Made by a program: the position numbers and the translations under genes. DNA of 64,000 nucleotides from Streptomyces sp. NBC_00539 (GTDB taxonomy: Bacteria; Actinomycetota; Actinomycetes; Streptomycetales; Streptomycetaceae), in contig NZ_CP107811.1 in NCBI RefSeq assembly GCF_036346105.1, forward strand, positions 5,475,501-5,539,500, in the 5' to 3' direction. Of this stretch, positions 1 through 64,000 are shown piece after piece; position 1 is the stretch's first letter; each line of letters starts with the position of its first letter. Below the pieces are notes generated by a model, which saw only the letters and a list, made by a program, of their open reading frames with translations, ran no database searches and had not been told where the DNA came from.

Positions 1-127
1 TCTTGTCCACGGCGTACTCCGGCAGTGCCCCGGCCTGCCCCGGTGTGCTCCGCCCCCTCCCGGCGGTCCTCGGTGTCCCGGCAACCCGGCGCGCTCGCGC
101 CGGGCGGCCGGGCCCCGCCGTCACTCC

Positions 128-1387
128 TCAGGCGATCACACCGTCCCGGCGCAGCGCCGTGATCCGCTCGTCCGTCATCCCCAGGCCTCGCAGCAGCGCC
201 TCGGTGTGCTCCCCGAGCGCGGGCACCGCCCCCATCAGCGGCGGCGGGCCGTCGGGCAGCCCGATCGGCGGCAGCAGCGCCCGCAGCGGACCCACCGGTG
301 ACCCCACCTCCCGCCAGCGGTCACGCGCCGCCAGCTGGGGGTGCGCCGCCAGTCGCGCCACCGGGTTCAGCCGCGCACAGGCGATGCCCGCCGCCTCCAG
401 GCGGCCGATCGCCTCCTCGGCGTCCAGCGCCGCCAGGGCCTTGGCCACCACCGCGTCGGTCGCCTCCCGGCCGCGGGTGCGGGCGGCGTTCGTCGCGTAC
501 GCCGGATCGTCCGCCAGCTCCGGTCGCTCGAGGACCTGTTCCGCCAGGCGGCGCCACTCGCGGTCGTTCTGAACGGACAGCAGTACGCGGTCCCCGTCGG
601 CCGTCGGATAGGCGTCATAAGGGGCGATGACGGCGTGGGCGAGGCCGGTCCGTACCGGCTGCCGCCCACCGTGCATCGTGTGGTGCAGGGGGTGGCCCAT
701 CCACTCGGCGAGGGCGTCCAGCATCGACACCTCCACCCTGCCCCCGCGCCCGGTGGTCCCGCGGCGCAGGAGGGCGGCGAGCACTCCCGAGAAGGCGTAC
801 ATGGCGGCCGCGATGTCGGCCGCGGGGATCCCCGCCTTGACGGGCTGCTCCGGGGTGCCGGTCACCGACACCAGCCCCGCCTCGCACTGGACGAGCATGT
901 CGTAGGCGCGCTTGTGGGCGTACGGGCCCTCGGGGCCGTATCCGGAGATGTCCACGGCGACCAGCCGCGGGTAACGGGCGCACAGCGCCGCCGAGTCGAG
1001 GCCGAGCCGGGCGGCGGCGCCGTGGGCGAGGTTCTGGACGAAGACGTCGGCGCCGTCCAGCAGGCCGTGCAGGACCTCCCTCCCGCGCGGATCCTTGAGG
1101 TCCAGCGCGATCGACTCCTTGCCGCGGTTGGCCCAGACGAAGTGCGAGGCGAGGCCCTGGGCGGTGGTGTCGTAGGCGCGCGCGAAGTCGCCGCCGTCGG
1201 GTCGCTCGACCTTGATCACCCGCGCTCCCAGATCGGCGAGCTGGCGGGTGGCGAAGGGGGCCGAGACGGCCTGTTCGACGGCGACGACGGTGAGGCCTTC
1301 GAGGGGCAGCGGATCGGTGGCGGGCGCAGCGGGGTGCGGCGCGGGTCGTGGTGCGGATCGCGGCGCGGGGTGCGTGTCAGGAGCCAT
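128..1387 (-). CDS. Family III CoA-transferase (CaiB/BaiF type)
   Basis: The 419-residue protein should move CoA between acyl-CoA and a free carboxylic acid in the cytoplasm. The N-terminal Rossmann-like part runs from GLTVVAVEQ to ARVIKVERP, followed by WANRGKESIALDLK, which is typical of the family. The expected catalytic aspartate is D163 in the segment AYDMLVQ. The first 28 residues are a Pro/Ala/His-rich tail not needed by the family, so translation may begin further in; only a weak AGG lies before this ATG. A 161-bp gap separates it from the ABC exporter genes upstream on the same strand. The physiological acid is not evident. Confidence 0.88.
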   Translation of the reverse strand: MAPDTHPAPRSAPRPAPHPAAPATDPLPLEGLTVVAVEQAVSAPFATRQLADLGARVIKVERPDGGDFARAYDTTAQGLASHFVWANRGKESIALDLKDPRGREVLHGLLDGADVFVQNLAHGAAARLGLDSAALCARYPRLVAVDISGYGPEGPYAHKRAYDMLVQCEAGLVSVTGTPEQPVKAGIPAADIAAAMYAFSGVLAALLRRGTTGRGGRVEVSMLDALAEWMGHPLHHTMHGGRQPVRTGLAHAVIAPYDAYPTADGDRVLLSVQNDREWRRLAEQVLERPELADDPAYATNAARTRGREATDAVVAKALAALDAEEAIGRLEAAGIACARLNPVARLAAHPQLAARDRWREVGSPVGPLRALLPPIGLPDGPPPLMGAVPALGEHTEALLRGLGMTDERITALRRDGVIA

Positions 1388-1548
1388 GACAACCTGCCTA
1401 CCTGCTCGGACCCGGGGCTGTCATCCCGCACGGCGCCGAGAACCGCGCGGTTTCCCGCGCGGTGTGCCGGGGGTCCGGCACTTTCCTGGGCGGTGCGCTT
1501 CGAGCCCGGCTCGCCTTCGGCGCGGTGTGCCGGGGCCCCGGTCCGCTG

Positions 1549-2337
1549 TCAGCCCGGGCCGCGGGTGAAGCGGCGCGCGGCCGCCGGGGCGAACAGCGCC
1601 AGCAGGACCAGGGACCAGAGCACCGCCCCCGCCACCGGATGCGCCGCCGGCCAGGCGGCTCCCGGCGCGGCCCCGCCGCCCGCGTTGCCGCACAGTGCGC
1701 GCACCGCGCTCGCGACCGCGCTGATCGGGTTCCACTCGGCCACCGTCCGCAGCCACCCCGGCAGTCCTGCGGTCGGCAGGTACGCACTGGAGAGCATCGG
1801 CAGCACGAAGGTGGCGCTGCCCAGTTGGCCCGCCGCCTCCTCGCTCTTGCTCAGCAGCCCGAGGTACGTGCCCGTCCAGGCCGTGGCGAAGCGGAACAGC
1901 AGCAGCACCCCCAGAGCGCCGAGCGCGCCCGGCAGGCCGTGCTCGATCCGCCAGCCCATCGCCAGTCCCACCAGCATCAGCGGCACCATCGACACCGCCG
2001 TCGTCAGGAGGTCGGCGGCGGTCTGCCCGAGCGGTACGGCGGCCCGGCTCATCGGCAGCGTACGGAAGCGGTCCATCACCCCGCGGTGGGCGTCCTGCGC
2101 GGCCGTGAACATGCCGGTCATCAGGCCGTTCGCGGCGGTGGCGGCGAGCAGCCCCGGCACCAGGAACTCCCGGTACTCGGACCCCGGCATGGCGAGCGCG
2201 CTGCCGAAGACGTAGCCGAAGAAGAGCAGCAGGGTGATCGGCATCGTCTGGGTGAGGATCAGCAGCGCGGGCGCGTGGCGCGCCTTCTGCAACTGCCGGG
2301 TGAGGACGGCGCCTCCGTCGGACAGCAGGGTGCTCAT
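1549..2337 (-). CDS. ABC-2 type exporter permease
   Basis: This 262-residue integral membrane protein is the permease partner of the ATPase encoded just upstream. Its ATG overlaps the ATPase stop codon as ATGA, which indicates translational coupling. About six hydrophobic segments are visible, starting with LLILTQTMPITLLLFFGYVFGS, and the middle region (TFVLPMLSSAYLPTAGLPGWL) is characteristic of DrrB-like daunorubicin-exporter permeases. The length fits the ABC-2 family. It probably forms a homodimeric drug or lipid exporter with the ATPase; the substrate is unknown. Confidence 0.88.
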   Translation of the reverse strand: MSTLLSDGGAVLTRQLQKARHAPALLILTQTMPITLLLFFGYVFGSALAMPGSEYREFLVPGLLAATAANGLMTGMFTAAQDAHRGVMDRFRTLPMSRAAVPLGQTAADLLTTAVSMVPLMLVGLAMGWRIEHGLPGALGALGVLLLFRFATAWTGTYLGLLSKSEEAAGQLGSATFVLPMLSSAYLPTAGLPGWLRTVAEWNPISAVASAVRALCGNAGGGAAPGAAWPAAHPVAGAVLWSLVLLALFAPAAARRFTRGPG

Positions 2338-3326
2338 GCCGCGGCCCCCTCGATCCGGTCGATGTGGCCGGTGGTGGCGCGGCGGACCCGGGTGAGGCGC
2401 AGGAACACCTCGTCGAGGGTGGGTGGCCGCAGTGTGGCGTCGGTGACCGGGATCCCGGCCGCGTCCAGGGCGCGGATGATCCGCGGCAGGGTCAGGGCGC
2501 CGTCCAGGACCGTCGCGCCGGTCGTGAGGCGCTCCTCGTCCAGGACGGGCGCGCCGCCGGTGAGCTGGTCCAGGACCACCGCCGCTCCCGCGAGGGCCGA
2601 GCGGTCGGCGACGGTGACCTCGGCGTGGGCGCCGATGCGGGCCTTGAGTTCTGCGGGCGTGCCGCCGGCCACGACCCGGCCGCCGTCGACCACCACGATG
2701 TCGTCGGCGAGCCGGTCGGCCTCCTCCAGGTACTGGGTCGTGAGCAGCACGCCCGCGCCCTCGTCGGCGAGTTCCCGTACGGCCGCCCAGATGTGCTCGC
2801 GCGCCGCCGGGTCCAGGCCGGTCGTCGGTTCGTCCAGGAACAGCACCCGGGGGCGGTTGATCAGCCCGGCGGCCAGGTCCAGGCGCCGTTTCATGCCGCC
2901 CGACCAGGTGGAGGCGACCCGGTCGGCCGCCCCGCCCAGGCCGAAGCGGTCCAGCAGCTCGTCGGCGCGGGCCCGGGCGGCGGCACCGCGCAGCCCGGCC
3001 AGACGGGCGAAGAGCCGCAGGTTCTCGCGGCCCGTCAGGTCCCCGTCCACCGAGGCGTACTGGCCCGTGACCCCGATGGAGCGGCGGACGGCGGCGGGGG
3101 CGCGGGTGACGTCGTGACCGGCGACCAGGGCGCGGCCGCCGGTGGGCGCGGTGAGGGTGGTGAAGGTGCGCACGGCGGTGGTCTTGCCCGCACCGTTGGG
3201 GCCGAGGAGGCCGCAAATCGAGCCGTACGGCACTGCCAGGTCCAGTCCGCTCAGGGCGTGGACCTCTCCGTAGCTCTTCTCCAGACCTTCACTAAGTACA
3301 GCGTACGTAGTTGTCATGTCCGGCAC
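2334..3326 (-). CDS. ABC exporter ATP-binding protein, DrrA-like
   Basis: This 330-residue nucleotide-binding subunit powers the adjacent ABC-2 permease. Walker A is GPNGAGKTT at about residues 42-50, the signature is STWSGGMKRRLDLA near 145, and Walker B is RVLFLDEPTTGLDP near 167. The C-terminal extension with PPTLDEVFLRLT is the DrrA-type domain. The start may be three codons downstream at a second ATG. The gene is transcribed divergently from a TetR gene across a 69-bp region carrying a perfect TACGTAC/GTACGTA inverted repeat, so an export operon repressed by that TetR is likely. Confidence 0.9.
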   Translation of the reverse strand: MPDMTTTYAVLSEGLEKSYGEVHALSGLDLAVPYGSICGLLGPNGAGKTTAVRTFTTLTAPTGGRALVAGHDVTRAPAAVRRSIGVTGQYASVDGDLTGRENLRLFARLAGLRGAAARARADELLDRFGLGGAADRVASTWSGGMKRRLDLAAGLINRPRVLFLDEPTTGLDPAAREHIWAAVRELADEGAGVLLTTQYLEEADRLADDIVVVDGGRVVAGGTPAELKARIGAHAEVTVADRSALAGAAVVLDQLTGGAPVLDEERLTTGATVLDGALTLPRIIRALDAAGIPVTDATLRPPTLDEVFLRLTRVRRATTGHIDRIEGAAA

Positions 3327-3336
3327 CCTACCGCAC

Positions 3337-3353
3337 TACGTACGGTGTACGTA
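3337..3353. promoter_or_regulatory. TetR operator, TACGTAC-GGT-GTACGTA
   Basis: Two perfect 7-bp arms (TACGTAC and GTACGTA) are separated by GGT. The site lies between the exporter ATPase start and the divergent TetR start, about 10 bp upstream of the ATPase ATG. An additional GTACGTA half-site lies at 3303-3309, inside the start of the ATPase gene. The arrangement fits autoregulation plus exporter repression by the flanking TetR; binding itself is inferred. Confidence 0.7.
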
Positions 3354-3395
3354 ACTACGATGGGGCGATGGAAGAAGTGACGAGGTGATGGGCTG

Positions 3396-4112
3396 ATGAC
3401 GCCCGGCGGCCGCACTGCCGGACCCGAAGTGATCTGGGCCCGCCCGCAGCGGGCGGGCCGGGGCCCCCGCCCCGCGCACAGCCGTGACTCGATCGCTGCC
3501 GAGGCGGTACGGATCGCCGACGCGGAGGGGATCGACGCCGTCTCCATGCGCCGGGTGGCGGCCGGGATCGGCGCCGGGACGATGTCCCTGTACAACTACG
3601 TGCCGCGCAAGGAGGACCTGTACGAGCTGATGGTCGACGCGGTGAGCGGGGAGTACTCCTACGCCCCGCCGACCGGTGACTGGCACGCCGACCTGCTGGC
3701 CCTGGCCCGCCAGACGCGGGCGCTCATGCACCGCCACCCCTGGCTGCCCCGGCTGCTGAGCCCGGCCCACGGGTTCAGCCCCAACGCCCTGCGGTACCTG
3801 GAGCACGGCCTGGCCTGCCTGGAGCCGCTGGAGGTGCCGGACGGCCAGAAGCTGGAGCTGCTCGCCGCCGTCAACGGGACGGTGGCCACGTACGTGGCGA
3901 GCGAACTGGCCCTGGCCGAGCGGGCGCGCACGCTGCCCTGGAGCGAGGCCGAGGAGCAGAGCGCGCGGACGGCGTGGCTGGGCTCCCGGATGGCGACGGG
4001 GGAGTACCCGAGACTTGCCGCCGCCCTCGCGGGATGGACGGGCATCCCCGCCGACCTGGGCGAGGCGTTCGACCGCTCGGTGTCGCGGCTGCTGGGGGCG
4101 TGGGGGACGTAG
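3396..4112 (+). CDS. TetR-family repressor with tetracycline-repressor-like C-terminal domain
   Basis: The 238-residue regulator has an N-terminal helix-turn-helix at about residues 30-75, including AVSMRRVAAGIGAGTMSLYN. Its C-terminal half (LARQTRALMHRHPWLPRLL) resembles the TetR_C domain that often senses exporter substrates. The upstream ATG at 3369 hits a stop within six codons, so ATG 3396 is the most plausible start. It faces the DrrAB-like exporter across a palindromic operator and is expected to repress both itself and the exporter. The inducing ligand is unknown. Confidence 0.88.
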   Translation: MTPGGRTAGPEVIWARPQRAGRGPRPAHSRDSIAAEAVRIADAEGIDAVSMRRVAAGIGAGTMSLYNYVPRKEDLYELMVDAVSGEYSYAPPTGDWHADLLALARQTRALMHRHPWLPRLLSPAHGFSPNALRYLEHGLACLEPLEVPDGQKLELLAAVNGTVATYVASELALAERARTLPWSEAEEQSARTAWLGSRMATGEYPRLAAALAGWTGIPADLGEAFDRSVSRLLGAWGT

Positions 4113-4131
4113 GACGGCCGGAGCGGCGGCG

Positions 4132-5304
4132 CTACAGCAGGGCGAACTGGCCGCCCGGGCCCTCCTCCTGGTGGTCCAGGACGGAGGCCGGTCGCCGGGC
4201 CCAGCGCGGCGCGGGCAGTACCCCCGCGGCTTGGAGACCGGAGACCGGAAGCGAAGGCCCCGGCGCGAACGCCGCCCGCGGCGGAGCCAGACCGGCGAGC
4301 AGCGCCAGGGTCGTCACCAGGGACAGCAGCTCCGAGGTCCAGGCCCGCGGCCACTCGGCGGGGCCCAGCGCCTCCAGCCCCTCCCCCTCCGCCGCCCGGT
4401 GCGCGGTGCGGGCGGCGAACCAGGCCTCCAGCACCCGCACGCCCTGCGCCTCGTACTGCCAGGCCCCCTCGGGGACGGGGGAGATGCTGCCGTCGCCCAG
4501 GGTCAGCGTCTCGGTCTCCGGGTCGTACGCGAGCCCGCCCGGCCAGGCCGTGACCGCCGAGCGGACGTACGGCCGGCGCCCGCCCGGCAGCCGGGGCGCC
4601 TCCCCGCCCGGTGCGCCGCGCAGCTGCACCGCGAGCAGCCGGTGGCCCAGCTCCAGCCCGGCACGCCAGCGCTCCGGGTCGGCGGTGAGCGGGACCTCGT
4701 AGGCTCCCCGCGGCCCGGGGCGGGCCGCCGCCAGGACCCAGCACAGGACGTCCTGCGCGGTGACCGGGCCGCCGTACCGCTCGCTCAGCAGGGCCGCCAG
4801 CCCCGGCGCGAGGTTGGGCTCCGCGCCGCCCGGGCGCCGGTACAGGGGGCGCACGCGGCCGACGCGCCCGACTGGCAGGTGCGCGGTGACCAACGGCTGC
4901 TCCGGGCTCTCCACGAGGAACAGCTGGTGACCGTCGAGGACCCGCCACAGCTCGGGGCGGGCCGCGTCGATGAGGCGCTGGTCCGGCAGGAGCCACTGTT
5001 CGTCGAAGGGGGCGCGCAGGACGCGTACGGGCTGCGGGCAGGGGCCGGGTGCGGCGGCGAAGGGGGCGGTGGCGGAGCGCTGCCCGGGCAGGGCGGCCGC
5101 CCCGGTGGCGGGCGTACGGCCCCGCGCGGGGCGGAACAGCCGCTCCTGCTCCGCGCCTTCGGCGGCGGCGAGGGCCGTCCAGCGGGCCCGCAGGGTGGCG
5201 GGGTCGGGGGCCGCGACCCAGTCCCGTCCCAGGCGCGGGGGGCGTGCGGCCCAGGGCATCAGATCGTCCAGCAGCGGGGTCTGCGGCGGTACGTCAGTGC
5301 TCAC
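4132..5304 (-). CDS. Stand-alone protein resembling the C-terminal region of type ISP restriction enzymes
   Basis: The 390-residue protein begins at a GTG (VSTDVPPQTP). It contains the blocks FRPARGRTPATGAAALPGQ, PVRVLRAPFDEQWLLPDQR, GRVRPLYRRPGGAEPNLAPG and VTAQDVLCWVLAAARPG. These match, from memory, proteins in streptomycetes named type ISP restriction/modification enzymes. I see no methyltransferase motifs (no N/DPPY), no Walker motifs and no nuclease signature, so it corresponds at most to the target-recognition region. It ends 19 bp from the convergent TetR gene. It may be a domesticated DNA-recognition protein with a different role. Confidence 0.6.
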   Translation of the reverse strand: MSTDVPPQTPLLDDLMPWAARPPRLGRDWVAAPDPATLRARWTALAAAEGAEQERLFRPARGRTPATGAAALPGQRSATAPFAAAPGPCPQPVRVLRAPFDEQWLLPDQRLIDAARPELWRVLDGHQLFLVESPEQPLVTAHLPVGRVGRVRPLYRRPGGAEPNLAPGLAALLSERYGGPVTAQDVLCWVLAAARPGPRGAYEVPLTADPERWRAGLELGHRLLAVQLRGAPGGEAPRLPGGRRPYVRSAVTAWPGGLAYDPETETLTLGDGSISPVPEGAWQYEAQGVRVLEAWFAARTAHRAAEGEGLEALGPAEWPRAWTSELLSLVTTLALLAGLAPPRAAFAPGPSLPVSGLQAAGVLPAPRWARRPASVLDHQEEGPGGQFALL

Positions 5305-5407
5305 GCGGCCGATGGTATCGACGGGGAGCGGTGGCCGGGCCCGGCCCCGGCCCAAGCGTTACGCTCCTTGTGTAGGCCTATGTGTGCATTTCCGGCAGGA
5401 GGCGGTC

Positions 5408-5575
5408 ATGAGTCAGTACGACGAATACTCGACCCCGTCGCAGGCCGAGGGCGAGCGCCTCGACGAAGACATGGACGAGAAGGAGAAGAGGCAGCGGCAC
5501 CCGCAGACCATGCGCAGCACGCCGTCCCAGGCGGAGGGCGAGCGGAGCACGGAGGACGAGGAGAAGAAGGGCTGA
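5408..5575 (+). CDS. Small acidic protein with duplicated TPSQAEGER motif (55 aa)
   Basis: An AGGAGG-like site precedes ATG 5408 and the reading frame is short, highly charged and hydrophilic. The motif STPSQAEGER occurs twice, near residues 8-17 and 37-46, separated by a Glu/Lys/Arg-rich linker. There is no hydrophobic core, signal peptide or cysteine, so the protein is probably disordered. Similar short proteins occur across streptomycetes to my recollection, but I know of no function. A 10-bp tandem repeat starts exactly at its stop codon. Confidence 0.7.
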   Translation: MSQYDEYSTPSQAEGERLDEDMDEKEKRQRHPQTMRSTPSQAEGERSTEDEEKKG

Positions 5576-5612
5576 CCTGTCCCTACCTGTCCTGACCTGT
5601 CCCGACCTGTTT
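5573..5612. repeat. Four 10-bp tandem repeats starting at a stop codon
   Basis: The units are TGACCTGTCC, CTACCTGTCC, TGACCTGTCC and CGACCTGTTT. The first TGA is the stop codon of the 55-residue protein gene. The array lies between this gene and the convergent GntR gene. Confidence 0.85.
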
Positions 5613-5643
5613 CTCCGGGGGCTCTTTCCCGGGTGGCCTTTTC

Positions 5644-6393
5644 TCAGGTGGCGTCGACGGTCACGGTGAAGGAGAACCGGTCGCCGCGGTAGCGGATTCG
5701 TGCGACGTCCACCACCCGGCCGTCCTCGTCGTACGTCACGCCCGTGTAGTGCAGGATCGGACTGAGCAGCGGGACGCGCAGCAGTTCTGCGGTCTCCGGA
5801 TCGGCCAGGCGCGCCTCGACCGTGTCCGTGATCCGGCTGATCCGCACGCCCACGATGTCCCGGATCACCTTCGTCATCGGCCAGCGCTCCAGATCCGCCG
5901 GGTCGATCGCCGAGGCCAGCTCGGGGAGGACCGCGTTCTCCGCCCAGTTGCTCGGCTCCCCGGTCTGGCTGTCGTGGCGCAGTCGGCGGTACGTGACCAC
6001 CTCCGCCGTGCCCGGGAAGTGCTCCAGCAGGTCCCCGGCCACCACCTCGCGGGAGTGGCCGAGAACCGTCGTACGCTCGCCCGACTGCTGGGCCACGATC
6101 GCGTCCACCGAACCGAGCAGCCGGACGGGCGCCCCGCGCCGGGCGCCCGGTTCGATGAAGGTGCCGCGCCGCCGGTGCCGGCTGATCAGACCCTCGCCCT
6201 CCAGTTCCTTGAGCGCCTGGCGCATCGTCAGCACGCTCACCCCGTAGTGCTCGGCCAGCTGCTCCTCGGTGGGCAGCCGCAGCGAGGCGTCCGGGGTGCG
6301 CCCCAGTATCGAGGCGCGCAACGACTGGGAGACCTGGTACCAGAGCGGAAGCTTGCGGTTCAGTACCAGCGAGTCGGGGGCGAAGGCGGTCAC
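5644..6393 (-). CDS. GntR-family regulator, HutC subfamily
   Basis: The 249-residue protein has an N-terminal winged helix (about residues 15-80, with LPTEEQLAEHYGVSVLTMRQ and GEGLISRHRRRGTF) and a C-terminal UTRA ligand-binding domain (about 95-245, with VVTYRRLRHD and LLRVPLLSPILHYTG). HutC-type regulators usually sense small acids or sugars. It lies 128 bp downstream of hmgA on the same strand, so it is a natural candidate regulator of homogentisate breakdown. That link is inferred from position only. Confidence 0.87.
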   Translation of the reverse strand: MTAFAPDSLVLNRKLPLWYQVSQSLRASILGRTPDASLRLPTEEQLAEHYGVSVLTMRQALKELEGEGLISRHRRRGTFIEPGARRGAPVRLLGSVDAIVAQQSGERTTVLGHSREVVAGDLLEHFPGTAEVVTYRRLRHDSQTGEPSNWAENAVLPELASAIDPADLERWPMTKVIRDIVGVRISRITDTVEARLADPETAELLRVPLLSPILHYTGVTYDEDGRVVDVARIRYRGDRFSFTVTVDAT

Positions 6394-6448
6394 GGTGCTT
6401 CTCCGTACGGGCGGGGCATGGGGGACTTCGACAACCGGCCGGCAGACC

Positions 6449-6528
6449 CGTTCAGGTCCGTTCGGACCCGTTCGGGCTCGCTCGGACCCGTTCAGGCCCT
6501 GTCAGGCCCATTCAGGCCCGTTCAGGCT
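6449..6528. repeat. Eight degenerate 10-bp tandem repeats at the hmgA 3' end
   Basis: Eight consecutive 10-bp units of the type CGTTCAGGCC run from 6449 to 6528. The last unit contains the hmgA stop codon on the minus strand. On that strand four successive units carry TGA, and because the period is 10 the stops fall in all three frames. The array fills most of the spacer between hmgA and the GntR gene. Confidence 0.85.
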
Positions 6529-7853
6529 CGGAAGTGGCGCTCCAGACCCTGCCACACGTCGTCGTATCCGCGCTGGAGGTGCTCGGCGCCGGCCGCCTGG
6601 GCGGTGGCCGTGACGGGCCAGCGGGTCTCGAACATGAAGGCCAGGCCGTCGTCGATCTTCTGCGGCTTGAGCTCCGCGGCGCTCGCGCGGTCGAAGGTCT
6701 CGCGGTCCGGTCCGTGCGCGGACATCATGTTGTGCAGCGAGCCGCCGCCCGGCACGAAGCCCTCGGCCTTGGCGTCGTAGGCGCCCTCGATCAGGCCCAT
6801 GTACTCGCTCATCACGTTCCGGTGGAAGTACGGCGGGCGGAAGGTGTCCTCCCCGACCAGCCAGCGGGGCGCGAAGACGACGAAGTCCACCCCCGCGAGG
6901 CCCGGGGTGTCGGAGGGCGACGTCAGGACGGTGAAGATCGACGGGTCCGGGTGGTCGAAGCTGATGGAGCCGATGACGTTGAAGCGGCGCATGTCGTACA
7001 CGTACGGGGTGTGCGTGCCGTGCCAGGCGACCACGTCGAGCGGGGAGTGGTCGTAGGTGGCGGACCACAGGTTGCCGCAGAACTTGTTGACCACCTCCGT
7101 CGGACGCTCGACGTCCTCGTACGCGGCCACGGGGGCCCGGAAGTCCCGCGCGGCGGCGAGACCGTTGGCACCGATCGGGCCGAGGTGCGGGAGCTCGAAG
7201 GGCTGCCCGTAGTTCTCGCAGACGTAGCCGCGGGCGTCCTCGTCCAGCAGCTCGACGCGGAAGCGGACGCCGCGGGGGATCAGCGCCATCTCGCCCGGGC
7301 GGGCGCTGAGCAGGCCGAGTTCGGTGCGCAGCAGCAGGCCGCCCCGCTCGGGCACGATGAGCAGCTCGCCGTCGGAGTCGCTGAACACGCGGTCCGTCAT
7401 CGGGGCGTTGGCGGCGTAGAGGTGGATGGCCATGCCGGTGCGCTGGGTGGCGTCGCCGTTGCCGCCGAGGGTCCAGAGGCCGGCCAGGAAGTCGGTGCCG
7501 GGGGCGGGGGCGGGGAGCGGGTTCCAGCGCAGGCGGTTGGGGTCGGGGACGGTCTCGGTGAAGGGCGCGGTGCGCAGGGCACCGTTGTCGACCCGGGTGA
7601 AGGGCGGGTGCGCGGCCGAGGGGCGGATCCGGTAGAGCCAGGAGCGGCGGTTGTGGGTGCGGGGCTCGGTGAACGCGCTGCCGCTGAGCTGCTCGGCGTA
7701 GAGGCCGAGGGGTGAGCGCTGCGGCGAGTTCCGGCCATGGGGGAGCGCCCCGGGAACGGCCTCGGAGCTGTGCTCGTTCCCGAAGCCGGTGAGGTACGCC
7801 AGCCCCTCCGCGATCTTCCTGGCCTGCTCGCTGCTGCTACCGCCGTCACTCAT
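6522..7853 (-). CDS. hmgA: Homogentisate 1,2-dioxygenase
   Basis: The 443-residue enzyme opens the ring of homogentisate to maleylacetoacetate in tyrosine and phenylalanine catabolism, in the cytosol with Fe(II). Recognisable family blocks are [19 protein letters not shown] near the N terminus, [19 protein letters not shown], and [18 protein letters not shown] carrying iron-ligand residues. The chosen ATG ([10 protein letters not shown]) has GGGAGCG a few bases upstream; a longer in-frame extension looks non-coding. A plausible promoter with an overlapping inverted repeat lies just upstream, and a GntR gene follows. Confidence 0.95.
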
Positions 7854-7878
7854 GCAACGCTCCCGGGTCTGCCGTAGT

Positions 7879-7921
7879 AATCCTATGCCTGACAGTAGGA
7901 TTCCCGGGGTCCCCCCGTCAA
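7879..7921 (-). promoter_or_regulatory. hmgA promoter with overlapping inverted-repeat operator
   Basis: On the minus strand a -35 TTGACG (7916-7921) and a -10 TACTGT (7892-7897) are spaced by 18 bp. A perfect 7-bp inverted repeat AATCCTA (7879-7885) / TAGGATT (7896-7902) with a 10-bp spacer covers the -10 region. Repression of hmgA by a protein bound here is plausible. The binder, possibly the adjacent GntR, is not proven. Confidence 0.55.
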
Positions 7922-7960
7922 CGCCCCGCCACCCCGCCGGGCGCCGCCACCCCGCCGGGC

Positions 7961-7986
7961 GCCGCCACCCGGCGCCGGGTGGCGGC
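7961..7986. repeat. Perfect 26-bp palindrome after a tandem GCCGCCACCCCGCCGGGC repeat
   Basis: The half-site GCCGCCACCCGGC is followed immediately by its exact reverse complement, giving a 13-bp stem with no spacer. It terminates about two copies of an 18-bp direct repeat beginning near 7926. The structure sits between the hmgA promoter and the barstar pseudogene. It could act as a terminator or be a dispersed element. Confidence 0.7.
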
Positions 7987-8073
7987 AGCACGCCGGTGGA
8001 GACGGACGGGCGCGGGTAGGGCCGCCGACGCCCCGTCGGCTGCGGAAGCCCTCCACAAGGTGACCCCTACCCT

Positions 8074-8349
8074 CTATGGGCAGGGCCTCTTTTCCTTGCA
8101 GAGCCGCAGCTGCTCCTTCAGGAATAGCCACCTCAGGTCACACAGGCATGCGGAGAGGGCATCCCAGTTCCACCCGAACTAGTCCGGTGGCTCCAGTCCG
8201 TCGTAGAACTGCCGGAAGACGGAGTCCGTGTCGCCCGTCTCCCGGCCGTCGAGGCGCGCTACGTACGTCCTGCCGGCCACGGGAAGCAGCAAACCGACGG
8301 GCAGGGCGCCTTGCTCCGGAACCACGTGCAGCCAAGGCAGGGTGTGCAC
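8074..8349 (-). pseudogene. Barstar-family ribonuclease inhibitor, broken by an in-frame amber codon
   Basis: A GTG start at 8349, preceded by GGGAGGAGG, opens a frame reading VHTLPWLHVVPEQ, then TYVARLDG and VFRQFYDGLEPPD. It stops at TAG (8179-8181) after 56 codons. The same frame continues FGWNWDALSACLCDLRWLF, so the barstar hallmark PDYFGWNWDAL is interrupted where the tyrosine codon TAC is now TAG. The tail after about 20 more codons no longer resembles the family and stops at 8074. Barstar proteins inhibit barnase-like RNases; this copy should be inactive unless the amber codon is suppressed. The family match is from memory of streptomycete barstars. Confidence 0.7.
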
Positions 8350-8734
8350 CGCCCGCCTCCTCCCGTGATTCAGCCGTCGACCGCCGTCGGCGGGCGGCAG
8401 CGGAGCTGCGAAGTCTGGATCCGAACGAGAGGTCCCAGGCGGCCGCCGCAGGTGAGGTCCCCCGTGTGCGGCGCCGGGTCGGCCCGACCGGCCTGATCCC
8501 TTTTTGTGCGGGACGCCGTCGTGGCGTTCTCCCCCTGGGAACGCCCGGCGGGGCGCGCGGTGCCCGGGCCCGAGGGCGCCGGCTCCGGCGGGGGCCGTGG
8601 CCGCGAGGTGTCGGCCTCACTGCGGCCGGGCGGGGCCGCGTCCGGCGAGGGGGGCGCGGCTCGTGGGGGCGGAGTTCGGGCTATTGATGCCCGAGGGGAT
8701 CCTAAAAGATGAACATTGCTCTACTCTCTCGCGC
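8350..8734. other. Intergenic region without a convincing gene
   Basis: This 385-bp region separates the barstar remnant from the beta-helix operon. Open frames here have unnatural Arg/Gly/Ala-rich composition. A weak TTGATG and an A-rich TAAAAG element lie at about 8684-8708, but no well-spaced promoter is evident. Confidence 0.5.
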
Positions 8735-10879
8735 ATGCCGTGGACCCGCAGGATTCCTGCCGTGCCGGCGGTGCTCCTCGCCGCCCTCCTCGCTCTCCTG
8801 TCCCTCCTCGCCGCAGCGCCCACCGCCGCTGCGCACGAGGAGCGCCCCGTCACCCTCCCCGACGGAACCGGATCCGTCCCCGAGTACCGCAGCGCGGAGC
8901 CGGACCTGCTGGTCTGCAAGACGGACCGCCCCGACTTCGAGCGGCGGATATCCGCCTTCCCCGAAGACCTCAAGCAGCGCAACCTCGCCCTCTACGCCCG
9001 CTGCGAGAAGACCGGCTACCGCCACCTCCAGGACGCCGTCGACGCCGTCGACCGGGCCGGGATGAACATCGCGATCCTCCCCGGCCTCTACGAGGAAGAG
9101 CCCTCGCTCCCCAAGCCGACCGGAGCATGCGCCCAGCTCAAGGCCCCGAACTCGGCGCTCGGCTACCAGATCCTGTCGTACGAACAGCAGGAGCAGTGCC
9201 GGCACAACCAGAACCTCGTCGCCATCCTGGGCAAGACGAACCTGCAGATCGAGGGCACCGGCGCCTCCCGACTCGACGTGGTCCTCGACGCCAAGTACCA
9301 GAAGCTCAACGCCATCCGCGCCGACAAGTCCAACGGCATCTACTTCCGCAACTTCACCGCCCAGCGCACCACCTTCAACTCGCTCTACGTCCTCGCGGGC
9401 GACGGCTTCGTCATCGACGACGTCCTCACCCGCTGGAACGACGAGTACGGGTTCCTGACCTTCGCCAGCGACCACGGCCTGTACAAGAACTGCGAGTCGT
9501 ACGGGAACGGCGACTCCGGCATCTACCCCGGCAGCGCCTCCAACATCAACGACGGCCGCGGCTACGACGTCCCGCGCTACTCCATCGAGATCACCGGCTG
9601 CCACAGCCACCACAACATGGTCGGCTACTCCGGCACCGCCGGAGACTCGGTCTGGGTGCACGACAACGAGTTCGACCGGAACATGGGCGGCGCCTCGATG
9701 GACAGCGCCTTCCCCGGACACCCCGGACTCCCGCAGAATCACGCCAAGTTCGAGCGGAACGTGATCCACGACAACAACGCGGACTACTACCCCAACGTCG
9801 CCGACGGCACCTGCGCCAAGCCGCCGATCGAGCGCGGCTACGAACAGGGCGTGGTCTGCCCCCAGATCTCCATGCCGCCGGGCACCGGCATCATCACCGC
9901 GGGCGGCAACTGGAACCTGTACGAGAACAACTGGGTGTACGGGCACCGGCGCGCGGGCTTCTTCCTCAGCGCCGTGCCCGCTTTCATCCGCGGTGAGGAG
10001 GCCTGGTCGAAGCAGACGGACACCTCCCACCACAACCGCTACGCCGGCAACGTCCTCGGCAAGGACACGTCGGGCGCCTCCCGCCCCAACGGCATGGACG
10101 TGTGGTGGGACGGCCAGGGCAGCGGCAACTGCTGGCAGGCGGGGCCGGACGGCTCGACGCCCGGCACCCTGCCCGAGTGCGGCGACCGCCGCGGGTCGGT
10201 CTCCGGCGGCTCCGCGCGGCTGGCCGGCGAACCGGTCAAGCTGGTACAGCTGCTCGTCTGCGCGGACTACAACGTCCAGGCACGCAAGCTGCCCGCCGGC
10301 TGCGACTGGTACGGCGCCCGCGGCCTTGAGCGGGTCGAGACCCAGCTCGCGCTCGCCGTGGCCGCCGTACTGCTGCTGGTCGGCGGGGTGCTGTGGTGGC
10401 GCCGGCTACGGCAGTCGCGGCTCGGGACGACCGCTTCATTGCTGGGCCTGGCCGGGCTGGTGCTGGACGTCGCCGGCTCCACCATGACGCTCAACCCGAC
10501 CTTCGTCCCCGCGCTCGCCCTGCTGCTGCTGGGCCTGTGGTGGACGGGAGTGGGCGTGGCCCTGCGTCCGCACCGGCCCTGGCTGGCCCGGCTGACCCTG
10601 CTGCTGGGCGCCCTCACCCTGCTCGACGCCTTCGACAAGGCCGTCCTGATGGTCCCCTGGATTCCGTTGAGCCCCGCCTGGATACGAGGCGTCGTGGCGG
10701 TGCTCTGGACCCTGTGGGCGGTCGTCGCCTCCGCCCGCCCGGGCGGCACCCCGGCCCGCCCCGCCGGACCCGGCACGGACCCGGACAGCGACCGCGCTCC
10801 GGCCCCGGCGGGCCCGGCCCCCGCCATGAGCGCGGCGGCCACCCCGGACTCGCCGGACACCGCCGGAGGCACCCCGTGA
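8735..10879 (+). CDS. Exported right-handed beta-helix protein with C-terminal membrane domain
   Basis: The 714-residue protein starts MPWTRRIPAV with a signal peptide of about 33 residues ending APTAAA. Residues about 35-530 contain repeated short strands of parallel beta-helix type (GIYFRNFTAQ, GFVIDDVLTRW, HGLYKNCESYGNGDSGI, YSIEITGCHSHHNMVG, WVHDNEFDRNMGG, WNLYENNWVYGHRR). Paired cysteines occur in several coils. Five hydrophobic segments follow between about 535 and 668, then a Pro/Ala-rich tail. The helix should lie outside the cell, anchored by the membrane domain. The fold is shared by NosD and carbohydrate-active proteins; no catalytic site is obvious. It is the first gene of a coupled trio (stop overlaps the next GTG). 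No clear ribosome-binding site is seen. Confidence 0.75.
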   Translation: MPWTRRIPAVPAVLLAALLALLSLLAAAPTAAAHEERPVTLPDGTGSVPEYRSAEPDLLVCKTDRPDFERRISAFPEDLKQRNLALYARCEKTGYRHLQDAVDAVDRAGMNIAILPGLYEEEPSLPKPTGACAQLKAPNSALGYQILSYEQQEQCRHNQNLVAILGKTNLQIEGTGASRLDVVLDAKYQKLNAIRADKSNGIYFRNFTAQRTTFNSLYVLAGDGFVIDDVLTRWNDEYGFLTFASDHGLYKNCESYGNGDSGIYPGSASNINDGRGYDVPRYSIEITGCHSHHNMVGYSGTAGDSVWVHDNEFDRNMGGASMDSAFPGHPGLPQNHAKFERNVIHDNNADYYPNVADGTCAKPPIERGYEQGVVCPQISMPPGTGIITAGGNWNLYENNWVYGHRRAGFFLSAVPAFIRGEEAWSKQTDTSHHNRYAGNVLGKDTSGASRPNGMDVWWDGQGSGNCWQAGPDGSTPGTLPECGDRRGSVSGGSARLAGEPVKLVQLLVCADYNVQARKLPAGCDWYGARGLERVETQLALAVAAVLLLVGGVLWWRRLRQSRLGTTASLLGLAGLVLDVAGSTMTLNPTFVPALALLLLGLWWTGVGVALRPHRPWLARLTLLLGALTLLDAFDKAVLMVPWIPLSPAWIRGVVAVLWTLWAVVASARPGGTPARPAGPGTDPDSDRAPAPAGPAPAMSAAATPDSPDTAGGTP

Positions 10880-11829
10880 CCGACCGCCCCACCGACCGGC
10901 CGGACGCCCGCGTCACGTGCGACGCCTGCGCCCCGCTGCCCGGCCCCCTGTCCGGCACGCCCCGTCGCACCACCCGCACCGCAGCCCTGGTCGTCCTCCT
11001 CCTCCTCCTCCTCCTGCTCGCGGGTGGCGCGGCGACCGGCTGCGGGGGCCGGGCCACCACCCACCACAAGCCCGGCACCAGCCACGAGCAGGCGTCCGGC
11101 AACGTCGGCACACTGCTTCCCGCGCAGGACGGCGCCGGACACCACCTGCGCGAGGTCCCGGCCCGGGGCGCGCCACAGGTGGGCCTCACCGCGCACCCCG
11201 ACTCCGAGGACGGCTGGAACCTCCAACTGACCGTGGCCGGCTTCCGCTTCACCCCGGACAGCACGGGCGGCGCCGCTCTCCCCGGCACGGGCCACGCCCA
11301 CCTGGAGCTCGACGGTCGCAAGCTGGCCCGGGTGTACGGTCCCTGGTTCCACCTGCCCGCGGCGCAGGTGCCCGAGGGCGCGCACACCCTGACCGTCCGC
11401 CTGTACGCCGACGACCACACCGCCTGGGCCGTCGGAGGCAAGGCGGTGGAGGCCTCCATCCCGCTGACCGGCGCAACCCCCGGCGGAGCGGGCCACACCC
11501 ACGCCGCCCCCTCCCCACCATCGGCGACCCCCCAGTCGGCGACAACACCGTCGGCGGCCCCGCATGCCGACCGGACGATCACCCTCACCGTCCGGGCCGG
11601 CAAGGTCACTCCCGCCCCCGGCCGGATCGAGGTGACGCGCGGTGAACGCGTGGCCCTGCGGGTCACCAGCGACCGCGCGGACACCCTGCACGTCCACGGA
11701 TACGACAAGGAACTCGCCCTGCCCGCAGGCCAGGAGGCCACCCTGGTCCTGACGGCCGACCGCACCGGTCTGTTCGAGGTCGAGACCCACGAGTCCGACC
11801 TGGTCCTGACCCAGCTCCTCGTCCGATGA
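10876..11829 (+). CDS. Putative lipoprotein with His-rich domain and cupredoxin-like domain
   Basis: The GTG start overlaps the upstream stop codon. The 317-residue protein has a polyleucine export segment (about 36-51) ending AATGC, a loose lipobox with C56 as the lipidation residue. A middle domain carries clustered histidines: GHAH at 139-142, GPWFH near 159, GAH near 170 and DDH near 181. A Pro/Thr/Ser linker leads to a C-terminal beta domain (about 232-317) resembling EfeO-type cupredoxins (TVRAGKVTPAPGRIEVTRGE, TLHVHGYDKE). The cysteine of a type-1 copper site is absent, so copper electron transfer is unlikely. Metal or ligand binding outside the membrane is my inference. Confidence 0.7.
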   Translation: MTDRPTDRPDARVTCDACAPLPGPLSGTPRRTTRTAALVVLLLLLLLLAGGAATGCGGRATTHHKPGTSHEQASGNVGTLLPAQDGAGHHLREVPARGAPQVGLTAHPDSEDGWNLQLTVAGFRFTPDSTGGAALPGTGHAHLELDGRKLARVYGPWFHLPAAQVPEGAHTLTVRLYADDHTAWAVGGKAVEASIPLTGATPGGAGHTHAAPSPPSATPQSATTPSAAPHADRTITLTVRAGKVTPAPGRIEVTRGERVALRVTSDRADTLHVHGYDKELALPAGQEATLVLTADRTGLFEVETHESDLVLTQLLVR

Positions 11830-13193
11830 CCCTGCGACCGCTCCTGGTCCCCGCCCTGTGCGCGGGGGGTGACTGCGGTGGCCGGGACGTGGTCCCGCAC
11901 CCGGCCGATCCGGCCGTCACCTTCCTCGCGCACGGGATCGGATCCCAGCACGATCTGCCCATATCTCCCTTCTACGCGTTCGCCGGTGCCTTCGCCGCGC
12001 TGTTCGTCTCCTTCCTGGCCCTCAGCCTGCTCTGGTCCACCTCCCGCTTCCGCGGCGACCGTTCCGGCCTGGGGCTGCCCGCCGGGCTCCAGCGGGTGGC
12101 CGACGCGCCGGTCACCCGCACCACCCTGCGCGGACTCGGCCTCGCCGGAGCCCTCGCCGTACTCCTCCACCTCCTCCTCGGTCCTGACGACCCGGCCCGC
12201 AACCCCGCTCCTGGCGCCGTCTACGTCCTCTTCTGGGTCGGACTCGTGCCCGCCTCCCTCCTCCTCGGCCCCGTCTGGCGCCTCCTGAACCCCCTGCGCA
12301 CCCTGCACCGGCTGCTCGCCCGGGCCCTGCCCCGCCAGGGCCCCGGCCGACCGCTGCCCACCAGGCTCGGCCAATGGCCCGCGGCGGCCGGACTGTTCGG
12401 CTTCACCTGGCTCGAGCTCGTCTCCCCGGATCCCGCATCAACCACCACCCTTCTGATCGCCCTCGGCGGCTACACCGCCCTCCAACTCGCCCTCGCCGCC
12501 CGCTTCGGCGAGAACTGGTTCGCCGACGGGGACGCCTTCGAGGCCTACTCCACCCTCCTGGCCCGCCTCTCCCCCCTCGGCCGCCGTGACGACGGCCGCC
12601 TGGTCCTGCGCAACCCCTTCCACGGACTCGACGCGACGCCCGAGCGGCCCGGACTCGTCGCCACCGTCTGCGTCCTGCTCGGCTCCACCGCCTACGACGG
12701 CTTCTCCGACAACCCCTCCTGGATCAACGCGATACAGACCTCCCCCCTCGGCCGCACCCCCACGGCCACACTCGGACTCCTCGGTTCCATCGCCCTCGTC
12801 GCCACCCTGTACTGCCTCTGCGCGGCGGCCACCCGCCTCGTCTGCGGCCCGCACCCCGGCCCGCTGACCGCCTTCGCGCACTCACTCGTGCCGATCTCCC
12901 TCGGCTATCTCACCGCCCACTACTCCTCCCTCCTCGTCACCGAAGGACCACGCACAGTAATCATGGCACTGGGTACTGACAACGCCCCAGAACCCTTGTC
13001 GCCACCGGGTCCCGGCGCCCTCGCGGCCCTCCAGGTCATCGCCGTCGTCACCGGCCACGTCCTCGGAGTCGTCGCCGCCCACGACCGCTCCGTACGCCTC
13101 TTCCCGCCGGCGAAGGCCGTCGCCGGCCAACTGCCGCTGCTCGCGCTGATGATCACGTACACCCTCGGCGGGCTCAGCCTCCTGCTCAACTGA
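11826..13193 (+). CDS. Polytopic membrane protein similar to fenitrothion hydrolase FedA
   Basis: The ATG overlaps the previous stop (ATGA). The 455-residue protein has roughly ten membrane segments. The N-terminal motif AHGIGSQHDLPIS followed by a membrane helix, and the block NPAPGAVYVLFWVGLVPASLLLGP ... LLNPLRTL, match the family annotated from the organophosphate-degrading FedA protein. True function in actinomycetes is unknown, and the name probably overstates the activity. The conserved histidines near the outer face (H36, H42) and linkage to a His-rich cupredoxin-like lipoprotein hint at metal handling; that is inference. Confidence 0.65.
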   Translation: MTLRPLLVPALCAGGDCGGRDVVPHPADPAVTFLAHGIGSQHDLPISPFYAFAGAFAALFVSFLALSLLWSTSRFRGDRSGLGLPAGLQRVADAPVTRTTLRGLGLAGALAVLLHLLLGPDDPARNPAPGAVYVLFWVGLVPASLLLGPVWRLLNPLRTLHRLLARALPRQGPGRPLPTRLGQWPAAAGLFGFTWLELVSPDPASTTTLLIALGGYTALQLALAARFGENWFADGDAFEAYSTLLARLSPLGRRDDGRLVLRNPFHGLDATPERPGLVATVCVLLGSTAYDGFSDNPSWINAIQTSPLGRTPTATLGLLGSIALVATLYCLCAAATRLVCGPHPGPLTAFAHSLVPISLGYLTAHYSSLLVTEGPRTVIMALGTDNAPEPLSPPGPGALAALQVIAVVTGHVLGVVAAHDRSVRLFPPAKAVAGQLPLLALMITYTLGGLSLLLN

Positions 13194-13226
13194 CACCGCC
13201 CGACCCGAGCGCCCGCCAGGGGCGGC

Positions 13227-13850
13227 ATGATGGACCCCGTGCCCCCCGCCCAGCCCATGCGCCGGACCCCGATCCAGCAGCGCAGCGCCGACCGCCTCGC
13301 CCGCATCCTCGACGCCTGCGCCGAACTGCTCGACGAGACCGGGTACGAGAACCTCAGTACCCGCGCCGTGGCCCAGCGTGCCGGAGTGCCCATCGGGTCC
13401 GTCTACCGCTTCTTCGGGAACAAGCGCGCCATGGCCATCGCCCTCGCGCACCGCAACCTCGACCGTTACGCCGAGGGCATCCAAGAACGGCTCGCCACTC
13501 TTCCGCGCACCCACTGGCGGCCCGTCGTGGACGCGGTGCTGGACGAGTACCTGGCCATGAAGCGCAGCGTCCCCGGCTTCGCCCTCGTGGACTTCGGAGT
13601 GCCCGCGCCGCCCCCGGAGGGCCCCGCGGCCGACCCGAACCACCTGGTCGCCGCCCGGCTCACCGAGCTGCTCTCGCGCCACCTCGGGCTCACTTCCGAC
13701 GCCGTCCTCGAACGGGCGGTCCTGGTCGCCGTCGAAGCCACCGACGCACTCATCCAACTCGCCTTCCGGACCGACCCGGCGGGGGACCCCGGCATCGTCG
13801 CCGAAACCCGCGCCATGATGCAGGCGTACCTCGCGCGGGTCCTGGACTGA
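13227..13850 (+). CDS. TetR-family transcriptional regulator
   Basis: The 207-residue protein has a clear helix-turn-helix at about residues 20-65 (GYENLSTRAVAQRAGVPIGS followed by VYRFFGNKRAMA). The C-terminal ligand domain has no assignable ligand. AGGGGCGGC precedes ATG 13227. It lies 33 bp after the membrane protein gene and 153 bp before the molybdopterin enzyme, so either neighbour could be a target. An operator-like site at 13940-13953 lies in between. Confidence 0.87.
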   Translation: MMDPVPPAQPMRRTPIQQRSADRLARILDACAELLDETGYENLSTRAVAQRAGVPIGSVYRFFGNKRAMAIALAHRNLDRYAEGIQERLATLPRTHWRPVVDAVLDEYLAMKRSVPGFALVDFGVPAPPPEGPAADPNHLVAARLTELLSRHLGLTSDAVLERAVLVAVEATDALIQLAFRTDPAGDPGIVAETRAMMQAYLARVLD

Positions 13851-13939
13851 CCCGCCCGCGTCGCGCGCGACCGGGTTCTCGCGACGCTCGTCTCCCGCGC
13901 GACCGGCCGAATTCCCGCCCGGCGCCCTCCCCAACCTCC

Positions 13940-13953
13940 CTACCGGTCGGTAT
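13940..13953. promoter_or_regulatory. Operator-like site, ATACCGACCGGTAG on the minus strand
   Basis: The plus-strand sequence CTACCGGTCGGTAT contains 5-bp arms TACCG/CGGTA. Read on the other strand it matches sites at 29454-29469 and 36981-36998 (shared core ATACCGACYGGT). It lies about 50 bp upstream of the molybdopterin oxidoreductase start. Confidence 0.55.
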
Positions 13954-14003
13954 GCTCGGTGCGCCGTCGGCCCGCGCCGCAGCCTGCCGCCCCAGGAGGG
14001 CCC

Positions 14004-16295
14004 ATGTCCCGCACCGCCCTGCGCATCTGCCCCCTCTGTGAAGCCACTTGCGGACTCACCCTCACCATCGAGGGCACCACCGTCACCGGCGCCCGGGGCG
14101 ACCGCGACGACGTGTTCAGCCGCGGCTTCATCTGCCCCAAGGGCGCCTCCTTCGGCGCTCTCGACGCCGACCCCGACCGGCTGCGCACCCCGCTGGTCCG
14201 CCGCGAAGGGCGCCTGCGGGAAGCCACCTGGGAAGAGGCGTACGACGCCATCGCCGAAGCCGTGCCCGCCCTGGTGCGGCAGCACGGAGCCCAGTCGGTC
14301 GGCGTGGTGCTCGGCAATCCCAACGTCCACACCATGGCCGGCGCCCTCTACCCGCCGCTCCTCCTCAAGGCCCTCGGCACCCGCAACCTCTTCACCGCCA
14401 GCACCCTGGACCAGATGCCCAAGCACGTCTCCAGCGGCCTGCTCTTCGGCGACCCCTTCGCCATCCCGGTGCCCGACCTGGACCGCACCGACTTCCTGCT
14501 GCTGCTCGGTGCCAACCCCGTCGAGTCGAACGGCTCCCTCTGCACGGCTCCCGACTTCCCCGGACTGCTCAAAGCCCTGCGCGCACGCGGGGGCAAGCTG
14601 GTCGTCGTCGATCCGCGCCGCACGCGCACCGCCCGGCTCGCCGACCGGCACCTCGCCCCGCGCCCCGGCAGCGACGCCCTGCTGCTGGCCGCACTCGCGC
14701 AGACCCTCCTCGCCGAGGGGCTGACGGCTCCCGGAGCACTCGCGGAACACACCGACGGCCTCGGGGAACTCGGCGCCGCGCTCGCGAGTTTCACTCCTGA
14801 GGCCGTTGCCCCCGCCTGCGACCTCCCGGCCGCCGAGATCCGCGCCCTCGCCCGCGAGCTCGCTGCCGCGCCCACCGCCGCCGTGTACGGGCGGATCGGT
14901 AGCTGCACCGTGGAGTACGGCACCCTCGCCAGTTGGCTCGTCGACGTACTGAACATCCTCACCGGCAACCTCGACCGGCCGGGCGGAGCCCTGTTCCCGC
15001 TCCCGGCGGCGGGCCCGCGGCCCCGTCCCGCAGGCGCCGGCAAGGGGTTCACCACGGGCCGGTGGCACAGCCGGGTCAGCGGCCACCCGGAGGTCAAGAG
15101 CGAACTGCCCACCGCCGCCCTGGCCGAGGAGATCGAGACGCCGGGGGAGGGGCGCATACGGGCACTGATCGCCATCGCGGCCAACCCCGTGCTGTCCGCA
15201 CCCGACGGCCGCCGGCTCGACGCGGCACTGGCCGGACTCGACTTCATGGTCAGCGTGGACCCGTACCTCAACGAGACCTCACGTCACGCCCATGTCATCC
15301 TGCCCCCGCCGCCGCCCGCCCAGAGCGCGCACCACGACTTCGCCTTCAACGGCTTCGCCATCCGCAACCAGGTGCGCTACACCCGGCCGGCCGTGCCCCT
15401 CGAAGCAGACCGGCTCGACGAGTGCGAGATCCACGCCCGTCTCGTCCTCGCCGTGTCCGGCATGCACGGAGCCGCCCCCTCCGACGTCGACGAGTCCGTC
15501 ATCCGGGCCACCCTCGCCAAGGAGACCGCCGACCCGAGCTCCCCGCTGCACGGCGAGGAACCGGCGCGCCTGGCCGGCCTGCTCCGCGGTGAGAGCGGCC
15601 CCGAGCGCCGCCTCGACCTGATGCTCCGACTCGGCCCGTACGGAGACCGGTTCGGCACCGACCCGCGCGCGGACGCCGACGCGGGTGGGGGTACGGGCGC
15701 GCCCGCGGCCGGGTCCGGCGGCGCGCCCGGGACCGGCCTCAGCCTGGACCGGCTGCTCGCGCACCCGCACGGCATCGACCTGGGGCCGCTGCGCCCCCGG
15801 CTCCCGGGCGTGCTGAGGACCCGCAGCGGCAGGATCGAGCTGCTGCCCGACCCGATCGCGGCCGAGCTCCCCAGGCTGCGCGCGGCGCTCGCCGAACGCC
15901 CCGCCGCGCTGGTGCTCGTGGGCCGCCGCCATCTCCGGTCCAACAACAGCTGGCTGCACAACGTCCCGGCCCTGGTCGGAGGTTCCAACCGCTGCACCCT
16001 CCAGGTGCACCCGCACGACGCGGAGCGTCTCGGGCTCACCGACGGCGGCCGTGCCCGGATCACCGCCGACGGCGGCGCCCTCGACGTTCCGGTCGAGGTC
16101 ACCGACACCGTACGGACCGGAGTCGTCAGCCTCCCGCACGGCTGGGGTCACGACCGGGCCGGCTCCCGGCTGTCGGTGGCCGCCACCGATCCGGGAGTCA
16201 ACGTGAACCAGCTGCTGGACGGCACCCGGCTGGACCCGCTGTCCGGCACGGCCGTGCTCAACGGGTTCCCCGTCGAGTTGGCACCCCTGCCCTGA
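14004..16295 (+). CDS. Molybdopterin-dependent oxidoreductase (formate dehydrogenase-like large subunit)
   Basis: The 763-residue enzyme belongs to the DMSO-reductase superfamily. Near its N terminus CPLCEATCGLTLT followed by GFICPKGA gives the C-x2-C-x3-C...C ligands of a 4Fe-4S cluster. Further blocks are DFLLLLGANPVESNGSL, the VVVDPRRTRTA cofactor loop, GGALFPLPAAG and a C-terminal aspartate-decarboxylase-like barrel (RHLRSNNSWLHNVP, HPHDAERLGLTDG, GVNVNQLLDGTRLDPLSG). ATG 14004 follows CAGGAGGG. No export signal is visible, so it should be cytosolic. No small iron-sulfur or membrane subunit is adjacent, so its redox partner and substrate are unknown. Confidence 0.88.
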   Translation: MSRTALRICPLCEATCGLTLTIEGTTVTGARGDRDDVFSRGFICPKGASFGALDADPDRLRTPLVRREGRLREATWEEAYDAIAEAVPALVRQHGAQSVGVVLGNPNVHTMAGALYPPLLLKALGTRNLFTASTLDQMPKHVSSGLLFGDPFAIPVPDLDRTDFLLLLGANPVESNGSLCTAPDFPGLLKALRARGGKLVVVDPRRTRTARLADRHLAPRPGSDALLLAALAQTLLAEGLTAPGALAEHTDGLGELGAALASFTPEAVAPACDLPAAEIRALARELAAAPTAAVYGRIGSCTVEYGTLASWLVDVLNILTGNLDRPGGALFPLPAAGPRPRPAGAGKGFTTGRWHSRVSGHPEVKSELPTAALAEEIETPGEGRIRALIAIAANPVLSAPDGRRLDAALAGLDFMVSVDPYLNETSRHAHVILPPPPPAQSAHHDFAFNGFAIRNQVRYTRPAVPLEADRLDECEIHARLVLAVSGMHGAAPSDVDESVIRATLAKETADPSSPLHGEEPARLAGLLRGESGPERRLDLMLRLGPYGDRFGTDPRADADAGGGTGAPAAGSGGAPGTGLSLDRLLAHPHGIDLGPLRPRLPGVLRTRSGRIELLPDPIAAELPRLRAALAERPAALVLVGRRHLRSNNSWLHNVPALVGGSNRCTLQVHPHDAERLGLTDGGRARITADGGALDVPVEVTDTVRTGVVSLPHGWGHDRAGSRLSVAATDPGVNVNQLLDGTRLDPLSGTAVLNGFPVELAPLP

Positions 16296-16368
16296 GCTGG
16301 GGTTTTGCTCGTATTGCTCACGCTCGGACGTCTTGTTGGCCCCAGGAGGAGGCGCCTACGTTCCCTGC

Positions 16369-17859
<1,491 letters not shown>

Positions 17860-17883
17860 TCCCGGTGGACCCTGGCGCCGGTA

Positions 17884-17902
17884 AAACTACCGTTGCTAGT
17901 TT
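17884..17902. promoter_or_regulatory. TetR-type operator AAACTACCGTTGCTAGTTT
   Basis: The arms AAACTA and TAGTTT form a perfect 6-bp inverted repeat. The site aligns at 14 of 19 positions with the palindrome at 21435-21453 next to a TetR gene. It lies 58 bp before the aldehyde dehydrogenase start. Confidence 0.6.
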
Positions 17903-17959
17903 GTAGGCTGTCCGCGAGGTCAAGCGTCTACACGCTCGTGCGTGCTCGGGAGGAAAGCC

Positions 17960-19372
17960 ATGAAGGCCCACGACGGGATGTACATCGGCGGCGCGTGGCG
18001 GCCGGCCGCGGGACGCGACCGGATCGAGGTCGTCAACCCGGCCGACGAGCAGGTCATCGGCGGGGTCCCGGCCGGTACCGCCGACGACGTGGACGCCGCC
18101 GTACGAGCGGCCCGCGCGGCCCTGCCCGGCTGGGCGTCGACGGCCCCGGCCGAACGGGCCGCCCTGATCGGCGCCCTGCGCGACGTACTGGCCGCCCGCA
18201 AGAGCGAGTTCGCCGAGACGATCACAGCCGAGCTCGGTACGACGCTCGGCTTCGCGGAGGCCGTCCACGTCGGCGCTCCGATCGGGGTCGCCGCCTCCTA
18301 CGCCGAACTCGCCTCCTCCTACGCCTTCGAGGAGCGCCTGGGCAACTCCACGGTGCTGATGGAACCGGTCGGTGTGGTCGGGGCCATCACGCCTTGGAAC
18401 TACCCGCTGCACCAGATCGTTGCAAAGGTGGCACCCGCTCTCGCCGCCGGCTGCACCCTCGTCCTCAAGCCGGCGGAGGACACCCCGCTGACCGCACAGC
18501 TCTTCGCCGAAGCCGTGCACGAGGCGGGTATCCCGGCCGGGGTCTTCAACCTGGTGACCGGTACCGGCCCGGTCGCCGGGCAGGCGCTGGCCGCGCACGA
18601 GGGAGTCGACCTCGTCTCCTTCACCGGCTCGACCGCCGTCGGCCGGCAGATCGGCGCCACCGCCGGCGCCGCGATCAAGCGCGTCGCCCTCGAACTGGGC
18701 GGCAAGTCGGCCAACGTCATCCTGCCCGGAGCCGACCTCGCCAAGGCCGTCTCCACCGGCGTGGCCGACGTCATGCGCAACACCGGCCAGAGCTGCAACG
18801 CCCTCACCCGCATGCTCGTCCACCGGGACCAGTACGAGGAGGCCGTCGCCCTCGCGGCGGCCGCCGTCGCCAAGTACGCCACGGGCGACCCCACCCAGCC
18901 CGGCACCAGGGTCGGCCCGGTCGTCAACGCCAAGCAGCGCGACCGCGTCCGCGCGTACATCGTCAAGGGCGTCGAGGAGGGCGCGCGCCTGGTCGCGGGC
19001 GGCCCCGAGGCGCCGCACGAGCACGGGTACTTCGTCGCCCCGACCGTGTTCGCCGACGTCACGCCGGAGATGACCATCGCCCAGGAGGAGATCTTCGGCC
19101 CCGTGCTGTCCATCCTGCGCTACGAGGACGAGGAGGACGCCCTCCGCATCGCCAACGGCACCGTGTACGGGCTCAGTGGAGCCGTCTGGGCCGCGGACGA
19201 GGAGACCGCGGTCGCCTTCGCCCGCCGGATGGACACCGGCCAGGTGGACATCAACGGCGGCCGCTTCAACGTGCTCGCCCCCTTCGGCGGCTACAAGCAG
19301 TCCGGGGTCGGCCGCGAGCTGGGCCCGCACGGTCTGGCCGAGTACCTCCAGACCAAGTCCCTGCAGTTCTGA
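17960..19372 (+). CDS. NAD(P)+-dependent aldehyde dehydrogenase
   Basis: The 470-residue enzyme oxidises an aldehyde to the acid. The catalytic cysteine is C279 in NTGQSCNALTRML and the general base is E245 in ALELGGKSANVIL. The cofactor-binding segment PWNYPLHQIVAKVAPALAAG and the C-terminal PFGGYKQSGVGRELG are intact. ATG 17960 follows GGGAGGAAAG. It stands 132 bp before a zinc alcohol dehydrogenase, suggesting stepwise oxidation of an alcohol. The upstream operator matches that of the nearby acyl-CoA dehydrogenase, so both are probably under the same TetR. The substrate is unknown. Confidence 0.92.
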   Translation: MKAHDGMYIGGAWRPAAGRDRIEVVNPADEQVIGGVPAGTADDVDAAVRAARAALPGWASTAPAERAALIGALRDVLAARKSEFAETITAELGTTLGFAEAVHVGAPIGVAASYAELASSYAFEERLGNSTVLMEPVGVVGAITPWNYPLHQIVAKVAPALAAGCTLVLKPAEDTPLTAQLFAEAVHEAGIPAGVFNLVTGTGPVAGQALAAHEGVDLVSFTGSTAVGRQIGATAGAAIKRVALELGGKSANVILPGADLAKAVSTGVADVMRNTGQSCNALTRMLVHRDQYEEAVALAAAAVAKYATGDPTQPGTRVGPVVNAKQRDRVRAYIVKGVEEGARLVAGGPEAPHEHGYFVAPTVFADVTPEMTIAQEEIFGPVLSILRYEDEEDALRIANGTVYGLSGAVWAADEETAVAFARRMDTGQVDINGGRFNVLAPFGGYKQSGVGRELGPHGLAEYLQTKSLQF

Positions 19373-19504
19373 GCCCCGCCGAACCCCGACCCGAACCCCC
19401 ACCCGGCCCCCACTCGGGCTCCCACCCGAACCCCGGGGCCGGGCCCCGCCGCTCCGCCCGATACCCCGCCCCGCTCGACACCGCCCCGAGAGACGGAAAC
19501 GACC

Positions 19505-20584
19505 ATGGTCCGCGCCGCCATCCTGCCCGCCGTCGGAGCCCCGCTGGAGATCCGGGACATCGTGCTGCCCGAACCCGGCCCCGGCCAGGTCCGGGTGCGG
19601 CTCGCCGCCGCCGGTGTCTGCCACTCAGACCTCTCCCTCACCAACGGCACCATGCGGGTCCCCGTCCCCGCCGTCCTCGGCCACGAGGGCGCCGGGACCG
19701 TACTCGCGGTGGGGGAGGGGGTCACCCACGTCGCACCGGGAGACGGAGTGGTGCTCGACTGGGCGCCGTCCTGCGGTGAGTGCCACCACTGCCGGATCGG
19801 CGAGGTGTGGCTCTGCGCCAATGCCCTCACCGGAGTCGGGGCCGTGTACGCCCACGATGCCGACGGCACCGAGCTGCACCCCGGGCTCAATGTCGCCGCC
19901 TTCGCCGAGGAGACGGTGGTCGCGGCGAACTGCGTGCTGCCCGCGCCCGAGGGGATCCCGCTCACCGAAGCCGCCCTGCTCGGCTGCGCCGTCCTCACCG
20001 GCTACGGCGCCGTCCACCACAGCGCCCAGGTCCGGCCCGGAGAGTCGGTCGCCGTCTTCGGCGTCGGCGGGGTCGGGCTGGCCGCCGTCCAGGCCGCGAG
20101 GATCGCGCAGGCGGGCCCGATCGTCGCCGTCGACGTCTCCCCGGCCAAGGAGGAGCTGGCGCGGGCGGCCGGAGCCACCGACTTCGTGCTCGCGTCCGAC
20201 ACCACGGCCAAGCAGATCCGCGCCCTCACGAGCGGTCAGGGGGCGGACGTCGCCATCGAATGCGTCGGCCGGGCGGAGACCATCCGGGGTGCCTGGGAAT
20301 CCACGCGTCGCGGGGGCCGCACCACCGTCGTCGGCATCGGCGGCAAGGACCAGCAGGTCGCCTTCCACGCCCTGGAGATCTTCCACTTCGCCCGCACCCT
20401 CACCGGCTGCGTCTACGGCAACAGCGACCCCGCCCGCGACCTGCCGGTGATCGCCGACCACATCAGGGCCGGCCGCCTCGTCCTCAAGGACCTCGTCACC
20501 GACCACATCACCCTCGACGGCATCCCGGGGGCCTTCGACGACATGCTGGCCGGCAAGGGCGGCCGCTCCCTGGTCGTCTTCTAG
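19505..20584 (+). CDS. Zinc-dependent alcohol dehydrogenase
   Basis: The 359-residue medium-chain dehydrogenase carries the catalytic zinc region GVCHSDLSLTNG and GHEGAGTVLAVG. The structural zinc lobe is CGECHHCRIGEVWLC (four cysteines). The Rossmann motif VFGVGGVGLAAVQAARI binds the nicotinamide cofactor. It resembles class III-like and mycothiol- or S-alcohol-dependent dehydrogenases (CVYGNSDPARDLPVIADHI), but the exact substrate cannot be read. It follows the aldehyde dehydrogenase and probably shares its transcript. Confidence 0.92.
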   Translation: MVRAAILPAVGAPLEIRDIVLPEPGPGQVRVRLAAAGVCHSDLSLTNGTMRVPVPAVLGHEGAGTVLAVGEGVTHVAPGDGVVLDWAPSCGECHHCRIGEVWLCANALTGVGAVYAHDADGTELHPGLNVAAFAEETVVAANCVLPAPEGIPLTEAALLGCAVLTGYGAVHHSAQVRPGESVAVFGVGGVGLAAVQAARIAQAGPIVAVDVSPAKEELARAAGATDFVLASDTTAKQIRALTSGQGADVAIECVGRAETIRGAWESTRRGGRTTVVGIGGKDQQVAFHALEIFHFARTLTGCVYGNSDPARDLPVIADHIRAGRLVLKDLVTDHITLDGIPGAFDDMLAGKGGRSLVVF

Positions 20585-20731
20585 CGCCCGGCGCGCGCGT
20601 CCCGGCCCGCCGGCCGGGGCGCACGCCCGGGTCCGCCGCCCGGGTCCGCCGCCCGGAGCCGATCGCCCGGGGTCGGTCCCCCTCGCCCCGGTCATCCCCG
20701 GTCGCCCTCCTGGACCGGGCACCCGGCGGGC

Positions 20732-20776
20732 GTCAGGACGTCCGGGTGTCAGGACGTCCGGCGTGTCAGGACGACT
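20732..20776. repeat. Short direct repeats of GTCAGGACGTCCGG at the TetR stop codon
   Basis: Two copies of GTCAGGACGTCCGG and a partial third copy, spaced 16-17 bp, run leftward from the stop codon of the TetR gene. On the minus strand each unit starts with TGA. Confidence 0.7.
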
Positions 20777-21416
20777 GCCGCAGCGTCTCGTACTGGAGTG
20801 CCAGACCGTCCAGCAGGGCCGACAGGCCCGTCTCGAACGCGCCCTCGTCCACCTCCTGCTGCCGCTCCGCCAGCAGGTGGGCCTGGCCCAGGTGCGGATA
20901 GTCGCCCGGGTCGTATGCCGTCCGGTCGTCCACGAAACCCCGGGCGAAGGAAGCGACCGCCGAGCCCAGGATGAAGTACCGCATCAGCGCGCCGATCCTG
21001 GTCGCCTGGGCCGGCGGCCACCCGGCCTGCGTCATCGCGCCGAACACGGCGTCCGCGACCCGCAGCCCCGCCGGGCGACGGCCGGGACCCCGCGCCAGCA
21101 CCGGCACGATGTTCGGATGGTCGGCCAGGGCGGCCCGGTAGGAGTGCGCCCAGTCGTGCAGGGCCTCCCGCCACTCACGGCCGCCGTCGAACATCGACAA
21201 GTCGACCCGGCCGCTCACCGAGTCGGCCACCGCCTCCAGGATCTCGTCCTTCGTGCGGAAGTGGTTGTACAGCGAAGGCCCGCTGACCCCGAGCGCCGCC
21301 GCCAGCCGCCGGGTGGACACCGCCTCCAGCCCCTCCGCGTCCACGAGCGCGCCCGCCGCCTCGACGATGAGGTCTCTGCTCAGGAGGGGCTTGCGCGGTC
21401 TGGCCATGCGGCACAT
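20766..21416 (-). CDS. TetR-family regulator of the acyl-CoA and aldehyde dehydrogenase genes
   Basis: The 216-residue regulator begins MCRMARPRKPLLSRDLI; the second methionine (21407) may be the true start. The helix-turn-helix is LEAVSTRRLAAALGVSGPSL followed by YNHFRTKDEIL (about residues 28-62). It is divergent from the acyl-CoA dehydrogenase gene across a 90-bp gap holding a long palindrome, and a related site precedes the aldehyde dehydrogenase. Local repression of both units is the simplest reading. The ligand is probably an acyl-CoA or acid, by analogy only. Confidence 0.87.
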   Translation of the reverse strand: MCRMARPRKPLLSRDLIVEAAGALVDAEGLEAVSTRRLAAALGVSGPSLYNHFRTKDEILEAVADSVSGRVDLSMFDGGREWREALHDWAHSYRAALADHPNIVPVLARGPGRRPAGLRVADAVFGAMTQAGWPPAQATRIGALMRYFILGSAVASFARGFVDDRTAYDPGDYPHLGQAHLLAERQQEVDEGAFETGLSALLDGLALQYETLRQSS

Positions 21417-21430
21417 AGTAAGACCCGGCG

Positions 21431-21456
21431 CGTTAAACTAGCAGTGCTAATTAACG
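21431..21456. promoter_or_regulatory. Long palindromic TetR operator
   Basis: Outer arms CGTTAA (21431-21436) and TTAACG (21451-21456) are exact, and the interior ACTAGCAGTGCTAA is nearly symmetric. The site lies between the divergent TetR and acyl-CoA dehydrogenase genes. Its core resembles the site at 17884-17902. Confidence 0.7.
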
Positions 21457-21505
21457 CCCCGGCCGTCCGAGACCAACCCACCCCCACCACGTCCGGAGGT
21501 CCCCG

Positions 21506-22657
21506 GTGAATCTGGAGCTCAGCGAGGAACAGACCGCCGTACGCCGGCTCGCCCGCGAGTTCACCGAGCGGGAGATCACCCCGTACGCCGCCGAATGGGA
21601 CCGTGCCGAGAGCGTCGACCGGTCCATCGTCAAGAAGCTCGGCGACCTCGGCTTCCTCGGCCTGACCGTCCCGGAGCAGTACGGCGGCTCGGGCGGTGAC
21701 CACCTCGCCTACGCGCTCGTCACCGAGGAACTCGGCCGCGGGGACTCCGCCGTCCGCGGCATCGTCTCGGTCTCCCTCGGCCTCGTCGCCAAGACCATCA
21801 CCGCCTGGGGCACCGAGGAGCAGAAGCGGGCCTGGCTGCCCCGCCTGTGCTCCGGCGACGCGCTCGGCTGCTTCGGCCTGACCGAGCCCGGCACCGGCTC
21901 CGACGCGGGCAACCTCACCACCCGCGCCACGCGCGAGGGGGACGCGTACGTCATCGACGGAAGCAAGATGTTCATCACCAACGGCACCTGGGCCGACGTG
22001 GTGCTCCTCTTCGCCCGCACCAACGACCAGCCGGGCCACCGCGGTGTCTCCGCCTTCCTCGTCCCGGCCGACAGCCCGGGCCTGACCCGCCGCGAGATCC
22101 ACGGCAAGCTCGGCCTGCGCGGCCAGGCCACCGCCGAACTCGCCCTCGACGGCGTCCGCGTGCCCGCCTCCGCCATGCTCGGCCCCGAGGGCAAGGGCTT
22201 CTCCGTCGCCATGTCGGCGCTGGCCAAGGGCCGGATGTCCGTCGCCGCCGGCTGCGTCGGCATCGCCCAGGCGGCGCTCGACGCCGCCGTCGGGTACGCG
22301 GCCCAGCGCGAGCAGTTCGGCAAGCCCATCGCCCAGCACCAGCTGGTCCAGGAGCTCATCGCCGACATCTCCGTCGACGTGGACGCGGCCCGCCTGCTCA
22401 CCTGGCGGGCCGCCGACCTGATCGACCGGGGGCAGCCCTTCGCCACCGAGGCCTCCACCGCCAAGCTCTTCGCCTCCGAGGCCGCCGTGCGCGCCGCGAG
22501 CAACGCCCTCCAAGTGCACGGCGGCTACGGGTACGTCGACGAGTACCCCGCCGGGAAACTGCTGCGCGACGCCCGCGTCATGACCCTGTACGAGGGCACC
22601 AGCCAGATCCAGAAGCTCCTCATCGGCCGTGCCCGCACGGGGGTTTCCGCCTTCTAG
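21506..22657 (+). CDS. Acyl-CoA dehydrogenase
   Basis: The 383-residue FAD enzyme introduces an alpha,beta double bond into acyl-CoA. GTG 21506 has GGAGGT seven bases upstream. Seen are CFGLTEPGTGSDAGNL and FITNGTWADV (FAD and substrate site), REQFGKPIAQHQLVQ and QVHGGYGYVDEYPAGKLLRD. The expected catalytic glutamate is in LYEGTSQIQK. It looks like a short-chain or branched-chain type. It is divergent from its probable TetR. Confidence 0.93.
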   Translation: MNLELSEEQTAVRRLAREFTEREITPYAAEWDRAESVDRSIVKKLGDLGFLGLTVPEQYGGSGGDHLAYALVTEELGRGDSAVRGIVSVSLGLVAKTITAWGTEEQKRAWLPRLCSGDALGCFGLTEPGTGSDAGNLTTRATREGDAYVIDGSKMFITNGTWADVVLLFARTNDQPGHRGVSAFLVPADSPGLTRREIHGKLGLRGQATAELALDGVRVPASAMLGPEGKGFSVAMSALAKGRMSVAAGCVGIAQAALDAAVGYAAQREQFGKPIAQHQLVQELIADISVDVDAARLLTWRAADLIDRGQPFATEASTAKLFASEAAVRAASNALQVHGGYGYVDEYPAGKLLRDARVMTLYEGTSQIQKLLIGRARTGVSAF

Positions 22658-22749
22658 CAGGCGGCGAGAGCGTCGGCGCGCCCGTCTGAGTACGTACGTG
22701 AGTACGCGCGCGGATGCGTGGCCGGCCGCCCCGCCGCGAAGCTGGAGCC

Positions 22750-23061
22750 ATGAACGAGACACCGGTCAAGCAGCAGAACACGGGGGCGTACTACGGCCAG
22801 GCCGTCGCCTCCTTCGCCACCGCCCTCGCCGCTGTCGGGCTGGGCATCTACAACATGGACGCCGACGGCTGGGTCCGCGCCTTCCTGGGCATCGCGGTCC
22901 TCTACCTCACCACCTCCGCCTTCACCCTCGCCAAGGTCATCCGCGACCGCCAGGAGGTCACGCAGATCGTCAGCCGGGTCGACCAGGCCCGGATGGAGAA
23001 GATCATGACGGAGTACGATCCCTTCTCCCCGAAGCAGCCCCCGGGACGCCCGGCCGCCTAG
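22750..23061 (+). CDS. YiaA/YiaB-family two-helix membrane protein
   Basis: The 103-residue protein has two hydrophobic segments (about 15-38 and 43-62, in SFATALAAVGLGIYNMD and VRAFLGIAVLYLTTSAFTL). The layout and the sequence around GWVRAFLGIAVLY fit the YiaAB domain. The tail is charged and cytoplasmic. Function of the family is not established. ATG follows GCTGGAGCC. Confidence 0.8.
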   Translation: MNETPVKQQNTGAYYGQAVASFATALAAVGLGIYNMDADGWVRAFLGIAVLYLTTSAFTLAKVIRDRQEVTQIVSRVDQARMEKIMTEYDPFSPKQPPGRPAA

Positions 23062-23159
23062 CGGCCGCAGCGCCCGACCGCCGCAGCGCCCCGTAGCCGC
23101 TCTGTCCGGCCGCCGCACGCACCCCGACGCTCCGCGCCGAGCGCCGGCGCGCAAAGCCC

Positions 23160-23173
23160 TAAGCGCTTGCTCA
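23160..23173. promoter_or_regulatory. Operator TAAGCGCTTGCTCA, copy 1
   Basis: The 14-bp sequence contains the perfect palindrome AAGCGCTT and lies 50 bp before the TetR start at 23223. An identical 14-mer precedes the MaoC gene at 24398-24411. Confidence 0.65.
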
Positions 23174-23222
23174 CCCTCCGGTAAGGTGTTGGTTCCTACA
23201 AGCCGAAGAGGGTGAGCGAGCG

Positions 23223-23849
23223 ATGGACAGTGCCGGCGCGGTCGAGACCGGCGGCTACCAGCCGTGGTCGGAGGTCACCCCCGACGCCGCCCGGCGGCTG
23301 CTGGTCGCCGCCGTCGAGACGTTCGCGGCGCGCGGCTACCACGCCACCACCACCCGCGACATCGCCGCCCGCGCCGGGATGAGCCCGGCCGCGCTCTACA
23401 TCCACTACAAGACCAAGGAGGAGCTCCTCCACCGGATCAGCCGCATCGGCCACGACAAGGCGCTGGAGATCCTGGAAACGGCCGCCGACGGTCCGGGCAC
23501 CCCGGCCGAGCGGCTCGACGAGGCCGTGCGTTCCTTCGTACGGTGGCACGCCGCGCACCACACCACGGCGCGGGTGGTCCAGTACGAACTCGACGCCCTC
23601 GCCCCGGAGCACCGCTCCGACATCGTGGCGCTGCGCCGGCAGAGCGACGCCGCCGTGCGCCGCATCCTCGCCGACGGCGTGCGGTCGGGGGAGTTCGACG
23701 TCCCCGACGTCCCGGGCACCACGCTCGCCGTGCTGTCCCTGTGCATCGACGTGGCCCGCTGGTTCAACGTCGCCGGACAGCGCACGCCCGACGAGGTCGG
23801 CGCGCTCTACGCCGACCTCGTGCTGCGCATGGTGGCGGCGCAGCCCTGA
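23223..23849 (+). CDS. TetR-family regulator, probable controller of the MaoC gene
   Basis: The 208-residue protein has its helix-turn-helix at about residues 22-68 (GYHATTTRDIAARAGMSPAA followed by LYIHYKTKEELLH). The C-terminal part includes RVVQYELDALAPEHR, typical of regulators of acyl-CoA metabolism. It is convergent with the MaoC hydratase gene, yet both carry the same 14-bp operator upstream, so it probably represses itself and that gene. Confidence 0.88.
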   Translation: MDSAGAVETGGYQPWSEVTPDAARRLLVAAVETFAARGYHATTTRDIAARAGMSPAALYIHYKTKEELLHRISRIGHDKALEILETAADGPGTPAERLDEAVRSFVRWHAAHHTTARVVQYELDALAPEHRSDIVALRRQSDAAVRRILADGVRSGEFDVPDVPGTTLAVLSLCIDVARWFNVAGQRTPDEVGALYADLVLRMVAAQP

Positions 23850-23897
23850 CCATGAGGGCTGCCCTGGCCGTGAGGGCTGCCCTGACCATGAGGGCCG
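23844..23897. repeat. Three 18-bp tandem repeats overlapping the TetR stop codon
   Basis: Three consecutive copies of CCCTGACCATGAGGGCTG (with 1-3 differences) begin at the TetR stop codon and end just before the convergent MaoC stop. Confidence 0.8.
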
Positions 23898-23904
23898 CCG
23901 CGCC

Positions 23905-24366
23905 TCAGAAGTAGTACCGGGACACCGACTCCGCCACGCACACCGGCTTGTCGCCGCCCTCCCGCTCCACGGTCACGGTCGCGGTGACCTGCACGCCGCC
24001 GCCCGCCTCCGTGACGTCGGTGATCACCGCGGTGGCGTGCAGCCGGGACCCGACCGGCACCGGAGCCGGGAACCGCACCTTGTTCGTCCCGTAGTTGATG
24101 CCCATCCGCATGCCTTCGACGCGCATGATCTGCGGCACCAGGCTCGGCAGCAGCGACAGCGTGAGGTAGCCGTGCGCGATGGTGGAGCCGAAGGGTCCGG
24201 CGGTCGCCCGCTCCGGGTCCACGTGGATCCACTGGTGGTCGCCCGTGGCGTCGGCGAAGAGGTCGATCCGCTTCTGGTCCACCTCCAGCCACCCGCTCGG
24301 GCCCAGCTGTTCGCCGATCCCGGCGCGCAGTTCCTCGGCGGACGTGAAGATCCTCGGTTCGGCCAT
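23905..24366 (-). CDS. MaoC-like enoyl-CoA hydratase
   Basis: The 153-residue hot-dog-fold protein is expected to hydrate enoyl-CoA. The hydratase-2 motif is in DLFADATGDHQWIHVDPERA, followed by PFGSTIAHGYLTLSLLP. The length equals single-domain R-hydratases such as the NodN/MaoC group. A TAAGCGCTTGCTCA operator lies 32 bp upstream of the ATG. Confidence 0.9.
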   Translation of the reverse strand: MAEPRIFTSAEELRAGIGEQLGPSGWLEVDQKRIDLFADATGDHQWIHVDPERATAGPFGSTIAHGYLTLSLLPSLVPQIMRVEGMRMGINYGTNKVRFPAPVPVGSRLHATAVITDVTEAGGGVQVTATVTVEREGGDKPVCVAESVSRYYF

Positions 24367-24397
24367 GCCTGCCCCTGCCTCTCGCTGATCAAGCTAA

Positions 24398-24411
24398 TAA
24401 GCGCTTGCTCA
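24398..24411. promoter_or_regulatory. Operator TAAGCGCTTGCTCA, copy 2
   Basis: This is an exact 14-nt copy of the site in front of the TetR gene at 23223, placed just upstream of the minus-strand MaoC gene. Confidence 0.65.
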
Positions 24412-24529
24412 GCATGCGTGGACCGCCCGCCCCTGTCAACGCACCCCCGCCGCCCCTGTCCCCGCACACCCGTCCCCGTCAACGCACCCCCACCCCGGTT
24501 CCCCGCCCGGGCCGACTACCCTCGGTCAG

Positions 24530-24979
24530 GTGCCGCAGATTCCCGGAAAAGTCCACGAACTCACGGTCGGCCAGCTGTCCGCGCGCAGCGGCGCGGCCGT
24601 CTCCGCGCTCCATTTCTACGAGGCCAAGGGCCTGATCAGCAGCCGCCGCACCTCCGGCAACCAGCGCCGCTTCACCCGTGACGCGCTGCGCCGGGTGGCC
24701 TTCGTGCGCGCCGCGCAGCGGGTCGGCATCCCGCTCGCCAGCATCCGCGAGGCACTGGCCCGGCTCCCCGAGGAACGCACGCCCACCCGCGAGGACTGGG
24801 CGGCCCTGTCCGAAGCCTGGCGCAGCGAACTGGACGAGCGGATCAAGCAACTGACCCGGTTGCGCGAGAACCTCTCCGACTGCATCGGCTGCGGCTGCCT
24901 CTCGCTCAAGACCTGCGCGCTGTCCAATCCGGACGACGTCTTCGGTGAACGCCTCACCGGCTCCCGGCTGTCGCTGTAG
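24530..24979 (+). CDS. soxR: Redox-sensitive MerR-family activator SoxR
   Basis: The 149-residue protein starts at GTG 24530. The MerR helix-turn-helix is TVGQLSARSGAAVSALHFYE, followed by SNQRR-like residues and a coiled dimerisation helix. C118, C121, C123 and C129 in CIGCGCLSLKTC form the C-x2-C-x-C-x5-C ligand set of a [2Fe-2S] cluster. In streptomycetes SoxR responds to redox-active pigments rather than superoxide. Its 3' end overlaps the convergent BKACE gene by 26 bp. Confidence 0.95.
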   Translation: MPQIPGKVHELTVGQLSARSGAAVSALHFYEAKGLISSRRTSGNQRRFTRDALRRVAFVRAAQRVGIPLASIREALARLPEERTPTREDWAALSEAWRSELDERIKQLTRLRENLSDCIGCGCLSLKTCALSNPDDVFGERLTGSRLSL

Positions 24980-25790
24980 CGGCGCGCGCCCACTCCCGGA
25001 CGGCGGCCGCCACCAACTCGGCGTTCGAACGCGCAGGCCGCCCGTCCGGCAGCGACAGCACCTCTCCCACGCCGATGCGCGCGCCCGCACCGCACCGCGC
25101 GGCCAGACGCAGCGCGGGCCAGGCGGCGGCCTCCCGCCCGAACAGCACCCAGGGCACCGACGCCGGCCCGCCCGGCCCCGACACCAGCCCCAACCCCAGC
25201 CCCACCAGTCGCTCCGACACCAGCCCGGACGCCAGCGCGGACACCAGCCCCGACGCCAGCGCCGGATCCGCCTCCGCCAGCTCACCGACCAGCCGAACCC
25301 GCCCCGCCCGCCCCGCCACCCAGGCCCCCACACCCTCGGCCCGCCCCGCAGCGCCCAGCGGCACCACCACATCCACCGCCACCCCGCGCGCCAGCAGCGC
25401 CGACGCCGTCGCCCGCGCCCCCGGCTCCGCCCAGCGCACCACCGCCCGCTCCGGCAGCACCACCCAAGACCGCACCCGCTCCAGCCGCCCCGCCGGATCC
25501 GGCTCGGCCGCCGCGCCCACCGGCACGCCCAGCGGTACGGAGACCCCCGCGCCCCGCAACGCCTCCAGCACCGGCCCCACTACCCGGGGCGAAAGGCTCT
25601 CGCGCCCGCACGGGGTCCTCGGGTGGACCAGTACCTCCCGGGCCCCCGCGGCGACCGCCCCCAGCGCGGACTCCGCCAGCGCCTGCGGGGACATCGGCAC
25701 GGCGGCCCCCTCCGCCGCACCCCGCGCGCCGTTCAGCGCGACCTGGATCCACGCCCCCGGGGCCTTCGGCCCCACCCGCCCACCGCTCAC
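24954..25790 (-). CDS. BKACE-family protein (3-keto-5-aminohexanoate cleavage-like) with altered metal site
   Basis: The 278-residue protein starts at a GTG that overlaps the stop of the upstream zinc-ribbon gene. It shows the family pattern from WIQVALNGARG through AGAREVLVHPRTPCGRESLS to RWAEPGARATASALL. Relatives remembered from streptomycetes read IHLHPKTPCGR and WHEPGA. Here the first metal-binding histidine is leucine and the later WHEPG has become WAEPG. Zinc binding, and so beta-keto acid cleavage, may be lost. The segment ASGLVSALASGLVSERL is an internal duplication. The substrate is unknown. Confidence 0.72.
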   Translation of the reverse strand: MSGGRVGPKAPGAWIQVALNGARGAAEGAAVPMSPQALAESALGAVAAGAREVLVHPRTPCGRESLSPRVVGPVLEALRGAGVSVPLGVPVGAAAEPDPAGRLERVRSWVVLPERAVVRWAEPGARATASALLARGVAVDVVVPLGAAGRAEGVGAWVAGRAGRVRLVGELAEADPALASGLVSALASGLVSERLVGLGLGLVSGPGGPASVPWVLFGREAAAWPALRLAARCGAGARIGVGEVLSLPDGRPARSNAELVAAAVREWARAATATAGSR

Positions 25791-26374
25791 GCCGCCGACG
25801 GATACGTCAGCGCGTCCGCCAACGCAGGTCTGGGCACCACGATCCCGCAGCCCCCGCACACCGGCCCGTCCCACGCCCACGCCCCGGCCCACGCCCCGTG
25901 ACCCGCGCCCACCGGAGGCCAGCGCAGCTCCTGCTCCCCGCAGACCGGGCACGACGTCCCCGGCTCCGACTCCAGCGCCCGCACCAGCCGCCGCAGCACC
26001 TCGCCCAGCGTCCCGTCCGGCCGCACCCCCGGGTCCGCGCACCGCACCACCGCGTCCCCGCTGCCGCCCCACGCCCACTCGGGCCGGCGCAGCCCATGGT
26101 GCTTCTCGCGCCTTCTGCGCTCCGCGAACTGGCGCTCGTACTCCAGCCAGACCGCCCGCGCCTCCTCCAACTCCTCCAACGCCGCGACCAACCGCCGCGG
26201 ATCGGCCGCCCGGTCCTCCGGGGCGATCCCGTGCCGGTCGCACAGGTGCCACCACGTCGCACGGTGCCCGTACGGGGCGAACCGCTCCAGACAGCGGCGC
26301 AGCGAATGGCGCCGCAACGCCCGGTCGTTGCGCCCGTCCCGCACCTGGTAGGCCAGACTCCGGAATCCCGCCAT
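25787..26374 (-). CDS. Uncharacterised protein with C-terminal zinc ribbon
   Basis: The 195-residue protein has a GGAGG site nine bases before its ATG. The N-terminal two-thirds are Arg-rich and helical (RSLAYQVRDGRNDRALRRHS, LEELEEARAVWLEYERQ). A C-terminal CPVCGEQEL ... CGGCGIVVPRP forms a four-cysteine zinc ribbon. I do not recognise the family. Its stop overlaps the GTG of the BKACE-like gene, so the two are translationally coupled and may act together. Confidence 0.65.
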   Translation of the reverse strand: MAGFRSLAYQVRDGRNDRALRRHSLRRCLERFAPYGHRATWWHLCDRHGIAPEDRAADPRRLVAALEELEEARAVWLEYERQFAERRRREKHHGLRRPEWAWGGSGDAVVRCADPGVRPDGTLGEVLRRLVRALESEPGTSCPVCGEQELRWPPVGAGHGAWAGAWAWDGPVCGGCGIVVPRPALADALTYPSAA

Positions 26375-26527
26375 GACACCCTCACCTCCGCCGCGCCCAC
26401 GCCCACACCGACGTCGAGACGCCGTACGAGGTGAACGTCGTCCTACGTTCCGACGTGCCCAACATGCCCGGAGGTGCGTGGGCGCATGCGGGGCGGTCGA
26501 GGCGTGCGGGTGGCACATGGCCGGAAG

Positions 26528-27859
26528 TCAGCGCCCCATGCGCCCCGCAGCCACCACGATCCGGGCCAGTTCCTCGTGGCAGATGTCGCTGTGCGCCCCC
26601 GTCGGGGCCCCGCCCCTGCGGACCACGGCGCCCGCGTCCACGCTGACGCAACCGGCCGTCGGCAGCCCGTCGCGCAGCGCCGCGGCCAGTGTCATCCGGG
26701 GGGCGCCCGCCACCGCCTGCACGCCGTCGTGTCCCAGCGCGCCCCACCGTTCGTCCAGTCCCAGCACACCGGCCGAATCCCCTGCCATCCGCGAGGCCAG
26801 CGGGTAGAACACCTTGAGGGCGGTGTCGTAAGGGGAGTGGCAGGCGACCACCGGGCCGTCCACGGCGCGCTGGAGCCCGTGCAGGGTGCCGCCGCGGCTC
26901 TTGTCGTGCGGCAGGCGGTCGGTGAAGGCGTAGTGGGAGAAGGCCCCTTGGAGCAGGGTCAGCGATTTCACGTACCGGGCGCCCGCGGGTACCGCGCGCA
27001 GGGAGAAGGACACCACCCGGCCGCCGAAGCTGTGCCCGATCAGGTGGATGCGCAGGGCCGGCCTGTGGGCGGCCAGCCGGGCCAGTAGCGGTCCCAGCCC
27101 CCGCTCGCCGATCACTCCGGCACGTTTCTTCATCTCGTAGTACGTGGCCTGGCGCAGCACTTCCTTGGCGCCGCTCCACAAGGCGCGCAGCCCGCCGCCG
27201 ATCGACAGCTCCGCCCCGCCCGTCGGGGGCTCCGCCCCGCCCACGTGCCCACCCGCGTGCCCGCCCGCTTCGACGACGGCCTCGGTGAAGCGGCGGCACA
27301 CCTCCAGGACGTCCTCGGTGAACATCGCCGGCACGTCCTCGCCGGTGGCGCCGGGTACCGCCGCCACCCCGGCCAGCTCCCGCACCAGCGCCCCGAACTC
27401 CACGAACGCGGCCTGCGACGGCGGCCGTTCCTCCAGCAGCTCGGCGACCCGGTCGAGCTCCGCCTCCCGCCCCGGCCAGAACTCCCCGAGCGCCCGTCTG
27501 GTGTCCGGGTCCAGCGCCGTCCCGAACCCCGGCTCGGCGAGCGCGCCCGCGAGGCCCCGGGGGTCGAAGTCGGGTATCGGCTCGTCCGCGAAGCGGATCG
27601 ACGGCCACAGGACCCCCGCGTACCCCAGTCGCACCGCCGGCCCCACCAGGTCCGGGAACGGCTCGAAGAACCGGTCGTAGAGCAGCGTCGAGGTGTGCGG
27701 TTCGCTGTTCCAGCCGTGGGCGAAGACCAGCAGGTCGGTGGCGTCCATCCCGTCGAGCGCGGTCCCGGTGCCCGGGGCCGGATCCCCGTCGGCGTCGAAG
27801 ACCAGCTCCGCGTACGGAGCCACCCCGACGCCCGTTCCCCACGCCGCCCCACCCGACAT
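26528..27859 (-). CDS. Putative alpha/beta-hydrolase (serine hydrolase)
   Basis: The 443-residue protein has LLVFAHGWNSEPHTSTLLYD, an oxyanion-type HGW motif, and LRIHLIGHSFGGRVVSF with the nucleophile elbow G-H-S-F-G near residue 276. A late histidine (GAHSDICHEELA) could complete the triad. The central 120-residue insertion contains a Gly/His-rich stretch (GGHAGGHVGGAEPPTGG). No signal peptide is visible, so it acts inside the cell. The natural substrate is unknown. Confidence 0.7.
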   Translation of the reverse strand: MSGGAAWGTGVGVAPYAELVFDADGDPAPGTGTALDGMDATDLLVFAHGWNSEPHTSTLLYDRFFEPFPDLVGPAVRLGYAGVLWPSIRFADEPIPDFDPRGLAGALAEPGFGTALDPDTRRALGEFWPGREAELDRVAELLEERPPSQAAFVEFGALVRELAGVAAVPGATGEDVPAMFTEDVLEVCRRFTEAVVEAGGHAGGHVGGAEPPTGGAELSIGGGLRALWSGAKEVLRQATYYEMKKRAGVIGERGLGPLLARLAAHRPALRIHLIGHSFGGRVVSFSLRAVPAGARYVKSLTLLQGAFSHYAFTDRLPHDKSRGGTLHGLQRAVDGPVVACHSPYDTALKVFYPLASRMAGDSAGVLGLDERWGALGHDGVQAVAGAPRMTLAAALRDGLPTAGCVSVDAGAVVRRGGAPTGAHSDICHEELARIVVAAGRMGR

Positions 27860-27981
27860 GACGCCCCCCTCCGGGTCCTGTCACCGCCGCGTCCAGCATC
27901 CTGCGGCCGGCGCCGCCCGGCCAGCCCCTCGACGGCTCCCGCTCCGCGAAGACCCCGCCCGGCATCGGATCCAGTACCGCA

Positions 27982-29232
27982 TCACCGGTACAGCAGGTAC
28001 CCCTCCCGCACCGCCGCGAACCCGGCGAGCCCCGCCGCCCAGTCGCCGGCGATCTCCTCCACCCCCGCCCCCGCGTCCACCATGGTCCGCACCCGGTCGG
28101 AACCGGTCAGCCGGTCGATCCAGTGGTCGGGCCGCCAGGCGAACCCGCTCCACGTGCGGCGGGCGGTGACCAGCAGCCCGATCCCCGCCAGCACCGGGTC
28201 GAAGGCCGCGCGGTCGTGCACGAGCAGCCTGACCCCGCCGCACACCTTCCCGGCGTGCTTGGAGAAGACCGGCGTGAAATAGGCCTCCCGGAACCACACC
28301 CCGGGCAGGCCGAGGGCGTTCGCGGCCTCCGCCCACCGCCGGTCGACGCCCTCGGCGCCCACCACCTCGAACGGCGTCGTCGTACCCCGCCCCTCGGACA
28401 GGTTGGTCCCCTCGAACAGGCACGTCCCCGGGTAGACCAGGGCCGTGTCCGGGGTCGGCATGTTCGGGCTCGGCGGCACCCAGGGGAGCCCCGTCTCGCC
28501 GAAGAACGCACCCCGGCGCCACCGGGACATCCGTACGGTGCTCAGCGCGAGGGGGCGTTCGGCCGGGAACTCCCCTTGGAACAGCAGTGCCAGTTCGGCC
28601 ACCGTCATGCCGTGCGCGAGCGCGATCGGCTCGCGTCCCACGCCGCTGGCGTACGGCCGCCGCAGCACCGGCCCGGCCGCCCGCAGGCCGCCGATCGGGT
28701 TGGGGCGGTCCAGCACGACCACCGCCTTGCCGGCCAGTGCGGCCGCCCGCATGCAGTCGTACAGGGTCCAGATGTAGGTGTAGAAGCGGGCGCCCACGTC
28801 CTGGACGTCGAAGACGACCGTGTCGACTCCGGCCGCCGTGAAGACGTCCGCGAGCTGCCGGCCGCTCTTGCCGTACGTGTCGTACACCGGCAGTGCGGTG
28901 GCCGGGTCCCGGGCCGAGCCTTCGGAGCCGCCCGCCTGGGCCGTCCCGCGGAAGCCGTGCTCGGGTCCGAACACCGCGACCAGGTCGACGCGTTCGTCGG
29001 CGTGCAGGACGTCCACCAGGTGACGGGCGTCCGCGGTGAGGCCCGTCGGGTTGGTGACCACCCCGATCCGCTGTCCGGCGAGCAGCCCGTACCCGTCCGC
29101 GGCGAGCCGCTCGAACCCGGTGCGCACCCTTCCCGGCGCGGCGGCCGCGCCCCCCGGGGCCGCCACGGCCCCCGCCGCCCCCACGGCCCCCGCCAGTCCC
29201 AGCACCCCGCGTCGCGACAGCGTCATCCGCAC
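27982..29232 (-). CDS. Exported DUF1343 protein, exo-beta-N-acetylmuramidase NamZ-like
   Basis: The 416-residue protein begins with a twin-arginine-like signal (LSRRGVLGLAGAVGAAGAVA). DUF1343 blocks are GQRIGVVTNPTGL, VFGPEHGFRG, DVQDVGARFYTYIWTL, LDRPNPIGG and PSPNMPTPDTALVYPGTCLF. NamZ enzymes remove terminal MurNAc residues from peptidoglycan fragments. The family residues appear intact. It stands alone, 122 bp upstream of the hydrolase gene on the same strand. Confidence 0.88.
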   Translation of the reverse strand: MRMTLSRRGVLGLAGAVGAAGAVAAPGGAAAAPGRVRTGFERLAADGYGLLAGQRIGVVTNPTGLTADARHLVDVLHADERVDLVAVFGPEHGFRGTAQAGGSEGSARDPATALPVYDTYGKSGRQLADVFTAAGVDTVVFDVQDVGARFYTYIWTLYDCMRAAALAGKAVVVLDRPNPIGGLRAAGPVLRRPYASGVGREPIALAHGMTVAELALLFQGEFPAERPLALSTVRMSRWRRGAFFGETGLPWVPPSPNMPTPDTALVYPGTCLFEGTNLSEGRGTTTPFEVVGAEGVDRRWAEAANALGLPGVWFREAYFTPVFSKHAGKVCGGVRLLVHDRAAFDPVLAGIGLLVTARRTWSGFAWRPDHWIDRLTGSDRVRTMVDAGAGVEEIAGDWAAGLAGFAAVREGYLLYR

Positions 29233-29285
29233 ACGCTAGGCCGTCCCTTCCGGATCCTGCCCGACCCGCGCCGTCCGACACCGCA

Positions 29286-29362
29286 CCTCTCCCCCAGCTA
29301 CCGCTGGGAGGTGCCCCCACGGTCGTCGGGGCGCCGGAGTACGTCCGGTACGCCGGCGCCCC
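29286..29362. repeat. Two adjacent hairpins, one resembling a dispersed Streptomyces repeat
   Basis: The stretch 29286-29320 holds the imperfect inverted repeat CCCCCAGC ... GCTGGGAGG. I recall this element as recurrent in streptomycete intergenic regions. A second hairpin follows: GGGGCGCCGG (29328-29337) pairs exactly with CCGGCGCCCC (29353-29362). They lie between the NamZ-like start and the SDR operon. Confidence 0.55.
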
Positions 29363-29453
29363 TCCGCCTTGCGAGGCACGGCGCCGGACGACGCGGGCTC
29401 GACCGGCAGGCTCCGAAAGAGGCGCCCAGGCGGCCGCCCCCTTCCGATGTGAC

Positions 29454-29469
29454 ATACCGACTGGTTAGT
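29454..29469. promoter_or_regulatory. Operator-like site ATACCGACTGGTTAGT
   Basis: The site lies 55 bp before the SDR start and shares ATACCGACTGGT exactly with the minus strand of 36981-36998. A third version is at 13940-13953. The TetR encoded at the end of this operon (32153-32764) is the obvious candidate binder. Confidence 0.6.
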
Positions 29470-29523
29470 CTGCCCCCGGATACCGCCTTCCGGATCCGTC
29501 CGTCAGCGTCGAAAGGCATCCCT

Positions 29524-30288
29524 GTGAGCGCGTACCAGGACCAGCGAGTCGTCGTCACCGGCGCGGGCGGCGGCATCGGCGCGGCCCTCGCCCGCCGCTT
29601 CGCCGCCGAGGGGGCCACCGTCGTGGTCAACGACCTCGACCCGGTCAAGGCCGCCTCCGTGGCGGACGGGATCGGCGCCCGGGCCCTCGCGGTGCCCGGA
29701 GACGCATCGGCCGTCATCGAGCAGGCCCGCGAGGCCCTCGGCGGGAGCGTCGACGTGTACTGCGCCAACGCCGGACTCGCCTCGGGCGGCGACGCCTTCG
29801 CCGACGAGGGCATCTGGGAGGCCGCCTGGGATGTCAACGTCATGGCGCACGTCCGCGCCGCCCGCGCCCTGCTGCCGCACTGGCTGGAGCGCGGGAGCGG
29901 CCGCTTCGTGTCCACCGTCTCCGCCGCCGGGCTGCTGACCATGATCGGGGCGGCCCCGTACAGTGTCACCAAGCACGGCGCCCTCGCCTTCGCGGAATGG
30001 CTCTCGCTGACCTACCGCCACCGTGGCGTCGAGGTCCACGCGATCTGCCCGCAGGGGGTGCGCACGGACATGCTGACCGCCTCGGGAACGGCGGGCGAGC
30101 TCGTCCTCGCGCCGACCGCGATCGAGCCGGAAGCGGTCGCGGACGCCCTGTTCGACGGCATGGAGAAGGGCCGGTTCTTGATCCTCCCGCACCCGGAGGT
30201 GGCCGACTACTACGCGGCCCGCGCCACCGGACCCGACCGCTGGCTGACCGGCATGAACCACCTCCAGCAGAAATGGGAGGCACGGTGA
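29524..30288 (+). CDS. Short-chain dehydrogenase/reductase
   Basis: The 254-residue enzyme starts at GTG 29524 with GAAAGG upstream. The cofactor motif VVTGAGGGIGAALARRFA and DVYCANAGLASGG are present; the catalytic S-Y-K set is STVSAAGLL and YSVTKHG. It should interconvert a hydroxyl and keto group, perhaps on an acyl-CoA. Its stop overlaps the GTG of the acyl-CoA ligase, showing coupled expression. Confidence 0.92.
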   Translation: MSAYQDQRVVVTGAGGGIGAALARRFAAEGATVVVNDLDPVKAASVADGIGARALAVPGDASAVIEQAREALGGSVDVYCANAGLASGGDAFADEGIWEAAWDVNVMAHVRAARALLPHWLERGSGRFVSTVSAAGLLTMIGAAPYSVTKHGALAFAEWLSLTYRHRGVEVHAICPQGVRTDMLTASGTAGELVLAPTAIEPEAVADALFDGMEKGRFLILPHPEVADYYAARATGPDRWLTGMNHLQQKWEAR

Positions 30289-32090
30289 CCCCGAATCCCC
30301 GCTACGCCGACCGGCCCTGGCTGGGCCGTCTCACCGCCGCCCAGCGGGCCCCCGTCACGCCCCCGCCCAGCGTGCTGCACGCCTTCCGGGCGGCCGTCGC
30401 CCGCGCCCCACGCCACCCGGCGATCGCCTACTTCGACGGCCGGCTCTCCTACGCCGAGACCGACGCCCTCTCCGACGCGGTCGCCGGACACCTGGCCGCG
30501 CGGGGAGTCCGCCGCGGGGACCGCGTCGCGGTCATGCTCCAGAACACCCCGCACTTCGTGCTCGCCGTGCTGGCCGCCTGGAAGGCCGGGGCGGTCGTCG
30601 TCCCCCTCAACCCCATGTACAAGTCGGGGGAGGTCGGGCACATCCTGCGCGACTCCGGGGCCAGCGCTCTGGTCTGCGACGCCCGCGCCTGGCCGGCGTA
30701 CCTGCGCGGGGCCGCCCGGGACAGCGCCGTACACACCGTCCTGACCGCGCACGACACCGACTTCCAGACCCGCGACGACGTACGGGTCCTCACGCCCGGC
30801 CGGGACCCGCGGCCGGCCGCCGAGGCGGCGGGCCCGTCCGCCGCCCTCCCCGCGATCCCGCGCCAGAGCCACCCGGACCGCCCCGACCGGGCCGGCGCCG
30901 CCCACGGACCCGGCGCCGCCCACGGACCCGGGGCCACCGCGCCCGACGCCGCCGACGACCCCGCCACCGTCGCCGACCTCGTCACCGTCGCCCGCCAGGG
31001 CCACCCCGCGCCGCCGGACCCCGGCCCCGCCGCCGCCGACACCGCCCTCATCAGCTACACCTCCGGGACCTCCGGCACCCCCAAGGGCGCCATGAACCCG
31101 CACGGCGCCCTCAGCTACAACGCCGTCCGCCAGGTCACCGGCCACCCCGTCCCCGAAGGCGCCGTCTACTTCGCGCTGGCCCCGCTCTTCCACATCACCG
31201 GCCTCGTCTGCGAGCTCGCCGCCTGCTTCACCAACGCCGGCACCCTCGCCCTCGCCCACCGCTTCGACGCGGGCGCCGTCCTCGACGCCTTCCTCGAACA
31301 CCGCCCCGCCTACACCGTCGGCCCGGCCACCGCCTTCATGGCCCTCGCCGCCCACCCCGACGCCACCCCGGACCACTTCGCGTCCTTCCGGGTGATCTCC
31401 TCCGGCGGCGCCCCGCTCCCGCCCGCCCTCGTCGAACGCCTGCGCGCCGACTTCGGTTTCTACCTGCGCAACGGCTACGGGCTCACCGAGTGCACCGCCC
31501 CCTGCGCCTCCGTACCGCCCCACCTCGAAGCCCCCGTCGACCCCGTCTCCGGCACCCTGTCGGTCGGCGTCCCCGGCGCCGACACGGTGGTCCGCATCCT
31601 CGACGAGCACGGGGCCGAAGTCCCCTTCGGCGAGAGCGGCGAGATAGCCGTCCGCGGCCCCCAGGTCGTGCCCGGCTACTGGGGGCTGCCCGACGACACC
31701 GCCAAGGCGTTCCCGGACGGCGAACTGCGCACCGGCGACGTCGGCTTCATGGACCGTGACGGCTGGCTCTACGTGGTCGACCGCAAGAAGGACATGATCA
31801 ACGCCTCCGGCTTCAAGGTCTGGCCGCGCGAGGTCGAGGACGTGCTCTACACCCACCCCGCCGTCCGCGAGGCGGCCGTGGTCGGGGTACCCGACCCCTA
31901 CCGCGGGGAGAGCGTCAAGGCGTACGTCAGCCTGCGTCCCGGCACCTCGGCCGAGCCCGGGGAACTGTCCGCGTACTGCGCCGAACGCATCGCCGCGTAC
32001 AAGTACCCGCGCCAGGTGGAGATCCTGCCTGTCCTTCCGAAGACGACCAGTGGCAAGATCCTGCGACGGGAACTGCGCGAGCGCGGCTGA
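30285..32090 (+). CDS. Acyl-CoA synthetase (AMP-forming, class I adenylate-forming)
   Basis: The 601-residue enzyme activates a carboxylic acid to acyl-AMP and then acyl-CoA. The P-loop-like motif is ISYTSGTSGTPKGAM, followed by NGYGLTECTAP and the hinge ELRTGDVGFMDRDGWLYVVD. The catalytic lysine lies in PKTTSGKILRREL. Compared with the usual 500-550 residues it carries an extra Pro/Ala/His-rich linker (about 180-235) with a duplicated GAAHGP unit. It is coupled to the SDR gene and precedes a TetR gene. Confidence 0.92.
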   Translation: MTPNPRYADRPWLGRLTAAQRAPVTPPPSVLHAFRAAVARAPRHPAIAYFDGRLSYAETDALSDAVAGHLAARGVRRGDRVAVMLQNTPHFVLAVLAAWKAGAVVVPLNPMYKSGEVGHILRDSGASALVCDARAWPAYLRGAARDSAVHTVLTAHDTDFQTRDDVRVLTPGRDPRPAAEAAGPSAALPAIPRQSHPDRPDRAGAAHGPGAAHGPGATAPDAADDPATVADLVTVARQGHPAPPDPGPAAADTALISYTSGTSGTPKGAMNPHGALSYNAVRQVTGHPVPEGAVYFALAPLFHITGLVCELAACFTNAGTLALAHRFDAGAVLDAFLEHRPAYTVGPATAFMALAAHPDATPDHFASFRVISSGGAPLPPALVERLRADFGFYLRNGYGLTECTAPCASVPPHLEAPVDPVSGTLSVGVPGADTVVRILDEHGAEVPFGESGEIAVRGPQVVPGYWGLPDDTAKAFPDGELRTGDVGFMDRDGWLYVVDRKKDMINASGFKVWPREVEDVLYTHPAVREAAVVGVPDPYRGESVKAYVSLRPGTSAEPGELSAYCAERIAAYKYPRQVEILPVLPKTTSGKILRRELRERG

Positions 32091-32103
32091 AAACAGTCGG
32101 ACG

Positions 32104-32113
32104 GTCGTACGAC
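32104..32113. promoter_or_regulatory. Palindrome GTCGTACGAC before a TetR gene
   Basis: A perfect 10-bp palindrome lies 40 bp upstream of the TetR ATG, in the short gap after the ligase. It could be an operator or only a chance palindrome. Confidence 0.35.
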
Positions 32114-32152
32114 GCCCTGACAGGCGAGGGAACAGAGAGGAAGGCGAGCGCC

Positions 32153-32764
32153 ATGGCCGCCAGAACCACCACGGAGCCGGAGGGCGGCGCCCGGGAGACC
32201 CCCGTGCCGCAGCGGCTGCTGGCCGTCGCCACCCGGCTGTTCGCCGAACGCGGCTACGACCGCACCTCCGTCCAGGAGATCGTGGAGGCGGCCGGGGTCA
32301 CCAAGGGCGCGCTCTACCACTACTTCGGCTCCAAGGACGACCTGCTGCACGAGGTGTACGCGCGGATGCTGCGCCTCCAGCAACAGCGCCTCGACGCGAT
32401 CGCCGATTCCGGCGCGCCGGTCGAGGAGCGGCTGCGGGCCGCGGCCGCCGACGTGGTCGTCACCACCATCGAGAACCTCGACGACGCGGCCATCTTCTTC
32501 CGCTCGATGCACCAGCTCAGCCGGGAGAAGTCCAAGCAGGTCCGCGCCGAGCGCCGGCGCTACCACGAGCGCTTCCGCGCGCTGGTCGAAGAGGGCCAGC
32601 GCACGGGCGTGTTCTCCGGCGCCACGCCCGCCGACCTGGTGGTGGACTACCACTTCGGGTCCGTGCACCACCTGTCCACCTGGTACCGCGCCGACGGCCC
32701 GCTCACGCCGCAGCAGGTCGCCGACCACCTGGCGGACCTGCTGCTGCGCGCGCTGCGCCCGTAG
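32153..32764 (+). CDS. TetR-family regulator of acyl-CoA metabolism
   Basis: The 203-residue protein has its helix-turn-helix at about residues 20-65 (RTSVQEIVEAAGVTKGALYH then YFGSKDDLLHEVY). The C-terminal domain (IFFRSMHQLSREKSKQVRAE) looks like the KstR2/FadR-type ligand domain that binds CoA thioesters. It follows the SDR-ligase pair on the same strand by 62 bp. The shared ATACCGACYGGT sites are candidate targets. Confidence 0.9.
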   Translation: MAARTTTEPEGGARETPVPQRLLAVATRLFAERGYDRTSVQEIVEAAGVTKGALYHYFGSKDDLLHEVYARMLRLQQQRLDAIADSGAPVEERLRAAAADVVVTTIENLDDAAIFFRSMHQLSREKSKQVRAERRRYHERFRALVEEGQRTGVFSGATPADLVVDYHFGSVHHLSTWYRADGPLTPQQVADHLADLLLRALRP

Positions 32765-32785
32765 CGGCCCGCCCGTGGCGGCCGG

Positions 32786-33922
32786 TCACACCGACGCGGT
32801 GGCGAGCGCCGGGTAGTCGTTGTACCCCTCCGCCCCCTGTACGTGCATCAGGAACTCGGGGCGGAGCTCGTTGAGCGGGGCGTCCACCCGCAGGCGTTCC
32901 ACGAAGTCGGGGTTGGCGAGGAAGCCCCGGCCCAGCGACACCAGGTCGGCGCCCTCGGCCAGCAGCCCCTCGGCCACCCTCTTGCCGCCGTCGGCCTCGA
33001 ACTGCTCACGGGAGAGGAGCTGGTTGGCGATCAGCGCGCCCGGCCACGCCTTGCGGTGCGCCGGGAGCCGGTGCCGCTCCTCGGCGGTGTAGAGGACGTG
33101 CAGGTAGACCGGGCCGATCTCCGCCAGGGCCGCCAGCAGCGCCGGATAGATCTCCCTGGTGTCGCCCTCCTCGATGCCGTTGACGTTCACTCCGGGCGAG
33201 ATCCGTATGCCGACCCGCTCCCGGCCGATGGCCTCGGCGGCGGCCCGGACCGCCTCGACGGCGAACCGGATCCGGTTCTCCACCGGGCCGCCCCACTCGT
33301 CGGTCCGCAGGTTGGTGCCCTGCGCCAGGAACTGGTGGGGCAGGAACCCGTTGGCGGCGTGCACCTCCACCCCCGCGAAACCGGCCTCGACCGCATTGCG
33401 GGCGGCGGCCGCGAAGCCGACGAGGGTGGAACGGACGTCCTCGCCCGTCATCGCGCGGGGAGTCACGGAGTCCCGCACCCCGCTGGGGGTGTGCAGCTGC
33501 TCGGGGAGCCGTACGGCGGACGGCGCGAGCGGGACGTGCCCGCTGGTCTCGGGGTGGCCGACCCGGCCGCCGTGTTCGAGCTGGAGGAACATCGCCGCGC
33601 CGCCGCCCCGGCCGTCGGCGCCCGCGCGCACCGCGTCGGTGACCCTCCGCCAGCCGGCGATCTGCTCCGCGGTGTGGATGCCCGGAATGTGCGGGTACGC
33701 CTGCCCCACGGCGCTCGGCGCGGTGCCCTCGGCGATGATCAGACCGGCCGTGGCGCGCTGCGCGTAGTGGACGGCCATCGGCTCCCCGGGCACCCCGTCG
33801 GCGCCGGCCCGGTGGCGGGTGAGGGGCGCCATCACCAGGCGGTTGGGGAGTTCCAGGGCGCCGAGGGCGGCGGACTCGAAGAGGCGGGAAACGGTGGGAA
33901 GGACCTGCTGCGTGTGCGTCAT
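32786..33922 (-). CDS. Ene-reductase of the old yellow enzyme family
   Basis: The 378-residue FMN enzyme reduces activated C=C bonds with NAD(P)H. Seen are LFESAALGALELPNRLVMAPLTR, the HxxN-type active site in VEVHAANGFLPHQFLAQGTN, GGPVENRIRFAVEAV and SLGRGFLANPDFVERL. The gene is divergent from a MerR regulator, and its promoter has the long spacer with a central palindrome typical of MerR control. The usual inducers are electrophiles. Confidence 0.93.
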   Translation of the reverse strand: MTHTQQVLPTVSRLFESAALGALELPNRLVMAPLTRHRAGADGVPGEPMAVHYAQRATAGLIIAEGTAPSAVGQAYPHIPGIHTAEQIAGWRRVTDAVRAGADGRGGGAAMFLQLEHGGRVGHPETSGHVPLAPSAVRLPEQLHTPSGVRDSVTPRAMTGEDVRSTLVGFAAAARNAVEAGFAGVEVHAANGFLPHQFLAQGTNLRTDEWGGPVENRIRFAVEAVRAAAEAIGRERVGIRISPGVNVNGIEEGDTREIYPALLAALAEIGPVYLHVLYTAEERHRLPAHRKAWPGALIANQLLSREQFEADGGKRVAEGLLAEGADLVSLGRGFLANPDFVERLRVDAPLNELRPEFLMHVQGAEGYNDYPALATASV

Positions 33923-33929
33923 GCCCGTA

Positions 33930-33960
33930 ACCTAAAAGCTGACACCGGTGTCAGATTCAA
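33930..33960 (-). promoter_or_regulatory. MerR-type promoter with 19-bp spacer and central 16-bp palindrome
   Basis: On the minus strand -35 TTGAAT (33955-33960) and -10 TTAGGT (33930-33935) are separated by 19 bp. The spacer holds the perfect palindrome CTGACACCGGTGTCAG (33939-33954). Overlong spacers bridged by a palindrome are the hallmark of MerR-activated promoters. The target is the ene-reductase, and the divergent MerR gene is the expected activator. Confidence 0.8.
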
Positions 33961-33984
33961 GTCCGGAGACGGCGGGGGCGGGGC

Positions 33985-34392
33985 ATGCGGATCGGTGAAC
34001 TGGCGGCGCGCACCGGGGTCAGTGAGCGCTCGCTGCGCTACTACGAGAAGCAGGGGCTGCTGGTCTGCGACCGGACGCCCGGCGGCCACCGCGACTACGC
34101 GGAGCGGGCGGTCGACCGGGTCATCCGCATCCAGGAACTCTACGCGGCGGGCCTGCACAGCGTGAAGATCGCGCAGATCCTGCCGTGCATGCGCGATACG
34201 GACGGCGGGCCGAACGTACGGGCCACCCCCGCGCTCGTCGCCGAGCTGAGGACGGAACGGGACCGGATCGACCGGTTGATCGCCGATCTGGTCCGGTCCC
34301 GCGAGGTGCTGGACGAGGTCATCGACGTGGCGTCGGGCAGCCCGGCCGGGGTGGTGGCCGAGGCCGCAGCCACGGCCGCGGAGAGGGGGTAG
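33985..34392 (+). CDS. MerR-family regulator of the ene-reductase
   Basis: The 135-residue protein has the MerR helix-turn-helix RIGELAARTGVSERSLRYYE at the very N terminus and a coiled-coil segment near residues 80-115 (LVAELRTERDRIDRLIADL). One cysteine (YEKQGLLVCDRT) lies near the DNA-binding wing and another in QILPCMRD. Cysteine-based sensing of electrophiles is possible. It is divergent from the ene-reductase. Confidence 0.88.
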   Translation: MRIGELAARTGVSERSLRYYEKQGLLVCDRTPGGHRDYAERAVDRVIRIQELYAAGLHSVKIAQILPCMRDTDGGPNVRATPALVAELRTERDRIDRLIADLVRSREVLDEVIDVASGSPAGVVAEAAATAAERG

Positions 34393-34476
34393 CCGAGCGG
34401 CAGGACGTCCCGGTCACGGGGGGCGCGGCCGCGGTCCCGGGACTCAGCCCCGGGCGCGTCCTCCAGCTCGGTCTTG

Positions 34477-34590
34477 CCCTGGCCTCGGCCCTGGCCCTGG
34501 CCTCGGCCTCGGCCCTGGCCCTGGCCCTGGCCCTGGCCCTGGCCTCGGCCCTGGCCCTGGCCCTGACCGCGGCCCTGGCCCCGGCCCCGG
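34477..34590. repeat. Degenerate CTGGCC/CTCGGC hexamer repeat
   Basis: About nineteen 6-bp units alternate between CTGGCC and CTCGGC in the gap between the MerR gene and the convergent acyl-CoA dehydrogenase gene. Neither strand gives a sensible protein. Confidence 0.8.
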
Positions 34591-34626
34591 GGGCTCGGCT
34601 CGCCGTTCTCCGCGTTCCGCCGGGGG

Positions 34627-35847
34627 CTACATGTACTGCTTCAGCTCGCGCCGGGCCAGGGACCGCTGGTGCACCTCGTCCGGGCCGTCCGCGAGCCGCA
34701 GGGTCCGCGCCGCCGCCCACAGTTCGGCCAGCGGGAAGTCCTGGCTCACCCCGCCCGCGCCGTGCAGCTGCACCGCGTCGTCCAGGATGCGCACCACCGC
34801 GCGCGGGGTCGCGATCTTGATGGCCTGGATCTCGGTGTGCGCCCCCCGGTTGCCGACCGTGTCCATCAGCCAGGCCGTCTTGAGGACCAGCAGGCGCAGC
34901 TGCTCGACGGTGACCCGGGCGTCCGCGATCCAGTTCTGCACCACGCCCTGCGCGGCCAGCTCCTTGCCGAAGGCGGTGCGGCCGAGCGCACGCCGGCACA
35001 TCAGCTCGATGGCCCGCTCGGCCATGCCGATCAGCCGCATGCAGTGGTGGATCCGGCCCGGCCCGAGCCGGGCCTGGGCGATGGCGAAGCCGGAACCCTC
35101 CTCGCCGATCAGGTTCGCCGCCGGGACTCGGGCCCCGTCGAAGACCACCTCGGCGTGACCTCCGTGGTCGTGGTCCTCGTACCCGTACACCCGCATCGCG
35201 CGCCGGACCTCCACGCCCGGAGCGTCCCGCGGCACCAGGATCATCGACTGCTGGCGACGGGGGTCCGCGGCGTCCGGGTCGGTCTTGCCCATGACGATGA
35301 AGACCTTGCAGTCGGGGTTCATGGCGCCCGAGATGTACCACTTGCGGCCGGTGACCACATACTCGTCACCCTGTGCGGAGCGCTCGATGCGGGTCTCCAC
35401 GTTGGTGGCGTCCGAGGAGGCCACCTCGGGCTCGGTCATCGCGAAGGCCGACCGGATCTCCCCGGCCAGCAGCGGTTCCAGCCACTGCTTCTTCTGTTCC
35501 TCGCTCGCGAACTGTGCGAGCAGCTCCATGTTCCCGGTGTCCGGGGCGGCGCAGTTGGTCGCCATCGGCGCCAGGTGCGGACTGCGGCCGGTGATCTCCG
35601 CCAGGGGGGCGTACTGGAGGTTGGTCAGCCCGGCGCCGTGCTCACTGTCGGGAAGGAAGAGGTTCCACAGGCCCTGACGGCGCGCCTCGGCCTTCAGTTC
35701 ACCGAAGACGGCCGGGGTGTCCCAGGGCGAGGCCAGCCGTGCGCGCTGCTCGGCGGCGACGGGTTCCGCCGGGTAGACGTACTCCTCCATGAACGTCGTG
35801 AGCCGTTCGCGGAGTTCCTCGGTACGGGCGTCGAATGCGAAGTCCAT
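34627..35847 (-). CDS. Acyl-CoA dehydrogenase, ACAD11/long-chain type
   Basis: The 406-residue FAD enzyme has AFAMTEPEVASSDATNVETRI, YVVTGRKWYISGAMNPDCKV, RTAFGKELAAQGVVQNWIAD and HGAGGVSQDFPLAELWAAAR. The pattern matches the group that works with a kinase-like partner in oxidation of hydroxylated acyl-CoAs. That partner is encoded just upstream on the same strand, seven bases away. The usual catalytic glutamate loop near the C terminus reads ADGPDEVHQRSLAR. Confidence 0.92.
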   Translation of the reverse strand: MDFAFDARTEELRERLTTFMEEYVYPAEPVAAEQRARLASPWDTPAVFGELKAEARRQGLWNLFLPDSEHGAGLTNLQYAPLAEITGRSPHLAPMATNCAAPDTGNMELLAQFASEEQKKQWLEPLLAGEIRSAFAMTEPEVASSDATNVETRIERSAQGDEYVVTGRKWYISGAMNPDCKVFIVMGKTDPDAADPRRQQSMILVPRDAPGVEVRRAMRVYGYEDHDHGGHAEVVFDGARVPAANLIGEEGSGFAIAQARLGPGRIHHCMRLIGMAERAIELMCRRALGRTAFGKELAAQGVVQNWIADARVTVEQLRLLVLKTAWLMDTVGNRGAHTEIQAIKIATPRAVVRILDDAVQLHGAGGVSQDFPLAELWAAARTLRLADGPDEVHQRSLARRELKQYM

Positions 35848-35854
35848 GGGTGGC

Positions 35855-36898
35855 TCAGCCTTCCTGGAGGGTGTTCAGGCCGTGTTCGATGAAGACCGGG
35901 ACCAGTTCGCCGATCCGGTCGAAGCCCGCGCCGACGGTCTGGCCGAGCGTGAAGCGGTAGTGGATGCCTTCGAGGATCACCGCGAGCTTGAACCAGGCGA
36001 ACGCCGTGTACCAGGCGATCGCCCCGGTGTCCCGGCCCGAGCGGGCGGCGTAGCGCTCGATCAGTTCGGCCGGCGAGGGGTGGCCGGGCGCGCCGCTCGT
36101 CGTGCTGACGGGGGAGTCGGCCATGCCGAGGTCGGCGCTGTACATGACGAGCAGCCCGAGGTCGGTCAGCGGATCTCCGAGCGTGGACATCTCCCAGTCC
36201 AGCACCGCCCGGATGGTGTCGTCCGGGCCGCCGATGAGCACGTTGTCGAGCCGGAAGTCCCCGTGGACCACGGTGGGGGCCGGGGAGTCGGGCAGGGCCC
36301 GGCCGAGCGCGCCGTGCAGTGCGTCGATGCCGGGGAGGTCCCGGCCCCGGGAGGCCGCGAGCTGCTTGCCCCAGCGGCGCAACTGCCGGTCGAGGAAGCC
36401 CTCGGGACGGCCGAAGTCGCCCAGGCCGACCGCCGCCGGGTCCACCGCGTGCAGGTCGACCAGGGTGTCCACCAGGCCGAGGACGGCCCGCCGGGTGCGG
36501 TCGGGGCCGAGGACGGCGAGCTGGTCGGCCGTCCGGTACGGGACCCCCTCCACGAACTCCATGACGTAGAACGGCGCTCCGAGCACCGACTCGTCCTCGC
36601 AGAGCAACAGCGGCTCGGGCACCGGTACGGCCGTCCCGTGCAGGGCCTGGATCACCCGGTGCTCGCGCCGCATGTCGTGCGCGGTGGCCAGTACGTGGCC
36701 CAGGGGCGGACGCCGCACGACCCAGCGGGTGGACCCGTCGGTGATCACGTACGTGAGGTTCGACCGGCCGCCCTCGATCAGCCGGCCGCTCAGCTCCCCG
36801 GCCACGAGCCCGGGCCGGGCCGCGTCGAGGTGGCCGCGCAGCCGGTCCAGGTCCAGGCCCTTCGGGCCGGACTGCGGCGAGGCTGGTGCTGGGGTCAT
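35855..36898 (-). CDS. Aminoglycoside-phosphotransferase-like kinase (ACAD11-type partner)
   Basis: The 347-residue protein starts at ATG 36898 after GGAGGTG. Kinase motifs are SNLTYVITDGSTRWVVRRPP, TVVHGDFRLDNVLIGG (catalytic loop) and AVLDWEMSTLGDPLTDLG (metal-binding aspartate). In ACAD11-type systems such a kinase phosphorylates a 4-hydroxyacyl-CoA so that phosphate can leave. Close linkage with the acyl-CoA dehydrogenase supports this here. An ATACCGACTGGT operator lies about 85 bp upstream. Confidence 0.9.
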   Translation of the reverse strand: MTPAPASPQSGPKGLDLDRLRGHLDAARPGLVAGELSGRLIEGGRSNLTYVITDGSTRWVVRRPPLGHVLATAHDMRREHRVIQALHGTAVPVPEPLLLCEDESVLGAPFYVMEFVEGVPYRTADQLAVLGPDRTRRAVLGLVDTLVDLHAVDPAAVGLGDFGRPEGFLDRQLRRWGKQLAASRGRDLPGIDALHGALGRALPDSPAPTVVHGDFRLDNVLIGGPDDTIRAVLDWEMSTLGDPLTDLGLLVMYSADLGMADSPVSTTSGAPGHPSPAELIERYAARSGRDTGAIAWYTAFAWFKLAVILEGIHYRFTLGQTVGAGFDRIGELVPVFIEHGLNTLQEG

Positions 36899-36980
36899 GC
36901 GGCGCACCTCCATGCGGAGCGGACTCCGTCCGGAGCGGACTTCATCCGGAGTGGACGGGGTATGGCGAACGGAAGCCATC

Positions 36981-36998
36981 ATGCCGACCAGTCGGTAT
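36981..36998. promoter_or_regulatory. Near-perfect palindromic operator ATGCCGACCAGTCGGTAT
   Basis: The 18-bp site has one mismatched pair. It lies between the phosphotransferase operon and the MBL gene end. Its minus strand begins ATACCGACTGGT, identical to the site before the SDR operon. Confidence 0.65.
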
Positions 36999-37057
36999 GC
37001 CGTCCAGTGCCCCGGGCCGGGAAATCCTCCGGGGGAGGCCCCCCCGGCCCGGCCGAC

Positions 37058-37969
37058 TCAGGCGTGGCAGAGTATCGGCGTCCCGCCGTTCATCACCGTC
37101 ATGTCCTTGAGTACGGCCATGATGTCCAGCGGCGCCCCTTCGGGCTCCCCGGCCAGCTCCGCGTAGGCCCGGTGCAGGTTCGCCACCAGCCGCTCGCTCT
37201 CCCGCCAGGCCGCGAATTCGCCCAGGTCGGCCCCGCGCGCGACCTCCAGCGGCGTCAGACCCTTCGCCACGCCCTCCCGGGCGAGTTCGGCGACGTGGCG
37301 CAGATACCGCTCGGTGGCGTCGTACGCCGACGGGTCGGTCAGCGGCCCGTGGCCCGGTACGACGGTCTCCGCGCCGAGCGAGCGCAGCAGCTCCAGCGCC
37401 CGAAGCGACCCGGCGAGGGAGCCCATCGCCAGGAACGGCGTGCCCTCGGCGAAGACGAGGTCCCCCGTGAAAACGACCCGCCGGCGGGGCAGCCAGACGA
37501 CGGAGTCCCCGGTGGTGTGCGCGACGCCCGGGTGGATGACCTGGACCTCGGTCTCCCCGACGTGCAGGGTCATCCGGTCGCTGTAGGTGAGGGAGGGCGC
37601 GGTGATCTCTATGGTGCCGAAGTCGGTCGCGGGCCAGATCATCTCCAGCTGGTGCCCGGCGGCGAGCTGCTCGGAGCGCGCGTTGTCGTGGCCGAGGACC
37701 AGCGCCTCGGGGACGAACACGCCGTTGCCGTAGGTGTGGTCGCCGTGGTGGTGGGTGTTCACCACCGTGCGGGGCAGCGGCACCCCGGCCGCCACGACCG
37801 CGTCCCGCAGGGCCAGCGCCCGGCGCTCGGTGGCGGCGGTGTCGATGAGCAGCGTCCGGCCGCCGTCGCTGACGAAGCCGGCGTTGTTCAGGCACCACCC
37901 GCCGTCGGGCTGGACGTAGGCGTACACCCCGGTCGCGGGCTGGACGAGGTACGGCTCGTCGATGGTCAT
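37058..37969 (-). CDS. MBL-fold metallo-hydrolase
   Basis: The 303-residue protein contains VVNTHHHGDHTYGNGVF, the H-x-H-x-D-H zinc motif, plus IHPGVAHTTGDSVVWLP, VVFTGDLVFAEG and VVPGHGPLTDPS. The fold is metallo-beta-lactamase, and the expected reaction is hydrolysis of a thioester, ester or lactone. ATG 37969 follows GGAGAG. It lies 159 bp upstream of the phosphotransferase on the same strand. Confidence 0.88.
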   Translation of the reverse strand: MTIDEPYLVQPATGVYAYVQPDGGWCLNNAGFVSDGGRTLLIDTAATERRALALRDAVVAAGVPLPRTVVNTHHHGDHTYGNGVFVPEALVLGHDNARSEQLAAGHQLEMIWPATDFGTIEITAPSLTYSDRMTLHVGETEVQVIHPGVAHTTGDSVVWLPRRRVVFTGDLVFAEGTPFLAMGSLAGSLRALELLRSLGAETVVPGHGPLTDPSAYDATERYLRHVAELAREGVAKGLTPLEVARGADLGEFAAWRESERLVANLHRAYAELAGEPEGAPLDIMAVLKDMTVMNGGTPILCHA

Positions 37970-38054
37970 CGGCGCTCTCCCCGGGTCGCTTGACAGGCGG
38001 TCAGCATCCTGCCAGTCGTGACGGCGCCGGGGGAGGGCGGGGTCTGCCGGGGCG

Positions 38055-38351
38055 TCAGTGGTCGTCGTAGTGCCCGTCGTGCTCGGCGTGCCGGTGGCCG
38101 TCGTGCAGGTAGTCCACGTGGTCGCCGTGCGGGACGGCCTCGTGACCGCAGGCCGGTCCGTGCGCATGGTCGTGGTCCTCGTGCGCCGCGTGTCCCTGCG
38201 TCTCGCACTCGTCCCAGTGCCCCGCGTGCTCCCGGTGCAGGTGGCCGTCGTGCGCGTAGTCGACGTGGTCGCCGTGGGGCACCTGCGGGTGGCCGCAGCC
38301 GGGGGCGTGGGCGTGCTCGTGCAGGAGGTGTTCCTGGTGGAGGGTCGTCAT
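38055..38351 (-). CDS. Histidine-rich protein with two metal-binding-like repeats (98 aa)
   Basis: Of 98 residues 27 are histidine and three are cysteine. The unit CGH-x2-VPHGDHVDY-x-HDGH occurs twice, near residues 18-38 and 68-88, each followed by short His-x-x-His runs. There is no signal peptide or membrane segment, so it is cytosolic. The composition suggests binding of zinc, nickel, cobalt or copper. Comparable small His-rich proteins occur in streptomycetes, but I know of no assigned role. Confidence 0.72.
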   Translation of the reverse strand: MTTLHQEHLLHEHAHAPGCGHPQVPHGDHVDYAHDGHLHREHAGHWDECETQGHAAHEDHDHAHGPACGHEAVPHGDHVDYLHDGHRHAEHDGHYDDH

Positions 38352-38434
38352 GGCGCCGAGGCTAGCCCCGATCATCCCTGTATGGCCGTTATGCCCTCTG
38401 TGGCGCGGAGAAGGCGGATCATCCGGCCGTCCGA

Positions 38435-38752
38435 TCATGTGATCACCGTCATGGCGAACACCGCCAGCGCCACCGTGCACAGCACCGCCCCCAGCGCCAC
38501 CCGCGGCGCCAGCACCGGCGGACGATAGGCCTCCAGCTCCCGGATCCGCCGGTGCGCCACGCCCAGGAACACCAGCCAGACCAGCGCGATCAGAGCCGCC
38601 CCACCCACCTCCAGCACCGACCCCGACCCGCGCAGCGCCTGGCGCAGCGCGAGGACCGCCGTCACCGCACAGGCCAGCGTCGTACGCCGCCACGCCAGCC
38701 GGGTCCGCTCCGGCTGGAGCCCCGCGTCACGCCCCTCGTCCGGCCCCGGCAC
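38435..38752 (-). CDS. DUF202 family membrane protein (second of pair)
   Basis: The 105-residue protein starts at GTG 38752, five bases after the preceding DUF202 gene. LQPERTRLAWRRTTLACAVT is the DUF202 motif, and three membrane helices follow (LACAVTAVLALRQAL, AALIALVWLVFLGVA, VALGAVLCTVALAVFAM). DUF202 proteins resemble the membrane domain of vacuolar VTC proteins. The bacterial role is unknown. Confidence 0.82.
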   Translation of the reverse strand: MPGPDEGRDAGLQPERTRLAWRRTTLACAVTAVLALRQALRGSGSVLEVGGAALIALVWLVFLGVAHRRIRELEAYRPPVLAPRVALGAVLCTVALAVFAMTVIT

Positions 38753-38757
38753 CGCCC

Positions 38758-39156
38758 TCACCGCGGGTTCGTCAGGCCCAGCAGGACGACCACCACCATC
38801 GCCCCCGCGACCAGCCCCACCCCCAGGCCCAGCACCACCGGGAACCGGGACACCGGCAGGTCCGCACCCCGCCGCATCGCCCGCTCGCACCGCACCCAGT
38901 GGTTCACCGCCCGCAGCGCACAGGCCGCCCCCACCGCGAGCAGCGCGAGGGCCATCCCGACGCGCACCCCCCACCGCAGGTCCGTCAGGAACTGGTCGAC
39001 CGCGAACCCGCCGCCCACCAGCGCCAGCGCGGTCCGGACCCAGGCCAGGAACGTCCGCTCGTTGGCCAGCGAGAACCGGTAGTCCGGTGTCTGGCCCTCC
39101 TCCTTCAAGCGCTGGGGGGAGAACCACAGGCGCACGTCCTTGACCAAATCGATCAC
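38758..39156 (-). CDS. DUF202 family membrane protein (first of pair, YidH-like)
   Basis: The 132-residue protein contains PDYRFSLANERTFLAWVRTA, the fuller DUF202/YidH signature, and three membrane helices (TALALVGGGFAVD, GMALALLAVGAACALRAV, VVLGLGVGLVAGAMVVVVLL). The tandem arrangement, long form then short form, is common in actinobacteria. Confidence 0.88.
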   Translation of the reverse strand: MIDLVKDVRLWFSPQRLKEEGQTPDYRFSLANERTFLAWVRTALALVGGGFAVDQFLTDLRWGVRVGMALALLAVGAACALRAVNHWVRCERAMRRGADLPVSRFPVVLGLGVGLVAGAMVVVVLLGLTNPR

Positions 39157-39160
39157 CCGG

Positions 39161-39694
39161 TCAATCTACTGGCCACCCCTCGTGCGCGCGCAGCCGCCGG
39201 TAGGCCTCAAGCCCGTCCGGCACCCACGCCCAGGCGCCCTCCGCCACCCGCTGCGCCAGTTCCTCCTCGGAGAGCCACGCGTGCCAGGCCACCTCCGACT
39301 CCTGCGGACGCACCGGCAGCCCGCACCGCACCTCGTGCACGTACGACCACCAGGAGCCGCCCGGCCCCTCGTAGAGGAACTTGAACAACGGCCGCGGCTG
39401 CTCCAGCCCGTGCACCCCCAGCTCCTCCTCGGCCTCCCGCAGCGCCGCCCGCGCGTAGTCCTCCCCGGTGCCCAGCACCCCGCCCACGAACATGTCGTAG
39501 TGCGAGGGGAACACCAGCTTCGAGGCGGTCCTGCGGTGTACGAAGACGCGCCCCTGCGCGTCCGTCACCCGTACGAACACGCACCGGTGGATCAGCCCGC
39601 GGGCGTACACCTCCCCGCGCGGCGCCCGCCCCGTCACCCGGTCGTCCCGGTCCACCACGTCCAGTACCTCGTCTGCAGCGCCCACACGATTCAT
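39161..39694 (-). CDS. NUDIX hydrolase
   Basis: The 177-residue protein carries the NUDIX box GVLGTGEDYARAALREAEEE LGV (G-x5-E-x7-REAxEELG form) near residues 75-97. The N-terminal part (VDRDDRVTGRAPRGEVYARGLIHRC...) is isopentenyl-diphosphate-isomerase-like in layout. The likely reaction is hydrolysis of a nucleoside diphosphate derivative. It overlaps none of its neighbours and ends five bases before the DUF202 pair begins. Confidence 0.88.
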   Translation of the reverse strand: MNRVGAADEVLDVVDRDDRVTGRAPRGEVYARGLIHRCVFVRVTDAQGRVFVHRRTASKLVFPSHYDMFVGGVLGTGEDYARAALREAEEELGVHGLEQPRPLFKFLYEGPGGSWWSYVHEVRCGLPVRPQESEVAWHAWLSEEELAQRVAEGAWAWVPDGLEAYRRLRAHEGWPVD

Positions 39695-39767
39695 CCAACA
39701 CCCCTGTTGACGGGTTACCGATCCGTAGCAAAGGATCTGCCCCACCACCGACGGAGGACGGCAGCGC

Positions 39768-41423
39768 ATGACGTACGACGCAGACGTGATCGTGATCGGA
39801 GCCGGGCTCGCGGGTCTCGTGGCCACCGCCGAGCTCGTCGACGCGGGCCGCAAGGTCATCCTGCTCGACCAGGAACCCGAGCAGTCGATCGGCGGTCAGG
39901 CGCACTGGTCCTTCGGTGGCCTCTTCTTCGTCGACTCGCCCGAACAGCGCCGGATGCGGATCAAGGACAGCCGCGACCTCGCCCTCCAGGACTGGCTCGG
40001 CACCGCCGGCTTCGACGGCACGCAGGACGCCTGGCCGCGCCGCTGGGCCGAGGCCTACGTCGACTTCGCGGCCGGGGAGAAACGCCCCTGGCTGCACGCC
40101 CGGGGCGTCCGCTTCTTCCCCGTCGTCGGCTGGGCCGAACGCGGCGGCTACGACGCGGGCGGGCACGGCAACTCCGTGCCCCGCTTCCACATCACCTGGG
40201 GCACCGGCCCCGGCCTGGTGGCCCCGTTCGAACGCCGGGTGCGCGCCGGAGCGGCCCGCGGCCTGGTCGAGCTGCGGTTCCGCCACCGTGTCACCGGCCT
40301 CTCCCGTACGGCCGGCACGGTGGACACCGTCAGCGGCGAGGTCCTGGAACCCTCCGACGTGCCGCGGGGCCGCGCGAGCGGCCGCGAGAGCACCGGCACC
40401 TTCTCCCTGCGGGCCCAGGCGGTGATCGTCACCAGCGGGGGCATCGGCGGCAACCACGACCTCGTCCGCGCCCAGTGGCCGGCCCGGCTCGGCACCCCGC
40501 CCGAGCGGATGCTGTCCGGGGTCCCCGCCCACGTCGACGGCCTCATGCTCGGCATCGCCGAGGAAGCGGGCGCCAGCCACATCAACAAGGACCGGATGTG
40601 GCACTACACCGAAGGCATCGAGAACTGGGACCCGATCTGGGCCCGGCACGGGATCCGCATCCTGCCCGGCCCGTCCTCGCTCTGGCTCGACGCCACCGGC
40701 AAGCGGCTGCCCGTGCCGCTCTTCCCCGGCTTCGACACGCTCGGCACCCTCGACCACATCATGGGGACCGGCCACGACCACACCTGGTTCGTGCTCAACC
40801 AGCGCATCATCGGCAAGGAGTTCGGCCTCTCCGGCTCGGAGCAGAACCCCGACCTGACGGGCAAGTCGGTGCGCGACGTCATCGACCGCGCCCGCCGGGC
40901 CGTACCGGGGCCGGTCAAGGCCTTCATGGACCGCGGTGCGGACTTCGTCGTCGAACGTGACCTAGCCGCCCTGGTACGCGGCATGAACGCCGTCACCAAG
41001 GAGAACCTGCTCGACGAGGCGACCGTCCGCGAGGCGGTCGTGGCCCGGGACCGGGAGATGGCGAACCCGTTCTCCAAGGACGCCCAGGTCACGGCGATCC
41101 ACGGAGCGCGCAGGTACTTGGGCGACCGGCTGATCCGTACCGCCGCGCCGCACCGCATCCTGGACCCGAAGGCCGGCCCGCTGATCGCCGTCCGGCTGTC
41201 CGTCCTGACCCGCAAGTCCCTCGGCGGCCTGGAGACGGACCTCTCCTCCCGCGTACTGACCGGCGACGGCGAGCCGCTTCCCGGCGTGTACGCGGCCGGC
41301 GAGGCGGCCGGCTTCGGCGGCGGCGGCGTGCACGGGTACCGCGCCCTCGAAGGCACTTTCCTCGGCGGCTGCGTCTTCTCGGGCCGCGCGGCGGGCCGTG
41401 CCGCGGCCGAGGCGGTGGGCTGA
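39768..41423 (+). CDS. FAD-binding dehydrogenase related to 3-ketosteroid delta-1-dehydrogenase
   Basis: The 551-residue flavoprotein begins YDADVIVIGAGLAGLVATAE, the FAD Rossmann motif. Further landmarks are GGQAHWSFGGLFFVDSPEQR, VIVTSGGIGGNHDLVRAQWP and the C-terminal GVYAAGEAAGFGGGGVHGYR (second FAD segment). It belongs to the FAD_binding_2 family (fumarate reductase/KstD group). Proteins of this exact type are usually annotated as FAD-binding dehydrogenase with unknown substrate. CGGAGGACGG precedes the ATG. Confidence 0.88.
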   Translation: MTYDADVIVIGAGLAGLVATAELVDAGRKVILLDQEPEQSIGGQAHWSFGGLFFVDSPEQRRMRIKDSRDLALQDWLGTAGFDGTQDAWPRRWAEAYVDFAAGEKRPWLHARGVRFFPVVGWAERGGYDAGGHGNSVPRFHITWGTGPGLVAPFERRVRAGAARGLVELRFRHRVTGLSRTAGTVDTVSGEVLEPSDVPRGRASGRESTGTFSLRAQAVIVTSGGIGGNHDLVRAQWPARLGTPPERMLSGVPAHVDGLMLGIAEEAGASHINKDRMWHYTEGIENWDPIWARHGIRILPGPSSLWLDATGKRLPVPLFPGFDTLGTLDHIMGTGHDHTWFVLNQRIIGKEFGLSGSEQNPDLTGKSVRDVIDRARRAVPGPVKAFMDRGADFVVERDLAALVRGMNAVTKENLLDEATVREAVVARDREMANPFSKDAQVTAIHGARRYLGDRLIRTAAPHRILDPKAGPLIAVRLSVLTRKSLGGLETDLSSRVLTGDGEPLPGVYAAGEAAGFGGGGVHGYRALEGTFLGGCVFSGRAAGRAAAEAVG

Positions 41424-42050
41424 GCGGAGCGGCGGGCCGGTAGCGCCATTCGGCCACTGACGCCCGGCTCCCGCATCCGCCCCCCGCGTGTGCCGGTCCC
41501 TGGCCCCTCGGCACCGGTCCTTCCGCGCCCGTCACCTCTCGGACAGCCCGTGGACAGCCGCAGGAGCCCCCTCCCGGCGTCGGCGGCCCCGCGACGGGCG
41601 CTGCGCGTTCCTCGGAGCGGTACGCACACCGCGCCCGCGCCGTGGCGCTGTCCGCGCAGGTCGGCGCGGCTGCCGGGGCCCTTCTGCGGTGCGGTTCCGG
41701 GAGGCCGGACCGGTCCGGGGAAGGCCGTCGCCGCTCGTCACGCGGACACCCGTCGACGGCTCCCCATGGCCGCCGCCGTGGTGCGGTCAAACCGGCACAA
41801 CAGCCTCAACCCAGGCCTTCGCCGGAGCAGTTGAAACCCGCCACGCGCCGGGCTGGACCTTGACGCGGAGCTGTGCTCACCGGTTTGCTGTGCGTGATCA
41901 TCCGGTCCCGGACCGGCGTGATCCGGCCGCAGTGCCCGCCCCACCGGTGCCACCGGCACCGCAATGCACCACCCGCACCACCCGCACCGTCCCCGCGCGT
42001 GCTGCCCGCACGCCGTCCACCCGCGTCCGTGTCCAGGAGGGAAACCGCGG
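41424..42050. other. Long intergenic region with no convincing gene
   Basis: About 630 bp separate the flavoprotein and the next gene. Frames on both strands lack natural composition. A TTGACG at about 41860 and an AGGAGGG at 42034-42040 are consistent with a promoter region and the ribosome-binding site of the following gene. Confidence 0.5.
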
Positions 42051-42998
42051 ATGTCCCCGCCTCCGCCGCCCCTCGGCCGCGCCCGCAAGCGGGACGCCCA
42101 GCTCTTCGACCCCGCCCTCTGTGACGCGGAACTCGTCGACGTCCGCGCCCAGTTCACCCAAGGCCGGTGGTCCAAGGCCCGCTCCCTCCTCGTCGGCACC
42201 GGCGACGACTGGGACCGCCGCGGCCACCGCGTCGTCGTCCTCGCCCAGACCCCGGCCGCCAACGCCTGGGCCCGGGAATGGCTGCTCGCCGAACCCGAGA
42301 GCGCCGACGCCGCCACGCTCCTCGCCTGCGCCGCCGTGTTCACCGCACTGCGCCGCAAGGGCACGCCCGAGGCCGCCGACGAGGCCTGCCGCCGGGCCGC
42401 CGCACTGCTCCCCGCCGACCCCACCCCCTGGCTCGGCCTGCTCATGCTCTCGCGCGCCTTCGGCACCGAAGAGGAGTTCAGCCGCCACTTCGACCAGGTG
42501 CGGGCCCGCCACCGGGAGCACCACCACGCCCACCACCTCATGGTCGCCAAGCTCGCCGAGCGCAACCCCGCCGTCGGGTACGACCCGCTCCACGAGGTCT
42601 ACGACTTCGCCGCCTGGGCCGCCGAGGAATCCCCGGCCGACTCACCGCTCGCCGTGCTCCCCGTCATCGCCCACGCCGAGCGCTACCGCGTCCTCGCCGC
42701 CGTCCACGGCCGCAGCCCCGGCGCGGCCGCCGCGCACTGGTCCGGCCGCCGCGCCCGCCAAGTGCTCCGCTCGGCCTTCGACTGGTGGCTCGAATGGGAG
42801 CGCGAGGACCACCCCCGCAACCGGGTCGACCTCAACTTCCTGGCCCACGCCAAGCTCTGCGAAGGCCGCCCCGCCGAGGCCGCCGCCCTCTTCCACCGCA
42901 TCGGCAGCCACGCCACCCGCGCCCCCTGGTCCTACCCCGACCTCGACCCGCACAAGGCCTTCCTCGCCGCGCGCAGCGCCGCACTCGGCACTGCTTGA
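42051..42998 (+). CDS. Uncharacterised helical-repeat (TPR-like) protein
   Basis: The 315-residue protein starts at ATG 42051 after AGGAGGG. It is alpha-helical, with repeated Ala/Leu/Arg helices (DVRAQFTQGRWSKARSLLV, LLACAAVFTALRRKG, DEACRRAAALLPADPTPW, DLNFLAHAKLCEGRPAEAAA), resembling degenerate TPR units. No signal peptide or catalytic motif is visible. It sits 75 bp before an amino-acid permease and may form one transcript with it. Function unknown. Confidence 0.7.
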   Translation: MSPPPPPLGRARKRDAQLFDPALCDAELVDVRAQFTQGRWSKARSLLVGTGDDWDRRGHRVVVLAQTPAANAWAREWLLAEPESADAATLLACAAVFTALRRKGTPEAADEACRRAAALLPADPTPWLGLLMLSRAFGTEEEFSRHFDQVRARHREHHHAHHLMVAKLAERNPAVGYDPLHEVYDFAAWAAEESPADSPLAVLPVIAHAERYRVLAAVHGRSPGAAAAHWSGRRARQVLRSAFDWWLEWEREDHPRNRVDLNFLAHAKLCEGRPAEAAALFHRIGSHATRAPWSYPDLDPHKAFLAARSAALGTA

Positions 42999-43073
42999 CG
43001 CACCCCGTTCCAGGCACGCCGCCCCACCGCACCGCCCCGCGCCCCCGCCCTTCCCCCGAAAGGACACCCCGCC

Positions 43074-44618
43074 ATGCCGACGGGCAGATCCACCACGCTC
43101 ACCGACCCGGCCGAGATACGGACCTACAAGGGCCAGGACCGGGCCCTGCGCGCCGACCGGCTCGGCACCGCCGGTCTGCTGCTCTCCGTACTCGCCGCCA
43201 GCGCGCCCCTGATGGTCGTGGCCGGCGTCATGCCGACGATCTTCGGCGTCATGGGCATCGTCGGCCAGCCCCTGCTGTACGTCGTCCTCGGCGCCGTCCT
43301 CGCCCTGTTCAGCGTCGGCTACTCCGAGATGAGCCGCCACGTCCACAACGCCGGCGCCTTCTACGCCTACATCGCCCGCGGCCTCGGCCCCACCGCCGGC
43401 TCGGCGGCCTCCTTCGTCGCCCTCGTCGCCTACAGCGCCATGCAGGTCGGCGTCTACGGCATCCTCGGCTTCGAGATCTCCGGCCTCTTCGCCACCTACC
43501 TCGACGTCGAGCTCGCCTGGTGGATCCCGGCCCTGATCGCGGTCGCGGCGACCGGCGCACTCGGCTGGCTCAAGATCGACCTCAACGCCAAGGTGCTCGG
43601 CGTCCTGCTCCTGATCGAATGCGCCCTCGTCGTCGTCTTCGACCTCGCCGCCCTCGGCAAGCCCGGCGCCGAAGGCCTCTCGCTGCACGCCTTCGACCCT
43701 TCGACGCTCAGCGGGGCCGGTCTCGGCACCGCCCTGTGCTTCTGCATCGCCGCCTTCGTCGGCTTCGAGCAGTCGCCGGTCTACGCCGAGGAGACCAGCA
43801 AGCCGCACATCGTCGTCTCCCGCGTCATGTTCCTCGCCGTCGGCTTCGTCGCCCTCTTCTTCGCCCTCAGCGCCTGGGCCCTCACCGTCGCCACCGGTCC
43901 CGGCCAGGTGGTCAAGGCCGCCGCCGACGCCGGTCCCGGCCTGCTCTTCCAGCTCACCGAGAGCCGCCTGGGCACCGCCTTCACCGACGTCCTGCACGTC
44001 CTGTTCGTCACCGGCATGTTCGCGGCCATGCTCAGCTTCCACAACGTGGTCGCCCGCTACGCCTTCGCCATGGGCCGAGAGGGTCTCCTCCCGGCCCCCT
44101 TCGGCCGCACCAACCCCGGTACCGGCGCCCCCGCCACCGGCTCGCTCCTCCAGACCGGCATCGCCGCCGTCGTCGTCATCGCCTTCGCCCTGACCGACGA
44201 CATGCCGGCCGGCGACCCCACCGCGCCCGTCCTGCACCTGTTCACCTGGATGGGCAGCGTCGGCGCCCTCGGCGTGACCCTTCTCATGGCCACCGCCTCC
44301 TTCGCCGTGATCGCCTTCTTCGTCCGCCGGGGCACCGCGGCCGCCCAGGTGTGGCGGCTCGTCGCGGCCGGCGCCGCGGGCCTCGCGCTGCTGTTCATCG
44401 CCGTCTACACCGTCAAGGACTTCGCCGTCCTGGTCGGCGCCGAGGAGGGCTCCGCGCTCAGCTGGGCCCTGCCCGCCCTCATCGCCGTCGCCGCGCTCGC
44501 CGGCCTCGTGCACGGCCTGGTGCTCCGCTCCCGCCGCCCCGAGGCGCACGCCCGGATCGGCTTGGGCAACGAGGCCTTCCGTCTCGACCAGGCGGCGGAA
44601 TCAACCCCCCGCGGCTGA
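43074..44618 (+). CDS. APC-superfamily amino-acid permease
   Basis: The 514-residue transporter has twelve or more membrane segments and APC features: LGTAGLLLSVLAASAPLMVV, FSVGYSEMSRHVHNAGAFYA, FVGFEQSPVYAEETSKP and MFAAMLSFHNVVARYAFAMG. The YAEET-type motif is in helix 6 as in other APC permeases. Substrate is undefined. GAAAGGA precedes ATG 43074. Confidence 0.9.
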   Translation: MPTGRSTTLTDPAEIRTYKGQDRALRADRLGTAGLLLSVLAASAPLMVVAGVMPTIFGVMGIVGQPLLYVVLGAVLALFSVGYSEMSRHVHNAGAFYAYIARGLGPTAGSAASFVALVAYSAMQVGVYGILGFEISGLFATYLDVELAWWIPALIAVAATGALGWLKIDLNAKVLGVLLLIECALVVVFDLAALGKPGAEGLSLHAFDPSTLSGAGLGTALCFCIAAFVGFEQSPVYAEETSKPHIVVSRVMFLAVGFVALFFALSAWALTVATGPGQVVKAAADAGPGLLFQLTESRLGTAFTDVLHVLFVTGMFAAMLSFHNVVARYAFAMGREGLLPAPFGRTNPGTGAPATGSLLQTGIAAVVVIAFALTDDMPAGDPTAPVLHLFTWMGSVGALGVTLLMATASFAVIAFFVRRGTAAAQVWRLVAAGAAGLALLFIAVYTVKDFAVLVGAEEGSALSWALPALIAVAALAGLVHGLVLRSRRPEAHARIGLGNEAFRLDQAAESTPRG

Positions 44619-44649
44619 CCCCCTCACCCTGCTTTCAAGCCCTTACGAG

Positions 44650-44683
44650 GCCCCTGGCGCCCCTTTCCATGGTCGCCGGGGGC
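44650..44683 (+). terminator. Hairpin after the APC permease gene
   Basis: GCCCCTGGCG pairs with CGCCGGGGGC with one mismatch over a 14-nt loop. It lies 31 bp after the permease stop. No T-run follows, which is common for actinomycete terminators. Confidence 0.4.
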
Positions 44684-44726
44684 TTCCGTGCTCATGAACG
44701 CGTTTTTGGCGGGCAGCGGAGCCTCA

Positions 44727-44775
44727 TGGTCTCCTGGGGCCACCAACCCTCCGGACCGCGGCACAGGTGAGACCA
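44727..44775 (+). promoter_or_regulatory. Structured leader, possible SAM-clan riboswitch variant
   Basis: TGGTCTC (44727-44733) pairs perfectly with GAGACCA (44769-44775), enclosing ACCCTCCGGACCGCGG and CACAGGTGA. The order ACCCTCC ... CCGCGG ... GGTGA-GACC is like the 3' half of actinobacterial SAM-family riboswitches as I remember them. The canonical 5' CAGCG stem is missing. It is 63 nt upstream of a permease ATG, so ligand control of amino-acid uptake is conceivable. Confidence 0.35.
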
Positions 44776-44838
44776 CCCAGCTCCCCTGCGTGGCGGCCGG
44801 GGACCTGCCTGTCCCACCCACGAAGGCGAAGTCATCAC

Positions 44839-46278
44839 ATGAGTGACAGCACCTTGGCCAAGGCCCCCAGCCCGCCGTCTTCCCCGCACGTCGACGCCGG
44901 CGACGAGGGCTACAGCAAGGACCTCAAGTCCCGCCACATCAACATGATCGCCATCGGCGGGGCGATAGGCACCGGCCTGTTCCTCGGCGCCGGGGGCCGC
45001 CTGGCCGGCGCCGGGCCCTCCCTCGCGATCGCCTACGCGGTGTGCGGGATCTTCGCGTTCTTCGTGGTGCGGGCCCTCGGCGAGCTCGTCCTCTACCGCC
45101 CGTCCTCCGGCGCCTTCGTCAGCTACGCGCGCGAGTTCATGGGGGAGAAGGGCGCCTACGCGGCCGGCTGGCTGTACTTCCTGAACTGGTCGACCACCAC
45201 CGTCGCCGACATCACCGCCGCCGCGACCTACGCCCACTTCTGGGCGATGTTCACCGACGTCCCCCAGTGGGTCCTCGCCTTCATCGCCCTCGCCGTCGTC
45301 CTCACCGCGAACCTGATCTCGGTGAAGTACTTCGGCGAGATGGAGTTCTGGTTCTCCCTGGTCAAGGTCGCCGCCCTGGTCGTCTTCCTGGCCGTCGGCA
45401 TCTACCTCGTCGCCACCAGCCACCCCATCGACGGCCACACCCCGGGCCTCTCCTCGATCACCGACAACGGCGGGATCTTCCCCGTTGGCATGGTCCCGAT
45501 GCTCCTGGTCATCCAGGGCGTCGTCTTCGCGTACGCCTCCGTCGAACTGTGCGGAGTCGCCGCCGGCGAGACCGAGAACCCCGAGAAGATCATGCCGAAG
45601 GCGATCAACTCGATCATGTGGCGCGTGGGCCTGTTCTACGTCGGCTCCGTCGTCCTGCTCGCGCTGCTGCTCCCGTACACCTCGTACTCGGCAGATCAGA
45701 GCCCCTTCGTCACCGTCTTCGACAAGCTGGGCGTCCCCGGCGCCGCCGGCGTCATGAACCTGGTCGTGCTGACCGCGGCCCTCTCCAGCCTGAACTCCGG
45801 CCTCTACTCCACCGGCCGCATCCTGCGCTCGATGGCCATGTCCGGCTCCGCCCCCAAATTCACCGGCGTGATGAACAAGGGCAAGGTCCCCTACGGCGGC
45901 GTCCTGTTCACGGCGGCCTTCGGTGTCGCCGGCGTCGCCCTGAACGCCTACATGCCCAAGGACGCCTTCGAGATCGTCCTGAACTTCGCCTCCCTCGGCA
46001 TCCTCGGCACCTGGGCGATGGTCATGCTCTGCTCGCTGCACTTCTGGCGCCGGGCGAAGCAGGGCCGCGTGGAACGCCCGTCCTACCGGCTGCCCTGGGC
46101 CCCGTACACGCAGCTCGTCACGCTGGCGTTCCTGCTGACCGTGCTGGTCCTGATGTGGTGCGACGGCGGAGTGGGCCGCACCACGGTCCTCTTCGTCCCG
46201 GCCATCGCCGCGGCCCTGGTCGGCGGCTGGTTCCTGGTCCGCGGCCGCGTCGCCGCCCTCGCCGCCGCCCGCGACTGA
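44839..46278 (+). CDS. Amino-acid permease of the AAT family (AnsP/GabP-like)
   Basis: The 479-residue transporter has the AAT hallmark [20 protein letters not shown] in helix 1. [30 protein letters not shown] lies in the helix 6 region. About twelve membrane segments are visible. ATG 44839 is preceded by GAAGG. Similarity is greatest to asparagine/proline/GABA permeases, but the substrate cannot be read. A structured leader lies just upstream and a long perfect hairpin terminator just downstream. Confidence 0.9.
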
Positions 46279-46289
46279 CCCCCCCCGGC

Positions 46290-46337
46290 CCGGTACGGAG
46301 AAGGACCCCGCCTCGGCGGGGTCCTTCTCCGTACCGG
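46290..46337 (+). terminator. Strong terminator with 23-bp perfect stem
   Basis: The arm 46290-46312 (beginning CCGGTACGGAGAAGGACC) is exactly complementary to 46315-46337. It starts 12 bp after the permease stop and, being perfect, can also serve the opposite strand. Confidence 0.85.
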
Positions 46338-46379
46338 CGTCACGATGAAGCCACGCCCGCGCCAACCGGCCGCAAACGC

Positions 46380-46408
46380 AGAGAACCCCACACGAAGTGG
46401 GGTTCTCT
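46380..46408 (-). terminator. Terminator hairpin of the tRNA-Leu gene
   Basis: AGAGAACCCCAC (46380-46391) pairs perfectly with GTGGGGTTCTCT (46397-46408) over the loop ACGAA. It begins four bases after the tRNA 3' end on the minus strand, followed by GCGTTTGCGG. Confidence 0.8.
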
Positions 46409-46411
46409 CAG

Positions 46412-46499
46412 TGGTGTCCGAGGGGGGACTTGAACCCCCACGCCCGATAAAGGGCACTAGCACCTCAAGCTAGCGCGTCTGCCATTCCGCCACCCGGAC
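46412..46499 (-). tRNA. tRNA-Leu, anticodon GAG
   Basis: Read on the minus strand the acceptor arm GTCCGGG pairs with CTCGGAC (one G-T). A D-arm follows as TGGCGGAATGGCAGACGC. The anticodon loop is TTGAGGT, giving anticodon GAG, with stem GCTAGC/GCTAGT. A long variable arm (GCCCTTTATCGGGC) marks a class II tRNA. The T-arm is GGGGGTTCAAGTCCCCC. The 3' CCA is encoded (46412-46414), which not all streptomycete tRNAs have. Confidence 0.95.
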
Positions 46500-46689
46500 A
46501 AGGTGTCTGTCTCGCGTCCCTCGCGGGCCGTTCCGACGTGGAAAACATTACCAAACATTCCGGGGTGCCCGATCACACCCCCCGGTCACCCGTGAGGCTC
46601 CCACCGGGTGACCGGGCTCCGCCCTTGGGGAGAGCGCCCCGGAGCGGGAGGATGGGACGGCAGCCGGTACTGATCAGTGGGAGGAACAC

Positions 46690-48015
46690 GTGAGCGAGTC
46701 GAGCGCGGGCAGGACCGTCTCCGGTGAGGACGAGGTCGTGGACCTCTGCCGGGACCTCATCCGGATCGACACCAGCAACTACGGGGACCACTCGGGCCCC
46801 GGCGAGCGCAAGGCGGCCGAGTGGGTCGCGGAGAAGCTGGCCGAGGTCGGGCTGGAACCTCAGATCATCGAGTCGCACAAGGGGCGGGCCTCGACGGTCG
46901 CGCGCATCGAGGGCGAGGACCCTTCGCGCCCGGCGCTGCTGATCCACGGGCACACCGACGTGGTCCCCGCCAACGCGGCCGACTGGACGTACGACCCCTT
47001 CGCCGGCGAGATCGCCGACGGGTGCCTGTGGGGGCGCGGCGCCGTCGACATGAAGGACATGGACGCGATGACGCTGGCCGTCGTACGCGACCGCATGCGC
47101 AGCGGCCGCAAGCCCCCGCGGGACATCGTCCTCGCCTTCCTCGCCGACGAGGAGGCCGGCGGTGTCTACGGTGCCCGGCACCTCGTGGACAAGCACCCCG
47201 GCCTCTTCGAGGGCGTCACCGAGGCGATCGGCGAGGTCGGCGGCTTTTCGTTCACCGTCAACGAGAACCTGCGCCTCTACCTGGTGGAGACCGCCCAGAA
47301 GGGCATGCACTGGATGCGGCTCACCGTGGACGGCACGGCCGGCCACGGTTCCATGACCAACAACGACAACGCGATCACCGAGCTGTGCGAGGCCGTGGGA
47401 CGGCTCGGACGCCACCAGTGGCCGGTGCGCGTGACCAAGACCGTGCGGTCGTTCCTCGACGAACTCTCGGACGCCCTCGGAACCCCGCTCGACCCCGACA
47501 ACATGGACGCCACGCTCGCCAAGCTCGGCGGTATCGCCAAGATGGTCGGCGCAACGCTGCGCAATTCGGCGGCCCCGACGATGCTGGGCGCCGGCTACAA
47601 GGTCAACGTGATCCCCGGCCAGGCCACCGCGCACGTCGACGGCCGTTTCCTGCCGGGCTACGAGGACGAGTTCTTCGCCGACCTCGACCGGATCCTCGGC
47701 CCGCGCGTGAAGCGGGAGGACGTACATGCCGACAAGGCGCTGGAGACGGACTTCGACGGGAAGCTCGTCGACGCCATGCAGGGCGCCCTCAAGGCGGAGG
47801 ACCCGATCGCCCGGGCGGTCCCGTACATGCTCTCGGGCGGCACGGACGCCAAGTCCTTCGACGACCTGGGCATCCGCTGCTTCGGCTTCGCCCCGCTCCA
47901 GCTGCCGCCCGAGCTGGACTTCGCCGGAATGTTCCACGGAGTGGACGAGCGGGTCCCGCTGGACGGGCTGAGGTTCGGCGTTCGCGTACTGGACCGATTC
48001 ATCGACAACGCCTAA
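46690..48015 (+). CDS. M20-family dipeptidase
   Basis: The 441-residue metallopeptidase starts at GTG 46690 after GGGAGGAACAC. Zinc ligands are in [17 protein letters not shown] and [16 protein letters not shown], and the catalytic glutamate pair is in [17 protein letters not shown]. The lid domain is present ([15 protein letters not shown]). The family cleaves dipeptides or acylated amino acids. It sits just upstream of the chaplin pair, but functional linkage is not implied. Confidence 0.92.
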
Positions 48016-48108
48016 CGCCCGGGAATCGGGAAGGTGTGCGGATTCCACTGAGAAGAGTGAATGCGCTCATACGCTCGTAGCCCTGGTGATCCCTCCTCGT
48101 TACAGGTG

Positions 48109-48133
48109 GTGCGGTCCGCGGCTGGGACCGCAC
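48109..48133 (+). promoter_or_regulatory. Leader hairpin in front of the short chaplin gene
   Basis: GTGCGGTCC (48109-48117) pairs exactly with GGACCGCAC (48125-48133) over a 7-nt loop. It ends about ten bases before the AGGAGG ribosome-binding site of the chaplin gene and may stabilise or regulate its abundant mRNA. Confidence 0.5.
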
Positions 48134-48152
48134 TTGCCTACTAGGAGGAACA

Positions 48153-48386
48153 ATGCTCAAGAAGGTTGTCGCCGCTGCGGCTGCCACCGGTGGTCTGGTT
48201 CTCGCGGGTGCGGGCATGGCTGCCGCCGACGCGGGCGCCCAGGGTGCGGCCATCGGCTCCCCCGGCGTCCTGTCGGGCAACGTCGTCCAGGTCCCGATCC
48301 ACATCCCGGTCAACGTCTGCGGCAACACCGTCAACGTGATCGGTCTGCTGAACCCGGCCTTCGGCAACACCTGCGTCAACGCCTGA
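48153..48386 (+). CDS. chpH: Short chaplin (ChpH-like)
   Basis: The 77-residue secreted protein has an Ala-rich signal peptide (about 1-26, ending GMAAA) and one chaplin domain. The domain reads [20 protein letters not shown], then [19 protein letters not shown] with two cysteines for a disulfide. Short chaplins form amyloid-like films that lower surface tension so aerial hyphae can emerge. ACTAGGAGGAACA is a strong ribosome-binding site. A perfect 12-bp hairpin terminator follows. Assignment as ChpH rests on family and on its place beside a LAXTG chaplin. Confidence 0.92.
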
Positions 48387-48403
48387 CGCGTCTGCAGTCC
48401 TTG

Positions 48404-48433
48404 GCCCCGGAGCGCATTCCAGCGCTCCGGGGC
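48404..48433 (+). terminator. Hairpin after the chaplin gene
   Basis: GCCCCGGAGCGC (48404-48415) and GCGCTCCGGGGC (48422-48433) form a perfect 12-bp stem with loop ATTCCA, 17 bp after the chaplin stop codon. Confidence 0.8.
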
Positions 48434-48538
48434 TGCCGGGCTTTCGGGCCCGCATCTCTTTCTATTCGGCGTCGCAGGCGGGGGAGCGTGTACGGCCTGT
48501 ACGCCGACCGAACGTACACAGCATGGGGACGAGTACAG

Positions 48539-49363
48539 ATGCGACGACCCGTAGTACAGGTCACCAGGAAGACCCTGATCACCATGGCGGCCGCCGGCGG
48601 TGCGCTGGCGCTCGGCGGTGGTTACGCGCATGCGGACGCCGGGGCGGTCGGACACACGGTGAACTCGCCGGGCGTACTGTCCGGCAACAACGTGCAGGCG
48701 CCGGTGAACGTGCCGGTGAACGCCTGCGGCAACACGGTCACCGTGATCGGAGGCCTGAACCCGGCCTTCGGCAACCGCTGCGCCAACGGCGGCGGCCCCG
48801 CGAAGCCGGACCACCCGGGCCACCCCGGCAACCCGGGGACCCCCGGCCACCCGGGTCATCCGGGCAATCCCGGGACCCCCGGCCACCCGGGCAACCCCGG
48901 CCACCCGGACGAGCCGTGCGACGACCACCCGGGCAACCCGGGCAACCCCGGGACTCCGGGCAACCCCGGCAACCCGGGCACGCCCGGCAATCCGGGTAAC
49001 CCCGGAACTCCCGGCAACCCCGGGACTCCGGGTAACCCGGGCACGCCCGGCAACCCCGGCAACCCCGGGACTCCGGGCAACCCCGGGACTCCGGGCCACC
49101 CCGGCAACCCGGGTACTCCGGGCAACCCGGGCACGCCCGGTAACCCCGGGACTCCGGGCACGCCCGGAACTCCCGCCAACCCTGGTAACCCGGGAACCCC
49201 GGGCACGCCCGTTAACCCCGGCACCCCAGGGACGCCCGGCCAGGGCCACGGCAACCTGGCCGCCACCGGCTCGGGCGACGTGCTGACGGCCGGACTGCCG
49301 CTCGCGGGCGGGCTGCTGCTCGCCGGCAGCGTGCTCTACCGCCGCGCCCGCAACGCCGCCTGA
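48539..49363 (+). CDS. Cell-wall chaplin with collagen-like stalk and LAXTG sorting signal
   Basis: The 274-residue protein has a signal peptide (about 1-32) and one chaplin domain (about 33-83, cysteines 63 and 81). A Gly-X-Pro repeat region follows (about 88-238), built from GNP, GTP and GHP triplets. It is interrupted once by [10 protein letters not shown], which adds a cysteine. The C terminus is LAATG at 240-244, a hydrophobic helix and YRRARNAA, the class-E sortase signal. Usual long chaplins such as ChpC have two chaplin domains; here the collagen-like stalk takes the place of the second. The stalk would display the chaplin domain away from the wall. Confidence 0.85.
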
Positions 49364-49422
49364 CGGCTACGCGAACGGGCACACGGGTACTCCGGACGCG
49401 GGCCCCCTCCCGGGGGCCCGCG

Positions 49423-49611
49423 TCACCAAGTGGCGCGGACCTGACGGATGATCCGGCGGCGCAACCGCACGCGGCGACTGCCGTCCCGGAGCAGCGTCAG
49501 CCGGTCGAGCTCCCAGTGCCCGTACTCGGCGTGGTCGGTCAACATGCGGGTCGTCTCCTGGCGCGGCACCCCACGGGGCACGTACAGGTCGACAAATTCG
49601 TATTCCGGCAT
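49423..49611 (-). CDS. DUF5703 family small protein
   Basis: The 62-residue basic protein (EYEFVDLYVPRGVPRQETTR ... GHWELDRLTLLRDGSRRVRL) matches, from memory, a short protein conserved in almost all streptomycetes and annotated DUF5703. The many arginines in the second half suggest nucleic-acid contact, though this is unproven. It is divergent from the next gene. Confidence 0.8.
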   Translation of the reverse strand: MPEYEFVDLYVPRGVPRQETTRMLTDHAEYGHWELDRLTLLRDGSRRVRLRRRIIRQVRATW

Positions 49612-49619
49612 CGCATCTA

Positions 49620-49649
49620 TTGTGCGGGCAGAGGCCTCCTACGGATAGC
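49620..49649 (+). promoter_or_regulatory. Probable promoter of the 49659 gene, leaderless
   Basis: TTGTGC (49620-49625) and GATAGC (49644-49649) are separated by 18 bp and end ten bases before the ATG. No ribosome-binding site is visible, so translation is probably leaderless. Confidence 0.45.
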
Positions 49650-49658
49650 GTCTGCACT

Positions 49659-50321
49659 ATGTCTGATGCCGCTCTGCCCACTGTTGCCGAGGTACGCGCC
49701 GCCGCCGAGGCGGTCAAGGCCGCGCTCGACCGCCACCTCGCCGCGGTCGAGAGCAGGATCGGGGACGACGACCCGGCCGTCTACGCCGCGTTCAACGAGC
49801 TCGCCGCCGCCGCCGATGAGTACGACGAACTGCTCTACGACCGCTACGACGAGGTCACCCCCTTCGAGATCCCCACCCCCGAGGACGGTGTCCCGTACAC
49901 CGGCCCCGCCGAGCCCGCCGCGTTCAGCGTGCTCATCCGCCGCGACTACGCCGTGGTCGAACCACAGCGCCTGATCGCCCAGGCCGACCGCGTCGCCGCG
50001 CACGACCCGGACGCCGAGTCGGTCGAGGACGGTGGCACCGCCGGGGCGCTGGGCGTCCTCTTCGGGGAGTACGAGCCCGACGAGATCCACTCCCGCTACC
50101 GCGAGTTCGGCCTGGAGGAGGGCGACTCCACGTTGTGGATCGCCGCCGCGGAGGAGGCGACGGAACCGGGCGAGTGGCTCGACTTGCCCTTCGAGCACGC
50201 CGACGCGCAGAACGTGCTGCACCGGTTCGACGTGAGTTCCGTCTTCGACGAGGAGCCGGACGACTTCGAGGACGACGACGTGCCGGACGGGGCCACCGAG
50301 CCGGGCCTCACCCCCGCCTGA
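49659..50321 (+). CDS. Conserved acidic protein of unknown function
   Basis: The 220-residue protein is strongly acidic with a helical N terminus (VAEVRAAAEAVKAALDRHLA), a central beta-rich part (AAFSVLIRRDYAVVEPQR) and an Asp/Glu-rich tail (FDEEPDDFEDDDVPD). It contains no signal peptide, membrane helix or catalytic motif that I recognise. Orthologues seem common in streptomycetes. A strong bidirectional hairpin follows the stop. Confidence 0.72.
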   Translation: MSDAALPTVAEVRAAAEAVKAALDRHLAAVESRIGDDDPAVYAAFNELAAAADEYDELLYDRYDEVTPFEIPTPEDGVPYTGPAEPAAFSVLIRRDYAVVEPQRLIAQADRVAAHDPDAESVEDGGTAGALGVLFGEYEPDEIHSRYREFGLEEGDSTLWIAAAEEATEPGEWLDLPFEHADAQNVLHRFDVSSVFDEEPDDFEDDDVPDGATEPGLTPA

Positions 50322-50333
50322 CCCCCGCGTGAC

Positions 50334-50373
50334 GGCGTGGGCCCCCGCCCGGCACCGGACGGGGGCCCACGCC
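50334..50373. terminator. Bidirectional terminator with 14-bp stem
   Basis: GGCGTGGGCCCCCG (50334-50347) pairs exactly with CGGGGGCCCACGCC (50360-50373). It lies between the convergent acidic-protein and helicase-like genes. Confidence 0.8.
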
Positions 50374-50388
50374 TCTGCGAGGCCGTCG

Positions 50389-52647
50389 TTACTCGGGCTG
50401 TTCCCGGGCGGCCGCCGCGAGGGCCCGCAACAGGTCCGCCAGCCGGGTCGTGCGCGGCTTGGGCGGTACGTCGGCCACCGCGCGCGCCAGGGCCTGGTCG
50501 ACGCCGTGCACCACGGAAAGGTGCCGCCCGGCGCGCCCGAAGGCCGTGTACACCCAGTCCCGGGACAGCGCGTCCGCCGCGTCCCCGGGAAGCACCACGA
50601 CCACCGCGGGCCAGCGAGCCCCCACGGCCTGGTGCCCGGTCACGGCCCAGCCGTGCCGCACCTGCGACTCCACCCGTTCCTTGGCCACGACGGTCCGCGC
50701 GCCCGCCGCCTCCAGGTGCAGCCCCTGCGCGTCGGCCGACACCACCCGGGCCGGAAGGGCCCGCCCGGGCGCGGGTACGTACACCACCTTGTCGCCGGGG
50801 TCGAAGCCGCCGAACCGGCCGGGGCCGGGGTTCAGCCGCTCCTTGAGGGCCGCGTTCAGCGCCCGGGTCCCGGCCGAACCGCCGTGGCCCGGGGTGATCA
50901 CCTGCACGTCGTCGGCCGGGATCCCGAAGGCGCGCGGTACCGACTCGGCCACCAGCTGGACCGTGCGGTGGACGGCCTCGCCCGCGTCCCGCACCGGGAC
51001 GATGACGACCTCCTTGCCGGGGGCGTCGACCTGGTTCAGCTCCCCGATGCCGATGCCCGACACCAGCTCGCCCAGCGGTCTCGGATCCGGGACCCGGGAG
51101 ACGACCTGGGGGCAGGTCCGGGCCGCCAGCACATCGGCGAACACCCGCCCGGGCCCCGCGGAACCCAGCACGGCGGGGTCACCGGACAGCACCAGGCGGG
51201 CCCCGTCGGGCACCGACTCGACCAACGCGGCCGCGCTCTCCACGTCCAACTGGGGCGCGTCCAGGACGATGAGCAGGTCCAGCGCGAAGTGCCCCTCGGC
51301 GTCCCGCCCCGGCCCCTCCGTCCCGTCGAGCAGGCCCGCCACGGTGACGGCGCCCTCCGCCGGGGCGTGCGCGGCCAGAGCGGCCCGCAGGCCGAGCCGG
51401 CGCGCGGCCGCCAGCAGGGCCGCCGGTTCGGCGCGGGCGGCCTCGCCGCCGGTGTGGGTGACCAGGCCGTGGCCGGAGACGGCCCGGATCAGCTCGGCGC
51501 CCGGACCGCCGCCGGCGGCCTCCTCCCAGTCCGCGGGACCCGCGAAGGTGCTGGCCACCCGGGCCAGGCCGTCGGCGAGGCTCTCCTCGGCCAGGGCGTA
51601 ACCCTCCAGCCCCACCAGGACCGTGCCGGGCCGCTCGTCCTGCTGGTCTTCCGGGGAACCTGCGGATTCCGCGGACTCCGGGGACTGCGCGTCGGGCGAC
51701 GGCTCGTGGAACACCAGTACCGCGCCTTCGCCGATGGCCTGTTCCAGGGCCGCGGCCGGGTCCGGTACGCCGTACTGCGCCAGCGCCTTCTCCAGGACCG
51801 GCGCCTCCAGGGCGGTGTGCCCCTTGAGCGCGGCCTGGGCCAGCAGCCAGCCCACCAGCGCGCCGCCCCGGCGCTCGTCCCCGGGCCCCGCCTCGTCGCC
51901 CAGCAGGGCGCGGGCGAACCCGTCGGCCTGGGTGGGGCGCACCCCGGCCACCGCCAGGAGCCGCCACGGGTTCTCGCCGAGCTGCCCGGCGGCGCCTTCG
52001 CCGAGCGCGGTGGCGGCCGCCTCCGCGAGCGCCTCGGGGGCTCCGCCCCGGGCCAGCACGGCCCGTACGCCCTCGATGTCCCCGGCCGCCGCGACGGGCG
52101 CGGTGGGGCGGGGCGTCGGGGGAGTGGGAGCGGCGGCCCTGCGCGGCGCGGCCGGAGCGTCGTCGAAGTAGGCGGTCGGGGGCTTGGCCCCGCTCTCCAC
52201 CGCCCGTACGGCCGCCAGCAGATCGGCGGCCGTGCCGCTGAGCTTGGCGCCCGCCTCGACCGGTGCCTGCCGCTCCGCCTTGCGCCGGGCGATCCGCTCC
52301 CGCTCGATCTTCTGCGCGGCCAGCTCCGCCTGCGCCTCGCTGAGCCCGGGCTCGGCGCCCTCGGCCGCCTCCCCGCCCGCGGAAGCCTCCTCGCCCTCCG
52401 AAGCCTCCTCGCCCTCCGAAGCCTCCTCGCCCTCCGAAGCCTCCTCGCCCTCAGACGCCTCCCCGGCCGTGGCCTCCGCCGCCTCCCCGTTGTCCTCCGG
52501 GGCTTCCTGCCCGCCCGTGCCCGGTTCGCCCCGGGCGGCGTCGGCTGCCCCGGAGGACTCCGGGGCACGCGCGTCCTCGACCGCCCCGGCCTCCGGGCCG
52601 GTGGCGTCCGGTTCGTCCGCGGCGGTGGCGGCGGGGTCGGTACTCAC
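50389..52647 (-). CDS. RecD2-like helicase homologue lacking ATPase motifs, with helix-hairpin-helix region
   Basis: The 752-residue protein begins with an acidic low-complexity region that includes four copies of EGEEAS (about 64-87). A middle section (about 190-300) holds helix-hairpin-helix-like repeats (GENPWRLLAVAGVRPTQADG, ALGEGAAGQL). The C-terminal half follows RecD2 order. However, where Walker A should be it reads HTGGEAARAEP (about 397), Walker B reads VLDAPQLD without the glutamate, and GDPDQL has become GDPAVL. The last motif (VTGHQAVGARW ... YTAFGRAGRHLSVV) is also altered. It should bind DNA but probably cannot hydrolyse ATP. It overlaps the aldo/keto reductase gene by four bases. 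Confidence 0.72.
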   Translation of the reverse strand: MSTDPAATAADEPDATGPEAGAVEDARAPESSGAADAARGEPGTGGQEAPEDNGEAAEATAGEASEGEEASEGEEASEGEEASEGEEASAGGEAAEGAEPGLSEAQAELAAQKIERERIARRKAERQAPVEAGAKLSGTAADLLAAVRAVESGAKPPTAYFDDAPAAPRRAAAPTPPTPRPTAPVAAAGDIEGVRAVLARGGAPEALAEAAATALGEGAAGQLGENPWRLLAVAGVRPTQADGFARALLGDEAGPGDERRGGALVGWLLAQAALKGHTALEAPVLEKALAQYGVPDPAAALEQAIGEGAVLVFHEPSPDAQSPESAESAGSPEDQQDERPGTVLVGLEGYALAEESLADGLARVASTFAGPADWEEAAGGGPGAELIRAVSGHGLVTHTGGEAARAEPAALLAAARRLGLRAALAAHAPAEGAVTVAGLLDGTEGPGRDAEGHFALDLLIVLDAPQLDVESAAALVESVPDGARLVLSGDPAVLGSAGPGRVFADVLAARTCPQVVSRVPDPRPLGELVSGIGIGELNQVDAPGKEVVIVPVRDAGEAVHRTVQLVAESVPRAFGIPADDVQVITPGHGGSAGTRALNAALKERLNPGPGRFGGFDPGDKVVYVPAPGRALPARVVSADAQGLHLEAAGARTVVAKERVESQVRHGWAVTGHQAVGARWPAVVVVLPGDAADALSRDWVYTAFGRAGRHLSVVHGVDQALARAVADVPPKPRTTRLADLLRALAAAAREQPE
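52382..52455 (-). repeat. Four 18-bp repeats encoding EGEEAS
   Basis: The plus-strand unit TCCTCGCCCTCCGAAGCC is repeated four times, the last copy with a single change. On the minus strand it codes for the Glu/Gly/Ala/Ser repeat of the helicase-like protein. Confidence 0.8.
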
Positions 52648-53636
52648 AGCGTGCTCCAGTCCTGATCGGGGTAGCGGTGCACGGGCGCCGACACGTCGTC
52701 CAGCGCCCGGCAGATCTCCTCCGGAAGACTAAGGGCCTCCACTGACAGCGCCGCCCCGAGCTGCGCCGGCGTACGCGCGCCGACGATCGGCGCGACCACT
52801 CCCGGCCGGTCCCGCACCCACGCCAGCGCGACCTGGAGCGGGGTCACCGCCAGTCCGTGCGCGGCCGTCGCCACCGCATCCACGATCCGGCCCGACGCCT
52901 CGTCCAGGTACGGGTCCACGAAGGCGGCCAGGCTCTGCGACGCGCCCCGCGAGTCCGTCGGCGTACCGGCCCGGTACTTCCCCGTCAGCACGCCCCGGCC
53001 CAGCGGGGAGGACGGCAGCAGGCCCACGCCGAGGTCCAGCGCGGCCGGTAGCACCTCCCGCTCCACGCCCCGCTGGAGCAGCGAGTACTCCATCTGCGTG
53101 GAGGCGAGCCGGGTCCGCGCGCCGGGGGCGGCGAGCTGCCAGGTGGCCGCTTTCGCCAGTTGCCAGCCGCTGAACCCCGCCACCCCGGCGTACCTGGCCC
53201 GGCCGCTGCTGACGGCGAGGTCCAGCGCCTGGAGGGTCTCCTCCAGCGGGGTGTTCGGATCGAAGGCGTGCACCTGCCACAGGTCCACGTAATCGGTCTC
53301 CAGCCGGGCCAGGGAGTCGTCCAACGCCGCCAGGAGGTGCCCGCGCGAGCCGTCGCACCGCCGGTCCGGGTCCCGCACGGAGCCCGCCTTGGTGGCGATC
53401 ACCAGCTCCCGGCGCGGCACCAGCTTCCCCACGAGCTGCCCGAGGAGGTACTCCGCCTCCCCGCCCCCGTACACGTCGGCGGTGTCGACGAGGGTGCCGC
53501 CCGCCTCCCAGAAGGTCTTCAACTGTTCTGCGGCGCCCGCCTCGTCCGGTCCCTCCGCGGACCGGCCCCAGGTCAGGGTGCCGAGGCCGATCCGGGACAC
53601 GCGCAGGCCGGTGCGGCCGAGATGCCTCTGCTCCAT
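52644..53636 (-). CDS. Aldo/keto reductase
   Basis: The 330-residue NADPH-dependent enzyme has MEQRHLGRTGLRVSRIGLGT, the catalytic aspartate and tyrosine in VDTADVYGGGEAEYLLGQL, the lysine in ELVIATKAGS and the histidine in VDLWQVHAFDP. The C-terminal cofactor part is PIVGARTPAQLGAALSVEAL. Its last bases overlap the start of the helicase-like gene, so both are likely co-transcribed. The substrate is unknown. Confidence 0.92.
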   Translation of the reverse strand: MEQRHLGRTGLRVSRIGLGTLTWGRSAEGPDEAGAAEQLKTFWEAGGTLVDTADVYGGGEAEYLLGQLVGKLVPRRELVIATKAGSVRDPDRRCDGSRGHLLAALDDSLARLETDYVDLWQVHAFDPNTPLEETLQALDLAVSSGRARYAGVAGFSGWQLAKAATWQLAAPGARTRLASTQMEYSLLQRGVEREVLPAALDLGVGLLPSSPLGRGVLTGKYRAGTPTDSRGASQSLAAFVDPYLDEASGRIVDAVATAAHGLAVTPLQVALAWVRDRPGVVAPIVGARTPAQLGAALSVEALSLPEEICRALDDVSAPVHRYPDQDWSTL

Positions 53637-53703
53637 GAGCGCTGAGACTACTGGGGCACTGCCGCGGGCGACCGGGGCGCGCTACAGTCCCCGCAGACCT
53701 ACG

Positions 53704-53717
53704 TTACTGATCGGTAA
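53704..53717. promoter_or_regulatory. Near-palindromic site TTACTGATCGGTAA
   Basis: The 14-bp site is symmetric except for one pair and lies between the divergent aldo/keto reductase and F420-dependent oxidoreductase genes, 19 bp before the latter's ATG. It has the form of a TetR operator, but no regulator is encoded nearby. Confidence 0.5.
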
Positions 53718-53736
53718 ACCGGTAAGGGGACGACTC

Positions 53737-54786
53737 ATGCGGCTCGGCATCAATCTCGGTTACTGGGGTGCGGGCATGGACGGCGACAACCTCGCCGTCG
53801 CCCAGGAGGCCGACCGCCTCGGCTACGACGTCTGCTGGGCCGCCGAGGCCTACGGCTCCGACGCCGCCACGGTCCTGGCCTGGGTCGCGGCCCAGACCGA
53901 GCGGATCGACGTCGGCTCGGCGATCTTCCAGATCCCGGCGCGCCAGCCCGCGATGACGGCCATGACCGCCGCCACCCTCGACTCCCTCACCAAGGGCCGC
54001 TTCCGGCTCGGCCTCGGCGTCTCCGGACCGCAGGTCTCCGAGGGCTGGTACGGCGTGAAGTTCGACAAGCCGCTCGCCCGGACCCGCGAGTACGTGGAGA
54101 TCGTCCGCAAGGCCATGAGCCGCGAGCGCCTCTCCTACGACGGGCAGCACTGGACCCTCCCGCTGCCCGGCGGCCCCGGCAAGCCGATCAAGCTGACCGT
54201 GCACCCCGAGCGCGAACACATCCCGCTCTACATCGCCGCCATCGGACCGAAGAACCTGGAGCAGACCGGCGAGATCGCCGACGGGGCCCTGCTGATCTTC
54301 CCCGCCGCCGAGCACCTGGAGGAGACCGCGCTGCGCCACATCCGCGCGGGCCGTGAGAAGGCCGGGCTGACGATGGACGGCTTCGACGTCTGCCCCACCG
54401 TGCCCCTCGCCGTGGGCGACGACGTGAACGCCCTCGCCGACACGTTCCGCCCGTACACCGCCCTGTACGTCGGCGGTATGGGCAGCCCGAAGCAGAACTT
54501 CTACAACCAGCTCGCGCAGCGCATGGGCTACGAGAAGGAAGCCGCCGAGATCCAGGACAAGTACCTGGGCGGCGACAAGGCGGGAGCCGCCGCGGCGGTC
54601 CCGCACTCGCTGATCGACTCGACCACCCTGCTCGGCTCGGTGGAGCGGATCGCGGACGGGATGCGCGCCTACGCCGACGCCGGGGTCACCACCCTCACGC
54701 TCGCCCCGGCCGGGTTCACCCTGGACGAGCGGATCACCGCCCTACGGGCCGGCGTACAGGCCCTGGAACACGCAGGCCTGGCCTGA
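53737..54786 (+). CDS. LLM-class F420-dependent oxidoreductase
   Basis: The 349-residue luciferase-like protein begins MRLGINLGYWGAGMDGDNL and contains AAEAYGSDAATVLAWVAAQT, GRFRLGLGVSGPQVSEGWYG and IPLYIAAIGPKNLEQTGEIA, typical of actinobacterial F420-dependent enzymes. It is expected to transfer hydride between F420 and an unknown substrate in the cytosol. GGTAAGGGGA precedes the ATG. Confidence 0.92.
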   Translation: MRLGINLGYWGAGMDGDNLAVAQEADRLGYDVCWAAEAYGSDAATVLAWVAAQTERIDVGSAIFQIPARQPAMTAMTAATLDSLTKGRFRLGLGVSGPQVSEGWYGVKFDKPLARTREYVEIVRKAMSRERLSYDGQHWTLPLPGGPGKPIKLTVHPEREHIPLYIAAIGPKNLEQTGEIADGALLIFPAAEHLEETALRHIRAGREKAGLTMDGFDVCPTVPLAVGDDVNALADTFRPYTALYVGGMGSPKQNFYNQLAQRMGYEKEAAEIQDKYLGGDKAGAAAAVPHSLIDSTTLLGSVERIADGMRAYADAGVTTLTLAPAGFTLDERITALRAGVQALEHAGLA

Positions 54787-54989
54787 GGGTCGTCCCGTAG
54801 GCCGGCCGGCGAACGCCCTGCGGCCGTGGTGGGGGCTCGGGGGTCTTCCCCGCCACGGCCGACACAGCCAACAACGCGCGGGGCGGCCCCGGGGTTACGC
54901 CCCGGCACCCCCGCCTCGGCTTCGTTCATTCGGCCGAGTCCCGCCACGCATCGGTTGCCCGCCCGCCGTATCCGCCTTTGACTCGGAGC

Positions 54990-55778
54990 ATGCTCTCTGC
55001 CCGCAGCCTGTTCCAGGAGATCATCGAGAACGACGACTCCTTCCAGCTGTTCTGTTCCATCGCCGCCAGCGGGGAGTCCCAGGGCGGCTGGGAGAACGGC
55101 CGCATCTGCGCGTTGGTCCCCGACGGATTGCGCCACCTCGCGCCCAAGATCGCCCGGCACGGCGCGGACGAGGACAAGCACGGCCGGATCTTCCAGGCCC
55201 TGCTGCGCAGGCGCGGCCTGCCCGCCGTCCCGGTGCCGCCCGAGACGGACTACACGATGCTGCTGGAACGGCGGGGGATCGGCCTCGCGCACGAGAAGCT
55301 GAACCGCGAGGAGCCGCTGACCGAGGAGGACGTCGTCGTCTACCTCGCACACAGCCGCGTCACCGAACAGCGCGCCGCCGACCAGATGGACATGCTGGTC
55401 AAGCACTTCGGGGACCACCCGGAGGTCGGCAGGGCCCTCCGCATGATCAGCAACGACGAGGACAACCACCTCGCCTACTGCCACGAGGAACTCCTGGCCC
55501 TGGTCCGCGCCGGCCACGGCCGGACCATCCAGCGGGTGCTGCGCGAGAGCGCCCTCGCCGAGATCGCCGTCTACCGGGACGTGAGCCTGGCCGTCATGGC
55601 GCACATGGGCAGGCTGCTGAGGTGGCCCGCACCCAAGGCGGCCGCCCTCGCCGCCGGGATCCGCGGGACGTACGCCTACGAGCGGTTCAGCGGCTGGCAC
55701 CGCATGGTCGGCCTGAGCATGCCCCAGCGCCGCGACGCACTCGGCGGCGTACCGTCCGGCGCGCCGGGATACGCCTGA
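54990..55778 (+). CDS. Ferritin-like di-iron protein
   Basis: The 262-residue protein is almost entirely helical with acidic and histidine residues in ferritin-like spacing (HGADEDKHGRIFQALL, SRVTEQRAADQMDML, ISNDEDNHLAYCHEELLAL). This gives repeated E/D-x2-H pairs for a di-iron site. The role may be an oxidase or iron-storage-related protein; no partner is evident. ATG 54990 follows CGGAGC. It ends five bases before the convergent CorA gene. Confidence 0.78.
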   Translation: MLSARSLFQEIIENDDSFQLFCSIAASGESQGGWENGRICALVPDGLRHLAPKIARHGADEDKHGRIFQALLRRRGLPAVPVPPETDYTMLLERRGIGLAHEKLNREEPLTEEDVVVYLAHSRVTEQRAADQMDMLVKHFGDHPEVGRALRMISNDEDNHLAYCHEELLALVRAGHGRTIQRVLRESALAEIAVYRDVSLAVMAHMGRLLRWPAPKAAALAAGIRGTYAYERFSGWHRMVGLSMPQRRDALGGVPSGAPGYA

Positions 55779-55783
55779 CGGTC

Positions 55784-56785
55784 CTACAGCCAGCCGCGGC
55801 TCTTGAACAGCCGGTGCAGGCCGATGCAGGCGGCCGCCATGACCACCAGGACCGCCGGGTAGCCCCAGCTCTGCCTGAGCTCCGGCATGTGGTCGAAGTT
55901 CATCCCGTAGATCCCCGCCACCATCGTGGGGACGGCCGCCATCGCCGCCCAGGCGGAGATCTTGCGCATGTCGTCGTTCTGCCGGACGCCCATCTGCGCC
56001 AGGTGCGCCGACAGCGCGTCCGACAGCAGCCGGTCCAGCCCCTCGATGTACTCGTTCGCCTTGGTCAGGTGGTCGGCGACGTCGCGGAAGAAGGGCTGGG
56101 AGCGCTCGTGCACGAACGGCACGTCCCCGAAGGCCAGCCGGTCCATCGGCTGGAGCAGCGGGCTCGTGGCCCGGCGGAACTCCAGCACCTGCCGCTTGAA
56201 ACCGTAGATCCGGGCGGCCGTGCTCTTCGTGTTCCGGCTGTCCGTGGCGTTCGGGGCGAACACCTCGGCCTCCAGCTCCTCCAAGTCCACCTGCAGCTCC
56301 GCCGCGACCTCGATGTAGTGGTCCACCACCGCGTCCGACACCGCGTAGAGCACTGCCGTCGGCCCGTGCCGCAGCACCTCCGGGTCCTGCTCCAGGCGCC
56401 GGCGTACGGCGGCCAGCGCGGCGCCCTCGCCGTGCCGGACGGTGACCACGAAGGAGTCGCCGATGAAGACCATCAGCTCGCCCGTCGTCACCGTGTCGGT
56501 GTCGTCGTCGTACACGACCGGCTTGAGGACGACGAACAGCGAATCGTCGTAGACCTCCAGCTTGGGGCGCTGGTGCGCGGTCAGCGCGTCCTCCACCGCC
56601 AGTCTGTGCAGCCCGAACTCCTGGCTGACGTGCTCGAATTCCTCCTCCGTGGGCTCGTACATCCCGATCCACAAGAAGGCGTCACCCGTCGCCCGCGCCT
56701 CGGCGAGGGCATCCGAGAAATCCTCGGGGGCCTCGGAGCGGCGGCCGTCCCGGTACATCGCGCAGTCGACTATCACGCGGGGCAT
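55784..56785 (-). CDS. corA: CorA-family magnesium/cobalt channel
   Basis: The 333-residue protein has a large cytoplasmic N-terminal domain and two C-terminal membrane helices. The family signature GMN is present in VAGIYGMNFDHMPELRQSWG. Coiled region LTKANEYIEGLDRLLSDALS precedes the pore. ATG 56785 follows GGAGGGAG. CorA mediates passive Mg2+ (and Co2+/Ni2+) entry. Confidence 0.92.
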   Translation of the reverse strand: MPRVIVDCAMYRDGRRSEAPEDFSDALAEARATGDAFLWIGMYEPTEEEFEHVSQEFGLHRLAVEDALTAHQRPKLEVYDDSLFVVLKPVVYDDDTDTVTTGELMVFIGDSFVVTVRHGEGAALAAVRRRLEQDPEVLRHGPTAVLYAVSDAVVDHYIEVAAELQVDLEELEAEVFAPNATDSRNTKSTAARIYGFKRQVLEFRRATSPLLQPMDRLAFGDVPFVHERSQPFFRDVADHLTKANEYIEGLDRLLSDALSAHLAQMGVRQNDDMRKISAWAAMAAVPTMVAGIYGMNFDHMPELRQSWGYPAVLVVMAAACIGLHRLFKSRGWL

Positions 56786-56840
56786 TCTCCCTCCATCCGC
56801 CCCCCACCCGCGCACCGCCACGACCGCTTAAGGTGGCCCC

Positions 56841-57530
56841 ATGGCCACGCTGATCCTCGTACGGCACGGGCGGTCCACCGCCAACACCGCGGGCTTGCTC
56901 GCCGGATGGACCCCGGGGGTGAGCCTTGACGAACGCGGCGCCGAACAGGCCGCCGCACTGCCCGGACGCCTCGACGGGGTACCGCTCGCCGCCGCCGTCA
57001 GCAGCCCGCTGCAACGCTGCCAGGAGACCCTCGCCCCGCTGCTGGCGGCCCGCCCCGGGCTGAACCTGCACACCGACGAGCGGATCGGCGAATGCCACTA
57101 CGGCGACTGGTCCGGCCGCAAACTCTCCGAACTCGCCGACGAACCCCTGATGAAGATCGTCCAGCAGCACCCCTCCGCCGCGGCCTTCCCCGGCGGCGAG
57201 ACCATGCGCGCCATGCAGGCCCGCGCCGTGGACGCCGTACGGGAGTGGAACGCGCGGATCGACGAGGAGCACGGCGCCGACGCCGTCTACCTCATGTGCT
57301 CGCACGGCGACATCATCAAGTCCCTTGTCGCGGACGCCCTCGGCATGCACCTCGACCTCTTCCAGCGGATCCATGTCGACCCCTGTTCCGTCACCGCCAT
57401 CCGCTACACGCAGACCCGCCCGTTCCTGTTCCGCCTCGGCGACACCGGGGACTTCGCGGGCCTCGTGCCGCGCAAATCGCCCGAAGACGGCGGGGACGCC
57501 GTCGTGGGCGGTGGTGCGGGCGCGGCCTGA
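56841..57530 (+). CDS. Histidine phosphatase (MSMEG_4193-type)
   Basis: The 229-residue enzyme has the RHG motif in LILVRHGRSTANTAGLLAGW with the phospho-acceptor histidine, and a second catalytic histidine in YLMCSHGDIIKSLVADAL. ERIGECHYGDWSGRKLSEL matches the actinobacterial subfamily. It stands upstream of DUF3090 and SCO1664-type genes, a conserved order in actinobacteria. Confidence 0.92.
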   Translation: MATLILVRHGRSTANTAGLLAGWTPGVSLDERGAEQAAALPGRLDGVPLAAAVSSPLQRCQETLAPLLAARPGLNLHTDERIGECHYGDWSGRKLSELADEPLMKIVQQHPSAAAFPGGETMRAMQARAVDAVREWNARIDEEHGADAVYLMCSHGDIIKSLVADALGMHLDLFQRIHVDPCSVTAIRYTQTRPFLFRLGDTGDFAGLVPRKSPEDGGDAVVGGGAGAA

Positions 57531-57613
57531 TCGAACGGCGCAGTAGGGTGGACGGGCCAACACAGGCAGCCCGCCCACGCCCCGCCCCTGCCATCGACAC
57601 TTGGAGACTGGAC

Positions 57614-58204
57614 GTGCCCCGTCAGGTGTTCCTTTACGACCCGCCGGACCGCTTCGTGGCCGGCACGGTCGGTCTGCCTGGACGCCGTACGTTCTTCCTC
57701 CAGGCCTCCTCCGGGACCCGCGTCACCAGCGTCTCCCTGGAGAAGACGCAGGTCGCCGCGCTCGCCGAGCGGATGGACGAACTGCTGGACGAGGTCGTAC
57801 GGCGCACCGGCGGCAACGCCCCCGTCCCGGCCGTCGCCTCCACCGAGGCCGCCGACACCGCCCCTCTCGACGTACCCGTCGAGGAGGAGTTCCGCGTCGG
57901 CACGATGGCCCTGGCCTGGGACGGCGAGGAACAGCGGATGATCGTCGAGGCGCAGGCGCTCGTCGAACTCGACGCCGACTCCGACGAGGACCTCGCGGAA
58001 GCGGAGGAGCGCCTCCTGCAGGACGAGGAGAACGGCCCGCCGATGCTGCGCGTGCGCCTCTCCGGCGCCCAGGCCCGCGCCTTCGCCAAACGCGCCCTCG
58101 ACGTGGTCAACGCCGGCCGGCCGCCGTGCCCGCTGTGCAGCCTGCCGCTCGACCCCGAAGGCCACGTGTGTCCCCGCCAGAACGGCTACCGGCGCCAGGC
58201 GTGA
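57614..58204 (+). CDS. DUF3090 family protein
   Basis: The 196-residue protein starts at a GTG (PRQVFLYDPPDRFVAGTVGL) and ends with CPLCSLPLDPEGHVC, a likely zinc-binding motif. The middle has beta strands (GTRVTSVSLEKTQVAAL) and an acidic helix. The function is unknown, but the gene is strictly linked to the histidine phosphatase and SCO1664-type genes. Its stop overlaps the next GTG. Confidence 0.9.
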   Translation: MPRQVFLYDPPDRFVAGTVGLPGRRTFFLQASSGTRVTSVSLEKTQVAALAERMDELLDEVVRRTGGNAPVPAVASTEAADTAPLDVPVEEEFRVGTMALAWDGEEQRMIVEAQALVELDADSDEDLAEAEERLLQDEENGPPMLRVRLSGAQARAFAKRALDVVNAGRPPCPLCSLPLDPEGHVCPRQNGYRRQA

Positions 58205-59004
58205 GCGCAGTGAACCCCACCGAGGAACTTCTCGCCAGAGGTGAGCTGACCGTCCGGGGCCGCATCGCCGAGGCCTCCAACGCCGTCCTGCTGTGCACGG
58301 TGACGTACGAGGGCGTCAGCGCCGAATGCGTCTACAAGCCCGTCAAGGGCGAGCGGCCGCTGTGGGACTTCCCCGACGGCAGCCTCGCGCAACGCGAGCG
58401 CGCCGCCTACCTGGTCTCCGAGGCCACCGGCTGGGGCCTCGTACCGGAGACGGTGCTGCGCGAAGGCCCGTACGGCGAGGGGATGGTCCAGCGGTGGATC
58501 GACGCCGGTGACGCGCCCGAGCCGGAGCTGCTGGCGCTCGTCGAGGGCGAGGAGGCCGGGGAAGGCTGGAAGCCGGTCGCCCTTGCCGAAGTGGGGCAGG
58601 GACGCACCGCGCTGCTCGTGCACGCCGACGACCCGAGGCTGCGCCGCCTCGCCGTCCTGGACGCCGTCATCAACAACGCCGACCGCAAGGGCGGCCACCT
58701 GCTGCCCGCCCCCGACGGCCGGCTCTACGGCATCGACCACGGCGTGACCTTCCACGCCGAGGACAAGCTGCGCACCCTGCTGTGGGGCTGGGCGGGCGAG
58801 CCCCTGACGGACGAGGCCCGCACCGTCTTGACCACCCTCGCCTCCCAGCTGGCCGGCGGGGGGCCCCTCGCCACCCGGCTGGCGGATCTGATCACCGCCG
58901 CCGAGCTGGCGGCCGTACGGGCCCGCGTGGCCCTCCTGCTGCGCGAAGGAACGCATCCCCGGCCCTCGGGGCAGTGGCCCGCCATCCCCTGGCCACCGGT
59001 CTGA
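58201..59004 (+). CDS. SCO1664-family protein, kinase-like fold
   Basis: The 267-residue protein starts at a GTG overlapping the DUF3090 stop. It contains AECVYKPVKGERPLWDFPDG (ATP-lysine-like region), VLDAVINNADRKGGHLL (catalytic-loop-like) and YGIDHGVTFHAEDKLRTLLW (metal-binding-like Asp-His-Gly). This layout resembles phosphatidylinositol 3/4-kinase-related folds. Activity is unknown. Coupling with DUF3090 suggests a joint role. Confidence 0.88.
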   Translation: MSAVNPTEELLARGELTVRGRIAEASNAVLLCTVTYEGVSAECVYKPVKGERPLWDFPDGSLAQRERAAYLVSEATGWGLVPETVLREGPYGEGMVQRWIDAGDAPEPELLALVEGEEAGEGWKPVALAEVGQGRTALLVHADDPRLRRLAVLDAVINNADRKGGHLLPAPDGRLYGIDHGVTFHAEDKLRTLLWGWAGEPLTDEARTVLTTLASQLAGGGPLATRLADLITAAELAAVRARVALLLREGTHPRPSGQWPAIPWPPV

Positions 59005-59125
59005 GCCGCCCGGGCCCGGCCGGCCCGCACCACGCACATGCCCGGCCGGACCGCAAGAGTGGTGATCAGGCCAACAGTGCTGGTCCGGTTCGATGACGGA
59101 ACATCCGTCCGGTTAGGCTCGAAGC

Positions 59126-60355
59126 ATGCATGCCTGGCCCGCTTCTGAGGTCCCCGCCCTGCCCGGCAAGGGCCGCGACCTCCAGATCCACGACACCGCG
59201 ACCCAAGGGACGATCACCCTCGCCCCCGGTCCCGTCGCCCGTATCTACGTCTGCGGCATCACGCCGTACGACGCCACCCACATCGGTCACGCGGCCACCT
59301 ACAACGCGTTCGACCTGGTGCAGCGCGTGTGGCTCGACACCAAGCGGCAGGTTCACTACGTCCAGAACGTCACGGACGTCGACGATCCGCTGCTGGAGCG
59401 GGCGCAGCGCGACGGCCACGACTGGACCGAGCTCGCCGAACGCGAGACGGCCCTCTTCCGCGAGGACATGACCGCCCTGCGGATCCTGCCGCCGCGGCAG
59501 TACATCGGGGCCGTCGAGGCCATACCCGGCATCGTGCCGCTCGTCGAGCGGCTGAGGGACGCGGGCGCCGCCTACGAGCTCGAAGGCGACGTCTACTTCT
59601 CGGTGGAGTCCGACCCGCACTTCGGCGGCGTCTCCCGCCTCGACGCCGAGGCCATGCGGCTGCTCTCCGCGGAGCGCGGCGGCGACCCCGAGCGCCCGGG
59701 GAAGAAGAACCCGCTCGACCCGATGCTGTGGATGGCCGCGCGGCCGGGCGAGCCGAGCTGGGACGGCGGCTCCCTGGGCCGAGGCCGGCCGGGCTGGCAC
59801 ATCGAGTGCGTGGCCATCGCCCTGGACCACCTGGGCATGGGCTTCGACATCCAGGGCGGCGGCTCCGACCTGGCCTTCCCGCACCACGAGATGGGCGCCT
59901 CGCACGCCCAGGTGCTGACGGGCGAGTTCCCGATGGCCAAGGCCTACGTCCACGCGGGCATGGTCGCGCTGAACGGCCAGAAGATGTCGAAGTCCAAGGG
60001 CAACCTGGTCTTCGTCTCCGCGCTGCGCCGGGCGGGCGTCGACCCGGCCGCGATCCGGCTCGCGCTGCTGTCCCACCACTACCGCGCCGACTGGGAGTGG
60101 ACGGACGCGGTCCTGGAGGAGGCGGTGGCCCGGCTGGAGCGCTGGCGCGCCGCCGTGTCCCGCCCGGACGGCATCCCGGCGGACGCCCTGGTCGAGGAGG
60201 TCCGCGAGGCCCTGGCCAACGACCTGGACGCCCCCGCCGCGCTGGCGGCCGTGGACCGCTGGGCCGACGCCCAGAACGCCTCGGACGGCTCCGACGAGTC
60301 GGCCCCGGGCCTGGTCTCGCGCACGGTGGACGCCCTGCTGGGCGTGGCGCTGTAA
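59126..60355 (+). CDS. mshC: Cysteine--GlcN-Ins ligase MshC (mycothiol synthesis)
   Basis: The 409-residue enzyme joins L-cysteine to GlcN-inositol with ATP, the fourth step of mycothiol formation. It is a cysteinyl-tRNA-synthetase relative: zinc cysteine and HIGH-like region in [20 protein letters not shown], zinc ligands in [19 protein letters not shown] and [10 protein letters not shown], and KMSKS in [11 protein letters not shown]. The N-terminal [14 protein letters not shown] and length are characteristic of MshC rather than CysS. A T-rich strong terminator follows. Confidence 0.96.
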
Positions 60356-60416
60356 CCCGCGCCGCCGCCGTCGCCCGGGCCGTGCCCCGGACGTCGTCGG
60401 CGGGCCGAACGGACGA

Positions 60417-60457
60417 CGCCGGACCGGCCGCGTGAGCGGCCGGTCCGGCGTTCTTCT
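60417..60457 (+). terminator. Intrinsic terminator after mshC
   Basis: CGCCGGACCGGCCGC (60417-60431) and GCGGCCGGTCCGGCG (60436-60450) make a perfect 15-bp stem with loop GTGA, followed by TTCTTCT. Confidence 0.9.
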
Positions 60458-60512
60458 CGGTTCCGCCGGGGGGCCGACCGGTTGCGCGGGGACGGGGGTG
60501 GGGGCCGGTTCG

Positions 60513-61496
60513 TCAGGCCTCCGGGGGAGCGTCCTCGCCCGGCGCCGCCGCCGGCGGTTCCTCCGGCGGCTCCGGGTCGGGCCTCAGCCGCGGCTTCGTA
60601 CGGCCGCTGGAGGTGTCCCGCAGGTACGACCCGTCACCCGGTTCCGCGGCCGCGGAAGGGTCCCGCCGCCGCAGGTACCGCTCGAACTCGCGGGCGATCG
60701 CGTCCCCCGACGCCTCGGGGAGGTCGGCGGTGTCCCGCGCCTCCTCCAGCGTCTGGACGTACTCCGCCACCTCGCTGTCCTCGGCGGCCAGTTGGTCCAC
60801 CCCCAGCTGCCACGCCCGCGCGTCCTCCGGCAGTTCGCCGAGCGGGATGCGGATGTCGAGCAGGTCTTCCAGCCGGTTCAGCAGCGCCAGCGTCGCCTTC
60901 GGGTTCGGCGGCTGCGACACGTAGTGCGGCACCGCCGCCCACAGCGACACCGCCGGGACGCCCGCGTGCGTGCAGGCCTCCTGGAGGACCCCCACGATCC
61001 CCGTCGGGCCCTCGTACTTCGTCTCCTCCAGGTCCATCGTCCGAGCCAGGTCGGCGTCCGACGTCACCCCGCTGACCGGGACCGGCCGGGTGTGCGGGGT
61101 GTCGCCCAGCAGCGCGCCCAGGATGACCACCATCTCCACGCCCAGCTCGTGCGCGAAGGCGAGGATCTCGTTGCAGAACGAACGCCAGCGCATCGAGGGT
61201 TCGATCCCGCGCACCAGCACCAGGTCACGCGGCTTCGCACCGCCGATCCGGACCACCGAGAGCCGGGTCGTCGGCCAGGTGATCTTGCGAACCCCGTTCT
61301 CCAGCCACACCGTCGGCCGGTTGACCTGGAAGTCGTAGTAGTCCTCGGCGTCCAGAGCCGCGAAGACCTCGCCCTTCCACTCCCGGTCCAGGTGCGTGAC
61401 AGCACCGGAGGCGGCGTCACCCGCGTCGTTCCAGCCCTCGAACGCGGCCACCATGACCGGGTCGATCAGCTCGGGCACGCCCTCAAGCTCGATCAC
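60513..61496 (-). CDS. PAC2-family protein (proteasome-assembly-chaperone-like)
   Basis: The 327-residue protein begins MIELEGVPELIDPVMVAAFE and contains LVLVRGIEPSMRWRSFCNEI and VEMVVILGALLGDTPHTRPV, matching the PAC2 family conserved in actinobacteria. The disordered C terminus is Pro/Glu-rich. PAC2 proteins are found beside mshC and the glycerol genes in streptomycetes; their direct role is unsettled. Confidence 0.92.
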   Translation of the reverse strand: MIELEGVPELIDPVMVAAFEGWNDAGDAASGAVTHLDREWKGEVFAALDAEDYYDFQVNRPTVWLENGVRKITWPTTRLSVVRIGGAKPRDLVLVRGIEPSMRWRSFCNEILAFAHELGVEMVVILGALLGDTPHTRPVPVSGVTSDADLARTMDLEETKYEGPTGIVGVLQEACTHAGVPAVSLWAAVPHYVSQPPNPKATLALLNRLEDLLDIRIPLGELPEDARAWQLGVDQLAAEDSEVAEYVQTLEEARDTADLPEASGDAIAREFERYLRRRDPSAAAEPGDGSYLRDTSSGRTKPRLRPDPEPPEEPPAAAPGEDAPPEA

Positions 61497-61575
61497 CCAG
61501 GTCTCCTTCCGAAGTTCCCCTTGTGTACGTGGGCCAGCCTAAGCCTTGAGGGGACACCAGCCACAGCCCACGACG

Positions 61576-61605
61576 GAGGGGCGGTTCCCCTCGGAACCGC
61601 CCCTC
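61576..61605 (-). terminator. Terminator hairpin after glpD
   Basis: GAGGGGCGGTTCC (61576-61588) pairs exactly with GGAACCGCCCCTC (61593-61605). It lies 18 bp beyond the glpD stop codon. Confidence 0.8.
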
Positions 61606-61623
61606 TTCCCCCTGCCGTGACGG

Positions 61624-63231
61624 CTACGCCTTGCCGCCCAGCATCTCCTCGACCCGGCGCCGTACCTCGGCGCTGTCCAGACCGCGCACGGTCACCGTCG
61701 TACGGCGGCGCAGCACGTCGTCGACCGTCTGGGCCCACTCGTTGTCACGGGCGTACGCGACCTGCGCCCAGATCTCCGGCCCGTCGGGGTGGATCCGCTC
61801 GGCCAGCGCCGGGTCCTCGTTCGCCAGGCGGGCGATGTCGAAGGCCAGCGAACCGTAGTGCGAGGCCAGGTGCCGGGCGGTGAGCGGGTCCATGCGCGAG
61901 CCGGGCTCCCGGTCCACCAGCAGCCGGTGCGCCACCGCGTTCGGGTTGGCGACACCGGGCAGCGGGACGCGGCGCACCAGCGACTTCACCGGCTCCATGT
62001 CCTCGGTCAGCGGGCTGCCGGGCAGCTTCGCCAGCTTGTCCATGACCACGCGGCCGATGTGGCGGTACGTGGTCCACTTGCCGCCGGCCACCGACAGCAT
62101 GCCGCCGGCGCCCTCGGAGACGACCGTCTCGCGCTTGGCCTTCTCCACGCCGCCGGGGCCGCCGGGCAGCACCCGCAGGCCCGCGAAGGCGTACGTCATC
62201 AGCGAGCGGTCCAGGTCGGCGTCCTTCACCGAGAAGGCGGCCTCGTCCAGGATCTGCTGGATGTCGGCCTCGGTGGCGCGCACGTCCGCGGGGTCGCCCT
62301 CGTAGACCTCGTCGGTCGTGCCGAGCAGGAGCTGGTCCTCCCACGGCAGGGCGAAGGTGATGCGGTACTTGTCGATCGGGGTGGCCATGGCGGCCTTCCA
62401 CGGCGACTTGCGCTTCATCACGATGTGCGCGCCCTTGGACAGGCGGATCGACGGCATCGCGTGCTTGTCTTCCATGCGCCGCAGGTGGTCCACCCACGGG
62501 CCGGTGGCGTTGAGCACGACGCGCGCGTCGACCCCGAACTCGGTGCCGTCCAGGCGGTCCTTGAGCTCGGCGCCGCTGACCCGGCCGCGCGTCATGCGCA
62601 GGCCGGTGACCTCGGCGTGGTTCAGGACGACCGCGCCCGACTCGACGGCCGCGCGGACCGTCATCACGGCGACGCGGGAGTCGTTCATCTGGTGGTCGTA
62701 GTAGACCGCGACGGCCTTGAGGTTGTCGGTCTTGAGACCGGGGTTGTCGGCGACGGCGCGGGCCGGGGATATGACCTTGCCGATGCCGTCACCGAAGGCC
62801 GACAGGGCCGAGTACGCGAACACGCCCGCGCCCAGCTTCGCGGCGCCGACCGGGCCGCCCTTGTAGACCGGCAGGTAGAAGGTGAGGGGGTTGACCAGGT
62901 GCGGGGCCACGTCCTTGGCCAGCACCCGGCGCTCGTGGTGGTTCTCCGCGACCAGCTTGACCGCGCCGGTCTGCAGGTAGCGCAGGCCCCCGTGGACCAG
63001 CTTGGAGGAGGCCGAGGAGGTGGCGCCGGCGAAGTCGCCGGCGTCCACCATGGCAACCCGCAGACCCGACTGCGCGGCGTGCCAGGCCACGGACGTGCCC
63101 AGGATTCCACCGCCGATGACCAGCAGGTCGTACGTGGCCTTCGCCAGCTGCTCACGGGTCTCGGCGCGGCTCGCGTTGGAGCCGGCGGTCGGGTGCGAAC
63201 CCAGTGCGGGAACGCTCTGCAGGGTGCTCAT
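61624..63231 (-). CDS. glpD: Glycerol-3-phosphate dehydrogenase (aerobic, FAD)
   Basis: The 535-residue membrane-associated enzyme oxidises glycerol-3-phosphate to DHAP and passes electrons to the quinone pool. The FAD motif is DLLVIGGGILGTSVAWHAAQ, followed by SSASSKLVHGGLRYLQTGAV. GLRVLPGGPGG and ERIHPDGPEIWAQV are typical C-terminal landmarks. It lies 39 bp downstream of glpK, in the gyl-type operon order. Confidence 0.95.
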   Translation of the reverse strand: MSTLQSVPALGSHPTAGSNASRAETREQLAKATYDLLVIGGGILGTSVAWHAAQSGLRVAMVDAGDFAGATSSASSKLVHGGLRYLQTGAVKLVAENHHERRVLAKDVAPHLVNPLTFYLPVYKGGPVGAAKLGAGVFAYSALSAFGDGIGKVISPARAVADNPGLKTDNLKAVAVYYDHQMNDSRVAVMTVRAAVESGAVVLNHAEVTGLRMTRGRVSGAELKDRLDGTEFGVDARVVLNATGPWVDHLRRMEDKHAMPSIRLSKGAHIVMKRKSPWKAAMATPIDKYRITFALPWEDQLLLGTTDEVYEGDPADVRATEADIQQILDEAAFSVKDADLDRSLMTYAFAGLRVLPGGPGGVEKAKRETVVSEGAGGMLSVAGGKWTTYRHIGRVVMDKLAKLPGSPLTEDMEPVKSLVRRVPLPGVANPNAVAHRLLVDREPGSRMDPLTARHLASHYGSLAFDIARLANEDPALAERIHPDGPEIWAQVAYARDNEWAQTVDDVLRRRTTVTVRGLDSAEVRRRVEEMLGGKA

Positions 63232-63270
63232 ATCTCTTAGCTCCTCGTCGATTGACTCAGCTGAGGGGGG

Positions 63271-64000
63271 TCAGCTGGCGTCTTCGTCGTCGATCCAGCC
63301 CATGGACCGCTCGACGGCCTTGAGCCAGTTCTTGTACTCGCGGTCCCGCTGTTCGGCGGGCATCCGCGGGGTCCACTCCGCCGCGCGGCGCCAGTTGGCG
63401 CGCAGGGCGTCGGTGTCGGGCCAGAAGCCGACGGCCAGGCCGGCGGCGTAGGCGGCGCCGAGGCAGGTGGTCTCGGCGACCATCGGGCGCACCACGGGGG
63501 CGTCCAGGAAGTCCGAGAGCGTCTGCATCAGCAGGTTGTTGGAGGTCATGCCGCCGTCGACCTTGAGGGCGGCGAGCTCGACGCCCGAGTCCTTGGTCAT
63601 GGCGTCGGTGATCTCGCGGGTCTGCCAGGCGGTGGCCTCCAGCACGGCACGGGCGATGTGAGCCTTGGTGACGTACCGGGTCAGGCCGGCGATCACACCG
63701 CGGGCGTCGGAGCGCCAGTACGGGGCGAACAGGCCGGAGAAGGCGGGCACGAAGTAGGCGCCGCCGTTGTCCTCGACGGAGGAGGCCAGCGTCTCGATCT
63801 CGGCGGCCGACTTGATCAGGCCCATCTGGTCGCGCATCCACTGGACGAGCGAGCCGGTGACGGCGATGGAGCCTTCGAGGGCGTAGACCGGCTTCTCCTC
63901 GCCGATCTGGTAGCCGACCGTGGTGAGCAGGCCGCTGTAGGAGTTGATGATCTTGTCGCCGGTGTTCATCAGCATGAACGTGCCGGTGCCGTACGTGGAC
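63271..64000 (-). CDS. glpK: Glycerol kinase, C-terminal part (gene runs off the window)
   Basis: The frame is open to the right edge, where [17 protein letters not shown] is read, so only about 243 C-terminal residues are inside. [40 protein letters not shown] and [20 protein letters not shown] are strongly conserved glycerol kinase blocks. The start lies outside the window. The enzyme phosphorylates glycerol with ATP and feeds GlpD downstream. Confidence 0.95.

Follow-up and report, generated by a model that had tools for sequence, protein, structure and literature searches.

The chpC orthologue of Streptomyces sp. NBC_00539, located within the 64,000-nucleotide stretch of DNA analysed here (the window), encodes a protein with one chaplin domain and a long proline-rich stalk ahead of a sortase signal, and belongs to a clade in which the second chaplin domain has been lost once. 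The features of interest are this single domain loss, the retained spacing between the remaining domain and the sorting signal, and a cysteine motif shared with another anchored chaplin of the same genomes, more so than the collagen-like rod. The protein is probably a wall-anchored chaplin in which a proline-triplet stalk of conserved length spans the wall and tethers the chaplin coat through one domain.

The chpC gene and its locus

The ORF at 48539-49363 on the plus strand begins with an ATG at 48539, ends with a TGA at 49363 and encodes a product of 274 aa. In order, the plus-strand features comprise a signal peptide (48539..48634, read by eye, as was the cut after AHA), a single chaplin domain (48632..48790), a stalk of 155 residues (48791..49255) consisting mostly of Gly-X-Pro triplets in which X is Asn, Thr or His, an LAATG sorting signal (49256..49270, from the sequence) and a membrane helix with the basic tail RRAR (49271..49360). 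The stalk contains one cysteine, within the acidic motif DEPCDDHP (48908..48931, plus strand; Cys codon 48917-48919). The ChpA-C domain (PF03777) was matched at residues 27-83 with E 1.8e-26 and 92 bits against a cut-off of 21, and Pfam Collagen matched the protein with E 1.1e-21. The ORF, the Pfam matches and the stalk length bear out the layout given in the preliminary description, namely one chaplin domain, about 150 residues of Gly-X-Pro with a cysteine, LAATG and a helix. As in long chaplins, the LAXTG motif is followed by a membrane helix and basic tail, both read by eye. Pfam and a home-made profile each found one chaplin domain where a canonical long chaplin has two, and the protein was therefore classed as a single-domain ChpC variant rather than as a canonical long chaplin.

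An M20-family peptidase (46690..48015, plus strand; PF01546, E 2.4e-32; NCBIfam NF005913, E 4.7e-224), used as synteny anchor and tree gene, is followed in the window by a chpH-like short chaplin of 77 aa (48153..48386, plus strand; PF03777, E 1.7e-30), and ChpC lies directly downstream of the latter. In 75/80 named loci the peptidase was followed by a short chaplin and, after it, by a longer chaplin frame, in agreement with the chpC position proposed earlier; as parsed, four of the other five were without the short chaplin and one without the long chaplin. By its locus, together with the ORF and Pfam evidence, the window gene is the ChpC orthologue of its species. No short chaplin was parsed between the peptidase and ChpC in L062, L066, L076 and L081 of the S. 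violaceusniger group. A promoter and terminator scan found no sigma-70-type site and one terminator-like site against 1.0 expected. An inverted repeat without a T tail, CCCCGGAGCG ... CGCTCCGGGG, was seen by eye at 48405-48432 of the window, between chpH and chpC.

The host genome (7.5 Mb, two contigs) has 12 chaplin-domain matches. A further anchored chaplin, this one with two domains, lies at C1:5226016-5226432, and all six clade genomes checked also keep one more chaplin frame with two domains. Nine sortase places were found in the host genome, and the three that were tested all passed the class E cut-off (NF033747, 160 bits) with scores of 244-253 bits; with the LAXTG motif, this is consistent with the class E sortase anchor that had been suggested.

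Loss of the second chaplin domain

The initial sample comprised 142 loci (80 named loci, 61 from genome searches and the window), of which 137 were parsed to give 130 unique ChpCs; none was parsed in L046, L074, L114, L140 and L170. Among these 130 there were 13 single-domain ChpCs (the window, L009-L016, L112, L113, L115 and L123), 116 two-domain ChpCs and one frame-broken ChpC (L033), which was left out of the domain counts. The single domain had been set against a usual two in the preliminary description, and this contrast is supported both by the 116/130 count and by the two domains given for ChpA-C in the available text of PMC7766987. A further sample, consisting of the best 30 loci of a 393-genome genus scan ranked by likeness to the window, added 22 new loci: 16 new single-domain ChpCs, a repeat of L014, a new two-domain ChpC, and four whose stalks matched those of earlier two-domain ChpCs exactly. 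The pooled set of 147 unique ChpCs contained 29 single-domain, 117 two-domain and the one frame-broken sequence. The 16 added single-domain ChpCs are a biased draw because the loci were ranked by likeness to the window and, the count covering the best 30 loci of the scan, single-domain ChpCs may also occur elsewhere in the genus.

Two frame-broken genes were observed. In L033 (6733-7719, Streptomyces sp. GKU 895), domain 1 and domain 2 of ChpC lie in different frames. In G042 (L114/L170), a member of the clade, ChpC is interrupted by an in-frame stop directly behind the chaplin domain, and its stalk is in another frame; as read, this stalk has no cysteine motif, and the gene is either broken or subject to an assembly fault in the repeats.

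On the tree of the M20 gene, the single- and two-domain states were separated by one change among 130 labelled rows, and one change was again obtained on the enlarged tree of 149 rows. The 29 single-domain rows grouped with the unlabelled, frame-broken relative G042 in a set of 30 rows (support 100). This tree comes from a quick search on a single gene, and its root is uncertain because no branch separated the outgroup from the other rows. Two domains are present in the nearest branches and in both Actinacidiphila rows that were readable (L053, L075), which argues for loss rather than gain of the second domain. In this sample the loss happened a single time, in the ancestor of the clade, and it looks new.

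The retained domain was scored half by half in the first 13 single-domain ChpCs and resembled domain 1 of two-domain ChpCs in both halves in 11/13, including the window; the likeness was weak in one half for L012 and L123. A recombination hybrid of domains 1 and 2 was considered and is not supported by this 11/13 result.

Spacing between the chaplin domain and the anchor

The distance from the end of domain 1 to LAXTG was similar with and without the second domain, at 152.5 +/- 20.6 residues in single-domain (n=13) and 157.6 +/- 22.4 in two-domain ChpCs (n=116; p 0.35), whereas the stalk alone averaged 152.5 and 80.5 residues respectively (p 9e-9). For all 29 single-domain ChpCs the distance was 151.8 +/- 18.0 residues (p 0.19 against two-domain ChpCs). 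Within the two-domain ChpCs, the inter-domain linker and the stalk were inversely related in length (rho -0.56); for linker and stalk taken together the variance was 508, against 1168 expected under independence. This trade-off was also seen in 115 independent contrasts on the tree (r -0.51, slope -0.85, p 5e-9), with a weaker rank form (rho -0.33, p 3e-4; opposite signs 65, same 36). Both the similar distance with or without domain 2 and the trade-off between linker and stalk suggest that the residue count from domain 1 to the wall anchor is constrained, though not fixed; this constraint looks new. Equal residue counts are not equal physical lengths, a folded chaplin domain being shorter than 50 extended residues. 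By arithmetic only, 155 residues at 0.31 nm per residue, the polyproline pitch given in the accessible part of PMC3707005, come to about 48 nm. That the amyloid domain keeps its distance from the anchor hints at a ruler for the coat.

Predicted role of the single-domain ChpC

Class E sortases attach ChpC to the wall in S. coelicolor (PMC5148588), where the long chaplins are regarded as tethers of the fibril layer (PMC7766987, PMC5618241), as described in the portions of these papers that were available. By analogy, a class E sortase would join the Thr of LAATG to peptidoglycan in the window ChpC, which would then link the hyphal wall to the amyloid coat that the short chaplins form. We infer both its anchoring and its coat-tethering from this literature. 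The proline-triplet stalk would form an extended polyproline-type rod across the wall and present one chaplin domain to the coat. With the second domain lost once in this clade, the stalk is longer by about as many residues, so that the remaining domain still lies about 150 residues from the anchor. The stalk sequence turns over rapidly by gain and loss of repeats, while its length and its single acidic cysteine are kept. The polyproline rod, the spanning of the wall and any chain-linking role of the unpaired cysteine are predictions from sequence.

Cysteine motif shared by two anchored chaplins

Exactly one stalk cysteine was present in each of the 29 single-domain ChpCs, compared with any stalk cysteine in 9/116 two-domain ChpCs. 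Three to six of the eight neighbouring residues are acidic, and these neighbour sites hold 139/261 of the acidic stalk residues in 232/4402 positions across the 29 stalks. The motif takes the form DEPCDD or DEPCDE in 18/29 and HEPCDE in four, and is DDCEP or EDCEP in L015, L016 and L191. Across the 29 ChpCs the cysteine lies 17 to 82 residues from domain 1, which indicates a conserved motif within a drifting stalk. The inserted cysteine had been noticed in the preliminary description, where its being the one fixed point of the stalk was not recognized. The mature protein has three cysteines, an odd number, in 13/13 single-domain ChpCs counted. Descent of the motif from a remnant of domain 2 (GNDC) was considered and appears unlikely by inspection, the preceding segment in the window being stalk-like (GHP/GNP) and unlike inter-domain linkers.

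A second single-domain LAATG chaplin was found in the same genome at G000:C1 4072636-4073925 (L175 237-1526, minus strand; L246), between short chaplins and rodlin genes (NF041022, E 1.6e-58). Presumably it occupies the chpA position of S. coelicolor. Its stalk of 288 residues is rich in Ala, Pro and Gln and carries EEECDDHP. In a search of 35 genomes for this rodlin-locus chaplin, the 22 from the clade all contained it, with E values no higher than 2.6e-40; every copy has a single chaplin domain and EEECDDHP or a form of it altered at one residue. In the 13 outsiders, no match was stronger than E 1.6e-19. In four of the 22 (L213, L215, L217, L219) no anchor was in frame in the stretch examined. 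A DNA pattern for E-x-C-D-D-H-P, with six residues allowed at x, matched two places in the host genome, exactly these two genes, and eight in six clade genomes, all in ChpC or rodlin-locus chaplin genes; in four of these genomes the pattern, being strict, missed one of the two genes. There was no match in four outsider genomes and none for a reversed control. The single acidic stalk cysteine is shared by both single-domain anchored chaplins of the clade, and this sharing looks new.

Outside the clade, all five readable two-domain anchored chaplins at rodlin loci were without a stalk cysteine (G005, G019, G044, G052, G057). G010, partly masked, was left out of this comparison, and no anchored chaplin was parsed in the stretches of G023 and G025. 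The rodlin-locus chaplins of G013 (L243) and G011 (L245) are single-domain, with LPHTG rather than LAXTG and PPGGGHST or PPPGGDHT repeats, and each has two stalk cysteines in acidic context. Degenerate chaplin-like anchored proteins (17 and 21 bits) were found near the rodlin genes of G015 (L263 7923-9056) and G004 (L264 5403-6305); the first has eight stalk cysteines and the second none, which goes against a strict rule. The two are homologues, and the protein with eight cysteines carries repeats of GECEEPEPGEEPEPGCEEP.

The unpaired acidic cysteine is, by inference from sequence, the best lead to what, if anything, offsets the lost domain. One tentative possibility is a disulphide between the stalk cysteines of two anchored chaplins, either of the same kind (ChpC or rodlin-locus chaplin) or mixed, through which a pair of single-domain chains would present as many chaplin domains as one canonical chain; one cysteine per chain makes pairs possible and covalent trimers not. 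The near-exclusive link of the stalk cysteine to single-domain ChpCs and the odd cysteine count are consistent with this, although clade-wide conservation represents one or two events and not 29. The presence of the motif or its one-residue variant in 22/22 rodlin-locus chaplins points the same way, although the distance from motif to anchor is not common to the two proteins, with averages of 114 and 177 residues; the matching 113 and 113 residues in the host genome were set aside as chance. Stalk cysteines occur in the single-domain chaplins of G011 and G013 and in none of the five two-domain rodlin-locus chaplins, yet G011 and G013 have two each, and the degenerate proteins have none or eight. 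Homodimers of ChpF and ChpH have been reported in wall extracts (PMC3079736, from the part of the text available). Against a need for pairing, the extra two-domain chaplin frame is kept in the host genome and in 6/6 clade genomes checked, so a chain with two domains in cis is not gone from these species, and the acidic Cys-His site could instead bind metal or have some other partner. The fuller version, in which an acidic cysteine clasp in the otherwise unrelated stalks of both single-domain anchors would pair chains into a two-domain amyloid nucleus in trans, kept at the surface of the wall by a proline rod of conserved length, is rather doubtful. If the clasp does pair chains, a single point mutation would suffice to test anchor valency directly. 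For the question of why long chaplins carry two amyloid domains, the clade offers a natural experiment, its chpC and rodlin-locus anchors using one, with the caveat that the third, two-domain chaplin frame remains.

Composition and turnover of the stalk

Residues 91-233 of the window ChpC comprise 42 Gly-X-Pro triplets, with a longest unbroken Gly run of 27 triplets, a long uninterrupted Gly-X-Y tract as in bacterial collagen-like proteins. The 42 triplets are encoded by 17 different 9-base units with 67-77% matches between repeats (Tandem Repeats Finder), which contradicts the near-identical DNA units described earlier. The repeats are unlikely to be an assembly artefact, as the reading frame runs through the stalk and other species, such as the nearest relative, L176, have it too. 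The expected variation in length was observed between close species, with one genome per species: 155 residues in the window and 147 in L176, and 172 in L180 and 148 in L181, which have similar flanks and differ by repeat units.

Gly runs of at least 10 triplets occur in 9/13 single-domain ChpCs, in the frame-broken L033 and in 30/116 two-domain ChpCs, where they come after domain 2; explaining the Gly-run state on the tree takes 21 changes. Because two-domain ChpCs often carry the rod after domain 2, rod and second domain are not alternatives. The earlier suggestion that the rod replaces the domain thus survives in that the longer stalk fills its place in residue count, and fails as an exchange of one for the other. 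Comparison of ChpC orthologues showed that the rod is neither special to the window ChpC nor universal.

In the 40 longest Gly runs, from stalks with runs of at least 10, Pro is at Y in 767/802 triplets and at X in 0/802; the Gly runs of the 29 single-domain stalks have Pro at Y in 571/626 and at X in none. Bacterial collagens are reported to have Pro at more than 30% of X and about 5% of Y positions (PMC3707005) and Thr as the most common residue at Y (PMC8968730), in the accessible text of both. Pro mainly at X is a reported preference and not a strict definition, and none of the 40 stalks followed it. The Gly-X-Pro tracts are of collagen-like type, with a Pro register opposite to that reported for bacteria.

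Proline periodicity was commoner than glycine periodicity in the ChpC stalks. Among the 86 two-domain stalks lacking Gly runs of 10, 45 had runs of at least eight with Pro at every third place (in 500 shuffles the mean was 0.08 and the maximum 2). A polyproline helix has three residues per turn. Since Pro at every third place often persists where the Gly run is short, the common property of these stalks is best read as the Pro triplet and not collagen, making the stalk a probable proline-helix wall spacer that is sometimes collagen-like. In PMC3707005, as far as its text was available, Pro tails ahead of sortase motifs are described as polyproline spacers. Of the 29 clade stalks, eight have no Gly run of 10 and four have neither a Gly nor a Pro run of eight, so a strict rod is not universal. 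The AlphaFold view of ChpA-C, with large disordered regions and a few beta-sheet clusters (PMC13251363, part of the text), is as compatible with a flexible chain as with a rod.

A true collagen triple helix, in which three ChpC chains would trimerize through their Gly-X-Pro tracts into a stiff, Scl-like rod bearing three chaplin domains, is unlikely. The Pfam Collagen match, the unbroken Gly runs of up to 43 triplets within the clade and the imino acid in every triplet of the Gly-X-Pro tract are what such a helix would predict, but the Pro register is the reverse of that in reported bacterial collagens, and the Gly runs are missing from eight clade members, change state often and are commonly absent from Pro-triplet stalks. 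In addition, the single cysteine per chain cannot covalently link three chains, and Pfam names no trimerization domain.

The least probable explanation is neutral low-complexity drift, in which slippage would expand G+C-rich repeats whose only role is to be disordered: it accords with the fast turnover between close species (window/L176 and L180/L181) and the frequent gain and loss of Gly runs, but is opposed by the reduced linker-plus-stalk variance, the inverse linker-stalk relation on the tree, the conserved cysteine motif inside the stalk and the synonymous variety of the DNA units.

Two further collagen-like sequences were noted. The minus strand of the window at 49000-49164 also reads as collagen-like triplets, with a Pfam Collagen match of 1.2e-10 against 4.3e-10 for the sense strand, because G+C-rich triplet repeats read alike on both strands; this match is a trap for annotation. 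Elsewhere in the genome, a secreted-looking protein of 363 residues (G000:C1 4554627-4555718, L171, minus strand) has ordinary Gly-Pro-X tracts (GPTGDTGPAG).

Comparison with known systems

Within the available parts of the chaplin and bacterial collagen literature, mostly from non-subscription sources, we found no account of the stalk, of a single-domain ChpC or of the cysteine motif. The window ChpC resembles ChpC and the other long chaplins of S. coelicolor in its locus beside chpH, signal peptide, chaplin domain (PF03777) and C-terminal sortase signal (LAXTG), and differs from S. coelicolor ChpC in having one domain instead of two, the S. coelicolor layout being taken from papers and recall. 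Compared with the two-domain ChpCs of the sample, its stalk is about twice the mean length, is composed of Gly-X-Pro and contains the conserved acidic cysteine.

The matches of the stalk among solved structures were mostly collagens and other repetitive chains. Like the streptococcal Scl1 and Scl2, the window ChpC would be wall-anchored and has Gly at every third residue, but its Pro is at Y and not X, its display domain is a chaplin, and it scored 25.4 and 19 bits against NCBIfam cut-offs of 325 and 400 for Scl1 and Scl2 respectively. The tail of the pilin FctB (PXXPXX, in the portion of PMC3707005 available) likewise has Pro at every third residue ahead of a sortase motif, whereas the ChpC stalk is much longer and often has Gly first in each triplet. 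The rodlin-locus anchored chaplin of the clade shares with the window ChpC one chaplin domain, LAATG and the acidic cysteine motif, in the form EEECDDHP, and differs in its long Ala/Pro/Gln-rich stalk, which is not collagen-like.
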